Positions 1 to 64,000 of a DNA stretch of 64,000 bases are shown here, one piece after another; positions within the stretch are counted from its first letter, which is position 1, and every line of letters begins with the position of its first letter. The stretch lies in NCBI RefSeq assembly GCF_003812745.1, contig NZ_CP033831.1, positions 2,170,001-2,234,000 on the forward strand. The letters are read 5' to 3'. The stretch comes from Serratia sp. FDAARGOS_506 (GTDB lineage: Bacteria > Pseudomonadota > Gammaproteobacteria > Enterobacterales > Enterobacteriaceae). Below the pieces are notes generated by a model. It was not told the origin of the DNA, searched no databases, and saw only the letters and a list, made by a program, of their open reading frames with translations. Position numbers and translations under genes: made by a program.

Positions 1-1222
1 GGAAATCGAACGGGCCGAGGTCGTTTTTGTAGTAGTTCAGATCCAACTGCGGCTGCACCTTGTAGGTATCAGACAGGGTGCGGTCGGTATTGTCATAAAT
101 CTGGAACTGTTTGGAGCTCAGCGTGGCGTTCCAGTTCTCGTTGGCGTAGCCGAGGCTGAATTTCTGCGTGGCGTAGCCATCGGTGGTGGAGCCGTACTTG
201 GAGTCCAGATCGGTGAAGTATTTGTAATCGCTGACTTTGGTGTAGTCGACGTTGAAGCGCCACACCTGGTCCATCACGCCGTTGTGGTTCCAGTAGAACA
301 GCCAACGGGTGCTGTTGTTCGGATCTTCCTTGCTGTATTCCTTGTCGTCCGGCAGCCAGTCGAACTCCATCAGGCCAAGGCCCGGTTGCACCAGATAGCG
401 GAACTCGGTCTGCCACTGCAGGCCGCGCTTGGACATATAGTGCGGCGTAATGGTGGCGTCATAGTTCGGCGCGATGTTCCAGTAGTACGGCAACATGAAC
501 TCGAAGCCGTTGTTGCTGCCGTACTTGGCGTTCGGGATCAGGAAGCCGGAACGGCGCTTGTCGCCGACCGGCAGCTGCAGGTACGGGCTGTAGAACACCG
601 GCACGCCGCCGATGCGGAAGCGGGCGTTCCACACTTCCGCCACCTGCTCTTCGCGATCGTGGATCACTTCGGAGCCGACCACGCTCCAACTGTCGTCGCC
701 CGGCAGACAGGAGGTAAAGGTGCCGTTTTCCAGAATGGTGTAACGGTTGGCGCCGCGCATTTTCATCTTGTCGGCGTCGCCGCGCCCCTGACGGCCCACC
801 ATCTGGTAGTCGCCTTCATAGACGTCGGTATCTTTGGTGTTCAGGTTCGACCATGCCTTCGGGCCTTTCAGTTTGATCTGATTGTCGCTGTAGTGCACGT
901 CGCCGGTGGCGGTGACGGTGCGTACCGGTTCCGCCTGGCCAGGGTTTTGCGTCTGGTTCAGCTCAACTTCTTTGGCGGTCAGGGTGCTGTTGCCCTGCTC
1001 GACACGCACGTTGCCGCTGAACAGGGCGCTTTTCGGGTAGTCGGCGCGCGAGTCATCGGCATTGATGGTCACCGGCTGGCTGTTCGGATCGCCGCTGACC
1101 AAAGGCTTGTCGTAAACGGGAACGCCAAGCATGCATTGCTCGGCCAGATCAGCCAGCGCATGCTGACTGTAGAGTGCCGTCCAAATCATCGTGGCCAGCA
1201 GTGTTGGGAAACTTTTTTTCAT
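1..1222 (-). CDS. lptD: LPS-assembly protein LptD, N-terminal part (runs off left edge)
   Basis: Outer-membrane beta-barrel that, with LptE, inserts lipopolysaccharide into the outer leaflet. About 407 codons are present; the rest of the barrel lies beyond the window's left edge, so this is an edge cut and not a broken gene. The product starts with a signal peptide of about 24 residues (basic MKKS, hydrophobic core, cleavage after ALA) followed by a cysteine at residue 30, matching the first disulfide cysteine of the family. The periplasmic jellyroll domain follows, then the first barrel strands rich in Tyr and Trp. The start is the ATG at 1222-1220. It is divergent from djlA across 228 bases, the E. 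coli order (surA-lptD/djlA). The identification rests on recalled sequence similarity along the whole visible part. Confidence 0.96.
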
Positions 1223-1450
1223 ACGCGGTTTTGGTGTTCCGTCATCAGAGGCGTCATGTCCGGCAAACGGTCAGAGACTATATTACTCATCTGCGTTGCG
1301 CTAGTGCTAAATCCAGCCGTTTACTTGCGTCGTCGTTAGGCGCAAAGATAAATGACAGGTATGATAATCCAAATTCTGGGAAAAATCGCCTGCACCCTTT
1401 CCTGAAGCGAAGGGGAGTGGGCGGCTTTCGGCATGATAATTGAGGAGTAT

Positions 1451-2272
1451 ATGCAGTATTGGGGAAAACTGCTCGGCGTCATCGTCGCCATTTGGTCTGG
1501 CGCGGGATTCTGGGGTGTAGTTCTGGGGCTGATTATCGGTCATATGATCGATACGGCGCGCAGTAATAAGCGCAGCCGGGGGTTCTTCACCGACCAGCAA
1601 ACGCGGCAAACGCTGTTTTTCCGCACCACTTTTCAGGTGATGGGCCACCTGACCAAATCCAAAGGACGCGTTACCGAGGCGGATATCCAGATCGCCAGCC
1701 TGTTCATGGATCGCCTGCAGCTGCACGGCGAAGCGCGCATCGCGGCGCAGCAGGCGTTCCGCGAGGGCAAACAGAGCCAGTTCCCGCTGCGTGAGACACT
1801 GCAGCAGTTCCGCAGCATCTGTTTCGGCCGCTTCGATTTGATTCGGATGTTTCTGGAAATTCAGATTCAGGCGGCGTTCGCCGACGGCTCGCTGCATCCG
1901 AACGAACGTCAGGTGCTGTACGTCATCGCCGAAGAGCTGGGCATTTCGCGCGCGCAGTTCGATCAGTTCCTCAGCATGATGGAAGGTGGGCGCCAGTTCG
2001 GCGGCGGTCAGCAGGGCGGATATTCGCAGGGCGGCTATCAGCAGGCTCAGCGTGGCCCGACGCTTGAAGATGCGTGCAAGGTGCTCGGCGTGCGCAGCAG
2101 CGACGATGCTACCACCATCAAACGCGCCTACCGCAAGTTGATGAGCGAACACCATCCGGATAAGCTGGTGGCGAAAGGCTTGCCGCCGCAGATGATGGAA
2201 ATGGCCAAGCAGAAAGCGCAGGAGATTCAGGCGGCGTACGACCTGATCAAACGCGAGAAAGGCTTTAAATAA
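1451..2272 (+). CDS. djlA: Co-chaperone DjlA, membrane-anchored DnaJ-like protein
   Basis: Inner-membrane co-chaperone that stimulates DnaK ATPase and, in E. coli, affects Rcs signalling. The 273-residue product has one N-terminal membrane segment (about residues 7-30, Gly-rich), a central TerB-like helical domain, a Gly/Gln-rich linker (about 180-205) and a C-terminal J domain with the HPD motif at residues 235-237. I chose the ATG at 1451 (MQYWGKLLG) over an in-frame ATG six codons upstream, because it matches the E. coli N-terminus and has a GAGGAG ribosome-binding site just before it. It stands alone, divergent from lptD and convergent with rluA, with an ERIC element beginning one base after its stop codon. 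Confidence 0.96.
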
Positions 2273-2273
2273 C

Positions 2274-2401
2274 GATACCCGTCATACTTCGAGCTGCAGG
2301 TGTGTTGGCTGCCCGCGCTTACCCCGGTCACGTACTTTTTGTACGCTCCCGGGACTGCGCTTAGTTGCCGCCTTTCTGCAGCTCGAATTATTTAGGGTAT
2401 C
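2274..2401. repeat. ERIC element (enterobacterial repetitive intergenic consensus)
   Basis: A 128-base imperfect palindrome bounded by GATACCC (2274-2280) and its reverse complement GGGTATC (2395-2401). Internal stretches match the conserved ERIC core on which the classical ERIC1R and ERIC2 primers were based (a CTTACCCCGGTCACGTACTT-like left part and a GTACGCTCCCGGGACTGC-like right part), with several substitutions. It fills the gap between the convergent genes djlA and rluA, starting one base after the djlA stop. ERIC elements are non-autonomous and probably fold as RNA hairpins at transcript ends; here it could serve both genes. Confidence 0.9.
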
Positions 2402-2415
2402 CCTGGGCGATGAGC

Positions 2416-3066
2416 TCAGAAATCCGGCTCGGCGCGAAAGTGCATCGGCGTTTGGAAGGCGGGATGGGTGATGCGCAGCTCTTGCGCATGCAACTGCAGC
2501 CGCGGCGCCATCGCCTTGGCCTCCGGCGGGGCGTAGAAACCGTCGCCGAGGATCGGGTGTCCCAGCGCCAGCATGTGCACCCGCAGCTGGTGCGAGCGGC
2601 CGGTGATCGGCGTCAGCTTTACGCGCGTGCTGCCGTCGGCGTCGCGCGACAGTACCAAATACTCCGTCTGCGCCGCTTTGCCGGTTTCAAAACACACCTT
2701 TTGCAGTGGCCGGTTCGGCCAATCGCAGATCAGCGGCAAGTCCACCAACCCTTCGTCATGCGCCATATGCCCCCAAACGCGGGCGATATAGGATTTCTTC
2801 GGTTCGCGTTCGCGAAATTGACGCTTCAGCTCACGCTCGGCGGCCTTGTTGAGCGCCACCACGATCACCCCGCTGGTGGCCATGTCCAGCCGGTGCACCG
2901 ATTCGGCGGCCGGATGATCGGTCTGAATGCGGGTCATCAGGCTGTCTTTGTTTTCCGGCGCGCGGCCGGGCACCGACAGCAAGCCGCTGGGCTTGTTGAC
3001 CACCATGATGTGTTCATCCTGATACAGGATGTGCAGCGGGTCCTGCGGGGGATTGTAGGGTTCCAT
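2416..3066 (-). CDS. rluA: Dual-specificity pseudouridine synthase RluA (23S rRNA 746 / tRNA 32)
   Basis: Makes pseudouridine at position 746 of 23S rRNA and position 32 of several tRNAs. The 216-residue protein has the RluA-family catalytic motif HRLDMATSG with the nucleophilic aspartate at residue 61, an early VVNKPSGLLSVPG segment, and the C-terminal GRSHQLRVHM RNA-binding motif. Length is close to the 219 residues of E. coli RluA and it has no S4 domain, as expected for RluA. It lies downstream of rapA on the same strand across 57 bases containing a strong hairpin, and is convergent with djlA across the ERIC element. Confidence 0.95.
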   Translation of the reverse strand: MEPYNPPQDPLHILYQDEHIMVVNKPSGLLSVPGRAPENKDSLMTRIQTDHPAAESVHRLDMATSGVIVVALNKAAERELKRQFREREPKKSYIARVWGHMAHDEGLVDLPLICDWPNRPLQKVCFETGKAAQTEYLVLSRDADGSTRVKLTPITGRSHQLRVHMLALGHPILGDGFYAPPEAKAMAPRLQLHAQELRITHPAFQTPMHFRAEPDF

Positions 3067-3090
3067 CTTGGCTCCGCGAAAAGGGCCGAA

Positions 3091-3112
3091 CGGGGAGGCG
3101 GTTGCCTCCCCG
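3091..3112 (-). terminator. Strong hairpin between rapA and rluA
   Basis: A perfect 9-bp stem (CGGGGAGGC / GCCTCCCCG) with a 4-base loop sits between the rapA stop and the rluA start. On the minus strand no clean U-tract follows, so it may act as a weak or Rho-assisted terminator, or as a processing or stability hairpin at the 3' end of the rapA message. Confidence 0.55.
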
Positions 3113-3123
3113 CGTCGCGCCGG

Positions 3124-6030
3124 TTACTGGTGGGTGACCACCACCAGACGAATGGCGTCCAGACGCCAGCCGGCTTCATTGAGGTTGGCCAGCACCTGAC
3201 GGCGGTTGAACTCCAGCGTTTCGACTTCGTCGTCGCGGATGTTCGGGTTGACCGCTTTCAACGCTTCCAGACGCGCCAGCTCGGCGCTCAGTTTGTCATC
3301 CGCCTCTTGCTTCGCCTGTTCGATAAGCGTGCGCGCCTGCGCTTCCACCAGACTTTCCGCCTGCTGCAGCATGGCGTGTACGTCTTGCTGCACGGCGTTG
3401 ACCAACTTGCTGGAGGTGTGGCGGTTGACCGCGTTCAACTGGCGGTTGAAGCTTTCGAACTCGACCTGCGCCGCCAGGTTAGTGCCTTTGCGATCCATCA
3501 GCATGCGGATCGGCGTCGGCGGCAGGAAGCGGGTCAGCTGCAGGTGTTTTGGCGCCTGGGCTTCCACCACGTAGACCAGCTCAACCAGCAGGGTGCCGAC
3601 CGGCAAGGCTTTGTTTTTCAGCAGGGACACGGCACAGCTGCCGGTGTCGCCGGACAGGATCAGATCCAGGCCGTTGCGGATGATCGGGTGCTCCCAGCTG
3701 ACGAACTGCGCGTCTTCGCGCGACAGCGCCTGGTCGCGGTCGAAGGTGACGGTGCAGCCGTCCTGCGGCAGGCCAGGGAAGTCGGGCACCAGCATATGAT
3801 CGGACGGCGTCAGCACGATCAGGTTGTCGCTGCGGTCTTCCTGATTGATGCCGACGATGTCGAACAGGTTGAGCGCGAAGCCCACCAGGTTGACGTCGTT
3901 ATCCTGCTCGGCGATGGCGGCGGCCAGCGCCTGGGCCTTGTCGCCGCCGTTGGAGTGCATCTCCAGCAGGCGGTCGCGGCCCTGTTCCAGTTGGGCTTTC
4001 AACTGATCGTGCTGCTGGCGGCAGGCGTGGATGAATTCGTCGAAGCCTTCCTGTTCGGTCGGTGCGGCCAGATAGCCGATCAACTGCTCGTAGCAGCTGT
4101 CGTAGATGGTGCGGCCGGTCGGGCAGGTGTGTTCGAAGGCATCCAGCCCCTCGTGGAACCAACGGCCCAGCACCGCCTGCGCGGTGTGCTCCAGGTAAGG
4201 CACCATGATTTGGATATCGTGCATCTGGCCGATACGGTCCAGACGGCCGATGCGCTGCTCCAGCAGATCCGGGTTGAACGGCAGATCGAACATCACCAGC
4301 TGGCTGGCGAACTGGAAGTTGCGGCCTTCGGAGCCGATCTCGGAACACAGCAGCACCTGCGCGCCTTCCTCTTCGGAGGCGAAGTAGGCGGCGGCGCGGT
4401 CGCGCTCGATGATAGACAGCCCTTCGTGGAACACCGCGGCGCGGATCGCTTCACGCTCGCGCAGCACCTGCTCCAGCTGCAGCGCGGTGTCGGCTTTGGC
4501 GCAGATCACCAGCACTTTTTCGTTGCGGTTGGCCAGCAGGTAGTCCAGCAGCCACTCGACGCGCGGGTCGAAGTTCCACCAGGTGGCGTTCTCGCCTTCG
4601 AATTCCTGGTAGATCTGCTCCGGGTACAGCATGTCGCGCGCGCGCGCTTCGACGGACTTCTTGGCGCCCATGATGCCGGAGACTTTGATCGCGGTCTGGT
4701 ACTGGGTCGGCAACGGCAGCTTGATCTGGTGCAGGTTGCGGTGCGGGAAGCCCTTCACGCCGTTACGGGTGTTGCGGAACAGCACGCGGCTGGTGCCGTG
4801 GCGATCCATCAGCATGGAAACCAGCTCCTGACGCGCCTGCTCGGCGTTGTCGCCTTCGCTGTTGGCGGCTTTGAGCAGCGGTTCGATGTCCTGCTCGTCG
4901 ATCAGCTCGCCCAGCAGGTTCAGCTTGTCGTCGGCCAGGCGTTCACCGCTCAGCAGCAGGGTGACGGCGTCGGCTACCGGGCGGTATTTCTGCTGCTCGG
5001 CAACAAACTCGCCGTAGTCGTGGAAACGGTTCGGATCGAGCAGGCGCAGGCGCGCGAAGTGGCTCTGTTGGCCCAGCTGCTCCGGGGTGGCGGTCAGCAG
5101 CAGCACGCCGGGGATGTGCTCGGCCAGCTGTTCGATCACTTGATATTCGCGGCTCGGCGCTTCTTCGCTCCAGGCCAGGTGGTGCGCTTCGTCGACCACC
5201 AGCAGATCCCACTGGGCGTCCGCCAGCTCTTCCAGGCGCTGCTTGTTGCGGCGCACGAAGTCCAGTGAGCAGATCACCAGCTGTTCGGTTTCGAACGGGT
5301 TGCTGCTGTCGAGCTTGGCTTCGGCGTAGCGGCTGTCGTCGAACAGCGAGAAGTAGAGGTTGAAGCGGCGCATCATCTCCACCAGCCACTGGTGCTGCAG
5401 CGTTTCCGGCACCACGATCAGCACGCGCTCGGCGCGGCCCGCCAGCAGCTGTTGGTGGATGATCATGCCGGCTTCGATGGTTTTGCCGAGGCCGACTTCG
5501 TCCGCCAGCAGGACGCGCGGCGCATGGCGCTGGCCGACTTCATGGGCGATGTGCAACTGGTGAGGGATCAGGCTGGCGCGCATGCCACGCAGGCCGGCGA
5601 ACGGCAGGCGATACTGCTCGCTCTGGTATTTGCGCGCGCGGAAACGCAGCGCGAAACGGTCCATGCGGTCAATCTGGCCGGCGAACAGGCGATCCTGCGG
5701 TTTGCTGAAGGTCAGCTTGCTGTCCAGCAGCACTTCACGCATCGCCACGCCGCTTTCCTGGGTGTCCAGGCGGGTGCCGATATAGGTCAACAGACCGTTT
5801 TCCTCTTTCACCTCTTCCACCTGCAGCTGCCATCCCTCGTGGCTGCTGACGGTATCGCCCGGGTTGAACATCACACGGGTGATCGGCGAATCGTTTCTGG
5901 CATAGAGGCGGTTTTCACCGGTGGCGGGGAAAAGCAGGGTAATCATGCGCGCGTCCAGCGCCACGACGGTGCCCAGTCCTAATTCGCTTTCCGTGTCGCT
6001 GATCCAGCGTTGACCAAGAGTAAAAGGCAT
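3124..6030 (-). CDS. rapA: RNA polymerase-associated Swi2/Snf2 ATPase RapA
   Basis: Binds core RNA polymerase and uses ATP to help recycle stalled post-termination complexes. The product is 968 residues, the same length as E. coli RapA. Order: N-terminal Tudor-like domains (about 1-107), Swi2/Snf2 ATPase lobe 1 with Walker A (ADEVGLGKT) and a DEAH box (VVDEAHH), lobe 2 with the [11 protein letters not shown] and [11 protein letters not shown] motifs, then the RapA-specific C-terminal domains ending in VVVTHQ. The start is the ATG at 6030 (MPFTLGQRW), matching E. coli; longer in-frame starts upstream lack support. It has its own upstream gap of about 246 bases after polB. Confidence 0.96.
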
Positions 6031-6276
6031 ATATTGTCGGCTCGATTCTTTGTAAGTAAGTCTTGTTACCGGGCGGGAAGGGCCGCGGCACCTGTACTGA
6101 ACGTCTGCTATCCCGGTTTGTTTTAAATTTGACGGGCAATAGCCGTTCACGCCATGCAGACGTCGCGAGACGGCAGGGCTAAGCGTGGTTCAGTTTTGGG
6201 AAGGGCGCTATGGTAATGGAAGGCGGCGCGTTCGTCACCTGCAAAACCGGATGATTTTTCTTAACCTGGCGCAATC

Positions 6277-8643
6277 TCAAAACAGCCCCATCTGCCCGGT
6301 GACCAGCGTGGTGAAATCGTCGTGCAAGAAAGGGAGTATAGCGTCTGCCACCGGTTGCAGCTGGCGTTCGAGGTAATGCTGATAGTCGATGGGCGAATGG
6401 CGCGTTTCCAGCGGTTCCGGCCCGGCGACGGTCATCACATAGCTGATCCAGCCACCGTTCTGATACTGCAGCGGTCGCCCCTGGCTGCGGTTGTAGTCGT
6501 CGGCGATACGCGCGGCGCGGGCGTGCGGCGGCACGTTACGCTGATAGTCGTCGAGCTTTCTGCGCAGGCGCTTGCGGTACACCAGTTGATCGTCGAAGTC
6601 GCCGTTCAGGGTTTTGCCGACGTAGTCGCGCACGTAGTCCTGGTAGGGTTGCCGTTTGAAGATACGCTGATAGAGCTGCTGCTGGAACTGCTGCGCCAGC
6701 GGCGTCCAGTCGGTGCGCACCGTTTCCAGGCCTTTGTACACCATCTCTTCCTCGCCGCCGGCGCGCGCGATCAGGCCGGCGTAGCGTTTTTTGCTGCCCT
6801 GTTCGGCACCGCGAATGGTCGGCATCAGGAAGCGGGAATAGTGGGTTTCGAACTCCAGCTCCAGCGCGTTCTCCAGCCCGAACTGCTGCTGCAGATGCTG
6901 TTGCCACCAGGCGTTGACCCGCTGCACCAGCGCCTGGCCGATCTGCGCCGCTTGCTGTTCTTCATGCGGCTGTTTCAGCCACACGAAGGTGGAATCGGTA
7001 TCGCCGTAAATCACCTGATAGCCTTCGGCTTCGATCAGCTCGCGGGTTTGGCGCATGATCTCGTGGCCGCGCAGGGTGATCGATGACGCCAGCCGCGGAT
7101 CGAAGAAGCGGCAGCCGCTCGATCCCAGCACGCCGTACAGCGCGTTCATGATGATCTTCAGCGCCTGCGACAGGGGCTTGTTGTGTTGGCGCTTGGCGGC
7201 CTCGCGGCCCTGCCAGATCTGCTCGACGATCGCCGGCAGGCAGTGTTTGCTGCGCGAGAAACGGGCGTTGCGAAAGCCGGGCACCGAGTCGGCGTCGTTT
7301 GGGTGGCGCATGCCTTCCACCAACCCGACCGGATCGATCAGGAAGGTGCGGATGATCGACGGATACAGGCTTTTGTAGTCCAGTACCAGCACCGAGTCGT
7401 ACAGGCCGGGCCGGGAATCCATCACGAAGCCGCCGGGGCTGTGTTCCTCCGGCTGTTCGCCGAGATTGGGGGCGACAAAGCCCAGGCGGTGCATGCGCGG
7501 CATATAGAGGTGGCTGAAGGCCGCGACCGATCCGCCGCTGCGATCGGCCGCCAGCCCGGTGACGGTGGCGCGCTCCAGCAGGAAGTTGAGCAGATCGGCC
7601 TTGGCGAAGATGCGCGTTACCAGTTCGCAGTCCTTCAGGTTGTAGCGGGCCAGCGCCGGCTTGTCTTCGGCGAAGCGCCGGTCGATCTCCGCCATGCGCT
7701 GATAAGGGTTGTCGATGGCCTTGCCTTCGCCCAGCAGCTCCTGCGAAACGTATTCCAGGCTGAAGGAGGGAAAGTTCCAGGTGGCGGATTTTAGCGCCTC
7801 GATACCGTCGATGATCAGGCGGCCTGCGGCGGCGGCGAAGAAGTGGTTCTGTTTGAAGCCGTGCTCGCGCCACTCCAGCAGGTTGCCGCCGCGTCCCAGC
7901 CGCAGCGGGATCTGGTAGCGTTCGGCGTGCTTTTGCAGCACACGCAGATCGAACTGAATCAGGTTCCAGCCGATGATGGCGTCAGGATCGTGGCGCTCCA
8001 GCCACGCGTTCAGCCGTTCCAGCAGTTGAGGGCGGCTGGCGCAGTATTCCAGATCGAAATCCAGCGGCTCATCGCCGCCGTTGGCCGGCCCCAGCATGTA
8101 GACCTGCCGCTGGCCGCAGCCTTCCAGCGCGATGGAGTAAAGCTCGCCGTGGGCGGTGGTTTCGATGTCCAGCGACACCAGCCTGAGCGTCGGGCGGTAG
8201 TCCGGCGCCGGTTTCATCTGGCCGTTGAGCAACGGCCCGCCGCCGTTGGCCTGGCCGTTGAACCACACCGGCGCGGTGATGAAGCGCTCCATCAGATAGC
8301 GTTCGGGCGGACGAATGTCGGCTTCATAGACCGCAACGCCGCCTTCCCGCAGCAGTTTTTCCAGCTTGATGAGCTGACGGTGCTGGCGGCAGTACAGCCC
8401 CAGCATCGGGCGGTGATGGAAATCCGTCAGTTCCAGCGGTTTCAGCTCGGCCTGCCGTTCTTCCCGCAGCAGCAGTTCCGCACGCTGCCTTTGCTCGGCA
8501 GGGATAAACGCCACCGAGGTTTGCGGCGGCAGACGCAGCTGACGCGGGCCCGCATCGGTCGCCAGCCAAAATTCAACCTCGGTGCCGGCAGGCGTGTCAC
8601 GCCAGTGGCGAGTGAGCAGGAAACCCTGTTGCAGTGCTGTCAT
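6277..8643 (-). CDS. polB: DNA polymerase II, B-family, SOS-type
   Basis: B-family polymerase with 3'-5' exonuclease, used in replication restart and translesion synthesis. It has 788 residues against 783 in E. coli. Visible motifs in order: exonuclease I (SLDIETT), exonuclease II region ([10 protein letters not shown]), polymerase motif A ([12 protein letters not shown]), motif B (KIIMNALYG) and motif C (YGDTDS), all intact. The start is the ATG at 8643-8641. Upstream at 8725-8740 is a LexA-box-like sequence with one good half-site, consistent with damage induction of E. coli polB (dinA). It is transcribed away from yabI. Confidence 0.96.
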
Positions 8644-8724
8644 AACCCCTTCGTCTTCCGCCGGGCGGCGTGCGCGACATTCAGCGAGATGTCGGTTTTG
8701 GCGCTAATATAGATAAATTATAGT

Positions 8725-8740
8725 ATGGGTTTTTATACAG
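8725..8740 (-). promoter_or_regulatory. Possible degenerate LexA (SOS) box upstream of polB
   Basis: Read on the minus strand the 16 bases are CTGTATAAAAACCCAT. The left half-site CTGT and the A-rich centre match the LexA consensus CTGT-N8-ACAG; the right half-site CCAT matches poorly. The position about 82 bases upstream of the polB start, and my recollection that the E. coli polB box begins CTGTATAAAACC, support it. It could equally be part of an AT-rich promoter. Confidence 0.35.
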
Positions 8741-8857
8741 TAATTGTCCATCGCCATGCGGCGTTGCCAAATACGCATACAATTCATCGATTGACTCGTC
8801 TGCGGCGGCACTGGAAAATCCTTCGCCCCGTTTGGCCGAATAATCCGCAGAGGTGTA

Positions 8858-9628
8858 ATGGAAGCCTATTTACAAGATTTGATCACCCAGTCACTGGCTT
8901 TCACTCTGATGGTCGTTCTGCTGGTCGCTTTTCTCGAATCGCTGGCGCTGGTGGGGCTGCTGCTGCCCGGCACGGTGATGATGGCCAGCATCGGCGCTCT
9001 GATTGGCAGCGGCAAGGTGGACTTTTACTACGCCTGGGCGGCGGGCATCGTCGGCTGCCTGCTCGGCGACTGGATCTCTTATTTCGTCGGCCGCGCCTTC
9101 AAGGGGCCCTTGCATCGCTGGTCGTTCCTGAAGAAGAACAAGGCGCTGCTCGACAAAACCGAACACGCCTTGCATCAGCACAGCATGGCGACCATTCTGA
9201 TCGGCCGCTTCGTTGGCCCGACGCGCCCGCTGGTGCCGATGGTGGCCGGCATGCTCGATCTGCCGCCGTACAAGTTTGCCTTGCCGAACATCATCGGCTG
9301 CCTGACCTGGCCGCCGGTCTATTTTTTCCCCGGCATCCTGGCGGGCGTGGCGATCGACATCCCTGCCGGCGCCAACAGCGCGATGTTCAAGTGGCTGCTG
9401 CTCGCCGCGGCGCTCACCCTCTGGCTGGCAGTGTGGCTGAGCTGGCGCTGGTGGCGTGAGGGCAAGCGCAACGCCGATCGGCTTAGCCGCTGGCTGACGC
9501 CGCTGCGGCTGCGCGTAGTTTGCGCCGTGAGTTGGCTGGCGGCGTTGGCGGTCGGTTATCTGCTGAGCCAGCAGCCGCTGATGCCGGTGTATCGGCACCT
9601 GCTGTGGCAGGTGCTGTCCGGGCAATGA
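8858..9628 (+). CDS. yabI: DedA-family inner-membrane protein YabI
   Basis: DedA/VTT-family membrane protein; family members are linked to envelope homeostasis and lipid carrier recycling, but the exact role of YabI is not settled. The 256-residue protein has about six hydrophobic segments. The conserved VTT signature is present: E-rich VAFLESLALVG, LLLPGTVMM, the G-rich GDWISYFVGR and FVGPTRPLVPMVAG with its key arginine. E. coli YabI is 254 residues. The start ATG (MEAYLQDLITQS) has an AGAGGTG ribosome-binding site. It is divergent from polB and convergent with ilvN; in E. coli the next gene is thiQ, so ilvBN interrupts the order here. Confidence 0.93.
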   Translation: MEAYLQDLITQSLAFTLMVVLLVAFLESLALVGLLLPGTVMMASIGALIGSGKVDFYYAWAAGIVGCLLGDWISYFVGRAFKGPLHRWSFLKKNKALLDKTEHALHQHSMATILIGRFVGPTRPLVPMVAGMLDLPPYKFALPNIIGCLTWPPVYFFPGILAGVAIDIPAGANSAMFKWLLLAAALTLWLAVWLSWRWWREGKRNADRLSRWLTPLRLRVVCAVSWLAALAVGYLLSQQPLMPVYRHLLWQVLSGQ

Positions 9629-9632
9629 TTAC

Positions 9633-9648
9633 GGGGGCGTCAGCCCCC
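9633..9648. terminator. Hairpin between convergent yabI and ilvN
   Basis: A perfect 6-bp G/C stem (GGGGGC / GCCCCC) with a 4-base loop, 4 bases past the yabI stop and 7 bases before the ilvN stop. The U-tract is poor on either strand (ATTCACTTT on plus), so a shared but weak terminator is likely. Confidence 0.5.
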
Positions 9649-9655
9649 ATTCACT

Positions 9656-9949
9656 TTATTGGAAGAACGCTTCGAGCTGTTCAAATACCCGCACGTCTTC
9701 GCTGTGGCGATTCACCTGCAGCACGTCTTCCAGCTTTTCCACCTGGCTTATCATCTGCTCCAGCCGTTGGTCGTCGGCGACCAGTAGCCAAATGCGGCTC
9801 TGTTGGCCGTCTTTCAACGGCAGACACAAAATGCCTTCGACGTTGAACGCGCGACGGGCGAACAGCCCGCAAACGTGCGACATGACGCCGGGATGGTTGC
9901 GCACGGCCAGCTCCAGGATCACTTGGGGTTTATCTTGCGGTTGCAGCAT
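9656..9949 (-). CDS. ilvN: Acetohydroxy acid synthase I small (regulatory) subunit IlvN
   Basis: ACT-domain regulatory subunit of acetohydroxy acid synthase I (AHAS I), giving valine feedback inhibition and full activity to IlvB. It has 97 residues against 96 in E. coli. The conserved stretch from [21 protein letters not shown] through [10 protein letters not shown] to [19 protein letters not shown] is plain to see. It begins 3 bases after the ilvB stop, so the two are translated as a pair from one message. Its position next to yabI differs from E. coli, where ilvBN lies near uhpA. Confidence 0.95.
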
Positions 9950-9952
9950 GGC

Positions 9953-11647
9953 TTATTCTCCAATCATGTCGATGTTGGCGGCGCCCGGCGGCACCATTGG
10001 GAACACTTTTTCGTTAATGTCGATCAGCGCGTGGATCAGGCAGGGGCCCGGGCGTTGGATCGCTTCGGCCAGCGCGGCCTGCGGATCTTCCGCGGCGTTC
10101 AAATCGCAGGTATCCAGCCCGAATCCGGCGGCGATCTTCAGGAAATCGGTGCGCTTCGGATAGGCGGCGGCGAAAATGCGCTGCTGGTAGAACAGGGTTT
10201 GCTGCTGGTGCACCAGCCCCAGCGCCTGGTTGTTCATCAAAATGATTTTCACGTCCAGACCGTGCTCGACTGCAGTGGCCATTTCCTGAATGTTCATCAT
10301 CAGGCTGCCGTCGCCGGAGAAGCACAGCACTTTACGCTCCGGTTCCGCCAACGCCGCGCCGATCGCCGCCGGCAGACCGAAGCCCATGGTGCCCAGGCCG
10401 CCCGAAGTCAGCCACTGACGCGGCCGGCTCAGCGGATAGGCCTGCGCCACCCACATCTGATGCTGGCCCACGTCGGTGGTGATAATAGCGCTGTCGTCCA
10501 CGCAGCGTGCGGCGGCCAGCACCAGGCCGTAATGGCTCAGCGGATCGTCGGCGTTCGGCATGTTGAACGGGAACTCGCGTTTCAGGTCGTTGACGGTGTT
10601 CAGCCACGCGCTGCGCGGCTGTGTGTCGATCTGCGGCAGCAGCTGTTGCAGTACCTGACCGACGTCGGCATGGATCGCCACGTTGGCCTGCTTGACCTTG
10701 CCCAGCTCGGCGCGGTCGATATCCACGTGAATAATGGCGGCGTTAGGGCAGAACTGCTCGGTTTTGCCGATTGCCCGATCGTCGAAGCGCGCGCCCAGCA
10801 CGATCAGCAGATCGGCCTCCTGCAGAATGAAGTTGGTGCTGCGCGCCGCGTGCATGCCCAGCATACCCAGCGACAGCGGGTGTTCCACCGGCATCGCGCC
10901 CAGCGCCATCAGCGTCATGGTGGTAGGCAGACCGGCGCGTTCGGCCAGTTCCACCGCCTGTCGGTGAGCGTCGGCGCAGATGATGCCGCCGCCCAGGTAG
11001 AGGATCGGGCGTTTAGCCTGGTTGATCATCGCGGCGGCCTGCGAAACCAGCGCCGGATCGAAGGTCGGTGCGGCGTCCGGCGCGGCGATCGGCGGCAGCG
11101 CTTCCAGGGTGATGGTGGCGGTTTGCACGTCTTTCGGCACATCGATCCATACCGGGCCGGGGCGGCCGGACTCGGCAATGCGGAAGGCGTCGCCGATCAC
11201 CTGCGGCAGCTCGCGAATATCGCGCACCAGGTGGTTGTGCTTGGTGATCGGAATGGAGATACCGTAGGTGTCCACCTCCTGGAAGGCGTCGGTGCCGATC
11301 ATTGAGGAAGGCACCTGCCCGGTGATGCACACCAGCGGAATGGAGTCGAGCTTGGCGTCGGCAATGGCGGTGACCAGATTGGTGGCGCCCGGCCCGCTGG
11401 AGGCGATGCACACCGCCGCTTTGCCATTGGCTCGCGCCATGCCCTGTGCCATAAAGCCCGCGCCCTGTTCGTGGCGCGCCAGCACGTGGTGTATGCGGGT
11501 GCTTTGGCTCAGCGCGTCATACAGCGGCAGCGCGGCACCGCCGGGAATGCCGGCGACGGTGGTAATGCCCTGCCGCTCCAGCAGATGAACGATCAATTGT
11601 GCGCCGGTGAAGCTGGTGCCCGGTTGAGGTGAGCCCGAAGTTGCCAT
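9953..11647 (-). CDS. ilvB: Acetohydroxy acid synthase I catalytic subunit IlvB
   Basis: Thiamine-diphosphate enzyme that condenses two pyruvates, or pyruvate and 2-ketobutyrate, in the first common step of valine/isoleucine/leucine synthesis. It has 564 residues, near E. coli IlvB (562). Visible features: the catalytic glutamate context RHEQGAGFMAQG, the TDAFQEVDTYGISIPITKHN segment, and the ThDP/Mg motif beginning GDGSLMMN. The start is the ATG at 11647 (MATSGSPQPG), preceded by GAAAGGAC; a start six codons earlier is possible but less likely. Expression is controlled by the ivbL attenuator just upstream. AHAS III (ilvIH) is encoded 18 kb away in this window. Confidence 0.96.
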   Translation of the reverse strand: MATSGSPQPGTSFTGAQLIVHLLERQGITTVAGIPGGAALPLYDALSQSTRIHHVLARHEQGAGFMAQGMARANGKAAVCIASSGPGATNLVTAIADAKLDSIPLVCITGQVPSSMIGTDAFQEVDTYGISIPITKHNHLVRDIRELPQVIGDAFRIAESGRPGPVWIDVPKDVQTATITLEALPPIAAPDAAPTFDPALVSQAAAMINQAKRPILYLGGGIICADAHRQAVELAERAGLPTTMTLMALGAMPVEHPLSLGMLGMHAARSTNFILQEADLLIVLGARFDDRAIGKTEQFCPNAAIIHVDIDRAELGKVKQANVAIHADVGQVLQQLLPQIDTQPRSAWLNTVNDLKREFPFNMPNADDPLSHYGLVLAAARCVDDSAIITTDVGQHQMWVAQAYPLSRPRQWLTSGGLGTMGFGLPAAIGAALAEPERKVLCFSGDGSLMMNIQEMATAVEHGLDVKIILMNNQALGLVHQQQTLFYQQRIFAAAYPKRTDFLKIAAGFGLDTCDLNAAEDPQAALAEAIQRPGPCLIHALIDINEKVFPMVPPGAANIDMIGE

Positions 11648-11695
11648 GTTCCTGTCCTTTCTCAAGGCCGGTGAGCTTTTCTGGGCAGGGTGCTA

Positions 11696-11733
11696 AAACA
11701 AGAAACCCCGCCCGGTTTGCGCCGGCGGGGTTT
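11696..11733 (-). terminator. ilvB attenuator terminator
   Basis: On the minus strand, AAACCCCGCC pairs with GGGCGGGGTTT around a G/C-rich loop and is followed by CTTGTTTT. It lies 26 bases after the ivbL stop and before ilvB, exactly where the transcription attenuator should be. Valine or leucine starvation stalling the ribosome in ivbL would favour an alternative antiterminator fold. Confidence 0.88.
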
Positions 11734-11758
11734 GGGAATCGATGCGTTGATTCGGACC

Positions 11759-11857
11759 CTACGGCGCATTGCCGACGACCACCACCACACGCACGACGAC
11801 CACCGCGGCTGGTAGCGCGGTAACTAGTAGGGTCGAAGTCAGCGAAGATGCGATCAC
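11759..11857 (-). CDS. ivbL: ilvBN operon leader peptide IvbL
   Basis: Attenuator leader peptide, too short for standard gene finders. From GTG at 11857 it encodes 32 residues ending AAVVVVRVVVVVGNAP, identical in the recalled C-terminal half to E. coli IvbL, which is also 32 residues. Nine valine codons in ten (a run of four, one Arg, a run of five), plus several Leu codons earlier, are the sensor. GTG is chosen because the length then equals E. coli and TAAGG lies six bases upstream; an in-frame ATG at 11872 would give 37 residues but would contain that ribosome-binding site. The attenuator hairpin and ilvB follow. Confidence 0.92.
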   Translation of the reverse strand: MIASSLTSTLLVTALPAAVVVVRVVVVVGNAP

Positions 11858-11960
11858 AGGGAACCTTATCATCAGTAAAAAAAGTCAGGTTTTTATAAAA
11901 ACACAGGCGCAAAATTCACACAACAGGTTTATCGGCGCAGCATAAAAAACGCGCGTTAGA

Positions 11961-12665
11961 TCACGCTTTACCCGAAATGCCCAGCACGCGCGCTTCCGGC
12001 GCGCTGCCGTCCAGCAGGGCCTGCGTTGGGCCGTCGTAGTAGATGCGCCCATCGACCACCAGCAGCGTGCGCGGCGCGATGCGCGCGGCGTCGTCGAGGT
12101 TGTGCGACACCATCAGCAGCGTCAGGTTACGCTGTTCGCACACCGTCTGCAGCAGCTGCAGCATCTCGTTGCGCAGCGCCGGATCGAGCGCCGAGAAAGG
12201 CTCGTCGAGCAGCAGGATCGGCCGTTGGCGAATCAAACAACGCGCCAGCGCGGCGCGCTGACGCTGACCACCGGAAAGCTGCGACGGCAGGCGCTCCAGG
12301 TGCTCCTCCAGGCCGACCTGACGGGCGATATGCTCCCGCTGTTGGCGCTGTTGCTCAGTCAAGCGCAGACCGGGATCCAACCCCAGCCCGATGTTCTGCG
12401 CCACCGTCAGGTGCGCGAACAGGTTGTTCTCCTGAAACAGCATCGACACCGGCCGTTTGGCCGGCGGCGTGGCGGTATGGTCTTCGCCGTTCAGCTGCAG
12501 CCGGCCGCTGGCCGCCGGCAGGAAACCTGCGATCAAACTCAGCAGGGTGCTTTTACCGGCGCCGCTGGGGCCGAGCACCGCGACGCGCTCGCCCGGCCGG
12601 ATGCGCAGATCAAAGCGCATCGGCAGGTGTTCATACAGATAGGTCAGTTTTTCAAGCGTCAGCAT
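11961..12665 (-). CDS. thiQ: Thiamine/TPP ABC transporter ATP-binding protein ThiQ
   Basis: ATPase of the ThiBPQ importer for thiamine, thiamine phosphate and TPP. The 234-residue ABC protein has Walker [10 protein letters not shown] (about 32-40), a Q-loop (LFQENNLF), the signature [14 protein letters not shown], Walker [14 protein letters not shown] and a switch histidine (MVSHNLDD). It overlaps the end of thiP by 14 bases, which suggests translational coupling. It is the last gene of the thiB-thiP-thiQ operon; downstream on the same strand comes the ivbL leader region with no obvious strong terminator between. Confidence 0.95.
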
Positions 12666-14259
12666 GGCGCCCCGGTAAGCGTTCGATCAGGGTAAACAAC
12701 AGGAAGCACAGCAGCAGCAACAGCAGCGCGGTCACCGCCCCGTCGTTGCTGCGATAGGCGCCAATCTGCTGATACAGGTAAAAAGGCAGGGTACGGAAAT
12801 GCTCGTTGCCAAACAAGGCGACCACCCCGAAATCGCCGATCGACAGCACGCAGGCGAAGGCCAGCGCCTGCGCGAGCGGGCGGCGCAGCGCGCGCAGTTC
12901 TATCAGCCGCAGCCGTTGCCAGCCGTGGATATCCAGCGACAGGCACAGCGGGTTGTAACGTTCGGCGAGGTCGCGCATCGGATTCTCCAACACCTTCAGT
13001 GCATAGGGCACCGCCATCAGCGCATTGGTGAGGATCACCAGCGCATAGGGCGACTGCGGCAGTCCGATCGTATCGCTCAGCAACAGGAAGAAGCCGGTAG
13101 CCAGCACGATGCCGGGCATCGCCAGGATCACCATGCCGCTCAGCTCCAGCGCCTGGCCGCCGCGCAGATGCTGCCGCAGTTTCAACTCGCGGCTGCTCCA
13201 CAGCAGCATCATCGTGAGCGCCACGCACAGCAGTCCGGCGCCAAGGGCGATGCGCAGCGACGTGAACAGCGCCTGCCACAGCACCGGCTGGCGCAGCACG
13301 CTGACGACGGCCTGATTGGCGCCGTCGGCGATCACCGCCAGCAGGGGCGGCAGCAGCAGCAGCAGTGCGGCGGCGATCAACAGAAAATCGCCGACGCGCC
13401 GCCACAGGCTGTCTTCCGGGTTGCGCCAGCGCTGGGCGTGGGTATGGCCCACCGGCAGCGCCTGGCTTAGGCGCTGGCTGATCAACACCAGCCCCAGACA
13501 ACAGCTTAACTGGATCAGCGCCAGCATGGCAGCGCGGCCCAGATCGTAGTCGTAACTCAGCGCCTGATAGATAGCCAGTTCGATGGTGGTGGCCTGCGGC
13601 CCGCCGCCCAGCGACAGCACGGTGGCGAAGCTGGCGAAGCACAGCATGAAGATCAACGCGCCGCTCGGCAGGATCTGGCGGCGCAGCGCCGGCCATTCAA
13701 CGAAGCGGAACTGCTGCCAGCCATTCATGCCCAGCTGGGCGGCCAGCTGGCGCTGCTCTACCGGGAGATTCTCCAGCGCCTGCAGCAACAGGCGGGTGGC
13801 CAGCGGCAGGTTAAAAAACAGGTGCGCCAGCAGAATGCCCTGCAGGCCATAGGGCGAGAAGCCATACTCGACGCCCAGCCAGCCGCACAGCGCCGCCAGC
13901 CAGCCCTGGCGCCCATAGACGCTGAGCAGACCGAACACTGCCACCAGTACCGGCAGTACCAGCGTCATGGCGCACAGCCGCAGCAGCAGCTGCCGGCCGG
14001 GGAAACGGCGGCGATAGAGCGCGCGCGCCAGCAGAACGGCGGGCAGCACCGAAATCAGCGCCGACAGCAGCGCTTGCCAGAAGGTGAAACGCACCACGTG
14101 CCACAGGTAACTGTCCTGCCACAGGCCGCGCCAGTCGCTGTCCGGCGCGTGACGCCACAGCGAGCCCATCGCCAGCGCGGCGACCAGCAGGATCACGCCG
14201 GCGGCCAGCAGCCCCGGCCAGAGCCAGCGGGGGATCAGCGGCTGACGGCGGCTTGCCAT
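12652..14259 (-). CDS. thiP: Thiamine/TPP ABC transporter permease ThiP
   Basis: Inner-membrane permease of the thiamine/TPP importer. About 535 residues, close to the 536 of E. coli. It is a fused double permease: two halves of about six membrane segments, each with an EAA-type cytoplasmic loop (first half near [14 protein letters not shown], second half near [17 protein letters not shown]). I chose the ATG at 14259 ([12 protein letters not shown]), which matches the E. coli N-terminus; an in-frame ATG four codons earlier is possible. The start overlaps the 3' end of thiB by 25 bases. Confidence 0.95.
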
Positions 14260-15221
14260 GCCCGGATCCACCCGCCGCGTTGTTTGGCCACCTCTTCGGC
14301 GCTGTATTGCAGCGCGGTATGCGGCACGTTCATCTGTTCAAAGCCGGCGGGCAGCGGGGTGTTGATCACCGGATACATCCAGTTGCCGGTCGGGATGGTG
14401 TTCTGGAACGCCGGCGTGACCATGAACTGCATGAAACGCTCCGCCAGCTCGGGCTGTTTGGCGGCCTTCAGCTTGCCTGCCACTTCCACCTGCAGGTAGT
14501 GGCCTTCGCTGAACGTGGCGGCGGCGTAGAGATCTTTTTTCTCTTCGATCAGGTGATAGGCGGGAGAGGTAGTGTAGCTGAGCACCAGATCGCCTTCCCC
14601 TTTCAGGAACAGGCCGTAGGCTTCGCTCCAGCCTTTGGTGACGGTGACGGTCTTCTTCGCCAGCTGCTGCCAGGCGGCCGGCGCCTTGTCGCCATACACT
14701 TTTTGCATCCACAGCAGCAGGCCGAGGCCCGGCGTGCTGGTGCGCGGATCTTCGTAGATCACTTTCCAGTTGCTATCGCTGCTGACCAACTCCTGCAGGC
14801 TCTTCGGTGGGTTCTTCAGTTTTTCTTTGTTGTAGACGAAGGCGAAGTACCCATAGTCGTAAGGCACGAAGGTCGTGTCCTGCCAGCCGCCCGGCACCGT
14901 CAGTTTGGCGGTGTCGACGCCGCTCGGCGCGAACAGGCCGGTTTGCTGCGCCGCCTGCAACAGGTTGTTGTCCAGCCCCAGCACCACGTCGGCGGCGCTG
15001 TTCTTGCCTTCCATGCGCAGGCGGTTCAGCAGCGAGACGCCGTCTTCCAGCGCGACGAACTTCAGTTCACAGCCGCACTCGGCTTCGAAGGCTTTTTTCA
15101 CCGCCGGGCCAGGGCCCCAGTCGGCGGCGAAAGAATCGTAGGTGTAAACCGTCAGCGTCGGCTTGGCGAACACCGGCGCGGCACACAGCAGCAAGAAGCA
15201 GGGCAGATATGTTTTGACCAC
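14235..15221 (-). CDS. thiB: Periplasmic thiamine/TPP-binding protein ThiB
   Basis: Solute-binding protein of the ThiBPQ importer (also called TbpA). The 328-residue precursor has a signal peptide of about 19 residues (MVKTYLPCFLLLCAAPVFA) before KPTLTVYTYDSF. The mature chain has the fold of iron/thiamine-type class II binding proteins, with the conserved YDSFAADWGPGP start and tryptophan/tyrosine-rich ligand region (DYGYFAFVYNKE). Two cysteines close together (ECGC, about residues 48-51) are conserved in family members I recall. It is the first gene of the operon and lies directly behind a TPP riboswitch. Confidence 0.95.
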   Translation of the reverse strand: MVKTYLPCFLLLCAAPVFAKPTLTVYTYDSFAADWGPGPAVKKAFEAECGCELKFVALEDGVSLLNRLRMEGKNSAADVVLGLDNNLLQAAQQTGLFAPSGVDTAKLTVPGGWQDTTFVPYDYGYFAFVYNKEKLKNPPKSLQELVSSDSNWKVIYEDPRTSTPGLGLLLWMQKVYGDKAPAAWQQLAKKTVTVTKGWSEAYGLFLKGEGDLVLSYTTSPAYHLIEEKKDLYAAATFSEGHYLQVEVAGKLKAAKQPELAERFMQFMVTPAFQNTIPTGNWMYPVINTPLPAGFEQMNVPHTALQYSAEEVAKQRGGWIRAWQAAVSR

Positions 15222-15296
15222 GTTGCACTCCTGAAAAATAAGGGGGCAAGGGCATCTGAGGGGGCGAGGCGGCGTCGCCGGTTCGCTGGGCTCAAA

Positions 15297-15393
15297 TCCC
15301 TCCGCCGGTATTGACCGGATCAGGTTCGACGGGTGTGCTCTCAGCGGAAAATCGGGCTTATCACGCGGCCCGACTTACCGCACCCCGTTGAGA
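15297..15393 (-). ncRNA. TPP riboswitch (THI box, sroA-type) controlling thiBPQ
   Basis: Read on the minus strand the leader carries the hallmarks of the THI-box aptamer in order: CGGGGTGC near the 5' side, CTGAGA, ACCCGTCGAACCTGATCCGG, and TACCGGCGGAGGGA at the 3' side. The positions and spacing fit the P2/P4 arms that bind TPP. It lies about 75 bases upstream of the thiB start, as in the sroA element of E. coli. TPP binding is expected to reduce thiBPQ expression, probably by hiding the ribosome-binding site. Confidence 0.95.
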
Positions 15394-15434
15394 CGGCGCT
15401 ATTGTAAAGATTAACCGACCCGGGCGAAAGGCGC

Positions 15435-17096
15435 TTATGCCTCCGGCGGGGCAAACCAGGCGGACTTGAAGTCGAACCAGCCGAGGGTGTTCATCCGCAC
15501 GCCGCGCATGCTGCGCTGGCCGTGCAGCTGCAGCCAGTGGTGAAACAGCGGATGCAGCTGGTGATTGCTGACCAGGCGCTGGCAGAACTCCGCCAGCGGC
15601 AAGCGGTTGGCGCGCCACAGCGCTGCGTCCTGCGCCAGATCCTCGTTCATGCAGTGCTGCATCAGCGGCAGTTCGTACAGCGTGGCGAACAACGAAAACT
15701 CCAGCGGCAGATAGAAGTTGGCGCTACCAAGCCACAGATCGCTGCGCGCGTCGCCCTGGTGCCAGATGGCGTAATCCACGCTTTGCACGATCAGGCGGAT
15801 GCCGTGCTGCGCCAGCAGCGGTTCGATCGCCTGGCGAATGGCGTGAAACTCCGAATGTTCATTGAAGTGGGTCATCGTCAGTTCGGTCAGGCCCGCGGGT
15901 TTGGGTTGCTGCGCCAGCGTGCGGTTGTGGTGCCAGCGCGGGAGCAGGCCGTACGCCGGCGACCAATAGCGCTGGTACAGCGGCCCAGCGTTGCTCAGCA
16001 GCGAAATGGGGTTGATCAATTCGCATAGCCAACTGCGAATGGCGGGGTCGGCAGCCAGCGGTGAACGCTGATCGAACAGCAGGAAATAGCAGCCCTCTTC
16101 CAGCCGGCTTTCCAGTTCGTTTTTGCCGGTTTCATCGCCCTGCAGCTGCACGCCCGAGTGTACCAGCTCTTCGGAGAACTCCGGCAGCACCCAGATGTTC
16201 ACCTCGTCGATCAGCGCCCGGTAGCCAAAATAGTCGTCGAAGGCGTGGATCTTCATCTGGCTGGGATGGTTGCGCACCACGCGGTAGGGGCCGGTGCCGA
16301 CCGGATGGCGGGCGAAGTCCGGCAGCTCGCGCCATTCACGCGGCAGGATCATGGCCTGCACGCTGCCCAGCAGCCAGGGCAACCAGTGGTCGGGGCTGCG
16401 CAGATGCACGTCGATAACGAACGGTGTCGGCGAGGTGACGCTCTCGATATGCGAGAACAGCGGTTGCGAGGTCAGACGCGAGAGGGAAGTGATGACATCC
16501 GCCATCTCCAGCTCGCGGCCATGATGAAAATGGATCGCCGGGCGCAGATAAAACCGCCAGTGCAGCGGCGTCAGCGCCTGCCAATGGTGAGACAGATCGG
16601 ATTCCAGTTCCCCGTTTTCCTCATTTATGCGCGTCAGGCCATTGAAGATCTGGCGTGCCAAATGGGTCTCCGAACGCCGCAGCGCCGATCCGGGCAGCAG
16701 GTTGTACAGCTGCCGGTAGTAGAGCACCCGCAGGATGTGTTTCCCCTGGCGGAAGCTGCGCCCCAGCTGCGACAGCAGCATTTGGCGTACCACGTTTTTG
16801 TCGCCCACCAGCTGTACCAATTGATCGATGCGGTCCTGTTCCAGCAGCTCCTCGGCCCGCTGTTGCTGCAGCGCCAGGCCGGTGTAATGGAAGGTTAATC
16901 GTGAACGCTTGCCGCGCCCCGACTCCGCCTGCCAGGTAAGCCAGCCCTCCCGCTGCATGGCGCTCAACAGAGAGCGCACGTGGCGCCGCGAGCAGCTCAG
17001 CACCTCCGCTAGCGCCTGCAGCGTGGTGTCGGTGGTTTCACCGTGGCAGCGCTGCCACAGACGGATGAACTGCTGCTGCAATCGGGATGTGGACAT
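15435..17096 (-). CDS. sgrR: Glucose-phosphate stress regulator SgrR
   Basis: Transcription activator of SgrS under sugar-phosphate stress. The 553-residue product has an N-terminal winged-helix domain (about 1-110, with [19 protein letters not shown]) and a long C-terminal domain like SBP_bac_5 solute-binding proteins, thought to sense a small molecule. The C-terminus [23 protein letters not shown] is nearly as in E. coli. I chose the ATG at 17096 ([14 protein letters not shown]), matching E. coli, over an in-frame start eight codons upstream. It is divergent from sgrS-sgrT, the standard arrangement. Confidence 0.96.
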
Positions 17097-17151
17097 AAAA
17101 GAGGAACGCTCCTGCCTCAACTCGTCAATTTTTCTTTCCCTATATTACGCC

Positions 17152-17157
17152 GATAAT
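17152..17157 (+). promoter_or_regulatory. Candidate -10 element of sgrS
   Basis: GATAAT, 6 bases before the predicted SgrS 5' end near 17164. No good -35 hexamer is visible, as expected for a promoter needing SgrR. Confidence 0.5.
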
Positions 17158-17186
17158 TTTCATCAATGAAAGGGGAGGGCGTAATC

Positions 17187-17360
17187 ATGAAAGCTTTCTT
17201 ATCCAGACAGTTCTATCAGCGCTATTTCAGCGCGGTGCGCCGTCAGCACGCCGACTGGCTGAGCGTGGTGCCCGAACAGGCGCGGCTGGCGATGCTGGCG
17301 CACCTGACCCAATGGGATATCAAAGAGATGACTGATAAGCAGTATCGCGAGCACCTGTAG
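17187..17360 (+). CDS. sgrT: SgrT, glucose-transporter inhibitor peptide encoded in SgrS
   Basis: Small protein that inhibits the glucose permease PtsG (EIICB-Glc). From the ATG at 17187, with GGGAGGGC just upstream, it encodes 57 residues; an in-frame ATG at 17166 would sit at the very 5' end of the RNA and is unlikely. The core RQFYQRYF, then WLSV, Q-RL-ML, L-QWD matches the recalled E. coli SgrT (43 residues). The extra residues are at the N-terminus (MKAFLS) and C-terminus (after QWD: IKEMTDKQYREHL). The stop precedes the SgrS seed by about 20 bases. Confidence 0.86.
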   Translation: MKAFLSRQFYQRYFSAVRRQHADWLSVVPEQARLAMLAHLTQWDIKEMTDKQYREHL

Positions 17361-17404
17361 GGGCCGCGGCAACCAGTTTCTGAGTAATGGTGCTGTTTCA
17401 CCAG

Positions 17405-17431
17405 CCAGTGGGGTGACCCACTGGTTTTTTT
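17405..17431 (+). terminator. Intrinsic terminator of SgrS
   Basis: Eight-bp perfect stem CCAGTGGG / CCCACTGG with a GTGA loop and seven T. The uninterrupted T-tract is also the expected Hfq-binding tail of the sRNA. Confidence 0.93.
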
Positions 17432-17514
17432 ATGCGTGACCATGGCGATGTGCTTGCATTTTTCTTGCCGTGGCCTAAGGTTCTTTCTTCTGCTTTGAGG
17501 TCAGGGAAGACGAT

Positions 17515-18711
17515 ATGCAACGCCTGAGCCGGTTGTCACTGCGCATCAACCCTATCTTTGCCGCATTCCTGCTGATCGCTTTTCTCTCCGGTATCGCCGG
17601 CGCGTTGTTGACGCCGACGCTCAGCCTGTTTTTGACCACCGAGGTCAAGGTGCGGCCGCTGTGGGTCGGGCTGTTCTATACCGCCAATGCGGTGGCCGGC
17701 ATCGTGGTCAGTTTCCTGTTGGCCAAACGTTCCGACACCCGCGGCGATCGGCGCAGGCTGATCCTGCTGTGCTGCCTGATGGCTGTCGGCAACTGTCTGC
17801 TGTTCGCGTTTAACCGCGATTACCTGACGCTGATCACGGCGGGAGTATTGATGTCCGCCGTTGCCAACACCGCCATGCCGCAGATTTTCGCGTTGGCGCG
17901 GGAATACGCCGACAGCGAGGCGCGTGAAGTGGTGATGTTCAGCTCGGTGATGCGCGCCCAGCTTTCGCTGGCGTGGGTAATCGGCCCACCGTTGTCGTTT
18001 GCGTTGGCGCTGAATTACGGATTCACCGTAATGTTCCTGATCGCCGCCGCCACGTTCGCGGTTTGCGTGCTGTTGGTGGGATTTATGCTGCCTTCGGTGC
18101 CGCGTGCGGCGGAGAATGAGGGGTTAAAGGGGGGGAGTTCTGCGCCGATTGCGCCCGCCAGTGCCTGGCGCAATCGCGACGTGCGGTTACTGTTCATCGC
18201 CTCGATGCTGATGTGGACCTGCAACACCTTATATATCATTGATATGCCGCTGTATATCACCACCGATCTCGGCCTGCCTGAAGGGTTGGCCGGGGTGCTG
18301 ATGGGCACCGCTGCCGGGCTGGAGATCCCGGCGATGCTGCTGGCCGGTTATTACGTCAAACGCTTCGGCAAGCGCAACATGATGCTGTTGGCGGTGGCGG
18401 CGGGCGTACTGTTTTATCTCGGCTTGACGATGTTGGCGACCAAGCCGGCCCTGATAGCGCTGCAATTGCTGAACGCGGTGTTTATCGGCATCGTCGCCGG
18501 CATCGGCATGCTCTATTTTCAGGATTTGATGCCGGGCCGACCGGGCGCTGCCACCACGCTGTTCACCAACAGCATCTCTACCGGGGTGATCCTGGCCGGG
18601 GTATTGCAGGGAGCGCTGGTGGAGAACTTCGGGCATGGCTCGGTGTATTGGATGGCGGCGCTGTTGGCGCTGGCGGCGCTCTGGATGAGCGCCAAAGTGC
18701 GTGAAGTGTGA
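17515..18711 (+). CDS. setA: Sugar efflux transporter SetA
   Basis: Major-facilitator inner-membrane exporter of lactose, glucose and related sugars or glycosides; in E. coli it helps recovery from glucose-phosphate stress. The 398-residue protein has about twelve hydrophobic segments. The first half shows the MFS loop 2-3 motif (LAKRSDTRGDRRR) and the second half begins near residue 220 (DVRLLFIASMLMWTCNTLYIIDMPLY). It starts 83 bases after the SgrS terminator with AGGGAAGA as ribosome-binding site. In E. coli it is co-transcribed with sgrS by read-through, which the layout here allows. Confidence 0.93.
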   Translation: MQRLSRLSLRINPIFAAFLLIAFLSGIAGALLTPTLSLFLTTEVKVRPLWVGLFYTANAVAGIVVSFLLAKRSDTRGDRRRLILLCCLMAVGNCLLFAFNRDYLTLITAGVLMSAVANTAMPQIFALAREYADSEAREVVMFSSVMRAQLSLAWVIGPPLSFALALNYGFTVMFLIAAATFAVCVLLVGFMLPSVPRAAENEGLKGGSSAPIAPASAWRNRDVRLLFIASMLMWTCNTLYIIDMPLYITTDLGLPEGLAGVLMGTAAGLEIPAMLLAGYYVKRFGKRNMMLLAVAAGVLFYLGLTMLATKPALIALQLLNAVFIGIVAGIGMLYFQDLMPGRPGAATTLFTNSISTGVILAGVLQGALVENFGHGSVYWMAALLALAALWMSAKVREV

Positions 18712-18719
18712 GGTCAAAC

Positions 18720-18829
18720 GGCGGCATTCTTGATGTAAGTCATTGAGAAGGCGAAACCGGACGCCCAAGCTGAAGGCATATGGAGCGCGATCGTTGCGCC
18801 CACGCCCGTCTCACTATTGAGATGCCGCC
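18720..18829 (+). promoter_or_regulatory. Structured leader before the DASS transporter
   Basis: GGCGGCAT-t-CTTGAT (18720-18734) can pair with ATTGAG-ATGCCGCC (18816-18829), giving a stem of about 14 bp with one bulged base and two G-U pairs, closing a loop of about 81 bases. Inside, GAGCGC and GCGCCC can make a smaller hairpin. I do not recognise a known riboswitch class. It ends 26 bases before the transporter start, so it may be a cis-regulatory RNA, or the 3' structure of the setA message. Confidence 0.4.
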
Positions 18830-18863
18830 TTGTTGTTTAGAACAGTGGGAACGTTATGGATAA
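18780..18863 (+). CDS. Possible 27-residue upstream ORF overlapping the transporter start
   Basis: ATG at 18780 with GAAGG three bases upstream (short spacing) opens a frame coding MERDRCAHARLTIEM, then PPCCLEQWERYG and a TAA. The stop lies 7 bases inside the transporter reading frame, so translation could be coupled to it. The frame runs through the 3' arm of the long stem described at 18720-18829, so a ribosome translating it would open that stem. The peptide resembles nothing I know and has no amino-acid run typical of attenuators. It may be chance. Confidence 0.2.
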   Translation: MERDRCAHARLTIEMPPCCLEQWERYG

Positions 18864-20328
18864 ACTCACACCGCTCAAACCGCTTCCTTCCCTGTGCGCT
18901 CTCGTCGCCACGCTGATCATCTGGTTCCTCATTCCCGTCCCGGAGGGCGTTGCGCCCAACGCCTGGCAGCTGCTGGCGCTGTTTATCGGCACCATCATCG
19001 CCATCATCGGCAAAGCGATGCCGATCGGCGCGGTCTCGGTGATCGCCATCGCCCTGGTGGCGGTGACCGGCGTCACCAATCCCGGCAAGCCGGGCGCCGC
19101 GCTGGACGACGCGCTCAGCGGCTTTTCCAACCAGTTGATCTGGCTGATCGGTTTTTCGATCATGATCTCCCTCAGCCTGAACAAAACCGGGCTGGGCGCG
19201 CGCATCGGCTACTACTTCATTTCGCTGTTCGGCAAAAAAACGCTGGGTATCGCCTATGCGCTGACGCTGGCGGAAACCACGCTGGCGCCGGTGACGCCGA
19301 GCAACACCGCACGTGGCGGCGGCATTATTCACCCGATCATGAAGTCGATCGCCGACAGCTTCGGTTCCAAACCTGAGCTCAATACCTCCGGTAAAATCGG
19401 CCGCTATCTGTCGTTGGTGAACTACAATATTAACCCCGTTACCTCGGCGATGTTTATCACCGCCACCGCGCCTAACCCGCTGATCGTCAGCCTGATTGCC
19501 AAAGGCACCCACGGCAGCTTCGAGCTGTCTTGGTCGATGTGGGCGGTGGCCGCGCTGGTGCCGGGGCTGTGCTCGCTGATTGTGATGCCGTTGGTCATCT
19601 ATCTGCTGTATCCGCCGGAGGTGAAAAGTACCCCGGACGCGCCGCGCTTCGCGCGCGAAAAACTGCAGGCGCTGGGGCCGGTGACGCTGCCGGAGAAAAT
19701 CACCCTCGGGGTGTTCGCGCTGCTGCTGGTGCTGTGGGCCGGCATCCCGGCGATGATCTTCGGCCCGGCGCTGGCGGTCAACCCCACCACCGCGGCGCTG
19801 ATCGGCCTGGCGGTGCTGTTGGCCACCGGCGTGCTGAGCTGGGAGGATGTGCTCAAGCATAAAGGTGCCTGGGACACCGTGGTGTGGTTCTCGGCGCTGG
19901 TGATGATGGCCAGCTTCCTCGGCAAGCTGGGGCTGATCGGCTGGTTGTCGCAAACCGTAGGCAACGGCATCGACCATATGGGCATGAGCTGGGTGGGCGG
20001 CACGATCTTGCTGACCCTCATCTATTTGTATTCTCACTATTTCTTCGCCAGCACCACCGCGCATGTGACGGCGATGTTCGCCGCCTTCTTCGCCGCCGGC
20101 ATCGCGCTCGGCGCGCCGCCGGCGCTGCTGGGCCTGATCCTGGCGTTCTCTTCCTCGCTGATGATGTCGCTGACGCATTACGGTACCGGCACCGCGCCGA
20201 TCATCTTCGGCTCCGGCTATGTGACGCTGGGAGAATGGTGGAAAGCGGGGCTGGTGATGAGCGTGATTAACCTGCTGATCTGGATGCTGATCGGCGGGGC
20301 ATGGTGGAAACTGCTGGGCTACTGGTGA
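18856..20328 (+). CDS. SLC13/DASS-family dicarboxylate transporter (2-oxoglutarate/malate translocator type)
   Basis: Inner-membrane transporter of the divalent anion:Na+ symporter family, which carries citrate, tartrate, succinate, malate or 2-oxoglutarate. The 490-residue protein has about 12 hydrophobic segments arranged as an inverted repeat. The first substrate loop is TPSNTARGGGIIHPI (about 152-166) and the second SLTHYGTGTAPIIFGSGY (about 435-452). The SLTHYGTG form is that of the 2-oxoglutarate/malate translocators rather than of CitT, so malate/2-oxoglutarate exchange is the best guess; the substrate is inferred. There is no regulator or two-component system next to it. E. coli has no such gene between setA and leuD. 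ATG start with a GGGA box and an odd structured leader. Confidence 0.85.
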   Translation: MDKLTPLKPLPSLCALVATLIIWFLIPVPEGVAPNAWQLLALFIGTIIAIIGKAMPIGAVSVIAIALVAVTGVTNPGKPGAALDDALSGFSNQLIWLIGFSIMISLSLNKTGLGARIGYYFISLFGKKTLGIAYALTLAETTLAPVTPSNTARGGGIIHPIMKSIADSFGSKPELNTSGKIGRYLSLVNYNINPVTSAMFITATAPNPLIVSLIAKGTHGSFELSWSMWAVAALVPGLCSLIVMPLVIYLLYPPEVKSTPDAPRFAREKLQALGPVTLPEKITLGVFALLLVLWAGIPAMIFGPALAVNPTTAALIGLAVLLATGVLSWEDVLKHKGAWDTVVWFSALVMMASFLGKLGLIGWLSQTVGNGIDHMGMSWVGGTILLTLIYLYSHYFFASTTAHVTAMFAAFFAAGIALGAPPALLGLILAFSSSLMMSLTHYGTGTAPIIFGSGYVTLGEWWKAGLVMSVINLLIWMLIGGAWWKLLGYW

Positions 20329-20359
20329 GGAAAAAACTCACCCGCCGGGCGGCGGGTGA
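20329..20359 (-). terminator. Terminator of the leu operon
   Basis: Nine-bp perfect stem TCACCCGCC / GGCGGGTGA (20338-20359) followed, on the minus strand, by GTTTTTT. It lies 6 bases after the leuD stop and also ends the convergent transporter gene, though with a poorer U-tract on that strand. Confidence 0.9.
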
Positions 20360-20365
20360 AGAGGA

Positions 20366-20968
20366 TTAATTCAGAAACGCCGGCTGCTGCGCTTCGTAGC
20401 GGGAGATGTCCGCTTCGTGCTGCAGCGTCAGGCCGATGCTGTCCAGCCCGTTGATCATGCAGTGGCGGCGGAAGCTGTCGATTTCGAACGGATAGCTTTT
20501 GCCGCCGGCGTTGACCGTCTGGTTCTCCAGATCCACCACGAACTCCGTCCCTTCGTTGGCGTCCACCAGCTTGAACAGCTCATCCACCTGCTGCTCGCTC
20601 AACGTCACCGGTAACAGCTGGTTGTTGAACGAGTTGCCGTAGAAAATATCGGCGAAGCTCGGTGCGATCACCACTTTGAACCCGTAATCGGTCAGGGCCC
20701 AGGGCGCGTGTTCGCGCGAGGAACCGCAGCCGAAGTTCTCGCGCGCCAACAGGATACTGGCGCCTTTATAGCGCGGTTTGTTCAGCACGAACTCCGGGTT
20801 AGGCTGTTGGCCGGCGTCGTCGAGGAAGCGCCAGTCGTTGAACAGGTGCTGGCCGAAGCCGGTGCGGGTGACCTTCTGTAAAAACTGTTTGGGAATAATG
20901 GCGTCAGTATCGACGTTGGCCGCATCCAAAGGCACTACTAAGCCGGTATGTTGAGTAAATTTAGCCAC
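20366..20968 (-). CDS. leuD: 3-isopropylmalate dehydratase small subunit LeuD
   Basis: Small subunit of the isomerase that converts 2- to 3-isopropylmalate in leucine synthesis. It has 200 residues, as in E. coli (201). The swivel-domain signature [19 protein letters not shown] and the [17 protein letters not shown] segment are intact. The start is a GTG at 20968 (the frame has no nearby ATG) with AAGGGG eight bases upstream, 9 bases after the leuC stop. It is the last gene of leuABCD, followed at once by the operon terminator. Confidence 0.96.
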
Positions 20969-20977
20969 GTTAGCCCC

Positions 20978-25048
<4,071 letters not shown>

Positions 25049-25088
25049 CGGTGCATTCCTTATCGTGTTGATTTCACGCTAAGCGGGC

Positions 25089-25115
25089 AAAAAAAAACCC
25101 GCGCAGTAGCGCGGG
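25089..25115 (-). terminator. leu operon attenuator terminator
   Basis: Perfect stem CCCGCGC / GCGCGGG (25098-25115) with a 4-base loop and nine T on the minus strand. It lies 24 bases after the leuL stop and 41 bases before leuA: a textbook attenuator. Confidence 0.95.
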
Positions 25116-25138
25116 TTTCTTATGGGTGATCGGCTGAG

Positions 25139-25222
25139 TCAGCTCCGAACTTCGTCCACAGGCATACCGCGCAAACAAGATGCGTTGAGTAGTAGGCCTA
25201 GTAGACGGTGAGTACGGATCAT
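25139..25222 (-). CDS. leuL: leu operon leader peptide LeuL
   Basis: 27-residue attenuator peptide beginning MIRTHRLLGLLLNASCLRG and ending MPVDEVRS. The sensor is the run of five leucines in six residues (LLGLLL), encoded by CTA CTA GGC CTA CTA CTC; four of five are the rare CUA codon, as in E. coli and Salmonella leuL, which makes stalling sensitive to charged tRNA-Leu. E. coli LeuL is 28 residues with a like core (RFIGLLLLNASSLRG). The terminator hairpin and leuA follow. Confidence 0.94.
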   Translation of the reverse strand: MIRTHRLLGLLLNASCLRGMPVDEVRS

Positions 25223-25260
25223 AAGGGTTCAGCTTCTCTTAAATTGGGTGTCTGCCTAAT

Positions 25261-25289
25261 TTGATACGTGATTGGCCTGGCGATGTCAA
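25261..25289 (-). promoter_or_regulatory. leu operon promoter
   Basis: On the minus strand, TTGACA (25289-25284), a 17-base spacer and TATCAA (25266-25261). The predicted start is about 30 bases upstream of leuL. The consensus -35 with a moderate -10 is in the right place for leuLABCD. Confidence 0.8.
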
Positions 25290-25921
25290 CACCTGATTGA
25301 ATGCGGGGACAATGCATCGGCTAATTGGCTAAACAGAGGATCATTCGGCAAAAAAGCGTCATCTTAGAGAAAAAACCGGGGCTGTTTGCGTGCTGCTTAG
25401 CATAAACGAATCGAATATAGACTGCGCTAATTGCTTCTGGATTTCGTTGGGTTAAGATTTGTGGTGAAAAATAAGAGAAGGTGATCGCGGAGGGGTAAAT
25501 AAAATAACATTTTTAATACAAATGTTTTAAATTGAATTCATACGATTAATTTATTGTTTTAGTCATAATATAACAAAATAATGCGTTTTTACGCAAAGTG
25601 AGCGGTGTTTTTAGATGGTTTGATTGCTTGTGATGTGTTTTTATAGTTTGTCTCATACAGTGCGGTTGCGTTGTTTAATTGTATTAATCATTTTTGCTAC
25701 CTAATTATTAGTACCACCCAGGTGGTATTCTTCCCGTTGACGGGAGAAGCTGCTGACATGTATCCCATATACGACTTATATCGTGACGATAACACGAGGT
25801 TTTTTATCGGCTGATGGCGGTAATGGCAGAGTGAGTCGTGCAAAGATAAGACAATGCGGTGTTTCATTGTTTGTCGAGCATAAGGATTAGATTTTCTACA
25901 CAGGATTTAGTGGAGTGAAAT
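25290..25921 (+). promoter_or_regulatory. AT-rich leu-leuO intergenic regulatory region
   Basis: About 630 bases, clearly richer in A/T than the coding DNA around it, with no convincing gene. It holds, from left to right, long A/T runs (25500-25600), then three short inverted repeats: TACCACC-ca-GGTGGTA (25712-25727), TCCCGT-tg-ACGGGA (25732-25745) and TATCGT-g-ACGATA (25779-25791), the last followed by a T-run at 25800-25805. In E. coli and Salmonella the equivalent region is silenced by H-NS and opened by LeuO and other factors; the inverted repeats are candidate binding sites or leader hairpins. No recognised promoter could be fixed. Confidence 0.55.
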
Positions 25922-26869
25922 ATGGCTGAATATGATTCAGAAATCGCCACGGTCAAAGAGCCGGCGGACATTCATTTGCGCAGCGTCGATCTTAATTTGC
26001 TGACGGTGTTTGACGCCGTGATGCAAATGCAAAATATTACGCGAGCCGCTAATTCGTTAGGGATGTCACAGCCCGCGGTGAGCAACGCGGTGGCGCGCTT
26101 GAAGGTGATGTTCAACGACGAACTGTTCGTGCGCTGCGGGCGTGGGATCCAGCCCACCATGCGGGCCAGGCAGCTTTTTGGGCCGGTGCGGCAAGCGCTG
26201 CAGCTGGTGCAAAATGAGTTGCCGGGTGCCGAGTTCGAACCGCTGACCAGCACGCGAACGTTCTCGCTGTCGCTGTGCAGCCCGCTTGATCTGCGTCTGG
26301 GCGCCGGGATAATCAATCACGTCAAACAGATTTCGCCGCAGCTTAACCTGCAAATAAAGTCATACATCAACAATAATATTGAGCATCAATTGCGTTATCA
26401 GGACGTCGAGTTTGTCATCGGCTACAGCCGTTTCGAATCGACGGAGTTTCGCAGCCTGGCGATGTTTGACGACGAATTAGTGCTGGCGGTTGCGCAGACA
26501 CATCCGAGAATGGGTGAGGAGGTGACGCCGGAGCAAATGCTGGCCGAGCAGCATGCCGCTGTTGCCCTGGAAAGCTTTGGATCGTTCAGTAAACCTTTTT
26601 ATTTAGAAGAACCGATGCTGCGCGCCGTAACGCAACAGTGCACGGATCTCTACAGCGTGTTGAATATGGTATCGCAAACGGACATGGTGGCGATTGCTCC
26701 CGCCTGGTTGGTGCGACAGCAGACGGAGACGTTGAAAATAAAAGCGGTGCCTTTATGCGGCAGCGATAATAAAGCTACCTGTTACCTCTCCTGGCATGAG
26801 TCCACTGAGCGGGATAAGGGGCACCAGTGGATGAAATCCGTCCTGATTGAAGCGGGCAATCCAATGTAA
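25922..26869 (+). CDS. leuO: LysR-type regulator LeuO
   Basis: Global LysR-family regulator that antagonises H-NS and acts on many stress, surface and CRISPR/bgl-type loci in enterics. It has 315 residues (E. coli 314). The N-terminal helix-turn-helix runs over about residues 22-80 (LRSVDLNLLTVFDAVMQMQN, then ITRAANSLGMSQPAVSNAVARL). The effector domain follows from about residue 95. The start ATG (MAEYDSEIATVKEP) is preceded by a GTGGAGTGA box. It is divergent from leuLABCD across 699 bases and followed by about 220 bases before a strong terminator. Confidence 0.94.
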   Translation: MAEYDSEIATVKEPADIHLRSVDLNLLTVFDAVMQMQNITRAANSLGMSQPAVSNAVARLKVMFNDELFVRCGRGIQPTMRARQLFGPVRQALQLVQNELPGAEFEPLTSTRTFSLSLCSPLDLRLGAGIINHVKQISPQLNLQIKSYINNNIEHQLRYQDVEFVIGYSRFESTEFRSLAMFDDELVLAVAQTHPRMGEEVTPEQMLAEQHAAVALESFGSFSKPFYLEEPMLRAVTQQCTDLYSVLNMVSQTDMVAIAPAWLVRQQTETLKIKAVPLCGSDNKATCYLSWHESTERDKGHQWMKSVLIEAGNPM

Positions 26870-27332
26870 AGCGATAAATAACGGGGTTATATAAAGATAA
26901 TATCCAACTGAGCGTTTTTCCTCATAATAAAAACTAAGAACTATCTGTGTTTTTATTAAGATATTTCTTGGTTTTGCGGCGATAGAATAACTTATTTTCA
27001 ACGTGAGCGTGTTCGTTTACCAAAAATAATTAATATGAATTTATATTCTGATTTTTACTTTTCGGGTGGAATTTTAAACTAACCCGATGCGGCGGCCCGG
27101 AGGGGCCGCGTTTTATTGCCGTCATCTAACCTTTGCCTCCCCGATCTGTCCAGGCCATGACAGCGCGAAAGTCGAGCTGAGTTTTAGCTCACACTTCTAC
27201 GCTGAAATCGCTTTTCCCCCTGCATGAGAGTAGGTAGACTGCGCAGAAAAAAGTAAACACGTGTAAGCTGAGATGGGGCCGTAAGGCGTCGTTCAGGCTT
27301 AACTGTTTGATTCATTTCAGGCTTAGAGCACT
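26870..27332 (+). other. Intergenic region between leuO and the acyl-CoA synthetase gene
   Basis: About 460 bases without a convincing gene. The left half (26870-27080) is A/T-rich, like the DNA upstream of leuO. A strong terminator lies at 27092-27115. The right half (27120-27332) should hold the promoter of the following gene; I could not fix -10 and -35 boxes with confidence. Confidence 0.6.
27092..27115 (+). terminator. Terminator downstream of leuO
   Basis: Seven-bp perfect stem GCGGCCC / GGGCCGC with a 4-base loop, followed by GTTTTA. It is 222 bases past the leuO stop, so leuO may have a long 3' untranslated tail. Confidence 0.8.
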
Positions 27333-29141
27333 ATGATCACTAATCTGCTGCAATACCATCTGATCCATCGTATACAGCATCAAATCACCCACCGAGCCGA
27401 TCGCACAGCTTTTCGCCAATGGTCGCCCAGCGGCGAGTTTCAACTGACCTGGGGAGAGGCTGCCGCCCGTATTGATCGCATTGCCGCCGGCCTGTTGGCG
27501 CTGGGCGTCGAAGTGCAAGAGCGTGTCGGTATTTTCGCCAATAACACGCTAGCCTGGTCGTTGACCGATCTTGCTATCCTTCACCTGCGCGGCATCAGCG
27601 TTCCGCTCTATTCCACCAATACGCCGGCACAGGCGGCGTTCGTCACCAACGACGCCGATATCCGCATACTGTTTGTCGGCGAGCAGGCGCAGCTTGACGC
27701 CGCCATCGCGCTGCGCGGCGTCTGCCCACAACTGCGTCATATTGTCGTCTTCGACGAGGGGGTAGATCTGCGCGGCTGCGAGATCGCACAGCACCTGAGC
27801 GCCTTCGAGCGCGCTGCCGATCCGGCCGCTTTTGCCGCTCAACGCCGGCAGCGCATGGAAGAGTGTGACCTGCAGGATCTCTTCACCCTGATCTATACCT
27901 CGGGCACTACCGGCGAACCGAAAGGGGTGATGCTGGACTACCGCAACCTGGCGGCGCAGCTCTATCTGCATGATGAACGACTGACGGTCGGCGAAGAGGA
28001 TGTGTCGCTCAGCTTCCTGCCCTTGTCGCATGTGTTCGAGCGGGCATGGAGCTTCTTTGTGATGCATTCCGGCGCGCAGAACGTCTTTCTGCCGAATACC
28101 GACTGGGTGCGGGAAGCGATGGGGCAGGTGCGCCCGACGTTGATGTGCGCGGTGCCGCGTTTCTACGAGAAGATTTTTAGCGCGGTGCATGAAAAGGTGG
28201 CGCGCGCCCCTTGGTTGCGCCGTGCGTTGTTCCATTGGGCGATCGTCTGCGGCGAACGCAAATTCCTGCAGGAGCGCGCCGGCAAACCGTTGGGTAAAGT
28301 GTTTGAACTCACCCACCGCTGGGCTGATAAGCTGGTGTTGAGCAAGCTGCGCGGTATCCTCGGCGGCCGGGTGCGCTTTCTGCCGGCAGCGGGTGCCAAG
28401 CTGGACGACAATGTGATCCTGTTCTTTCAGGCGATGGGCGTCAACATCAAGTACGGTTACGGCATGACTGAAACCTGTGCGACCGTCTCTTGCTGGGAAG
28501 AGGGGCATTTCCGTTTCGGTTCTATCGGCAAACCGCTGCCGGAGGTCGAGGTGCGCATTGGCGAGGAAAATGAAATTCAGGTGCGCGGGCCGATCGTGAT
28601 GCGCGGCTATTTCAACAAACCGTTGGAAACCGCCGCGACCTTTACCGAGGACGGCTGGCTGAAAACCGGCGACGCCGGGGCGATCGATGAAGAGGGCAAC
28701 CTGTTCATCACCGAACGCCTGAAGGATTTGATGAAAACCTCCGGCGGCAAATATATCGCGCCGCAGATGCTGGAAGGCACGCTGGCGCAGGATCGCTTTA
28801 TCGAGCAGGTGGCGATCATCGCCGATGCGCGTAAATTCGTTTCCGCGCTGATCGTGCCGTGCTTTGAGTCGCTGGAAGAGTATGCGAAATCAGTCAATCT
28901 GAAATACCAGGATCGCCTGGAGCTGCTGCGTAACGGTGAGATCCTTGAGATGTTTGAAAAACGCCTCCGTGAGATGCAAAAGGAGCTGGCGCGCTTCGAA
29001 CAGGTGAAGAAATTCACTCTGCTGCCGGCGGCCTTTTCTATGGAACTGGGGGAGTTGACGCCAACGCTGAAGCTGCGCCGCAAAGTGATCCTGCAGCGCT
29101 ATCAGCGTGAAATCGACTCCATGTACCAGGAACAGGGCTGA
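27333..29141 (+). CDS. Long-chain acyl-CoA synthetase (AMP-forming, FAA1/COG1022 type)
   Basis: Adenylate-forming enzyme that activates a fatty acid with ATP and CoA. The 602-residue protein has all core motifs: P-loop YTSGTTGEPKG (188-198), YGMTET (376-381), the hinge region DGWLKTGD (about 446) and the SMELGELTPTLKLRRKV tail with the catalytic lysine. It resembles the long FAA1/FadD15 group, not E. coli FadD (561 residues). Its N-terminus (MITNLLQYHLIHRIQHQIT) has no membrane segment. It has its own gap upstream and terminator downstream, so it is monocistronic. E. coli has no gene between leuO and ilvI; the preferred fatty acid is unknown. Confidence 0.87.
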   Translation: MITNLLQYHLIHRIQHQITHRADRTAFRQWSPSGEFQLTWGEAAARIDRIAAGLLALGVEVQERVGIFANNTLAWSLTDLAILHLRGISVPLYSTNTPAQAAFVTNDADIRILFVGEQAQLDAAIALRGVCPQLRHIVVFDEGVDLRGCEIAQHLSAFERAADPAAFAAQRRQRMEECDLQDLFTLIYTSGTTGEPKGVMLDYRNLAAQLYLHDERLTVGEEDVSLSFLPLSHVFERAWSFFVMHSGAQNVFLPNTDWVREAMGQVRPTLMCAVPRFYEKIFSAVHEKVARAPWLRRALFHWAIVCGERKFLQERAGKPLGKVFELTHRWADKLVLSKLRGILGGRVRFLPAAGAKLDDNVILFFQAMGVNIKYGYGMTETCATVSCWEEGHFRFGSIGKPLPEVEVRIGEENEIQVRGPIVMRGYFNKPLETAATFTEDGWLKTGDAGAIDEEGNLFITERLKDLMKTSGGKYIAPQMLEGTLAQDRFIEQVAIIADARKFVSALIVPCFESLEEYAKSVNLKYQDRLELLRNGEILEMFEKRLREMQKELARFEQVKKFTLLPAAFSMELGELTPTLKLRRKVILQRYQREIDSMYQEQG

Positions 29142-29457
29142 GGCCGCCGCCGGGCCGCGCGTTCGGCGAAAAAAACGGCATATTCTTCGCCTGATTTAGT
29201 TCTGTAATTTCCCCTCTGTTCGAAACAATGCCTAGCCTGACGCCCCTGGGGCTAGCGCATTGTTTTTATAAAGTCGCGATCTCCAGCCGCTTGGCAATAA
29301 CCCCGCCGCCGTTAAGCCATTTTGCCGTTTGCCTGCCCCATATTCTGACGTTATGTTAATTCGATAGCGACAACCCATAAAAATTTAGGGGCATTGCCCC
29401 GCAGCAGGCGCTACGTTCCGGCGCCAGAGAAGAATAAGCAAGCCTGGAGGCAAACCC
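29142..29457 (+). promoter_or_regulatory. Intergenic region upstream of ilvIH
   Basis: 316 bases with the synthetase terminator at 29226-29267, then about 190 bases that should hold the ilvIH promoter. In E. coli this region binds several Lrp dimers that activate ilvIH and respond to leucine; several A/T-rich patches (29260-29275, 29345-29390) fit, but I cannot assign Lrp sites by eye. A small GGGGCATTGCCCC palindrome lies at 29390-29402. No gene was seen. Confidence 0.55.
29226..29267 (+). terminator. Terminator after the acyl-CoA synthetase gene
   Basis: CAATGC-c-TAGCC (29226-29237) pairs with GGCTA-gc-GCATTG (29250-29262), an 11-bp stem with a small internal bulge, followed by five T. It isolates the synthetase gene from ilvIH. 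Confidence 0.85.
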
Positions 29458-31176
29458 ATGGAGATGTTGTCAGGAGCCGAGATGGTCGTCCGATCGTTGA
29501 TCGATCAGGGCGTTAAACATGTATTCGGCTACCCCGGCGGGGCGGTGCTCGATATCTACGACGCCCTGCATACGGTCGGAGGGATCGATCATATTCTGGT
29601 GCGCCATGAGCAAGGTGCGGTGCACATGGCCGACGGTTACGCGCGCGCCACCGGCGAAGTGGGCGTGGTGCTGGTGACCTCCGGCCCCGGCGCCACCAAC
29701 GCCATTACCGGTATCGCTACCGCTTATATGGACTCGATCCCGATGGTCGTCCTGTCGGGGCAGGTGCCCAGCTCGCTGATCGGCTACGACGCCTTCCAGG
29801 AGTGCGATATGGTGGGTATTTCGCGCCCGGTGGTGAAACACAGCTTCCTGGTGAAACGCACCGAAGACATCCCGGCAGTGTTGAAGAAGGCGTTCTACCT
29901 GGCTTCCAGCGGTCGCCCCGGCCCGGTGGTGATCGATTTGCCGAAAGACATCGTCGGCCCGGCAGTGCGTATGCCTTATGCTTACCCACAGGACGTGAGC
30001 ATGCGCTCTTATAACCCGACGGTGCAGGGCCATCGTGGGCAGATCAAACGTGCGTTGCAAACCATTTTGGCAGCCAAAAAACCGGTGATGTACGTCGGCG
30101 GCGGTGCGATCAATGCCGGCTGTGAAGCCGAACTGTTGGCGTTGGCGGAGCAACTGAACCTGCCTGTGACCAGCAGCCTGATGGGATTGGGGGCTTTCCC
30201 CGGCACCCATCGCCAGAGCGTCGGCATGCTCGGCATGCACGGCACCTATGAAGCCAACAAAACCATGCACCATGCCGATGTGATCTTCGCCGTCGGTGTG
30301 CGTTTCGACGATCGCACCACCAATAACCTCGCTAAATACTGTCCGGATGCCACCGTACTGCACATCGATATCGATCCGACCTCGATCTCCAAAACGGTGG
30401 ATGCCGATATTCCGATCGTCGGCGATGCCAAACAGGTGCTGGTGCAGATGCTGGAGCTGCTGGCGCAGGACGAGAAAGCGCAGGATCACGATGCGCTGCG
30501 CGACTGGTGGCAGTCTATCGAGCAGTGGCGTGCCCGCGACTGCCTGGGTTACGACAAGAACAGCGGTACCATCAAGCCGCAGGCGGTGATCGAAACCCTG
30601 CATCGCCTGACCAAAGGCGAGGCGTATGTCACCTCGGACGTGGGCCAGCACCAGATGTTCGCCGCGCTCTATTATCCGTTCGACAAACCGCGCCGTTGGA
30701 TCAACTCCGGCGGCCTCGGCACCATGGGCTTCGGCCTGCCGGCGGCACTGGGCGTCAAGCTGGCGCTGCCGGAGGAAACCGTGGTGTGCGTGACTGGCGA
30801 CGGCAGCATTCAGATGAACATTCAGGAGTTGTCCACCGCGCTGCAATATAACCTGCCGGTAGTGGTGGTGAACCTCAACAACCGCTATCTGGGCATGGTG
30901 AAGCAGTGGCAGGACATGATTTATTCCGGCCGCCACTCGCAGTCCTACATGGACTCTCTGCCGGACTTCGTCAAGCTGGCCGAAGCTTACGGCCATGTCG
31001 GCATCGCCATTCGCACGCCAGACGAGCTGGAAAGCAAGCTGGCACAGGCGCTGGCAGAAAAAGAGCGGCTGGTGTTCGTCGACGTGACCGTCGATGAAAC
31101 CGAACATGTTTATCCGATGCAGATCCGTGGCGGAAGCATGGACGAAATGTGGCTTAGCAAAACGGAGAGGACCTGA
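29458..31176 (+). CDS. ilvI: Acetohydroxy acid synthase III catalytic subunit IlvI
   Basis: Large subunit of the valine-sensitive AHAS III. It has 572 residues against 574 in E. coli. Visible: [14 protein letters not shown] near the N-terminus, the catalytic-glutamate context [16 protein letters not shown], the [20 protein letters not shown] segment, [11 protein letters not shown] and the ThDP motif beginning GDGSIQMN. The start ATG (MEMLSGAEM) has a CTGGAGG ribosome-binding site. ilvH follows after 2 bases. The only other AHAS in the window is IlvBN at 10-12 kb, so two isozymes lie close together. Confidence 0.97.
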
Positions 31177-31178
31177 TC

Positions 31179-31670
31179 ATGCGCCGTATTTTATCTGTCT
31201 TGCTGGAAAACGAATCCGGCGCCTTATCGCGCGTGGTTGGGCTGTTCTCCCAGCGCGGTTACAACATCGAGAGCCTGACGGTGGCGCCGACCGACGATCC
31301 GACGCTGTCGCGCATGACTATCCAGACCGTCGGTGACGAGAAAGTGCTGGAGCAGATTGAGAAGCAGTTGCATAAGCTGGTGGACGTGTTGCGCGTCAGC
31401 GAGCTGGTGCAGGGCGCTCACGTTGAGCGCGAGATCATGCTGGTTAAGCTGCAGGCCAGCGGCTACGGCCGCGAAGAGGTGAAGCGCTGCGCCGACATTT
31501 TCCGCGGCCAGATCGTCGATGTGACGGCGACGCTGTATACGGTACAGCTGGCCGGTACCAGCGACAAGCTGGACGCTTTCCTGAGCGCGGTGCGCGAAGT
31601 GGCGGAGATCGTGGAAGTGGCCCGCTCCGGTGTGGTCGGCGTGTCGCGCGGCGACAAAATCATGCGCTGA
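31179..31670 (+). CDS. ilvH: Acetohydroxy acid synthase III regulatory subunit IlvH
   Basis: ACT-domain regulatory subunit that confers valine inhibition on IlvI. It has 163 residues, identical in length to E. coli. The N-terminal ACT domain is [19 protein letters not shown] to the [14 protein letters not shown] valine-site region, with the residue equivalents of known valine-resistance positions (G14, S17 area) present; the C-terminal domain follows from about residue 80. ATG start 2 bases after the ilvI stop, preceded by GGAGAGG. A terminator follows at once. Confidence 0.96.
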
Positions 31671-31695
31671 GCGCGGTATGTCGGCGAATAATCGG

Positions 31696-31725
31696 GGGCG
31701 CGGCGTGGCTGCGCCCTTTGTTTTT
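31696..31725 (+). terminator. Terminator of ilvIH
   Basis: Stem GGGCGC / GCGCCC (31696-31716), extendable by inner pairs, followed by TTTGTTTTT. It is 26 bases past the ilvH stop. Confidence 0.85.
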
Positions 31726-31888
31726 CGGTATTTTTTGCCCGAATGCTGGCACCTTTCGGCAAAAGCGGTTGCTAGGCAGTGTTTTCTGCTGTTAGATCGC
31801 AGAGGCTGGATTGAATAACCGCACGGGATGTCATGGTTAATCCGAGCACAGCCTTCACTTCTATTTTCAGCGTCATTAAGGGGTTAAT

Positions 31889-32893
31889 GTGAAACTGGAT
31901 GAAATCGCGCGTCTCGCGGGCGTTTCGCGCACGACGGCCAGTTACGTCATCAACGGCAAGGCGAAACAGTATCGTGTCAGCGATAAAACCGTCGAGAAAG
32001 TGATGGCCGTGGTCAGGGAGCATAATTATCACCCGAATGCCGTCGCGGCGGGGCTGCGCGCCGGGCGTACCCGTTCTATCGGTCTGGTGATCCCGGATCT
32101 GGAAAATACCAGCTATACCCGCATCGCCAACTACCTGGAACGTCAGGCGCGTCAGCGTGGCTACCAATTGCTGATCGCCTGTTCCGAAGATCAGCCGGAC
32201 AACGAAATGCGCTGTATCGAACACCTGCTGCAGCGCCAGGTGGATGCCATCATCGTCTCCACCGCCTTGCCGCCGGAACATCCCTTCTATCAACGCTGGG
32301 CCAACGATCCGCTGCCGATCATTGCGCTGGACCGCGCGCTGGATCGCGAGCATTTCATCAGTGTCGTCGGAGCCGATCAGGAAGACGCCTTTGCGCTGGC
32401 GCAGGAGCTGCGCACCTTCCCGGCGGAATCGGTGCTGTACCTGGGCGCTTTGCCGGAGCTTTCGGTGAGCTTCCTGCGTGAGCAGGGTTTCCGCCAGGCC
32501 TGGCAAGAGGATCCTCGCCACGTCGATTACCTGTATGCCAACAGCTATGAACGTGAAGCAGCCGGCGCGCTGTTTGCCGAATGGCTGAAAACGCACCCGA
32601 TGCCGCAGGCGCTGTTCACCACCTCGTTCTCGCTGTTGCAGGGTGTGATGGACGTGACGCTGAAGCAACGCGGCCGTTTGCCGACCGACCTGGCAATTGC
32701 CACCTTCGGCGACCATGAACTGTTGGATTTCCTCGAGTGCCCGGTGCTTGCGGTGGCGCAGCGCCATCGCGACGTGGCCGAGCGCGTGCTGGAGCTGGTG
32801 TTGGCCAGCCTGGACGAACCGCGAAAACCCAAGCCGGGACTGACGCGTATTCGCCGCAATCTGTTCCGCCGCGGCAGCCTGAGCCGCAAATAG
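31889..32893 (+). CDS. cra: Catabolite repressor/activator Cra (FruR)
   Basis: LacI-family regulator of central carbon flow; fructose 1-phosphate (or fructose 1,6-bisphosphate) releases it from DNA. It has 334 residues, as in E. coli. The N-terminal helix-turn-helix is [20 protein letters not shown], with the hinge near residue 60, then a periplasmic-binding-like effector domain. The start is a GTG at 31889 with AAGGGG upstream; E. coli cra also starts with GTG. Downstream is a terminator shared with alaE. In E. coli mraZ follows; here alaE and about 860 bases lie between. Confidence 0.96.
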
Positions 32894-32904
32894 TTCGCTT
32901 CACG

Positions 32905-32930
32905 GGAGCCCGCCTTGTCGGGCTCCGGGT
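32905..32930. terminator. Terminator between convergent cra and alaE
   Basis: Eight-bp perfect stem GGAGCCCG / CGGGCTCC (32905-32926) with a 6-base loop, followed on the plus strand by GGGTTT. It lies 12 bases after cra and ends just before the alaE stop at 32931. Confidence 0.75.
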
Positions 32931-33371
32931 TTAGACGTAGCCCGCTACTCGGAACAGCCGCCGGCAATATTCCAGGAAATAACCATACACCACGCCCATC
33001 GCCATGGACACCAGCGCATTGCTGGTGACTGCTGCCAGCATTTGTTGGCCGTCGGCGCCCACGCTCCACAGAATGGCGGCATAAACCGGCGATTGGAAGC
33101 TGACGTAGGCCAGCAGGTCGGCGAGGTTGCGCAGCACGAACTGGCCGCGCGGGCAGCGGCGCGCCGTGCGGATAAACAGATCTCGATAGCGGCCGTAAGG
33201 CCAGGCGATCAGGATGTTAACCGGGATCGACAGCAGGCGCGAAGAGAGGGATTGCTGGAAACTCATGCCGGAGATCAACACTTCTATCGCCATGCCGGCG
33301 ATAAAGCAGTACACCACCAGTGCGAACGTATCGGCAGCGGCGCTACGCCAGTGAGCGGCGGGCGAAAGCAT
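32931..33371 (-). CDS. alaE: L-alanine exporter AlaE
   Basis: Small inner-membrane exporter of L-alanine. The 146-residue protein (E. coli AlaE 149) has four hydrophobic segments and keeps the recalled conserved parts: [55 protein letters not shown] and [16 protein letters not shown]. The start ATG is at 33371. In E. coli K-12 alaE lies elsewhere (near 60 min), so its place between cra and mraZ is a lineage difference. It is monocistronic, convergent with cra. Confidence 0.92.
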
Positions 33372-34142
33372 GTATCATCCCCTTTGGTTATAATTCTGTT
33401 AAATTATTAATTAATGGGTGTTAATTCTGGTTTCTTGCCTTTTATGTAGTGTACTAATCTGCATTGTATTTTTTAACTAGATTTATATTTTTATTTTTAA
33501 CATTTGTTCGGTTTTTGTCCTGCAGAACCGGGGGAGGGGAGAGGGGGAAGAGATTAAAATCGGCGTTTTGAAATAAACTCATTAAAAACATATGGTTGCG
33601 ATTTTTGACATCGAGTGGGATTTTTTTCCGGTAAAAATTGTGGAAATAAAGGTGTAAGAAAATGAAACCATAATTGTAAACAGGTATTTTGGGAATAATC
33701 TTACCAAATTGATTTAAATCGAAATTACTTCTGCTCGTAATATCCGAGCCATTTATTTTTATCGCAGCCTCATCACTGCGGTGCAAATTGCAGTAAAATA
33801 GCGCCCGGCTTTACGGTGAATAACGATTGAGCGTTATTAACTCAAGTAGTTATGGCCTTATTCCGCGAGCGGATAGCCTAACGCCGAGCCTTGGCGGGCG
33901 CGGCTCGCCAGCGCTTACAGCCCTGAGATTGCCGAGCTGAAAAATGAGACATGGCTTGCAGAAGGAAGTAATGAGTTAATTAATCGCCAGTTCGTCAGGT
34001 TTTTAATCAGATTCTTTCCGCTTAGAAAATTCTCTCCGTTTATCATGGTGTTAATTTTTAATCGTCGAATAATCAGAGTTTCTTTCGCGAGTCAGCTCCC
34101 AAAATGACCAGAGAAATATTGCCAAAGCGCTGGCGCTCTGGC
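33372..34142. other. AT-rich gene-free stretch between alaE and the mraZ promoter
   Basis: About 770 bases with base composition unlike the neighbouring genes, very A/T-rich from 33380 to 33760 and again from 33960 to 34090. The first part must hold the alaE promoter (reading left). I see several short hairpins: GCTCG-taatatc-CGAGC (33733-33749), AATAACG-attgag-CGTTATT (33819-33838) and CGAGCC-ttggcgggcg-CGGCTCG (33884-33907). There is a purine-rich tract GGGGGAGGGGAGAGGGGG at 33530-33547. An open frame of 110 codons on the minus strand (33454-33786) would begin with TTG, and I do not accept it as a gene. No recognised RNA. Confidence 0.5.
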
Positions 34143-34172
34143 TTGACAAGGTTTTCATACCCTCCGTAAACT
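34143..34172 (+). promoter_or_regulatory. mraZ (dcw cluster) promoter Pmra
   Basis: TTGACA (34143-34148), an 18-base spacer and TAAACT (34167-34172). The predicted start is about 55 bases before mraZ. This is the main promoter expected for the dcw cluster, and the MraZ operator begins just downstream. Confidence 0.8.
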
Positions 34173-34180
34173 CCATTGTG

Positions 34181-34204
34181 TGGGAATTTGTGGGGTAAAG
34201 TGGT
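34181..34204 (+). promoter_or_regulatory. MraZ operator: three direct TGGG-type repeats
   Basis: TGGG at 34181, TGGG at 34191 and TGGT at 34201, spaced exactly 10 bases (one helical turn). In E. coli, MraZ represses its own operon by binding TGGG/TGGT direct repeats at the start of the transcript; the sequence and spacing here fit. Confidence 0.85.
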
Positions 34205-34233
34205 GAAAACGGTCACTAAGGGGTAGCTCAGGA

Positions 34234-34692
34234 ATGTTCCGTGGAGCGACGATGGTCAACCTCGACAGTAAAGGGCGGCTTGCCGTACCTACCCGATATC
34301 GGGAATTGCTCAACGAGGAATCGCAAGGCCAAATGGTCTGTACCATTGACCTCCATCAGCCCTGCCTGCTGCTTTATCCTTTGCCCGAATGGGAAATTAT
34401 TGAACAAAAATTATCACGTCTGTCGAGCATGAATCCCGCCGAGCGCCGCGTTCAGCGCCTGTTGTTGGGGCATGCCAGTGAGTGTCAGATGGATAGTGCC
34501 GGTCGTTTGCTGTTAGCCAATACGCTGCGTCAGCACGCCGGACTCACGAAAGAAGTGATGCTGGTCGGTCAGTTCAACAAGTTTGAACTGTGGGATGAAC
34601 AGACCTGGTATCAACAAGTCAAGGATGATATTGACGCTGAACAGTCGACTCAGGAACCGTTGTCTGAGCGGCTACAGGACTTGTCGCTATAA
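34234..34692 (+). CDS. mraZ: Transcriptional regulator MraZ
   Basis: First gene of the dcw cluster; a ring-forming DNA-binding protein that represses its own operon. The 152-residue product (same as E. coli) has two SpoVT/AbrB-like halves, each with the DxxxR motif: D11-SKG-R15 and D87-SAG-R91. The ATG start ([14 protein letters not shown]) has AGGAA upstream. It is two bases from rsmH. Its likely operator is the TGGG repeat array 30-53 bases upstream. Confidence 0.96.
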
Positions 34693-34694
34693 GC

Positions 34695-35636
34695 ATGCTG
34701 GAAAACTATAAACACACCACCGTCCTGCTGGACGAAGCCGTCAACGGCCTCAACATCCGCAGCAACGGCATATATATCGACGGTACTTTTGGTCGCGGTG
34801 GCCATTCTCGTCTGATTCTGTCCCAACTGGGGCCGGAAGGACGCTTGCTGGCGATTGACCGTGACCATCAGGCGATTGCAGCCGCCAAATCTATTGAAGA
34901 TCCTCGTTTTACCATCGTACACGGCCCATTCTCCGAGTTGTCGCACTATGTGCGGGAACGCGAACTGGTGGGCAAGATCGACGGCGTTCTGCTCGATCTG
35001 GGCGTTTCTTCGCCGCAGCTTGACGACGCGGAGCGCGGATTCTCCTTTATGCGCGACGGGCCGCTGGACATGCGCATGGATCCGTCCACCGGCCTGTCTG
35101 CCGCAGAGTGGCTGATGAAGGCCGAAGCGGACGACATCGCCTGGGTGCTGAAAACCTTTGGCGAAGAGCGTTTCGCCAAGCGTATCGCGCGCGCCATCGT
35201 CGAAAGAAACCGCGTGGAGCCGATGACGCGCACCAAAGAGTTGGCGGATCTGATTGCCGATGCCAGCCCGTTCCGTGAAAAGCACAAGCATCCGGCGACG
35301 CGCAGCTTCCAGGCGATTCGTATCTATATCAACAGCGAGCTGGAAGAGATCGAGCGTGCGCTCGACGGCGCGCTGGAAGTGCTGGCCCCACAGGGCCGTT
35401 TGTCGATCATCAGCTTCCACTCGCTGGAAGACCGCATCGTCAAACGCTTTATGCGTCACCATAGCCGCGGCGCCCAGGTGCCGGCGGGCATTCCGTTGAC
35501 CGAAGAACAGCTGCGCGGCATGGGCGGCCGGACGCTGAAAGCGCTGGGAAAAATGATGCCTTCGGAAGCGGAAGTGGCGGACAACCCGCGTGCGCGCAGC
35601 TCGGTGCTGCGTATTGCTGAGAGGATGCCCGCGTGA
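34695..35636 (+). CDS. rsmH: 16S rRNA (cytosine1402-N4)-methyltransferase RsmH (MraW)
   Basis: SAM-dependent enzyme that makes N4-methyl C1402 in the ribosomal P site. It has 313 residues, same as E. coli. SAM motif [10 protein letters not shown] at residues 29-38, then DRD (about 56) and the catalytic-region [18 protein letters not shown], followed by the family-specific helical insertion and the [11 protein letters not shown] motif. It begins 2 bases after mraZ and overlaps ftsL by four bases (GTGA). Confidence 0.97.
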
Positions 35637-35953
35637 TCGGCAACGAACGCCACGGTTTGGTCGGGGTCATTGGCGGCGACCTGCTGCGCAACGCCAAGAT
35701 CCCCATGATTTTACTGATTGCGTCACTGGTCTCCGCGATTTTCGTGGTGACCACCGCGCACCGCACCCGCCTGCTGACCGCCGAGCGCGAGCAGCTGGTT
35801 CTGGAGCGCGATGCGCTGGATATCGAGTGGCGCAACCTGATTTTAGAAGAGAACGCCCTCGGCGATCACAGCCGGGTTGAACGTATCGCAACAGAAAAAC
35901 TGCAGATGCAACATGTTGATCCATCGCAGGAAAATATCATAGTTAAACAATGA
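35633..35953 (+). CDS. ftsL: Cell division protein FtsL
   Basis: Bitopic inner-membrane divisome protein that works with FtsB and FtsQ to activate FtsWI. 106 residues: short cytoplasmic part, one membrane segment (about 23-43), and a periplasmic coiled coil (about 45-90) ending DPSQENI. The start is a GTG at 35633 overlapping the rsmH stop, with AGAGGAT upstream. It lacks the first 15 or so residues of E. coli FtsL (121 aa); the rest, from HALPGVIG-like to DPSQENI, aligns well. A longer start inside rsmH cannot be ruled out. Confidence 0.93.
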
Positions 35954-35995
35954 ATGGTTTAACCGGAATAATGACACGGAGTAGAAAGGAAACGC

Positions 35996-37759
35996 ATGAA
36001 AGCAGCGCGCCCCGGTAAGTTGAGACGCCAGGAAGATCAGGCCAGCTTTGTCAGCTGGCGTTTTGCGTTGCTGTGCGGCTGCATTTTGCTGGCGATGGTC
36101 GGCCTGATGCTGCGCGTCGCGTACCTGCAGGTCATCAACCCCGATCGTCTGGTGAAAGAAGGCGACATGCGTTCGCTGCGCGTGCAGGAAGTGCCGACCG
36201 CGCGCGGCATGATCAGCGATCGCGCCGGCCGTCCGTTGGCGGTCAGCGTGCCGGTCAATGCGGTGTGGGCGGATCCGAAAGAGCTGAACGAGCGCGGCGG
36301 CATCACGCTGGACAGCCGTTGGAAAGCGCTTTCCGATGCGCTGAACATCCCGCTGGACCAATTATCCAACCGTATTAACGCCAACCCGAAAGGGCGCTTC
36401 GTTTATCTGGCGCGCCAGGTTAACCCGGCGATCGGCGACTACATCCACAAGCTCAAGTTGCCGGGGATCTACCTGCGGCAGGAGTCACGCCGGTACTATC
36501 CGGCGGGGCAGGTGACGTCGCACATCATCGGCGTGACCAACATCGACGGGCAAGGTATCGAAGGCGTAGAGAAGAGCTTCGACCGCTGGCTGACCGGGCA
36601 ACCGGGTGAGAGAACGGTGCGTAAGGACCGCTTCGGCCGGGTCATCGAAGATATCTCCTCCGTCGACAGCCAGGCGGCGCACAACCTGGTACTGAGCGTC
36701 GATGAACGCCTGCAGGCGCTGGTGTATCGCGAGCTGAACAACGCCGTGGCGTTCAACAAGGCCGAGTCGGGCACTGCGGTGCTGATCGACGTGAACACCG
36801 GCGAAGTGCTGGCGATGGCCAACAGCCCGTCTTACAACCCGAACAACATGGCCGGTACGCCGAAAGAGACCATGCGTAACCGTGCCATCACCGATATTTT
36901 TGAACCCGGTTCAACCGTGAAGCCGATGGTGGTGATGACCGCGCTGCAAAACGGCGTGGTGAGAGAAAACAGCGTGCTGAACACCATCCCGTACCGCATT
37001 CAGGGCCACGAGATCAAAGACGTGGCGCGGTACTCGGAGCTGTCATTGACCGGGATCTTGCAGAAGTCGAGTAACGTCGGTGTTTCAAAGCTGGCGTTAG
37101 CGATGCCGTCCTCAGCGTTAGTAGATACTTACTCTCGTTTTGGGCTGGGAAAAGCGACCAATTTGGGGCTGGTCGGAGAAAGCAGTGGCATATACCCAAA
37201 AAAACAACGGTGGTCTGACATAGAGAGGGCCACCTTCTCTTTCGGCTACGGGCTGATGGTAACTCCGTTACAGTTGGCGCGAGTCTATGCAACGATCGGC
37301 AGCCTGGGCGTGTATCGCCCATTGTCGATCACCAAGGTTGACCCTCCGGTCGCCGGTGAACGCGTTTTCCCTGAACCTCTGGTGCGCACCGTGGTGCACA
37401 TGATGGAAAGCGTGGCCTTGCCGGGTGGCGGCGGCGTGAAAGCCGCCATCAAGGGATACCGTATCGCCATCAAAACCGGTACCGCGAAAAAAGTGGGTCC
37501 GGACGGCAAATACGTCAACCGATACATCGCTTATACCGCCGGCGTCGCGCCGGCAAGTAACCCCCGTTTTGCCCTGGTGGTCGTCATCAACGACCCGCAG
37601 GGTGGGAAATACTATGGTGGCGCAATCTCCGCGCCGGTGTTCGGTGCCATCATGGGCGGCGTATTACGTACCATGAACGTCGAGCCTGACGCGTTGCCTA
37701 CCGGTGACAAAAGCGAATTAGTGATTAACAAGAAAGAGGGTTCAGGTGGCAGATCGTAA
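35996..37759 (+). CDS. ftsI: Septal peptidoglycan transpeptidase FtsI (PBP3)
   Basis: Class B penicillin-binding protein that crosslinks septal peptidoglycan with FtsW. It has 587 residues (E. coli 588). One membrane segment (about 21-40), a periplasmic pedestal domain, then the transpeptidase domain with S306-TVK (catalytic serine), S358-SN and K493-TGT. The last residues (after about 575) are the part processed by Prc in E. coli. Codons 360-435 show marked use of rare codons (TTA, TCA, GTA, ATA, AGG, GGA, CGA) unlike the rest of the gene; see the FtsO entry. It starts 42 bases after ftsL and overlaps murE by 14. Confidence 0.97.
37150..37245 (+). ncRNA. ftsO: Probable FtsO-type ORF-internal sponge RNA within ftsI
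   Basis: In E. coli an internal ftsI RNA, FtsO, sponges the sRNA RybB. The matching segment here holds GAAAGCAGTGGC (37178-37189), whose reverse complement begins GCCACTGCTTT, equal to the first 11 bases of RybB as I recall it. A hairpin AGAGA...TCTCT (37222-37240) followed by TTTCGG could form the 3' end. The surrounding codons are oddly rare and, against recalled E. coli ftsI, synonymous sites look frozen. The ends given are approximate. Confidence 0.6.
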
Positions 37760-39233
37760 TTTGCGCGACTTACTCGCCCCGTGGGTGCCGACGGCACCCG
37801 GGCGCGCGCTGCGGGAAATGACATTAGACAGCCGTGTGGCGGCTGCCGGGGATCTGTTTGTCGCCGTTGTCGGCCATCAAACGGATGGACGCCGCTATAT
37901 TCCGCAGGCCATCGCGCAGGGCGTCGCCGCTGTGATCGCCGAAGCTGACGGTCAGGCCGAAGACGGCGCCATCGTTGAAATGCACGGCGTGCCGGTGATC
38001 TACCTGAGCCAACTGAACCAGCGCCTTTCCGCGCTGGCCGGGCGTTTTTACCATCAGCCGGGCGAGCGTCTGCGTCTGGTCGGCGTGACCGGTACCAACG
38101 GCAAAACCACCACCACCCAACTGCTGGCGCAGTGGAGCCAACTGCTGGGCGAAACCAGCGCGGTGATGGGTACCGTCGGCAACGGCCTGCTGGGCCAGGT
38201 GTGTCCGACCGAGAATACCACCGGTTCTGCGGTGGATGTTCAACACGTATTAAACGATTTGGCGGAACAGGGCGCGACCTTCGCCGCCATGGAAGTCTCT
38301 TCCCACGGTCTGGTGCAACACCGGGTAGCGGCGCTGCCGTTCGCCGCCGCGGTCTTCACCAACCTGAGCCGTGACCACCTGGATTACCACGGTGACATGG
38401 CCAATTACGAGGCGGCCAAATGGTCGCTGTTCGCTGCCCACAGCGTGGGGCAGGCGATCATCAACGCGGACGATGAAGTCGGTCAGCGCTGGCTCGGCAA
38501 GCTGCCGGATGCGGTGGCGGTGACGATGCAGGGCAACCTGCAGCCGGGCTGTCACGGCCGCTGGCTGAAAACCACGGCGGTTGACTATCACGACAACGGC
38601 GCCACCGTTCGTTTCAGCTCCAGTTGGGGCGACGGCGAGATCGAAAGCCGCCTGATGGGCGCTTTCAACGTCAGCAACCTGCTGTTGGCATTGGCGACGC
38701 TGTTGTCACTGGGCTATCCGCTGGAGGCGTTGGTGGAAACCGGCAGCCGCCTGCAGCCGGTCTGCGGCCGTATGGAAGTGTTTAACGCGCCGGGCAAACC
38801 GACGGTGGTGGTGGATTACGCCCACACGCCGGATGCGCTGGAGAAAGCGCTGGAAGCCGCGCGTCTGCACTGCCAGGGGCAGCTGTGGTGCGTGTTCGGC
38901 TGCGGCGGCGATCGCGACAAGGGCAAGCGTCCGCTGATGGGTGGCATCGCCGAGCAGTTCGCCGATCGCGTGGTGATCACCGATGACAACCCGCGTACCG
39001 AAGAGCCGCGCGCGATTATCAACGACATCCTGACCGGATTGCTGGACGCCGGGCAGGCGCTGGTGATCCACGGCCGCGCCGAAGCGGTGACCAGCGCCAT
39101 CATGCAGGCGCAGGAACAGGATGTGGTGTTGGTGGCAGGCAAAGGCCACGAAGATTATCAGCAGGTAGGCAACCGCCGCCTGGATTACTCCGACCGCACG
39201 ACGGTCGCCCGACTGCTGGGGGTGCTGGCATGA
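37746..39233 (+). CDS. murE: UDP-MurNAc-Ala-Glu:meso-DAP ligase MurE
   Basis: Cytoplasmic ATP-dependent ligase adding meso-diaminopimelate to UDP-MurNAc-L-Ala-D-Glu. It has 495 residues (E. coli 495). P-loop GTNGKTTT at 116-123; the meso-DAP recognition motif DDNPR (about 413-417); the carbamylated lysine region near residue 224 (YEAAKWSLF). The start is GTG at 37746, with AAGAGGGTTC upstream, overlapping ftsI by 14 bases and indicating coupled translation. It overlaps murF by four bases. Confidence 0.97.
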
Positions 39234-40591
39234 TCCCTGTCTCTCTTCAGACACTGGCTGAGGTATTGAGCGCTGAACTGATCGGCGCCGATTGCCAAAT
39301 TGTCGAGGTGACGACAGACACCCGCAAGGTGACCGCCGGTTGCCTGTTTGTGGCGCTGAAAGGCGAGCGTTTCGACGCTCATGACTTCGCGGCGGATGCC
39401 GTAGCCGCAGGTGCCGGGGCGCTGCTGGTCAGTAAGCGCTTATTGGTGGACGTGCCGCAGCTGGTGGTGCAAGACACCCGTCTGGCGTTGGGGCAGCTTG
39501 GCGCCTGGGTGCGTCAGCAGGTGCCGGCGCGCGTGGTGGCGCTAACCGGTTCCTCGGGCAAGACATCGGTGAAAGAAATGACCGCCGCCATTCTGCGCGA
39601 ATGCGGCGAAGTGTTGTATACCGCCGGCAACTTCAATAACGACATCGGCGTGCCGCTGACGCTGTTGCGTCTGGAGCCGCAGCATGATTTTGCCGTGATA
39701 GAGCTGGGCGCTAACCATATTGGCGAAATCGCTTACACCACCGCATTGACGCGTCCGCAGACCGCTTTGGTGAACAACCTGGCGGCTGCGCACCTGGAAG
39801 GCTTCGGCTCGCTGGCCGGCGTCGCCCAGGCGAAAGGTGAAATCTTTACCGGCCTGCCGGCCGACGGCGTGGCGATCATCAACGCCGATAACAACGACTG
39901 GCCGCACTGGCAAAGCATGCTGGGCGGCAAAACCGTCTGGCGCTTCTCGCCGCAGGCCGCCGAAGGCGTGGACTTCTTCGCGGATAACGTGCGGGTGAAC
40001 GGTGCAGGCACGCAGTTCACGCTGCACAGCCCGTTCGGCACCGCCGAGATCGCGCTGCCGCTGCCGGGGCGCCACAACGTGGCCAATGCGCTGGCGGCAA
40101 CGGCGCTGGCGATGTCGGTGGGTGCCACCCTCGAAGCGGTGCGTCAGGGGTTGAAACAGTTGCAGGCGGTGCCGGGGCGTCTGTACCCGGTAGCGCTGGC
40201 CGAAGGCAAGCTGCTGCTGGACGACAGCTATAACGCCAACGTTGGGTCGATGACCGCAGCGGCTCAGGTGCTGGCAGAGATGCCGGGCTACCGTGTGATG
40301 GTGGTCGGCGATATGGCCGAGCTGGGCGCAGAAGCGGAAGAGTGCCACCGTCAAGTGGGCGAAGCCACCCGTCTCGCCGGCGTCGACAAAGTGATCAGCG
40401 TCGGCGGTTTGAGCCGCGTGCTGAGCGAGGCGTCCGGCAACGGCGAACATTATCAGGACAAGACAGCAGTGATCGCGCGCGTGGCGGAATTACTGTCGAA
40501 ACATGCGGTAATTACCGTGTTAATCAAAGGTTCACGTAGTGCCGCAATGGAGCAGGTAGTACGCGCGTTACAGGAGAAAGCACCATGTTAG
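39230..40591 (+). CDS. murF: UDP-MurNAc-tripeptide:D-Ala-D-Ala ligase MurF
   Basis: Adds D-Ala-D-Ala to complete the UDP-MurNAc pentapeptide. It has 453 residues (E. coli 452). P-loop GSSGKTS at about 107-113, the [13 protein letters not shown] motif, [10 protein letters not shown], and the C-terminal domain with [11 protein letters not shown] and [10 protein letters not shown] start overlapping the murE stop by four bases; it ends 7 bases inside mraY. No irregularity. Confidence 0.97.
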
Positions 40592-41667
40592 TTTGGCTGG
40601 CCGAGCATTTGGTCAAGTATTACTCAGGCTTCAACGTCTTTTCTTATCTGACGTTCCGAGCCATTGTCAGCCTGCTGACCGCGCTGTTCCTGTCGTTGTG
40701 GATGGGCCCGCGGGTGATCAAGCGTCTGCAAGAAATGTCCTTTGGCCAGGTGGTACGTAACGACGGCCCCGAGTCGCACTTCAGCAAACGCGGCACGCCG
40801 ACCATGGGCGGCATCATGATCCTGACCTCCATCACCATTTCGGTGCTGATGTGGGCTTATCCGTCCAATCCGTATGTCTGGTGCGTGCTGTTCGTGCTGG
40901 TGGGTTACGGCATCGTCGGTTTTGTCGACGACTACCGCAAGGTGGTGCGTAAGGACACCAAAGGGCTGATCGCCCGCTGGAAGTATTTCTGGCAGTCGGT
41001 GATTGCGCTGATTGTCGCATTCGCCATGTACGCCGTAGGAAAAGACACGCCAGCCACCGAGCTGGTTGTGCCGTTCTTTAAGGACGTGATGCCGCAGTTG
41101 GGCTTGCTGTACATCCTGCTGGCCTATTTCGTGATCGTCGGCACCAGCAATGCGGTCAACCTGACCGACGGCCTGGACGGCCTGGCGATCATGCCGACGG
41201 TATTCGTGGCGGCCGGCTTCGCGCTGGTGGCCTGGGCGACCGGTAACATGAACTTCGCCAACTACCTGCATATTCCGTATCTGCGTCATGCCGGCGAGCT
41301 GGTGATCGTGTGTACCGCCATCGTCGGCGCCGGTCTCGGGTTCCTGTGGTTTAACACTTACCCTGCTCAGGTGTTTATGGGCGACGTCGGTTCGCTGGCG
41401 CTGGGCGGCGCGCTGGGCACCATTGCGGTGCTGCTGCGCCAGGAGTTCCTGTTGGTGATTATGGGCGGCGTATTCGTGGTAGAGACGCTGTCGGTGATCC
41501 TGCAGGTGGGGTCGTTCAAGCTGCGCGGGCAACGCATTTTCCGCATGGCGCCGATTCACCACCACTATGAATTGAAAGGCTGGCCGGAGCCGCGCGTGAT
41601 CGTGCGCTTCTGGATCATTTCGCTGATGCTGGTGCTGATTGGCCTGGCAACGCTGAAGGTGCGTTAA
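40585..41667 (+). CDS. mraY: Phospho-MurNAc-pentapeptide translocase MraY
   Basis: Integral inner-membrane enzyme that moves phospho-MurNAc-pentapeptide onto undecaprenyl phosphate, making lipid I. It has 360 residues, same as E. coli, with ten membrane segments. Conserved aspartates are in FVDDYRK (about 115-116) and [10 protein letters not shown] (about 193-196 context), and the C-terminal histidine motif [13 protein letters not shown] is intact. ATG start overlapping murF by 7 bases; 2 bases before murD. Confidence 0.97.
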
Positions 41668-41669
41668 TC

Positions 41670-42989
41670 ATGGCAGACTATCAGGGTAGAAAAGTCGTCA
41701 TCATCGGGTTGGGCCTCACCGGCCTGTCCTGTGTCGATTTCTTCATGGCGCGCGGCGTGACGCCGCGCGTGATGGATACCCGTATCGCGCCGCCAGGGTT
41801 GGACAAACTGCCGGAAAGCGTGGAGCGCCATCTGGGCGATCTGAATCAGGACTGGCTGCTGGCGGCAGATCTGATCGTCGCCAGCCCGGGCGTCGCGTTG
41901 GCGACCCCGGCATTGAGCGCCGCGGCGGAAGCCGGCGTGGAAATCGTCGGCGACGTCGAACTGTTCTGCCGTGAAGCGCAGGCGCCTATCGTGGCGATCA
42001 CCGGCTCCAACGGCAAGAGCACCGTCACCACCCTGGTGGGTGAGATGGCGAAAGCCGCCGGTTGGGCGGTGGGCGTGGGCGGCAATATTGGCCTGCCGGC
42101 GCTGAGCCTGCTGCGCCAGGAATGTCAGCTTTACGTGCTGGAGCTGTCCAGCTTCCAGCTGGAAACGACGTATAGCCTGCGGGCGGCGGCGGCGACCATC
42201 CTGAACGTGACCGAAGATCATATGGATCGCTATCCGTTCGGCCTGCAGCAGTATCGCGGCGCCAAGCTGCGCGTGTATGAAAACGCCGCAGTATGCGTGG
42301 TGAACGCGGACGATGCGCTGACCATGCCGGTGCGCGGTGCCGACGAGCGCTGCGTCAGCTTTGGTGCCGACGTGGGCGACTATCATTTGAACCGTCAGCA
42401 GGGGGAAACCTGGCTGCGGGTGCGCGGCGAGAAGGTGCTGAATACGCGCGAGATGAAGCTGACCGGCCGCCACAACTTCACCAACGCCCTGGCGGCGCTG
42501 GCATTGGCGGATGCGGTCAACATCCCGCGCGCGTCCAGCCTGAAGGCGCTGACCACCTTCACCGGCCTGGCACACCGCTTCCAGCTGGCCTGGGAGAATA
42601 ACGGCGTGCGTTGGATCAACGATTCCAAAGCCACCAACGTCGGCAGCACCGAAGCGGCGCTGAACGGCCTGCAGGTGGACGGCACGCTGCATCTGCTGCT
42701 GGGCGGCGACGGCAAGTCCGCCGATTTCTCGCCGCTGGCGCGCTATCTGCAGGGCGACAATGTGCGTCTGTATTGCTTTGGCCGCGACGGCGCCCAGTTG
42801 GCGCGGCTGCGGCCGGAAGTGGCGACGCTGACCGAAACCATGGAGCAGGCGATGCGCACCATCGCCGGCCGCGTACAGCCTGGCGATATGGTATTGCTGT
42901 CGCCGGCCTGCGCCAGCCTCGATCAGTTCCGTAATTTTGAAGTGCGCGGCGATGAGTTCGCCCGCCTGGCGCAGGAGCTTGGCGGATGA
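41670..42989 (+). CDS. murD: UDP-MurNAc-Ala:D-Glu ligase MurD
   Basis: Adds D-glutamate to UDP-MurNAc-L-Ala. It has 439 residues (E. coli 438). N-terminal Rossmann [10 protein letters not shown]-loop GSNGKST at 112-118, the ELSSFQLE motif, [10 protein letters not shown], and [22 protein letters not shown] in the C-terminal part. It starts 2 bases after mraY and overlaps ftsW by four bases. Codon use is like that of its neighbours. Confidence 0.97.
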
Positions 42990-44188
42990 AACTACGCTTG
43001 CCGAACTTCGGGCTGACAGAACGGCTGAAAGACTGGGTGACCGGCGCGCGTGACAACGACGCGGTCAACATGGTGCTGTACGATCGCACCCTGCTGTGGC
43101 TGACCTTCGGGTTGGCGATCATCGGTTTCGTGATGGTGACCTCGGCGTCGATGCCGATCGGCCAACGCCTGGCGGACGATCCGTTCCTGTTCGCCAAACG
43201 TGACGCGCTGTACCTCGGCCTGGCGTTCGGCCTGTCGCTGGTGACGCTGCGCGTCCCGATGGAAGTTTGGCAGCGCTACAGCAACGTGATGCTGCTGATG
43301 TCGATCGTGATGCTGCTGATCGTGCTGGTGGTGGGGAGCTCGGTGAACGGGGCCTCGCGCTGGATCGCGATCGGCCCGCTGCGTATTCAGCCGGCGGAGC
43401 TGTCCAAGCTGTCGCTGTTCTGCTACCTGGCGAGCTATCTGGTGCGCAAGGTGGAAGAGGTGCGCAGCAACTTCTGGGGGTTCTGTAAGCCGATGGGCGT
43501 GATGGTGGTGCTGGCGGTACTGCTGCTGGCGCAGCCGGACCTCGGTACCGTGGTAGTGCTGTTCATCACCACGCTGGCGATGCTGTTCCTGGCCGGCGCG
43601 AAAATGTGGCAGTTCCTGGCGATCATCGGTTCTGGCGTGTTTGCCGTGGTGCTGCTGATCATCGCGGAACCGTACCGTATGCGCCGCGTGACTTCGTTCT
43701 GGAACCCGTGGGCCGACCCGTTCGGCAGCGGCTACCAGCTGACCCAGTCGCTGATGGCGTTCGGCCGCGGCGAGTTCTGGGGACAGGGGCTCGGCAACTC
43801 GGTGCAGAAACTGGAGTATTTGCCGGAGGCGCACACCGACTTCATCTTCTCCATTCTGGGTGAAGAACTGGGCTATATCGGTGTGGTTTTAGCCCTGTTA
43901 ATGGTATTCTTCGTCGCTTTTCGCGCGATGTCCATCGGGCGCCGCGCGCTGGAGATCGACCAACGCTTCTCCGGCTTCCTGGCCTGCGCGATTGGCGTTT
44001 GGTTCAGCTTCCAGGCGCTGGTTAACGTTGGCGCCGCCGCGGGCATGCTGCCGACCAAAGGTCTGACGCTGCCGCTGATCAGTTACGGTGGCTCGAGCTT
44101 GCTGATTATGTCGACGGCCATCGTGCTGTTGCTGCGAATTGATTATGAAACGCGCCTGACCAAGGCTCAGGCGTTTGTGAAGAGGTAA
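42986..44188 (+). CDS. ftsW: Septal peptidoglycan glycosyltransferase FtsW
   Basis: SEDS-family polymerase that makes septal glycan strands with FtsI. It has 400 residues (E. coli 414, the difference being at the N-terminus), with ten membrane segments. The catalytic aspartate context ([14 protein letters not shown]), the [16 protein letters not shown] motif and the [14 protein letters not shown] signature are intact. ATG start overlapping murD by four bases; it ends 3 bases before murG. Confidence 0.96.
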
Positions 44189-44191
44189 GGG

Positions 44192-45256
44192 ATGAGCGGG
44201 AAACCTAAGCGTTTAATGGTGATGGCAGGTGGTACCGGCGGACACGTGTTCCCGGGGCTGGCGGTCGCGCATCATCTGATGGCGCAGGGCTGGCAGGTGC
44301 GCTGGCTCGGAACCGCAGACCGAATGGAAGCCGATCTGGTGCCGAAGCACGGGATCGAGATTGATTTTATCCGCATCTCCGGCCTGCGCGGCAAAGGCCT
44401 GAAGGCCCAGCTGACTGCGCCGCTGCGGATCTGGCAGGCAGTGCGCCAGGCGAAAGCCATCATGCGCAGCTATCAGCCGGATGTGGTGCTGGGGATGGGG
44501 GGTTACGTTTCCGGCCCCGGCGGCCTGGCGGCCTGGCAGTGCGGCATCCCGGTGGTGTTGCACGAGCAGAACGGCATCGCCGGTTTGACCAACCGCTGGC
44601 TGGCGCGCATCGCCGCCAAAGTGATGCAGGCTTTCCCCGGCGCGTTCCCGAACGCCGAGGTGGTGGGCAACCCGGTGCGTACCGACGTGTTGGCGCTGCC
44701 ATTGCCGGCGGAGCGTTTGCAAGGGCGCGAAGGCCCGATCCGCGTGCTGGTGATTGGCGGAAGTCAGGGCGCGCGCGTGCTGAATCAGACAGTTCCTGAA
44801 GTCGCGGCGCGTTTGGGCGATAGAATTACGCTCTGGCATCAGGTTGGCAAGGGCGCGCTGGAAACGGTGCTGCGCGACTACGAAAGGGTAGGGCAGACGC
44901 AGCACAAGGTGACCGAGTTCATCGACGACATGGCAGCCGCCTACGCCTGGGCCGACGTGGTGGTCTGCCGCTCCGGCGCGTTGACCGTCAGCGAAATCGC
45001 GGCGGCGGGGCTGCCGGCGATCTTCGTGCCGTTCATGCACAAGGACCGTCAGCAGTACTGGAATGCGCGTCCGCTGGAAGAAGCCGGCGCGGCGAAGATT
45101 ATCGAACAGCCGCAGTTCAACGCCGATGTGGTGGCCGAACTGCTGGCGAGCTGGGATCGCAAGACGCTGCTGGCCATGGCCGAGAAAGCGCGAGCGGTCG
45201 CCATTCCGGACGCCACCGAGCGCGTGGCGGCGGAACTGGTGCGGCTCGCCAAGTAA
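44192..45256 (+). CDS. murG: Lipid II synthase MurG
   Basis: Peripheral inner-membrane GT28 glycosyltransferase that adds GlcNAc from UDP-GlcNAc to lipid I. It has 354 residues (E. coli 355). The G loops [10 protein letters not shown] (about 14-23) and [11 protein letters not shown], the HEQN motif, a third loop [11 protein letters not shown], and C-terminal [22 protein letters not shown] with the donor-site glutamate are all present. ATG start 3 bases after ftsW. About 83 bases, without a clear terminator, separate it from murC. Confidence 0.97.
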
Positions 45257-45339
45257 CGAGTGCAGGGGTTCGGTGTGCCGAGCCTGAATAAAGCAATGTG
45301 ATGTAGGGCCGGGGTACCGGATCCGGATTAGAGAGAGTG

Positions 45340-46815
45340 ATGAATACACAACAACTGGCGAAACTACGTACTATCGTGCCCGAGATGCGTCGCGTCCGGC
45401 ACATTCACTTTGTCGGCATCGGTGGCGCCGGCATGGGTGGTATCGCCGAAGTGTTGGCAAACGAAGGGTATCAGATCAGCGGCTCCGACCTGGCGCCGAA
45501 TCCGGTCACCCAACAGCTGAGCGCGCTCGGGGCGACGATTTACTTCAATCACCGTCCGGAAAATGTGCTGGATGCGAGCGTAGTGGTGGTCTCTACCGCC
45601 ATCTCCGCCGACAACCCGGAGATCGTCGCCGCTCGTGAAGCGCGCATCCCGGTGATCCGCCGCGCAGAGATGCTGGCGGAGCTGATGCGTTTTCGCCACG
45701 GCATCGCTATCGCCGGCACGCACGGCAAAACCACCACCACGGCGATGGTTTCGAGCATTTACGCCGAAGCCCGCCTGGACCCGACCTTCGTCAACGGCGG
45801 GCTGGTGAAGGCGGCGGGCACCCACGCACGACTAGGGTCCAGCCGTTATCTGATTGCGGAAGCGGATGAGAGCGATGCGTCTTTCCTGCATCTGCAGCCG
45901 ATGGTGGCCGTGGTCACCAACATCGAAGCCGACCACATGGACACGTACCAGGGCGACTTCGAGAACTTGAAGCAGACGTTTATCAATTTCTTGCACAACC
46001 TGCCGTTCTACGGCCGCGCGGTGATGTGCATCGACGACCCGGTGGTGCGTGAGCTGTTGCCGCGCGTGGGTCGCCACATCACCACCTACGGCTTCAGTGA
46101 AGATGCCGATGTGCGGATCGAAGACTACCGGCAGATTGGGCCGCAGGGGCACTTTACCCTGAGCCGTCAGGACAAGCCGTTACTGACGGTGACGCTGAAC
46201 GCGCCGGGCCGCCACAATGCGTTGAACGCAGCGGCGGCGGTAGCGGTGGCGACCGAAGAAGGCATTGACGACGAGGATATCCTGCGCGCGTTGGCGGGCT
46301 TCCAGGGCACCGGGCGTCGCTTCGATTTCCTCGGGGAGTTCCCGCTGGAGCCGGTCAACGGCAAAGCGGGCAGCGCGATGCTGGTGGACGACTATGGCCA
46401 CCACCCGACCGAGGTGGACGCCACCCTGAAAGCGGCGCGCGCCGGTTGGCCGGACAAGCGCTTGGTGATGATCTTCCAACCGCACCGTTATACGCGTACG
46501 CGCGATCTGTACGACGATTTCGCCAACGTGCTGTCGCAGGTGGATGTGCTGCTGATGCTCGACGTGTATGCCGCCGGCGAAGCGCCGATCCCGGGTGCGG
46601 ACAGCCGTTCGCTGTGCCGTACCATCCGCAGCCGCGGCAAGTTGGATCCGATCCTGGTTTCCGATGCTGATACCGTGCCGGAAACCCTGGCACAGCTGCT
46701 GCAGGATGAAGACCTGGTGCTGGTGCAAGGCGCCGGCAACGTGGGCAAAATCGCCCGTAAACTGGCCGAGCTGAAGCTGCAGCCGCCGAAAAAAGAGGAG
46801 GAGCACCATGGCTGA
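45340..46815 (+). CDS. murC: UDP-MurNAc:L-Ala ligase MurC
   Basis: First amino-acid ligase of the UDP-MurNAc peptide pathway. It has 491 residues, same as E. coli. Rossmann part [15 protein letters not shown]-loop GTHGKTTT at 126-133, the [12 protein letters not shown] motif and [11 protein letters not shown] chose the ATG at 45340 ([16 protein letters not shown]), matching E. coli; a GTG directly before it would add one residue. GAGAGA precedes the start. It overlaps ddlB by 8 bases. Confidence 0.97.
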
Positions 46816-47728
46816 TAAAGTTGCAGTTCTGCTGGGCGGCACCTCCGCCGAACGTGACGTTTCTCTGCAATCCGGCGCCGCGGTGCTGGCCGGGTTGCGC
46901 GAAGCCGGTATCGATGCGCACGGCGTCGATACACGCGATTTCCCGGTGACCCAGCTGAAAGAGCAGGGGTTCACCAAAGTATTTATCGCGCTGCACGGCC
47001 GCGGCGGCGAGGACGGCACCCTGCAGGGGGTGCTGGAGTTCCTCGAACTGCCTTATACCGGCAGCGGCGTGATGGCCTCGGCGCTGACCATGGACAAATG
47101 GCGCACCAAAATGGTGTGGCAGTCGATGGGCTTGCCGGTGGCGCCTTACGTGGCGTTGAATCGCCAGCTGTACCTCGGCGGCGAAAAAGCGGCGCTGCTG
47201 GCACGCGTGGCGGATCTCGGTCTGCCGCTGATCGTCAAGCCGAGCCGCGAGGGCTCCAGCGTCGGCATGAGCAAGGTCACCGAAAGCGCCGCGTTGGAAG
47301 CCGCATTGGAAGAGGCCTTCCGCCATGACGACGACGTATTGGTGGAGAAGTGGCTGAGCGGCCCGGAATACACCGTGGCGATGCTGGGCGACCAAGTGCT
47401 GCCGTCGATCCGCATCCAGCCGGCCGGCGTGTTTTACGACTACCAGGCCAAGTACATTTCGGACGACACGCAGTACTTCTGCCCGAGCGGTTTGAGCGCC
47501 GAGCAGGAAGCCGAGATGGCGGCGTTGGCGCTGCGCGCCTACCGCGGTCTGGACTGCAGCGGCTGGGGCCGCGTCGACGTGATGCAAGACAGCGATGGCA
47601 GCTTCTATCTGCTTGAGGTGAATACCTCTCCGGGCATGACCAGTCATAGCCTGGTGCCGATGGCGGCGCGCCAGTTTGGATTAAGCTTCTCGCAGTTGGT
47701 GGCGAGAATTTTGGAGTTGGCCGACTGA
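46808..47728 (+). CDS. ddlB: D-alanine--D-alanine ligase DdlB
   Basis: ATP-grasp enzyme that makes D-Ala-D-Ala for MurF. It has 306 residues, same as E. coli. Visible: [16 protein letters not shown] at the N-terminus (E15 and S-region), [12 protein letters not shown], the ATP-grasp [14 protein letters not shown], the Y-loop (tyrosine for D-Ala-D-Ala specificity) and the C-terminal [13 protein letters not shown] metal site. Its ATG and a GAGGAGGAG ribosome-binding site lie inside murC's end. One base separates its stop from ftsQ. Confidence 0.97.
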
Positions 47729-47729
47729 T

Positions 47730-48581
47730 ATGTCGCAAGCTGCCCTGAATGCGCGCGATCGCGAGGTGGATAACGGCCCGCGCCGCAGCAATGGAACCCA
47801 GTTGGCGGGAATGATTTTCCTGCTGATGGTGTTGGGAACGGTCGTGTGGAGCGGTTGGGCGGTGCTTGGCTGGATGAAAGACGCCAGTCGCCTGCCGCTC
47901 TCAAGGCTGGTGGTGACCGGCGAACGCCACTACACCACCAACGATGATATTCGTCAGGCGATCCTGGCGCTGGGCGCGCCCGGCACCTTTATGACGCAGG
48001 ATGTGGACGTCATCCAGCAGCAGATCGAACGTCTGCCGTGGATCAAGCAGGCCAGCGTGCGCAAACAATGGCCGGATGAGCTGAAGATCCATCTGGTGGA
48101 GTACGTCCCGGTGGCGCGCTGGAACGATTTGCACATGGTGGATGCCGAAGGCAAAGCGTTCAGCGTGCCGGCGGAGCGGGCGGGCAAACAGAAGCTACCG
48201 CTGCTCTACGGGCCGGAAGGGAGCGAGCAGGATGTGCTGGAAGGCTATCGGGCGATGAGCGCCACGTTGGCGGCCAGCAAATATACGCTGAAAATGGCGG
48301 CGATGACCGCGCGCCATTCCTGGCAGCTGGCGCTGGACAACGATGTCCGGCTTGAGCTGGGGCGCGATGACCGCAATGGGCGTTTGCAGCGGTTTATCGA
48401 GCTTTACCCGGTATTGCAGCAGCAGGGCCAGGCGGAGAGCAAGCGTGTCAGCTACGTCGATCTGCGCTACGAGTCCGGCGCTTCGGTAGGGTGGGCTCCG
48501 GTGTTGGTCGATCCGCAGGCGCTTGGCGGTCAGCAAAACAGTAATCAGCAACAGAATCAGGCACAGGCAAAACAACAATGA
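47730..48581 (+). CDS. ftsQ: Cell division protein FtsQ
   Basis: Bitopic divisome protein that recruits FtsB and FtsL. It has 283 residues (E. coli 276). A short cytoplasmic N-terminus, one membrane segment (about 27-48), a POTRA domain beginning at [22 protein letters not shown], a beta domain, and a low-complexity Gln/Asn-rich C-terminal tail ([18 protein letters not shown]). The tail accounts for the extra length. It starts one base after ddlB and overlaps ftsA by four bases. Confidence 0.96.
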
Positions 48582-49834
48582 TCAAGTCGACGGACAGAAA
48601 ACTGGTAGTTGGACTGGAGATCGGTACTGCAAAAGTCTCCGCGTTGGTAGGGGAAGTTCTGCCCGATGGCATGGTCAACATTATCGGGGTGGGCAGCTGC
48701 CCGTCTCGCGGCATGGATAAGGGTGGCGTAAACGACCTGGAGTCGGTGGTGAAGTGCGTACAGCGTGCCATCGATCAGGCCGAGTTGATGGCGGACTGCC
48801 AGATCTCCTCGGTATACCTGGCGCTGTCGGGTAAACACATCAGCTGTCAGAACGAAATCGGCATGGTGCCGATCTCTGAAGAGGAAGTGACGCAGGACGA
48901 CGTGGAGAACGTGGTGCACACCGCCAAATCAGTGCGCGTGCGCGACGAACACCGCATCCTGCACGTGATTCCTCAGGAATACGCCATCGATTATCAGGAA
49001 GGCATCAAAAACCCGGTTGGGCTGTCCGGCGTGCGTATGCAGGCCAAGGTGCATCTGATTACCTGTCATAACGATATGGCGAAGAACATCGTCAAGGCTG
49101 TGGAACGTTGCGGCCTGAAAGTTGACCAACTTATTTTCGCCGGTCTGGCCGCGAGCTATGCGGTTCTGACCGAAGATGAACGCGAACTCGGCGTTTGCGT
49201 GGTGGATATCGGCGGCGGCACCATGGATATGGCGGTGTACACCGGCGGTGCGCTGCGCCACACCAAAGTGATCCCTTACGCCGGGAACGTGGTCACCAGC
49301 GATATCGCCTACGCCTTCGGCACACCGCCGACTGACGCGGAAGCGATTAAAGTTCGACACGGCTGTGCGCTTGGGTCGATTGTTAGCAAGGATGAGAATG
49401 TAGAGGTGCCTAGCGTCGGGGGACGTCCTCCGCGCAGTCTGCAAAGACAGACGCTGGCTGAAGTCATTGAGCCACGCTACACCGAACTGTTGAATCTGGT
49501 TAACGATGAAATTTTGCAATTGCAGGAGCAACTGCGTCAGCAAGGGGTGAAGCATCATCTGGCAGCCGGTATCGTGCTGACCGGTGGCGCCGCCCAGATT
49601 GATGGCCTGGCAGCCTGTGCGCAACGGGTGTTCCACACCCAGGTACGCATCGGCCAACCCTTGAACATCACGGGTCTGACGGATTATGCGCAGGAGCCTT
49701 ACTACTCGACAGCGGTAGGTCTGCTGCACTATGGAAAAGAGTCTCACCTGAGCGGTGAGACGGAAGTAGAAAAACGCGCCTCGGTGGGCAATTGGTTTAA
49801 ACGTATCAATAGCTGGCTGAGAAAAGAGTTTTAA
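48578..49834 (+). CDS. ftsA: Cell division protein FtsA
   Basis: Actin-like protein that tethers FtsZ to the membrane and signals to the divisome. It has 418 residues (E. coli 420). Phosphate-binding loops [16 protein letters not shown] (about 10-25) and [17 protein letters not shown] (about 208-224), the 1C subdomain, [11 protein letters not shown], and the C-terminal amphipathic membrane-targeting helix ([13 protein letters not shown]). Codons for residues about 256-300 are unusually rich in rare codons (CGA, CTT, GGG, GTA, CCT, GGA, AGA); in E. coli, promoters of ftsZ lie within ftsA. 74 bases separate it from ftsZ. Confidence 0.97.
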
Positions 49835-49908
49835 TGTTTCAACAAAGAGATCATGCTGAGTAATCTTTTTATGATCTCGCAGCGACAGGCACAAAACGGA
49901 GAGAAACT

Positions 49909-51063
49909 ATGTTTGAACCAATGGAACTAACCAATGACGCGGTGATTAAAGTCATCGGCGTCGGCGGCGGCGGTGGCAATGCCGTTGAACACATGGTGCG
50001 CGAGCGCATCGAAGGTGTTGAATTCTTCGCTGTGAACACGGACGCCCAGGCGCTCCGCAAAACGGCGGTTGGCCAAACCATCCAGATTGGTAGTGGTATT
50101 ACCAAAGGTCTGGGTGCGGGCGCGAACCCGGAAGTGGGTCGCAATTCAGCGGAAGAAGACCGCGAAGCCCTGCGCGCAGCGCTGGACGGCGCAGACATGG
50201 TCTTCATCGCGGCCGGCATGGGTGGCGGTACCGGTACCGGTGCGGCGCCAGTGGTGGCTGAAGTGGCTAAAGATTTGGGTATTCTGACCGTGGCCGTGGT
50301 GACCAAGCCTTTCAACTTCGAAGGCAAGAAACGCATGGCATTCGCGGAGCAGGGTATCGCTGAGCTGTCCAAACACGTGGACTCGCTGATCACCATCCCG
50401 AACGACAAATTGCTGAAAGTTCTGGGGCGCGGCATCTCTCTGCTGGACGCGTTCGGTGCGGCCAACGACGTGCTGAAAGGCGCGGTGCAGGGTATCGCCG
50501 AGCTGATCACCCGTCCGGGCCTGATGAACGTCGACTTCGCCGACGTGCGCACCGTGATGTCCGAAATGGGCTACGCGATGATGGGTTCCGGCGTGGCTTG
50601 CGGTGAAGACCGTGCCGAAGAAGCGGCCGAAATGGCGATCTCCAGCCCACTGCTGGAAGACATCGACCTGTCCGGCGCGCGCGGCGTGCTGGTCAACATC
50701 ACCGCCGGCTTCGACCTGCGTCTGGATGAGTTCGAAACCGTGGGTAACACCATCCGCGCGTTCGCGTCTGACAACGCTACCGTGGTTATCGGTACCTCGC
50801 TGGATCCGGAAATGAACGACGAACTGCGCGTAACCGTGGTTGCAACCGGTATCGGTATGGACAAGCGTCCTGAAATCACCCTGGTGACCAATAAGCAGGC
50901 CAGCCAGCCGGTGATGGATCACCGTTATCAGCAGCACGGCATGTCGCCTCTGCCGCAGGAAGTGAAACCTGCCGCCAAGGTGGTCAACGACCAAGCTGCG
51001 CAGCCGAATAAAGAGCCCGACTATCTTGATATTCCAGCCTTCCTGCGTAAACAGGCAGACTAA
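49909..51063 (+). CDS. ftsZ: Tubulin-like cell division GTPase FtsZ
   Basis: GTPase that forms the Z-ring scaffold at midcell. It has 384 residues (E. coli 383). The tubulin signature GGGTGTG is at 105-111; the T7 synergy loop ([11 protein letters not shown]) is near residue 207. The acidic, Pro-rich linker is short and the conserved C-terminal peptide [14 protein letters not shown], which binds FtsA, ZipA and others, is intact. The ATG start has GGAGAG eight bases upstream. It is followed by 103 bases before lpxC. Confidence 0.98.
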
Positions 51064-51103
51064 GAATATCCTGAGAATTTGGAATCTCCGCTCTTTGTGC
51101 TAA

Positions 51104-52084
<981 letters not shown>

Positions 52085-52130
52085 GGTCTGAATTCCTCGC
52101 CTGCTGCGAATAACGGCAGGCGCATCCTGC

Positions 52131-52150
52131 GAGCCTGAGAATTCAGGCTC
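52131..52150. terminator. Hairpin between convergent lpxC and dciA-like gene
   Basis: Perfect 8-bp inverted repeat GAGCCTGA / TCAGGCTC with a 4-base loop, 46 bases after the lpxC stop. No T-tract follows, so it is a possible Rho-type or bidirectional terminator, not a classical one. Confidence 0.45.
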
Positions 52151-52186
52151 GTGATGCCGTCTAATGTTGTGCAGTTGTGTCGCTGA

Positions 52187-52702
52187 TTACTTATCACGAC
52201 TGGTTGTGTTGGTACCCTCTCCGGCCAATGCAGCCAGTCGTTCCAATATCTTGCGCAGTTTCTCTGGGCTACGGCTCGCCAATCCTCTCAGCTCTTCCGC
52301 ACTTTCCAGACTCAAATGACGCATCGGCACGGGTTTTTCCGGCGCTTTCTCTGCGTTTTGCACCTGGTGGCTGCCTTTCGCCATTAAGGCCGGATTAATC
52401 CTGATGTCGATCGACGACAATGATGGTAGAATTTGCGCTCGTAGTGCAGACAGCAAAGCGGGTTGTTCGTAGCGCAAGCGCATCATCCAACTGGCATTTG
52501 CCGTTTCGAGCACTAAAATACCCTGTCGGAAATTCGCGACGCGGCACCAGGGATGCAGGGGAGCGGGCAACAGACCCTTCACTGCACGGTTAAGCTTGAG
52601 CAGCGCCACCGCGCGTTGCTGGACGTTATGCAGCGGCCCTTTGCTGCCGGCAGACGCGTCGTCGAACAGGACATCTAATAATTGTGGACGGCTATCGCGC
52701 AT
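52187..52702 (-). CDS. DciA-like DUF721 protein
   Basis: Member of the DUF721/DciA family; in many bacteria DciA loads the replicative helicase DnaB, a job done by DnaC in E. coli. The product is 171 residues from the ATG at 52702 (MRDSRPQLLDVLFDD). The N-terminal part (about 1-110) has the KH-like DUF721 pattern: LLKLNRAVKGLLP, HPWCRVANFRQGILVLETANASWMMRLR and LLSALRAQILPSL, with IDIRINPAL. The C-terminal third is polar, with a predicted charged helix (LRKILERLAALA). A longer in-frame start would overlap secM. It lies between lpxC and secM on the opposite strand, divergent from secM by 26 bases. The function is inferred from the family. Confidence 0.8.
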   Translation of the reverse strand: MRDSRPQLLDVLFDDASAGSKGPLHNVQQRAVALLKLNRAVKGLLPAPLHPWCRVANFRQGILVLETANASWMMRLRYEQPALLSALRAQILPSLSSIDIRINPALMAKGSHQVQNAEKAPEKPVPMRHLSLESAEELRGLASRSPEKLRKILERLAALAGEGTNTTSRDK

Positions 52703-52728
52703 AATGGGCTCCGGCGGATTATAAACTC

Positions 52729-53259
52729 GTGATCGGTATTCTAAATCGTTGGCGACAATTTGGCAGACGTTATTTCTGGCCCCATCTCCTGTTAGGGATG
52801 GTTGCGGCCACGCTTGGCGCGTCTTCCAATTTGTCTGGCGCCCCCGATCAGGCCGCACTGCCGAATACGTCATCCAGCCTTAACCGGCAAAATTCGGCCA
52901 ACGGCACCTTCAACAGCCTGGCCCTGCTGCAGGACGCGCATCGCCGTCCTACCTTCAGCGTAGATTATTGGCAGCAACATGCGCTGCGCACCGTCATTCG
53001 TCACCTCTCTTTCGCGCTGGCGCCGCAGGCGGTTTATGCGCGGGTGCAGGAGAGCGAAGCCGAAGCGGAACCGCCTTTGCAGGTAGCGCAACTGGCGCTG
53101 CTTTCTACCCTCAACGCGCTGCTGACGCACGAGCCGAAGCCGCCGACCATCATTCGCCATACCCACCTTGAGGTGCTGCCAACGCTGGCACGGCATCAGA
53201 CCGGCCTGTGGGTGGCGCAGGTACAAGGCATTCGCGCCGGGCCTGCCGCGCTCGTCTGA
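52729..53259 (+). CDS. secM: Secretion monitor SecM (arrest peptide)
   Basis: Secreted regulator whose nascent chain stalls the ribosome when export is low, exposing the secA ribosome-binding site. 176 residues; E. coli SecM has 170. The start is GTG at 52729 and the N-terminus ([29 protein letters not shown]) matches the E. coli signal region. The middle [21 protein letters not shown] is conserved. The arrest motif is [17 protein letters not shown], against F-STPV-W-I-SQAQ-GIRAGP in E. coli: the first key residue (F150) is His and I156 is Val, while W155, R163, G165 and P166 are kept. It lies 82 bases before secA. Confidence 0.93.
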
Positions 53260-53341
53260 CTCCGCCCTCAGGGCACAAAAACCATAAATAATAGCAAGTT
53301 GACTGCCGTATTCGGCCGTCATGACAGAGATATCAAACATC

Positions 53342-56050
53342 ATGTTAGTGAAATTATTAACCAAAGTTTTTGGCAGCCGTAACGATCGTACCCTGCGCCG
53401 CATGCGCAAAGTGGTTGAGCAGATCAACCGCATGGAACCGGACATGGAGAAACTGTCCGATGACGAGCTGAAAGCGAAAACCAACGAGTTCCGGGCGCGC
53501 CTGGAGAAAGGCGAGTCGCTGGAAAGCCTGATCCCAGAGGCCTTCGCCGTGGTGCGTGAGGCGAGCAAACGCGTGTTCGGCATGCGTCACTTCGACGTGC
53601 AGCTGCTGGGCGGCATGGTGCTGAACGACCGCTGCATCGCCGAGATGCGTACCGGTGAAGGTAAAACCCTGACCGCGACGCTGCCGGCCTACCTGAACGC
53701 CCTGAGTGGCCGCGGCGTGCACGTCGTGACCGTCAACGACTATCTGGCGCAGCGTGACGCCGAAAACAACCGCCCGCTGTTCGAGTTCCTCGGCCTGAGC
53801 ATCGGCATCAACCTGCCGGGCATGCCGGCGCCGGCCAAGCGTGAGGCTTACGCCGCCGACATCACCTACGGCACCAACAACGAATACGGCTTCGACTACC
53901 TGCGCGACAACATGGCGTTCAGCCCGGAAGAGCGCGTGCAGCGCAAACTGCACTATGCGCTGGTGGATGAGGTGGACTCCATCCTGATCGATGAAGCGCG
54001 TACGCCGCTGATCATTTCTGGCCCGGCTGAAGACAGTTCCGAGATGTACATCAAGGTCAACAAGCTGATCCCTAAACTGATCCGCCAGGAAAAAGAAGAC
54101 TCCGACACCTTCAAGGGTGAAGGGCACTTCTCGGTGGATGAGAAGGCGCGTCAGGTCCACCTGACCGAACGTGGCCTGATCCTGATCGAAGAGATGCTGG
54201 TGGAAGCCGGCATCATGGATGAAGGCGAGTCGCTGTACTCGCCGACCAACATCATGCTGATGCACCACGTTACCGCCGCGCTGCGCGCCCACGTGCTGTT
54301 CACCCGCGACGTTGACTACATCGTGAAAGACGGTGAAGTGATCATCGTCGACGAACACACCGGGCGTACCATGCAGGGCCGCCGTTGGTCCGATGGCCTG
54401 CACCAGGCGGTAGAAGCCAAAGAAGGCGTGGAGATCCAGAACGAGAACCAGACGCTGGCTTCGATCACCTTCCAGAACTACTTCCGTCTGTACGAGAAGC
54501 TGGCCGGGATGACCGGTACCGCCGATACCGAAGCCTTCGAATTCAGCTCGATCTACAAGCTGGACACCATCGTGGTGCCAACCAACCGTCCGATGATCCG
54601 TAAGGACATGCCGGATCTGGTGTACATGACCGAGAAAGAGAAGATCGGCGCCATCATCGAAGACATCCGCGAGCGTACCGCCAAAGGCCAGCCGGTGCTG
54701 GTGGGTACCATCTCAATCGAGAAATCCGAAGTGGTTTCCCATGAGCTGACCAAAGCGGGTATCGAGCACAAGGTGCTGAACGCCAAATTCCACGCCATGG
54801 AAGCGGACATCGTCGCCCAGGCAGGCCAGAGCGGTGCGGTGACCATCGCCACCAACATGGCGGGCCGTGGTACCGATATCGTGCTGGGCGGCAGCTGGCA
54901 GGCCGAAGTGGCACTGTTGGAAGAGCCGACCGAAGAGCAGATCGAGGCCATCAAAGCGGCCTGGAAAGTGCGCCACGACGCGGTGCTGGCGGCGGGCGGC
55001 CTGCATATCATCGGTACCGAGCGCCATGAATCGCGCCGTATCGATAACCAGCTGCGCGGCCGTTCCGGTCGTCAGGGTGATGCCGGTTCATCCCGCTTCT
55101 ACCTGTCGATGGAAGATGCCCTGATGCGTATCTTCGCCTCGGATCGCGTATCCGGCATGATGCGTAAACTGGGCATGAAAGAAGGCGAAGCGATTGAGCA
55201 CCCGTGGGTGACCAAAGCGATCGCCAACGCCCAGCGCAAGGTAGAGAGCCGTAACTTCGACATCCGTAAGCAGCTGCTGGAATACGACGACGTCGCCAAC
55301 GATCAGCGCCGCGCCATCTACAGCCAGCGTAACGAATTGCTGGACGTGTCCGACGTGAGCGAAACCATCGCCAGCATCCGCGAGGACGTGTTAAAGAGCA
55401 CCATCGACAACTACATCACGCCGCAGTCGCTGGAAGAAGAGTGGGACATTCAGGGGTTGGAAGAGCGCCTGAAGAACGACTTCGATCTGGAGATGCCGAT
55501 CGCACAATGGCTGGACAAAGAGCCGGAATTGCACGAAGAGACGCTGCGCGAACGCATTCTGGAGAACGCCAAAGAGCAGTACCAGCGTAAGGAAGAAGTG
55601 GTCGGCAGCGAAATGATGCGCAACTTCGAGAAGGGCGTGATGCTGCAGACGCTGGATTCCCTGTGGAAAGAGCACCTGGCGGCGATGGACTACCTGCGTC
55701 AGGGTATCCACCTGCGCGGCTATGCGCAGAAGGATCCGAAGCAGGAGTACAAGCGTGAATCCTTCAACATGTTCGCCACCATGCTGGAATCGCTGAAATA
55801 TGAAGTGATCAGCGTGCTGAGCAAGGTACAGGTGCGGATGCCGGAAGAGGTGGAAGCGCTGGAGCAGCAACGCCGTGAAGAGGCCGAGCGCCTGGCGCAG
55901 CACCAACAGCTGAGCCACCACGACGAGAACGCGCTGGTGACCGAAGATCCGAACGCGCCGGCGACCGCCGAGCGTAAAGTGGGCCGCAACGATCCGTGCC
56001 CATGCGGCTCCGGCAAGAAATACAAGCAGTGCCACGGTCGCCTGCAGTAA
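53342..56050 (+). CDS. secA: Preprotein translocase ATPase SecA
   Basis: Motor ATPase that drives proteins through SecYEG. From the ATG at 53342 ([21 protein letters not shown]) it has 902 residues (E. coli 901); an in-frame ATG seven codons upstream is passed over as in E. coli. Walker [12 protein letters not shown] (about 102-112), [15 protein letters not shown] (Walker B region, about 209), [14 protein letters not shown] in NBD2, the helical scaffold, and the C-terminal zinc/SecB-binding [14 protein letters not shown]. Translation is expected to be set by SecM arrest. A strong terminator follows. Confidence 0.97.
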
Positions 56051-56077
56051 TGCCGGCCGCGGTTAACCGATAATACC

Positions 56078-56108
56078 CAGGGGTTCAGCTTGCTGAGCCC
56101 CTGTTTTT
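56078..56108 (+). terminator. Terminator between secA and mutT
   Basis: CAGGGGTTCAG pairs with CTGAGCCCCTG (11 bp, one G-U) around a 4-base loop and is followed by six T. It ends the secM-secA message 22 bases before mutT. Confidence 0.92.
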
Positions 56109-56130
56109 TGACACCCATCAGGAGGGTGAG

Positions 56131-56535
56131 ATGAAACATCTGAATATCGCCGTGGGCATCATCCGTAATGCGCAACGGGAAATTTTTATTACCCGCCGCG
56201 CCGCCGACGCGCACATGGCCGGATTCTGGGAGTTTCCCGGCGGCAAGATCGAACAGGGTGAAACGCCGGAGCAGGCGCTGAGCCGCGAACTGCGAGAAGA
56301 GACCGGTATCGAAGCCGAACGCGCCGAGCTGCTGGAGGTGGTGGAGCACCGCTTCAGCGATCGCATCGTGACGCTGAATTTTTATCTGGTGGAAGCCTGG
56401 GCGGGTGAGCCGTTCGGTCGTGAGGGGCAACCGATGCGCTGGGTAAAACAGGCGGATCTGCGTGAAGACGAGTTCCCGGAAGCCAACATCGGCATTATTC
56501 AGCTGTTGGTGGCGCAGGCGAACGCCGCGCAATAA
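56131..56535 (+). CDS. mutT: 8-oxo-dGTP diphosphatase MutT
   Basis: Nudix hydrolase that removes 8-oxo-dGTP from the nucleotide pool, preventing A:T to C:G transversions. It has 134 residues (E. coli 129). The Nudix box GGKIEQGETPEQAL, then SRELREETGI, spans residues 37-60 and matches the GX5EX7REUXEEXGU consensus. ATG start with AGGAGG upstream. In spite of the terminator before it, the E. coli order secA-mutT is kept. It is convergent with yacG across 39 bases. Confidence 0.96.
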   Translation: MKHLNIAVGIIRNAQREIFITRRAADAHMAGFWEFPGGKIEQGETPEQALSRELREETGIEAERAELLEVVEHRFSDRIVTLNFYLVEAWAGEPFGREGQPMRWVKQADLREDEFPEANIGIIQLLVAQANAAQ

Positions 56536-56574
56536 CAAGATTGGCCTGGCGGGCGCCAGGCCAATAGCGGACGA

Positions 56575-56766
56575 TCAGCGATCGTCCATTTCACTCCAGT
56601 CATCGCTTTCCGACAGATCGCTGTTACTCGGAATGCGCTTCTCTTCATCGGCCCATTCGCCCAGATCGATCAATTGGCAGCGCTTGCTGCAAAACGGACG
56701 GAACGGGCTGACTTCGCCCCAAACCACGCCGGTGCCACAGGTTGGGCATTTTACTACGGTCGTCAT
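56575..56766 (-). CDS. yacG: DNA gyrase inhibitor YacG (zinc finger)
   Basis: Small zinc protein that binds GyrB and blocks gyrase binding to DNA. It has 63 residues (E. coli 65). The four cysteines are C7, C10, C26 and C30 (CPTC...FCSKRC). The C-terminal tail ([13 protein letters not shown]) is strongly acidic, as in the family. Last gene of the coaE-zapD-yacG operon, 51 bases after zapD. ATG at 56766 with AAGGAACC upstream. Confidence 0.94.
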
Positions 56767-56817
56767 AACGGTTCCTTACACCTTCTGTAAGTGCTGAGAA
56801 GGCTTTCTTTCACAAGT

Positions 56818-57570
56818 TCAACAACAGGCCAGTTCGAACGTCAGACGTTCAGGTACCACGCCATTTTCGCTGTCCAGCGGCAGGAAACGAATGGCATAGC
56901 GCGTCTTGTGGCCGGAAATTTGCGGGTAAAGCTGCGGCGCCAGATGGAGGCGCAGGCGCAGGAGATCCGCTCCTTCGGCATTGTCCTGGAAAAAGCCGTT
57001 CAGGCTGATTTGATTGCGGAACGGCCCGGATTGGCGGATCAGATCCAACACCATGATCAGCGCCTGGTTCAGCGGATCCAGCGATTGCAACCAAGCGGCG
57101 ACGTCGGCATCGCGATCCTGCTGCGGCGCGTGCATCCACATGTGCAGGGTCGGCAGATCGAAGCTGCAGCAGCCACCGGGAATATTCAGCCGCTGACGCA
57201 CCAGGCCGATCAGCCGGTCTTCACGCAGCGCCTGACCGAGGCGCGGCGCCGCCATCAGCGCCGATGAACGCGATTTCAACTGGCCGCGCAGCTGATCGAT
57301 CAGCGCCATGTCCACGCCCGGCACATCGGCCCAGGCCAACAGTTTCTGCTGCTGACGTTCCAGCTCTTTAAGCAGTTCGGTGCGTACTTCGCCGCGCTCC
57401 AGTACGTCCAGCAAGTCGGAGACGGTGCGAAAGAAGGTGAGGGCGATGGCGGTTTCACTCAGGGCGCGTTGGCCGTGCAGCTGTTGCAGCAGGAATTCGA
57501 TGCGCAGCCAGGTGCGCATTTTTTCGTTCAAGGGGTGTTCAAAGAGAACGGTTGGGGAAACATCACTCAT
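56818..57570 (-). CDS. zapD: Z-ring-associated protein ZapD (YacF)
   Basis: Cytoplasmic protein that crosslinks FtsZ filaments by binding their C-terminal peptide. It has 250 residues (E. coli 247). It is mainly alpha-helical in the first part ([25 protein letters not shown] is typical), with a beta-rich C-terminal domain. The ATG at 57570 lies 5 bases after the coaE stop, so both are co-transcribed. Its partner FtsZ is encoded 6 kb away in this window. Confidence 0.95.
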
Positions 57571-57575
57571 GCAGT

Positions 57576-58190
57576 TTAATCCTGTTGGGGCGCTGTTGCC
57601 GCCAGTTCAAGGTAGCGACGATGCAGTGCGGCGACCTGTGGCTCTATCCCCTGAGCGGCGCCGCTGTTGTCAATAATGTCATCCGCCACGGCGAGGCGCT
57701 GCTGGCGCGTGGCCTGGGCGGCGAGAATGCTTTGTGCTTGCTCACGGCTGACGCCGTCGCGCGCGATGGTGCGAGCCAACTGGATTTCGGCGTCAACGTC
57801 GATCACCAGCACCCGATCGGCGCGATCCTGCAGACCGTTTTCCACCAACAGCGGCACGATCCACAGCGCGTACGGGCTGGTGGTCTGCGCCAGTTGACGC
57901 TGGGTTTCACGGTGTATCAGCGGATGCAGCAGTTGGTTCAGCCAGGTTTTGTCATCGGGATGGCTAAAGATACGCTTACGTAGCGCAGCGCGGTTCAACG
58001 CGCCGTCCGGCAGCAACATTTCATTACCAAATCGCTCGGCTATCGCGGCCAAAGCAGGGGTGCCCGGCTCGACGACCTGACGGGCGATCACGTCGGCATC
58101 GACAAGGGTTGCGCCGTGGCGCGCAAAAGCGTTCGCGACGGTCGTCTTGCCGCTGCCTATGCCCCCGGTCAACGCAACAATGTAGGCCAT
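57576..58190 (-). CDS. coaE: Dephospho-CoA kinase CoaE
   Basis: Last step of coenzyme A synthesis: phosphorylation of dephospho-CoA at the ribose 3'-hydroxyl. It has 204 residues (E. coli 206). P-loop GGIGSGKTT at 9-17; the [15 protein letters not shown] segment (about 29-43) forms the CoA domain; [11 protein letters not shown] and the LID region [10 protein letters not shown] follow. ATG at 58190. First gene of coaE-zapD-yacG; divergent from guaC over 362 bases. Confidence 0.96.
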
Positions 58191-58552
58191 GGTGTTAGGT
58201 GCATCCGATGTTCATAAAAAAATAATAGACGAATCATAAAGCGATCGCGCAGAAGTGCAAGTCGGCAGGCGGCGCTTACGCGTCGGCGCCGATCGGACGG
58301 CGAGAAAAAGCGCAGCGGCACGGCAAAAATGAGCGGGCAATCACACTGCGATTATGCAGGTAAATTTGTCGGATTGTAGCGTAAATAAAGGCGAATTCGC
58401 AGTCTTGTTCGGCGATTATTAGCGCGTATTATAACGTCACTGGAACTGGCATTAATCTCGCCGCCGCCTTTTCGCGTCAATGGAAAGCCGTCGGGCAGAG
58501 GTTCGAATATCCTCCTTGCGATCCGTCGCCATTAACCAGGAAATCATGAGTC
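58191..58552. promoter_or_regulatory. coaE-guaC divergent intergenic region
   Basis: 362 bases without a gene. A candidate guaC promoter is TTGTTC (58405-58410), 16 bases, TATTAT (58427-58432); the start would be about 115 bases before guaC. The coaE promoter must read leftward from the first part, where AATCATAAAG-like A/T-rich DNA lies at 58200-58240, but I could not fix its boxes. A GCCGCC-rich stretch follows at 58461-58468. Confidence 0.45.
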
Positions 58553-59596
58553 ATGCGTATTGAAGAAGATTTGAAATTGGGCTTTAAAGACGTGTTGATC
58601 CGCCCTAAGCGCTCCACGCTGAAAAGCCGTTCCGAGGTCGAACTGGAACGTCAGTTTACCTTCAAGCATTCAGGTTGCAGCTGGTCCGGCGTGCCGATTA
58701 TCGCCGCCAACATGGACACGGTGGGCACCTTCCGCATGGCCGAGGCCCTGGCTTCTTTCGACGTTCTCACCGCCGTACACAAACATTACAGCGTCGAGCA
58801 ATGGGCTGACTTCGTGCAGCGCAGTCCGGAATCGGTGCTGCGACACGTGATGGTGTCCACCGGTACTTCCGAGGCTGACTTCGCCAAAATGCAGCAGATC
58901 CTGGCTCTGTCTCCGGCGCTGAAATTCATCTGCATCGATGTGGCCAATGGTTACTCTGAACACTTCGTCGCCTTCCTGCAGAAAGCGCGCGAAGCCTGCC
59001 CGAATCACGTGATCTGCGCCGGCAACGTAGTGACCGGCGAGATGGTGGAAGAGCTGATCCTCTCTGGCGCCGACATCGTTAAGGTCGGCATCGGCCCGGG
59101 TTCAGTCTGCACCACCCGCGTGAAAACCGGCGTAGGCTACCCGCAGCTGTCGGCGGTGATCGAATGCGCCGATGCAGCCCACGGGCTGGGTGGCCAAATC
59201 GTCAGCGACGGCGGCTGCTCGGTACCGGGCGACGTCGCCAAAGCCTTCGGTGGCGGTGCTGACTTCGTGATGCTGGGCGGCATGCTGGCCGGCCACGACG
59301 AGTGCGAAGGCACTGTCGTGGAAGAAAACGGCGAGAAGTTCATGCTGTTCTATGGCATGAGCTCCGAGTCGGCGATGAAACGCCACGTCGGCGGCGTCGC
59401 GGAGTATCGCGCGGCCGAAGGCAAAACCGTCAAGCTGCCGCTGCGGGGCGAAGTGGAGTTCACCGTGCGCGATATCCTCGGCGGCCTGCGTTCCGCTTGC
59501 ACTTACGTCGGTGCCGAGCGCCTGAAAGAGCTCACCAAGCGCACTACCTTTATCCGCGTCGCGGAACAGGAAAACCGGGTCTTCGGCAGCAAATAA
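58553..59596 (+). CDS. guaC: GMP reductase GuaC
   Basis: NADPH-dependent conversion of GMP to IMP in purine salvage. It has 347 residues, same as E. coli. IMPDH-like TIM barrel; the catalytic cysteine is in [13 protein letters not shown] (C186), with [25 protein letters not shown] and the [13 protein letters not shown] flap. ATG at 58553 ([15 protein letters not shown]); an out-of-frame ATG lies seven bases upstream. Monocistronic and convergent with hofC. Confidence 0.97.
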
Positions 59597-59612
59597 GCCG
59601 CACCTTGCATTC

Positions 59613-59635
59613 GGGCGCAGCGCTTCGCGGCGCCC
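59613..59635. terminator. Hairpin between convergent guaC and hofC
   Basis: GGGCGC and GCGCCC (59613-59635) pair around a loop with an inner CG...CG. It is 17 bases past the guaC stop; the U-tract is weak on both strands. Confidence 0.55.
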
Positions 59636-59648
59636 GCTATTCTCTGCT

Positions 59649-60848
59649 TTATCCCAGCACGCTGCCCAGTTGAAAAATAGGCAGGTACATGGCGATCACC
59701 AAAGCGCCGACAATCCCGCCCACCACCAGCATCAGCAGCGGCTCCAGCGTTTGAGCCAGCGTGTCGGCCAACTCATGCGTTTGCCGTTCGTACCACTGCG
59801 CCAATTTATCCAGCAAGGCGTCCAGCGAACCGGATTCTTCGCCCACCCGCACCAGCTGCCGGCATAGCGGCGGAAACAGCGGTTGCAGGCCCAGGGCATG
59901 ATGAAACGCCTCGCCTTCGGCGATCTGCCGCTGCACCTGCTCCAGTGCCTGTTTGTACAGCAGATGATCCGCCGCCAGCGCCGCCGCGTTTAAGCCTTCC
60001 ACCAGCGTCAGCCCCGCGCGTTGGGTCATACTCAGGATGCGAAATGTTTGGCTCAGCGCGCCGCCGCTCACCAGCCGGGCGATCAGCGGCAGGCGTAACA
60101 AGGCCGTCTGTTCACGTCGGCGCCACGGTGGGCGCGGATGCAGCCAGCGGCAATAGCCGAACACCAACGTGCCGAGTAGCAGCACCAGGTAGGGGCCAAC
60201 GGCGATCAGCAGCGTGGAGAACCCCAATAACCCTCGGGTAAACCAGGGCAGCGGCGCATCGAACGATTGATAAACCTTGGCGAACTCCGGCAGCACCATC
60301 ACCAGCATCAGCACGCTGACCAGCAGCGCCACCGCACAGATGAAAAGGGGATAGCGCAGCGCTTTGGTCACCTTGCGGCGCAGCAGTAGCTGGGCTTCCT
60401 GCTGTTGCGCCAACTGCAGGCAGCAGCGATCGAGGTTGCCGGTCAGTTCACCGATGGCGATCAGCTGACGATAGATAAGTGGAAAAATTCCCTGTTGTTC
60501 GGCGAGGCTTTCGGAGAGCGGCTGCCCTTCGCGCACTTGTTCAGCCAACTGGCGCAACAGACAGCGCCAGGCCGCCGAAGGATGGTCTGCTGCCAGTAGC
60601 TGCAGCGCATTGAGCAGCGGTAACCCGGCTTGCAGCAGAGTGGAAAGTTGGCGGGTGAAGTGGATTAGGGGCTCTCCGTGCCACTGGCCGGGCGTGATGC
60701 GTTTACCGTGCCCGATCCGCCAAGGCTGCAGACCTTGTTCGATCAGTAACTGGCTCACCTGCCGTTTTTCATCGCTCATCAGTTCGCCGCGGCGCAAGGC
60801 GCCCTGAGCGTCGAAAGCTTGCCAAAGAAACAGCCGGTGCGTTTTCAT
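59649..60848 (-). CDS. hofC: Type IV pilus inner-membrane platform protein HofC (PilC-type)
   Basis: Polytopic inner-membrane platform protein for type IV pilus assembly. It has 399 residues (E. coli HofC 400). Two T2SS-F domains: the first about 55-180 (FTRQLSTLLQAGLPLLNALQLL), the second about 260-385 (FRILSMTQRAGLTLVEGLNAAA), each with GLPL- or GLTL-type motifs; hydrophobic segments near 170-190, 208-228 and 368-390. Its start overlaps hofB by four bases. Last gene of ppdD-hofB-hofC. Confidence 0.93.
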   Translation of the reverse strand: MKTHRLFLWQAFDAQGALRRGELMSDEKRQVSQLLIEQGLQPWRIGHGKRITPGQWHGEPLIHFTRQLSTLLQAGLPLLNALQLLAADHPSAAWRCLLRQLAEQVREGQPLSESLAEQQGIFPLIYRQLIAIGELTGNLDRCCLQLAQQQEAQLLLRRKVTKALRYPLFICAVALLVSVLMLVMVLPEFAKVYQSFDAPLPWFTRGLLGFSTLLIAVGPYLVLLLGTLVFGYCRWLHPRPPWRRREQTALLRLPLIARLVSGGALSQTFRILSMTQRAGLTLVEGLNAAALAADHLLYKQALEQVQRQIAEGEAFHHALGLQPLFPPLCRQLVRVGEESGSLDALLDKLAQWYERQTHELADTLAQTLEPLLMLVVGGIVGALVIAMYLPIFQLGSVLG

Positions 60849-62287
60849 GGTGTGGTTACGCCGAGCTGGGCGACGTCGACCACGCGGTACAGTTCTTCCA
60901 ACGAGGTTGTGCCTTCGCTGGCTAGCGTCAGCCCGGCCTGCAGCAGCGACTGCTGCCCCTGCTCGCAGGCGATATCCGCGAGTTGGCTGGGAGTGGCGTT
61001 CGCCAGCAACGCCGCCTGTATTGCAGGCGTAATGGCCAACAGCTCATACACGCCGATGCGCCCATAGTAGCCGCCGAAGCAATGTTCGCAGCCGTCGGCG
61101 CGCCAGGCAATCAGCGGTTCCGGCCAGATCGCGGCGGGGAAATGCGTCGGCTGGCTGTGCGGATAGCGGCAGTGACGACACAGCCTGCGCACCAGCCGCT
61201 GCGCGATGACCAGCTTCAGGCAGCCGGCGAGCAGGTAGCCGGGGATGCCTATGTGCCTCAGGCGCGTCAGGGTTTCGCCGGTGGAGTTGGTATGCAGCGT
61301 CGACAGCACCAGATGGCCGGTTTGCGCGGCCTTGACCGCAATCTCTGCAGTTTCAGCATCGCGGATCTCGCCGATCATGATGACGTCCGGATCCTGGCGC
61401 AACAGGGCGCGTAGCACCCGGGCGAAGCTCAGCTCGGTTTTGGCGTTGATCTGAGTTTGATTAACGCCAAACAGCGGGATCTCAACCGGATCTTCGACGC
61501 TGCACAGATTGCTTTGCGCATCGTTCAGCTGACGCAGACCGCTGTATAGCGTCACCGTCTTACCGCTGCCGGTCGGGCCGGTTACCAGGATCAAACCTTG
61601 CGGGCAGGCCAGCGCCGTCGCGTAGCGCGCCAGATCCGCCCGGCTCATGCCCAGTTGATCCAGTGGGAGTTCCTGTTGCTCGCCCTGCTGAACGCGCAGC
61701 ACCACCTTTTCGCCGTGTAGCGTCGGCAGGGTGGCGATACGCATGGCATAGTGCGCGCTGTCCAGCGTCAGGCTGAGTTGCCCGTCCTGAGGCTGACGGC
61801 GCTCGGCGATATCCAACTGGCCGAGGATCTTCAGTCGGGCGATGAGCCGTGCGGTCAGCTGCGGCGGTGGTGAGGTGAGGGTTTGCAGCACGCCGTCGAT
61901 GCGCAGGCGAATGCGAAAATGCTGTCGAAAGGGCTCGAAGTGAATGTCCGAGGCGCGGCGCTGGATGGCCAGGCGCAGCGTCTGGTTGATGAACTGCACC
62001 ACCGGCGCATCGCCGTCGTCGGGGTAGGCGATGTCAACGGTGTCTTCTTCGGCTGCCAGCGGCGCAGGCAGCGAATCGTGGCGTTGGTTCAGCGCCAATT
62101 CCAGCCTGGCCGCCGGCCATTGCTCCAGGTGGATGCGTTTACCGGTGGCGAAACGCAACGCCGCCAGCAACCCTTGGGGCGCTTCTTCACAGAGTGCGAT
62201 CGTCAGGGTGGTCGGATCTTCGTTCAGCGCCAGCGCTTGATAGCGCCGGCACAGGGCGTGAACCTCTTCGCTGATTTGTGCGTTCAT
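60845..62287 (-). CDS. hofB: Type IV pilus assembly ATPase HofB (PilB/GspE family)
   Basis: Cytoplasmic ATPase for pilus extension. From the ATG at 62287 (MNAQISEEVHALC) it has 480 residues; E. coli HofB has 461. The alternative start at 62332 would overlap ppdD. Visible: ASDIHFEPF (Asp box), RLKILGQLDIAERRQPQDGQL, Walker A GPTGSGKT, ILRALLRQDPDVIMIGEIRD (Walker B), TGHLVLSTLHTN, and the C-terminal tetracysteine zinc region CRHCRYP with CEHCF. It starts 5 bases after ppdD. Confidence 0.94.
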   Translation of the reverse strand: MNAQISEEVHALCRRYQALALNEDPTTLTIALCEEAPQGLLAALRFATGKRIHLEQWPAARLELALNQRHDSLPAPLAAEEDTVDIAYPDDGDAPVVQFINQTLRLAIQRRASDIHFEPFRQHFRIRLRIDGVLQTLTSPPPQLTARLIARLKILGQLDIAERRQPQDGQLSLTLDSAHYAMRIATLPTLHGEKVVLRVQQGEQQELPLDQLGMSRADLARYATALACPQGLILVTGPTGSGKTVTLYSGLRQLNDAQSNLCSVEDPVEIPLFGVNQTQINAKTELSFARVLRALLRQDPDVIMIGEIRDAETAEIAVKAAQTGHLVLSTLHTNSTGETLTRLRHIGIPGYLLAGCLKLVIAQRLVRRLCRHCRYPHSQPTHFPAAIWPEPLIAWRADGCEHCFGGYYGRIGVYELLAITPAIQAALLANATPSQLADIACEQGQQSLLQAGLTLASEGTTSLEELYRVVDVAQLGVTTP

Positions 62288-62292
62288 CGCTG

Positions 62293-62730
62293 TTACTCCG
62301 CCGCGTTGTCGAAGCGGAAGACTTCCTGGCACACCTCAACCAGCGTTGCGTTTTCGCTGCTGCACAGCCGGCTCCAGCGGGTCAGCCCATCGGCGTTCGC
62401 TTTGGGGGTTAATGCCACCGCCAGCCCTTGCAGCGTTTGGGTGCCGGTCAGAGTGATCACGCCTTTGACAACTTTCACCCCGCTGACGTAACGCGACGTG
62501 CCGCCGGTGGGAATACCTTTGCTGCCGGCCTCACAGCTGGCGGGGGCGCCTTCGTCCAGCACGCACAGTTCGACCGCCAGTTTATACGGCGCCATGGTTT
62601 GCAGCATGTCGGTCATCGCCGCTTTCTGGATGTAGCGCTGGTAGGCAGGGATGCCGATGGCGCTGAGGATGGCGATGATGGCGATGACCACCATCAGTTC
62701 TATCAGGGTAAAGCCACGTTGCGTTTCCAT
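62293..62730 (-). CDS. ppdD: Major type IV pilin PpdD
   Basis: Type IVa major pilin precursor. It has 145 residues (E. coli 146). The prepilin peptide is METQRG; cleavage after G6 gives mature F7-TLIE, with the key glutamate at E11 and a hydrophobic helix to about residue 30. Four cysteines (ELC near 57, SC near 66, LC near 123, VC near 133) match the two disulfides of PpdD. The C-terminus EVFRFDN is conserved. First gene of the operon; convergent to nothing, it follows nadC after a hairpin. The pilus machinery genes hofMNOPQ and the prepilin peptidase lie outside this window. Confidence 0.95.
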   Translation of the reverse strand: METQRGFTLIELMVVIAIIAILSAIGIPAYQRYIQKAAMTDMLQTMAPYKLAVELCVLDEGAPASCEAGSKGIPTGGTSRYVSGVKVVKGVITLTGTQTLQGLAVALTPKANADGLTRWSRLCSSENATLVEVCQEVFRFDNAAE

Positions 62731-62890
62731 GCGTTGTCTCCTCCATAGGGTGTGGAAGACAACGGTAGCGACTTGCTTGGGGGCGCGGCGAGGGGCTTTT
62801 GCGCGTTTCTCGGCGGGCTTCCATCGCTAATGATGTTGTTTGCAGCGGTGAAAAAAACGGTGCGAGGGGCTTCGCAATTTTGCGGTAATG

Positions 62891-62910
62891 CCCCCGGCAA
62901 AGGCCGGGGG
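62891..62910 (-). terminator. Hairpin after nadC
   Basis: Perfect 8-bp stem CCCCCGGC / GCCGGGGG with a 4-base loop, 8 bases past the nadC stop on the minus strand. The downstream U-tract is short (CATT). Confidence 0.6.
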
Positions 62911-62918
62911 AGAGGAAA

Positions 62919-63830
<912 letters not shown>

Positions 63831-63893
63831 TTAGATCGTAGGGGAACATGCTACTCTGTTGCAGGAATAAGTACCACCGCAGAGAGGTGTCTG

Positions 63894-64000
63894 ATGCAGT
63901 TGGAAAATGGCTGGATTGTCGGGGTGACGCGAGTGGTCTCGCCGCACTGCGATCGGCGTCCGGATGACGAGCCCCCCTCGCTGCTGGTCATCCACAATAT
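63894..64000 (+). CDS. ampD: N-acetyl-anhydromuramyl-L-alanine amidase AmpD, 5' end only
   Basis: Cytosolic zinc amidase that recycles anhydro-muropeptides and so keeps AmpC beta-lactamase induction low. Only about 35 codons are inside the window: MQLENGWIVGVTRVVSPHCD followed by RRPDDEPPSLLVIHNI. The family features ENGW, SPHCDxRP and the start of the LLVIHNISLPP strand, with the first Zn-ligand histidine, are visible. ATG at 63894 with AGAGGTG upstream. The window ends here, so completeness cannot be judged. Confidence 0.93.
   Translation, partial: MQLENGWIVGVTRVVSPHCDRRPDDEPPSLLVIHN

Follow-up and report, generated by a model that had tools for sequence, protein, structure and literature searches.

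Results

The ftsI gene and its codon usage

The window analysed here, a 64,000-nucleotide stretch of the genome of Serratia sp. FDAARGOS_506, carries the ftsI gene, which encodes PBP3, in a cluster with genes that include mraZ, rsmH, ftsL, murE and murF. Its FtsI protein is 100% identical to those of Serratia nevei, S. ureilytica, S. bockelmannii and S. marcescens, which places this DNA in the S. marcescens complex. The features that we identified within ftsI are listed in Table 1.

Table 1. Features of the ftsI gene in the window
Feature	Position	Strand	Evidence
ftsI (PBP3) coding sequence, host gene of the RNA	35996..37759	+	ORF; Pfam Transpeptidase and PBP_dimer
7-bp hairpin, codons 16-22	36041..36059	+	codon conservation; covariation at 36045/36055
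Conserved tail GTTTTGCGTTG of the 5' ftsI hairpin	36060..36070	+	codon counts (see text)
Counterpart of E. coli FtsO (174 nt)	37065..37238	+	MG1655 ftsO mapped by codon alignment; 165/174 identity; synonymous o/e 0.56
Predicted RybB-pairing site GAAAGCAGTGGC; 8-base core 37182-37189	37178..37189	+	own rybB seed; predicted duplex; 88/110 vs 2.2% expected
Constrained stretch beyond the annotated FtsO 3' end	37239..37285	+	low per-codon o/e; 43/47 bases common with E. coli

A preliminary description of this DNA had reported a shift in ftsI, at 37070-37260, towards codons that are rare in the neighbouring genes. This shift is borne out: among 2386 segments of 60 codons from seven genes of the cluster, relative codon adaptiveness reaches its minimum in the segment starting at 37112 (0.327; mean 0.696, sd 0.110), and low values extend to about 37375. 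The codons listed at the time were correct for TCA (2), ATA (2), GGA (2) and AGG (1), and too many for TTA and GTA, which occur twice rather than three times, and for CGA, which does not occur. Three TTA codons and the CGA are reached only if the stretch is extended to 37285, and GTA then still numbers two. The dip is not unique in the cluster. The start of mraZ (34234-34420) falls to 0.372 over 60 codons, almost down to the level of the FtsO region, and the lowest GC3 in segments of 64 codons lies in rsmH, not in ftsI.

A counterpart of FtsO under synonymous constraint

The E. coli MG1655 gene ftsO (b4810, annotated at 92485-92658) maps by codon alignment onto Serratia ftsI without gaps. Within the mapped segment 95% of the bases are identical between Serratia and E. 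coli, compared with 76-80% in the flanking parts of ftsI (758/993 and 377/471). The segment resembles the E. coli RNA known as FtsO or ftsI-decRNA, and as STnc475 in Salmonella (PMC7815308), in its place in ftsI, its sequence, its RybB-pairing core and its synonymous constraint. The proposal that Serratia ftsI contains an FtsO orthologue is supported; an RNA of about 100 nt had been expected, and E. coli ftsO is annotated as 174 nt.

Constraint was estimated by counting codon differences wherever two sequences share the amino acid, with corrections for which amino acid it is and for how far the two sequences have diverged. Of 240 ftsI sequences, including that of the window, 194 exceeded 76% amino-acid identity, and dereplicating these at 90% DNA identity reduced them to 121; removal of 24 sequences with a GC3 of 0.5 or less, from symbionts and AT-richer genera, left 97 Enterobacteriaceae sequences. 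In these the ratio of observed to expected synonymous differences (o/e) is 0.56 in FtsO and 1.05 in the remaining ftsI, and in 2000 column permutations no segment of 59 codons fell below 0.77. All 121 sequences gave values in the same direction (0.68 vs 1.04) in a version of the calculation with faulty amino-acid weights. Outside the family the o/e of these columns is 1.00, as measured in the 24 sequences that remained of 26 after dereplication, all from other families of the order, and the codon conservation in FtsO is therefore not explained by the protein. Synonymous divergence here is not normal across the Enterobacteriaceae, which supports the view that the synonymous sites are kept by a factor outside the protein; the preliminary description had proposed RNA function.

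The constraint covers some 219 nt, from 37067, which is two bases off the 5' end to which FtsO maps, to about 37285. Since o/e is low at many codons up to 37283 and normal from 37286, the constraint continues 47 nt beyond the annotated 3' end of FtsO. In the neighbouring genes, for which 87-90 dereplicated sequences were available, mostly from relatives ranging from Serratia to Photorhabdus, no constrained block was seen in rsmH (0.90-1.08). Both ends of murE, which overlap ftsI and murF, have a low o/e (0.55 each), and near the start of murE, at 37806-37865, there is mild synonymous constraint (0.83, 0.75). Decay-generated RNAs have been reported in E. coli murE and mraZ (PMC6156199). A search of 34200-39300 against Rfam at E<=1 returned a single match, far below the cut-off, at 35711-35871 on the opposite strand.

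Folding predicts that the first bases of the RybB-pairing site are open and that the last four are mostly paired (unpaired probability 0.31, 0.17, 0.03 and 0.05 in Serratia), in Serratia and E. coli alike; the site in E. coli FtsO is stated to be unstructured (PMC7815308), whereas the folds predicted here pair its 3' half. Of a hairpin with a short T-run noted earlier downstream of the site, the hairpin is predicted at about 37209-37239, but it is followed by TTT only and is absent from the output of our scan for terminator-like sites. Covariation inside FtsO was limited to weak pairs, the region being conserved rather than covarying. For 37240-37288 a common fold was unsupported by alifold in the 121 sequences; the single-sequence folds of Serratia and E. 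coli agree.

The rybB gene and its predicted pairing site in ftsI

RybB is a small RNA that is induced by sigma-E and represses mRNAs of outer-membrane proteins. The source genome has one rybB match (G000:C2:3106748-3106826; Rfam RF00110, 107.4 bits against a gathering score of 40), which begins GCCACTGCTTTTC / GCCACTGCTTTTCTTT and lies downstream of GAACTT...GTCTG, a sigma-E-like promoter motif. Directly downstream of rybB is a phage terminase-like ORF (L292, 2-286, minus strand; Pfam Terminase_6N, 94.9 bits), which matches the profile from position 68, so that the start of the domain seems to be missing; the other neighbour is a permease-like ORF of 604 amino acids (Asp-Al_Ex). The rybB start is conserved, with 49 of 50 genes, the 30 best scoring and 20 chosen for diversity, beginning GCCACTGCTTT.

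As the preliminary description had proposed, the ftsI site can form 11 Watson-Crick pairs and one G-U pair with the start of RybB, and the seed in the source genome is the one that had been assumed. The E. coli counterpart does read GAACGCAGTGGC, as had been stated, but its predicted pairing is not limited to 8 bases and resumes past a small internal loop. The two species differ at 37181, where Serratia has AGC (Ser) and E. coli FtsO has CGC (Arg). In predicted duplexes with RybB 1-20, Serratia forms 8+10 pairs around one bulged U (-28.1 kcal/mol) and E. coli 8+9 pairs (-25.4 kcal/mol), while Yersinia reaches -27.6 and Dickeya -13.6 kcal/mol. The long match had been read as a sign of special selection in the Serratia lineage. 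This reading was not sustained, since 37181 is A in 81 of the 121 dereplicated sequences and C (CGC, Arg) in the other 40, an amino-acid difference, and the E. coli duplex is just 2.7 kcal/mol weaker; the extended match is therefore common in the family.

Among the 110 of 121 sequences that keep the amino acids Ser/Arg-Ser-Gly, 88 have the exact 8-base match, where their own codon usage would give 2.2%, and the match is therefore not due to chance. The strongest predicted duplex of RybB 1-16 anywhere in ftsI falls at the site (-22.4 kcal/mol), the next elsewhere reaching -17.6 kcal/mol. The source genome also encodes a second FtsI-like protein with 51% identity (L229, G000:C2:3770603-3772267), whose gene has 7 of the 8 core pairs and no full match. 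Its predicted RybB duplex still reaches -20.2 kcal/mol, so that duplex energy by itself separates the site from the paralogue no more than moderately. The 11-mer AAAGCAGTGGC occurs at four places in the 4.86-Mb genome, including ftsI and rybB; judged by eye, the other two are antisense to an ORF resembling one of the enterobactin locus and sense in a hydrolase-like ORF.

With strict filters, under which weak matches may be lost, rybB was found at E<=0.001 in 125 of 198 genomes of the family, and ftsI could be compared with rybB status (positive at 40 bits or more) in 123 of the 198. The 100 rybB-positive genomes comprise 82 with the full 8-base match, 7 with a match that includes G-U and 11 with a broken site; the corresponding numbers in the 23 rybB-negative genomes are 0, 7 and 16 (p 4e-14 for the full match). 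This co-occurrence is confounded with genome reduction, since most rybB-negative genomes are small (17 of 23 do not exceed 2.4 Mb). Eight of the rybB-positive genomes compared (G239, G159, G323, G255, G270, G289, G272 and G285) have a lower score for the element than for the remainder of ftsI. Both the FtsO codon pattern and the RybB site are lost in ftsI of Dickeya (L086, L088), Prodigiosinella (L110) and their kin (L141, L144, L163), and in the three genomes checked (G239, G159, G323) the RybB seed is intact. A Dickeya/Prodigiosinella group has lost the FtsO element and retained rybB.

A covarying hairpin near the start of ftsI

A second constrained element was identified at codons 16-25 of ftsI, where a hairpin, GCCAGCT-TTGTC-AGCTGGC, is followed by GTTTTGCGTTG. 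The o/e of these ten codons is 0.33 in the 97 sequences and 1.07 outside the family, and the tail codons are conserved (CGT in 95 of the 97, TTT in 94, GCG in 89 and TTG in 95). At the pair 36045/36055 the 121 sequences have G-C (80), A-U (36), A-C (3) or G-U (2). On a tree built without the two RNA elements, these positions change 8 and 9 times over 240 branches and do so together on six of them (hypergeometric 9e-9), corresponding to one clade of 40 sequences and five single tips. Among column pairs no more than 120 nt apart and at least 85% paired, this is the best-supported pair in ftsI, the next having 7e-5; the pair 36046/36054 shows one further double change.

In 43 aligned sequences, 30 of them distinct, 97.6% of cells are paired, compared with 2-49% when the hairpin is slid along the alignment, and double-changed cells are more frequent than in every shuffle (7 vs 1.9). 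Two of the five shuffle measures, the number of pairs with a double change (455/500) and of pair types (500/500), were not raised. The double changes rest almost entirely on one base pair, and 17 of 121 sequences lack the outermost pair. The stability of the hairpin is ordinary, with 15% of 2000 synonymous-codon shuffles equally stable. Our scan for terminator-like sites flags 36041-36070 (7 pairs, tail GTTTTGCGTT, with at most four T in a row), and it returned two sites compared with 2.4 expected in shuffles, that is, no excess. The hairpin is retained in Dickeya, where FtsO has been lost.

Discussion

The RNA that corresponds to this part of ftsI is well described in E. coli. Dar and Sorek reported a 173-nt ftsI-decRNA about 45-fold more abundant than its mRNA, with fewer synonymous changes, which was also detected in E. 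aerogenes and Salmonella, and RNase E was needed for most RNAs of the decRNA set (PMC6156199). Adams et al. named the RNA FtsO, reported that it is bound by Hfq and lowers RybB in E. coli, with the pairing shown by compensatory mutations, and gave wobble identities of 91% vs 67% across 18 gammaproteobacteria (PMC7815308). An identical 3' terminus has been reported in S. enterica, K. pneumoniae, S. flexneri and ETEC (PMC10687069), and the half-life given for FtsO is 12.8 min, compared with 0.6 min for ftsI mRNA (PMC10349824). E. coli and further enteric bacteria thus have a discrete, stable, RNase-processed RNA (PMC6156199, PMC7815308, PMC10687069). Since FtsO and its conservation are already published in these three papers, our finding is known in kind and Serratia is an added orthologue. 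We found no report in the open-access literature that combines FtsO, Serratia and RybB. What is added here is the 47-nt extension of the constraint, the loss in Dickeya and Prodigiosinella and the second constrained hairpin.

We consider it highly probable that the mapped Serratia segment is orthologous to FtsO, the stable ftsI-derived RNA that sponges RybB. What supports the assignment in Serratia is where the segment lies, how closely it matches E. coli ftsO, its constrained synonymous sites, a rybB seed of matching sequence in this genome, and co-occurrence with rybB. By analogy with E. coli, the Serratia RNA would be made, bound by Hfq and active as a sponge. It would most likely be released from the ftsI message by RNase E, the enzyme reported to act on the E. 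coli set. Together with Hfq it would then base-pair with the 5' seed of RybB, using the site in Table 1 and the nucleotides immediately upstream. Such pairing would lower RybB after envelope stress. The rare codons in FtsO are then accounted for because the RNA sequence, and not the protein, fixes the wobble bases. The RybB sponges RbsZ and 3'ETS-leuZ (PMC7815308) share the target RNA and, going by the naming in that paper, differ from FtsO in origin.

It is also conceivable, if rather unlikely, that the RNA is selected mainly or additionally for a role other than RybB, such as pairing with CpxQ or another RNA, its own structure or processing, or the decay of ftsI mRNA. The constraint from 37067 to 37285 exceeds what RybB pairing needs, 37196-37225 (0.41) being as constrained as the RybB site (0.44). 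CpxQ is the second RIL-seq partner reported in E. coli (PMC7815308), and G272 keeps the full core match while its remaining element is below background. However, a mutation of the site only abolishes the effect on RybB in E. coli (PMC7815308), and the site tracks the presence of rybB, with the confounding described above. It is very improbable that the protein or a local codon bias, for example pausing for folding, maintains these codons in place of an RNA. Codon adaptiveness is indeed low in a high-GC gene, and rare ATA and AGG codons are retained across genera, but our statistic is restricted to identical amino acids, and seven FtsI paralogues lack the full core match, two of them with 7 of 8 Watson-Crick pairs. 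We reject this explanation on the value of 1.00 in other families (n=24) and on the Dickeya group, which retains the protein and not the codons. Import of the segment by recombination from an AT-richer donor, which the local fall in codon adaptiveness and GC3 might suggest, is scarcely credible and was rejected, as most of the 97 sequences have these codons too and the segment is nearer to E. coli than its flanks are.

For the hairpin near the start of ftsI, a short recombination event could have moved both bases of 36045/36055 together. However, AGC pairs with GGC in L170 and AAC with GGT in its relatives, a pattern not suggestive of simple import. The hairpin is possibly a palindromic DNA site bound by a protein; G-U states arising from changes in both arms favour RNA. 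The reading that we favour is that of a 3'-end or attenuation hairpin, which may be the 3' stem of ftsL-decRNA, a stable fragment from the same operon whose expression is reported to be conserved in E. aerogenes and Salmonella (PMC6156199). The link to ftsL-decRNA is a guess on our part, and ftsL, considered as part of a larger conserved RNA, contains no constrained block (0.82-1.12). Narrow term searches of the main texts of the open-access literature returned no description of this hairpin, which may be published elsewhere.

Taken as a whole, we give about even chances to the following proposal. In the Enterobacteriaceae ftsI would bear two selected RNA elements. One would be FtsO, constrained as far as 37285; the other would be a hairpin that covaries, has a conserved U-rich tail and lies 46-75 nt into the coding sequence. 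The hairpin would act in the mRNA, most likely in premature 3'-end formation or attenuation between ftsL and most of ftsI, or else as the 3' stem of a stable RNA derived from ftsL, and the output of ftsI would be partly set at the RNA level.

Our results extend the FtsO-RybB pair to Serratia, where the partner is the rybB of the same genome, and the control outside the family shows that the constraint does not come from the protein. The lineages that have rybB and lack the FtsO element, Dickeya and the kin of Prodigiosinella, offer natural tests of the purpose of the sponge. With a covarying hairpin in its first codons, an essential division gene from a heavily studied operon gains a candidate control element. 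The hairpin is the newer lead of the two, and may matter more than the FtsO orthologue itself.
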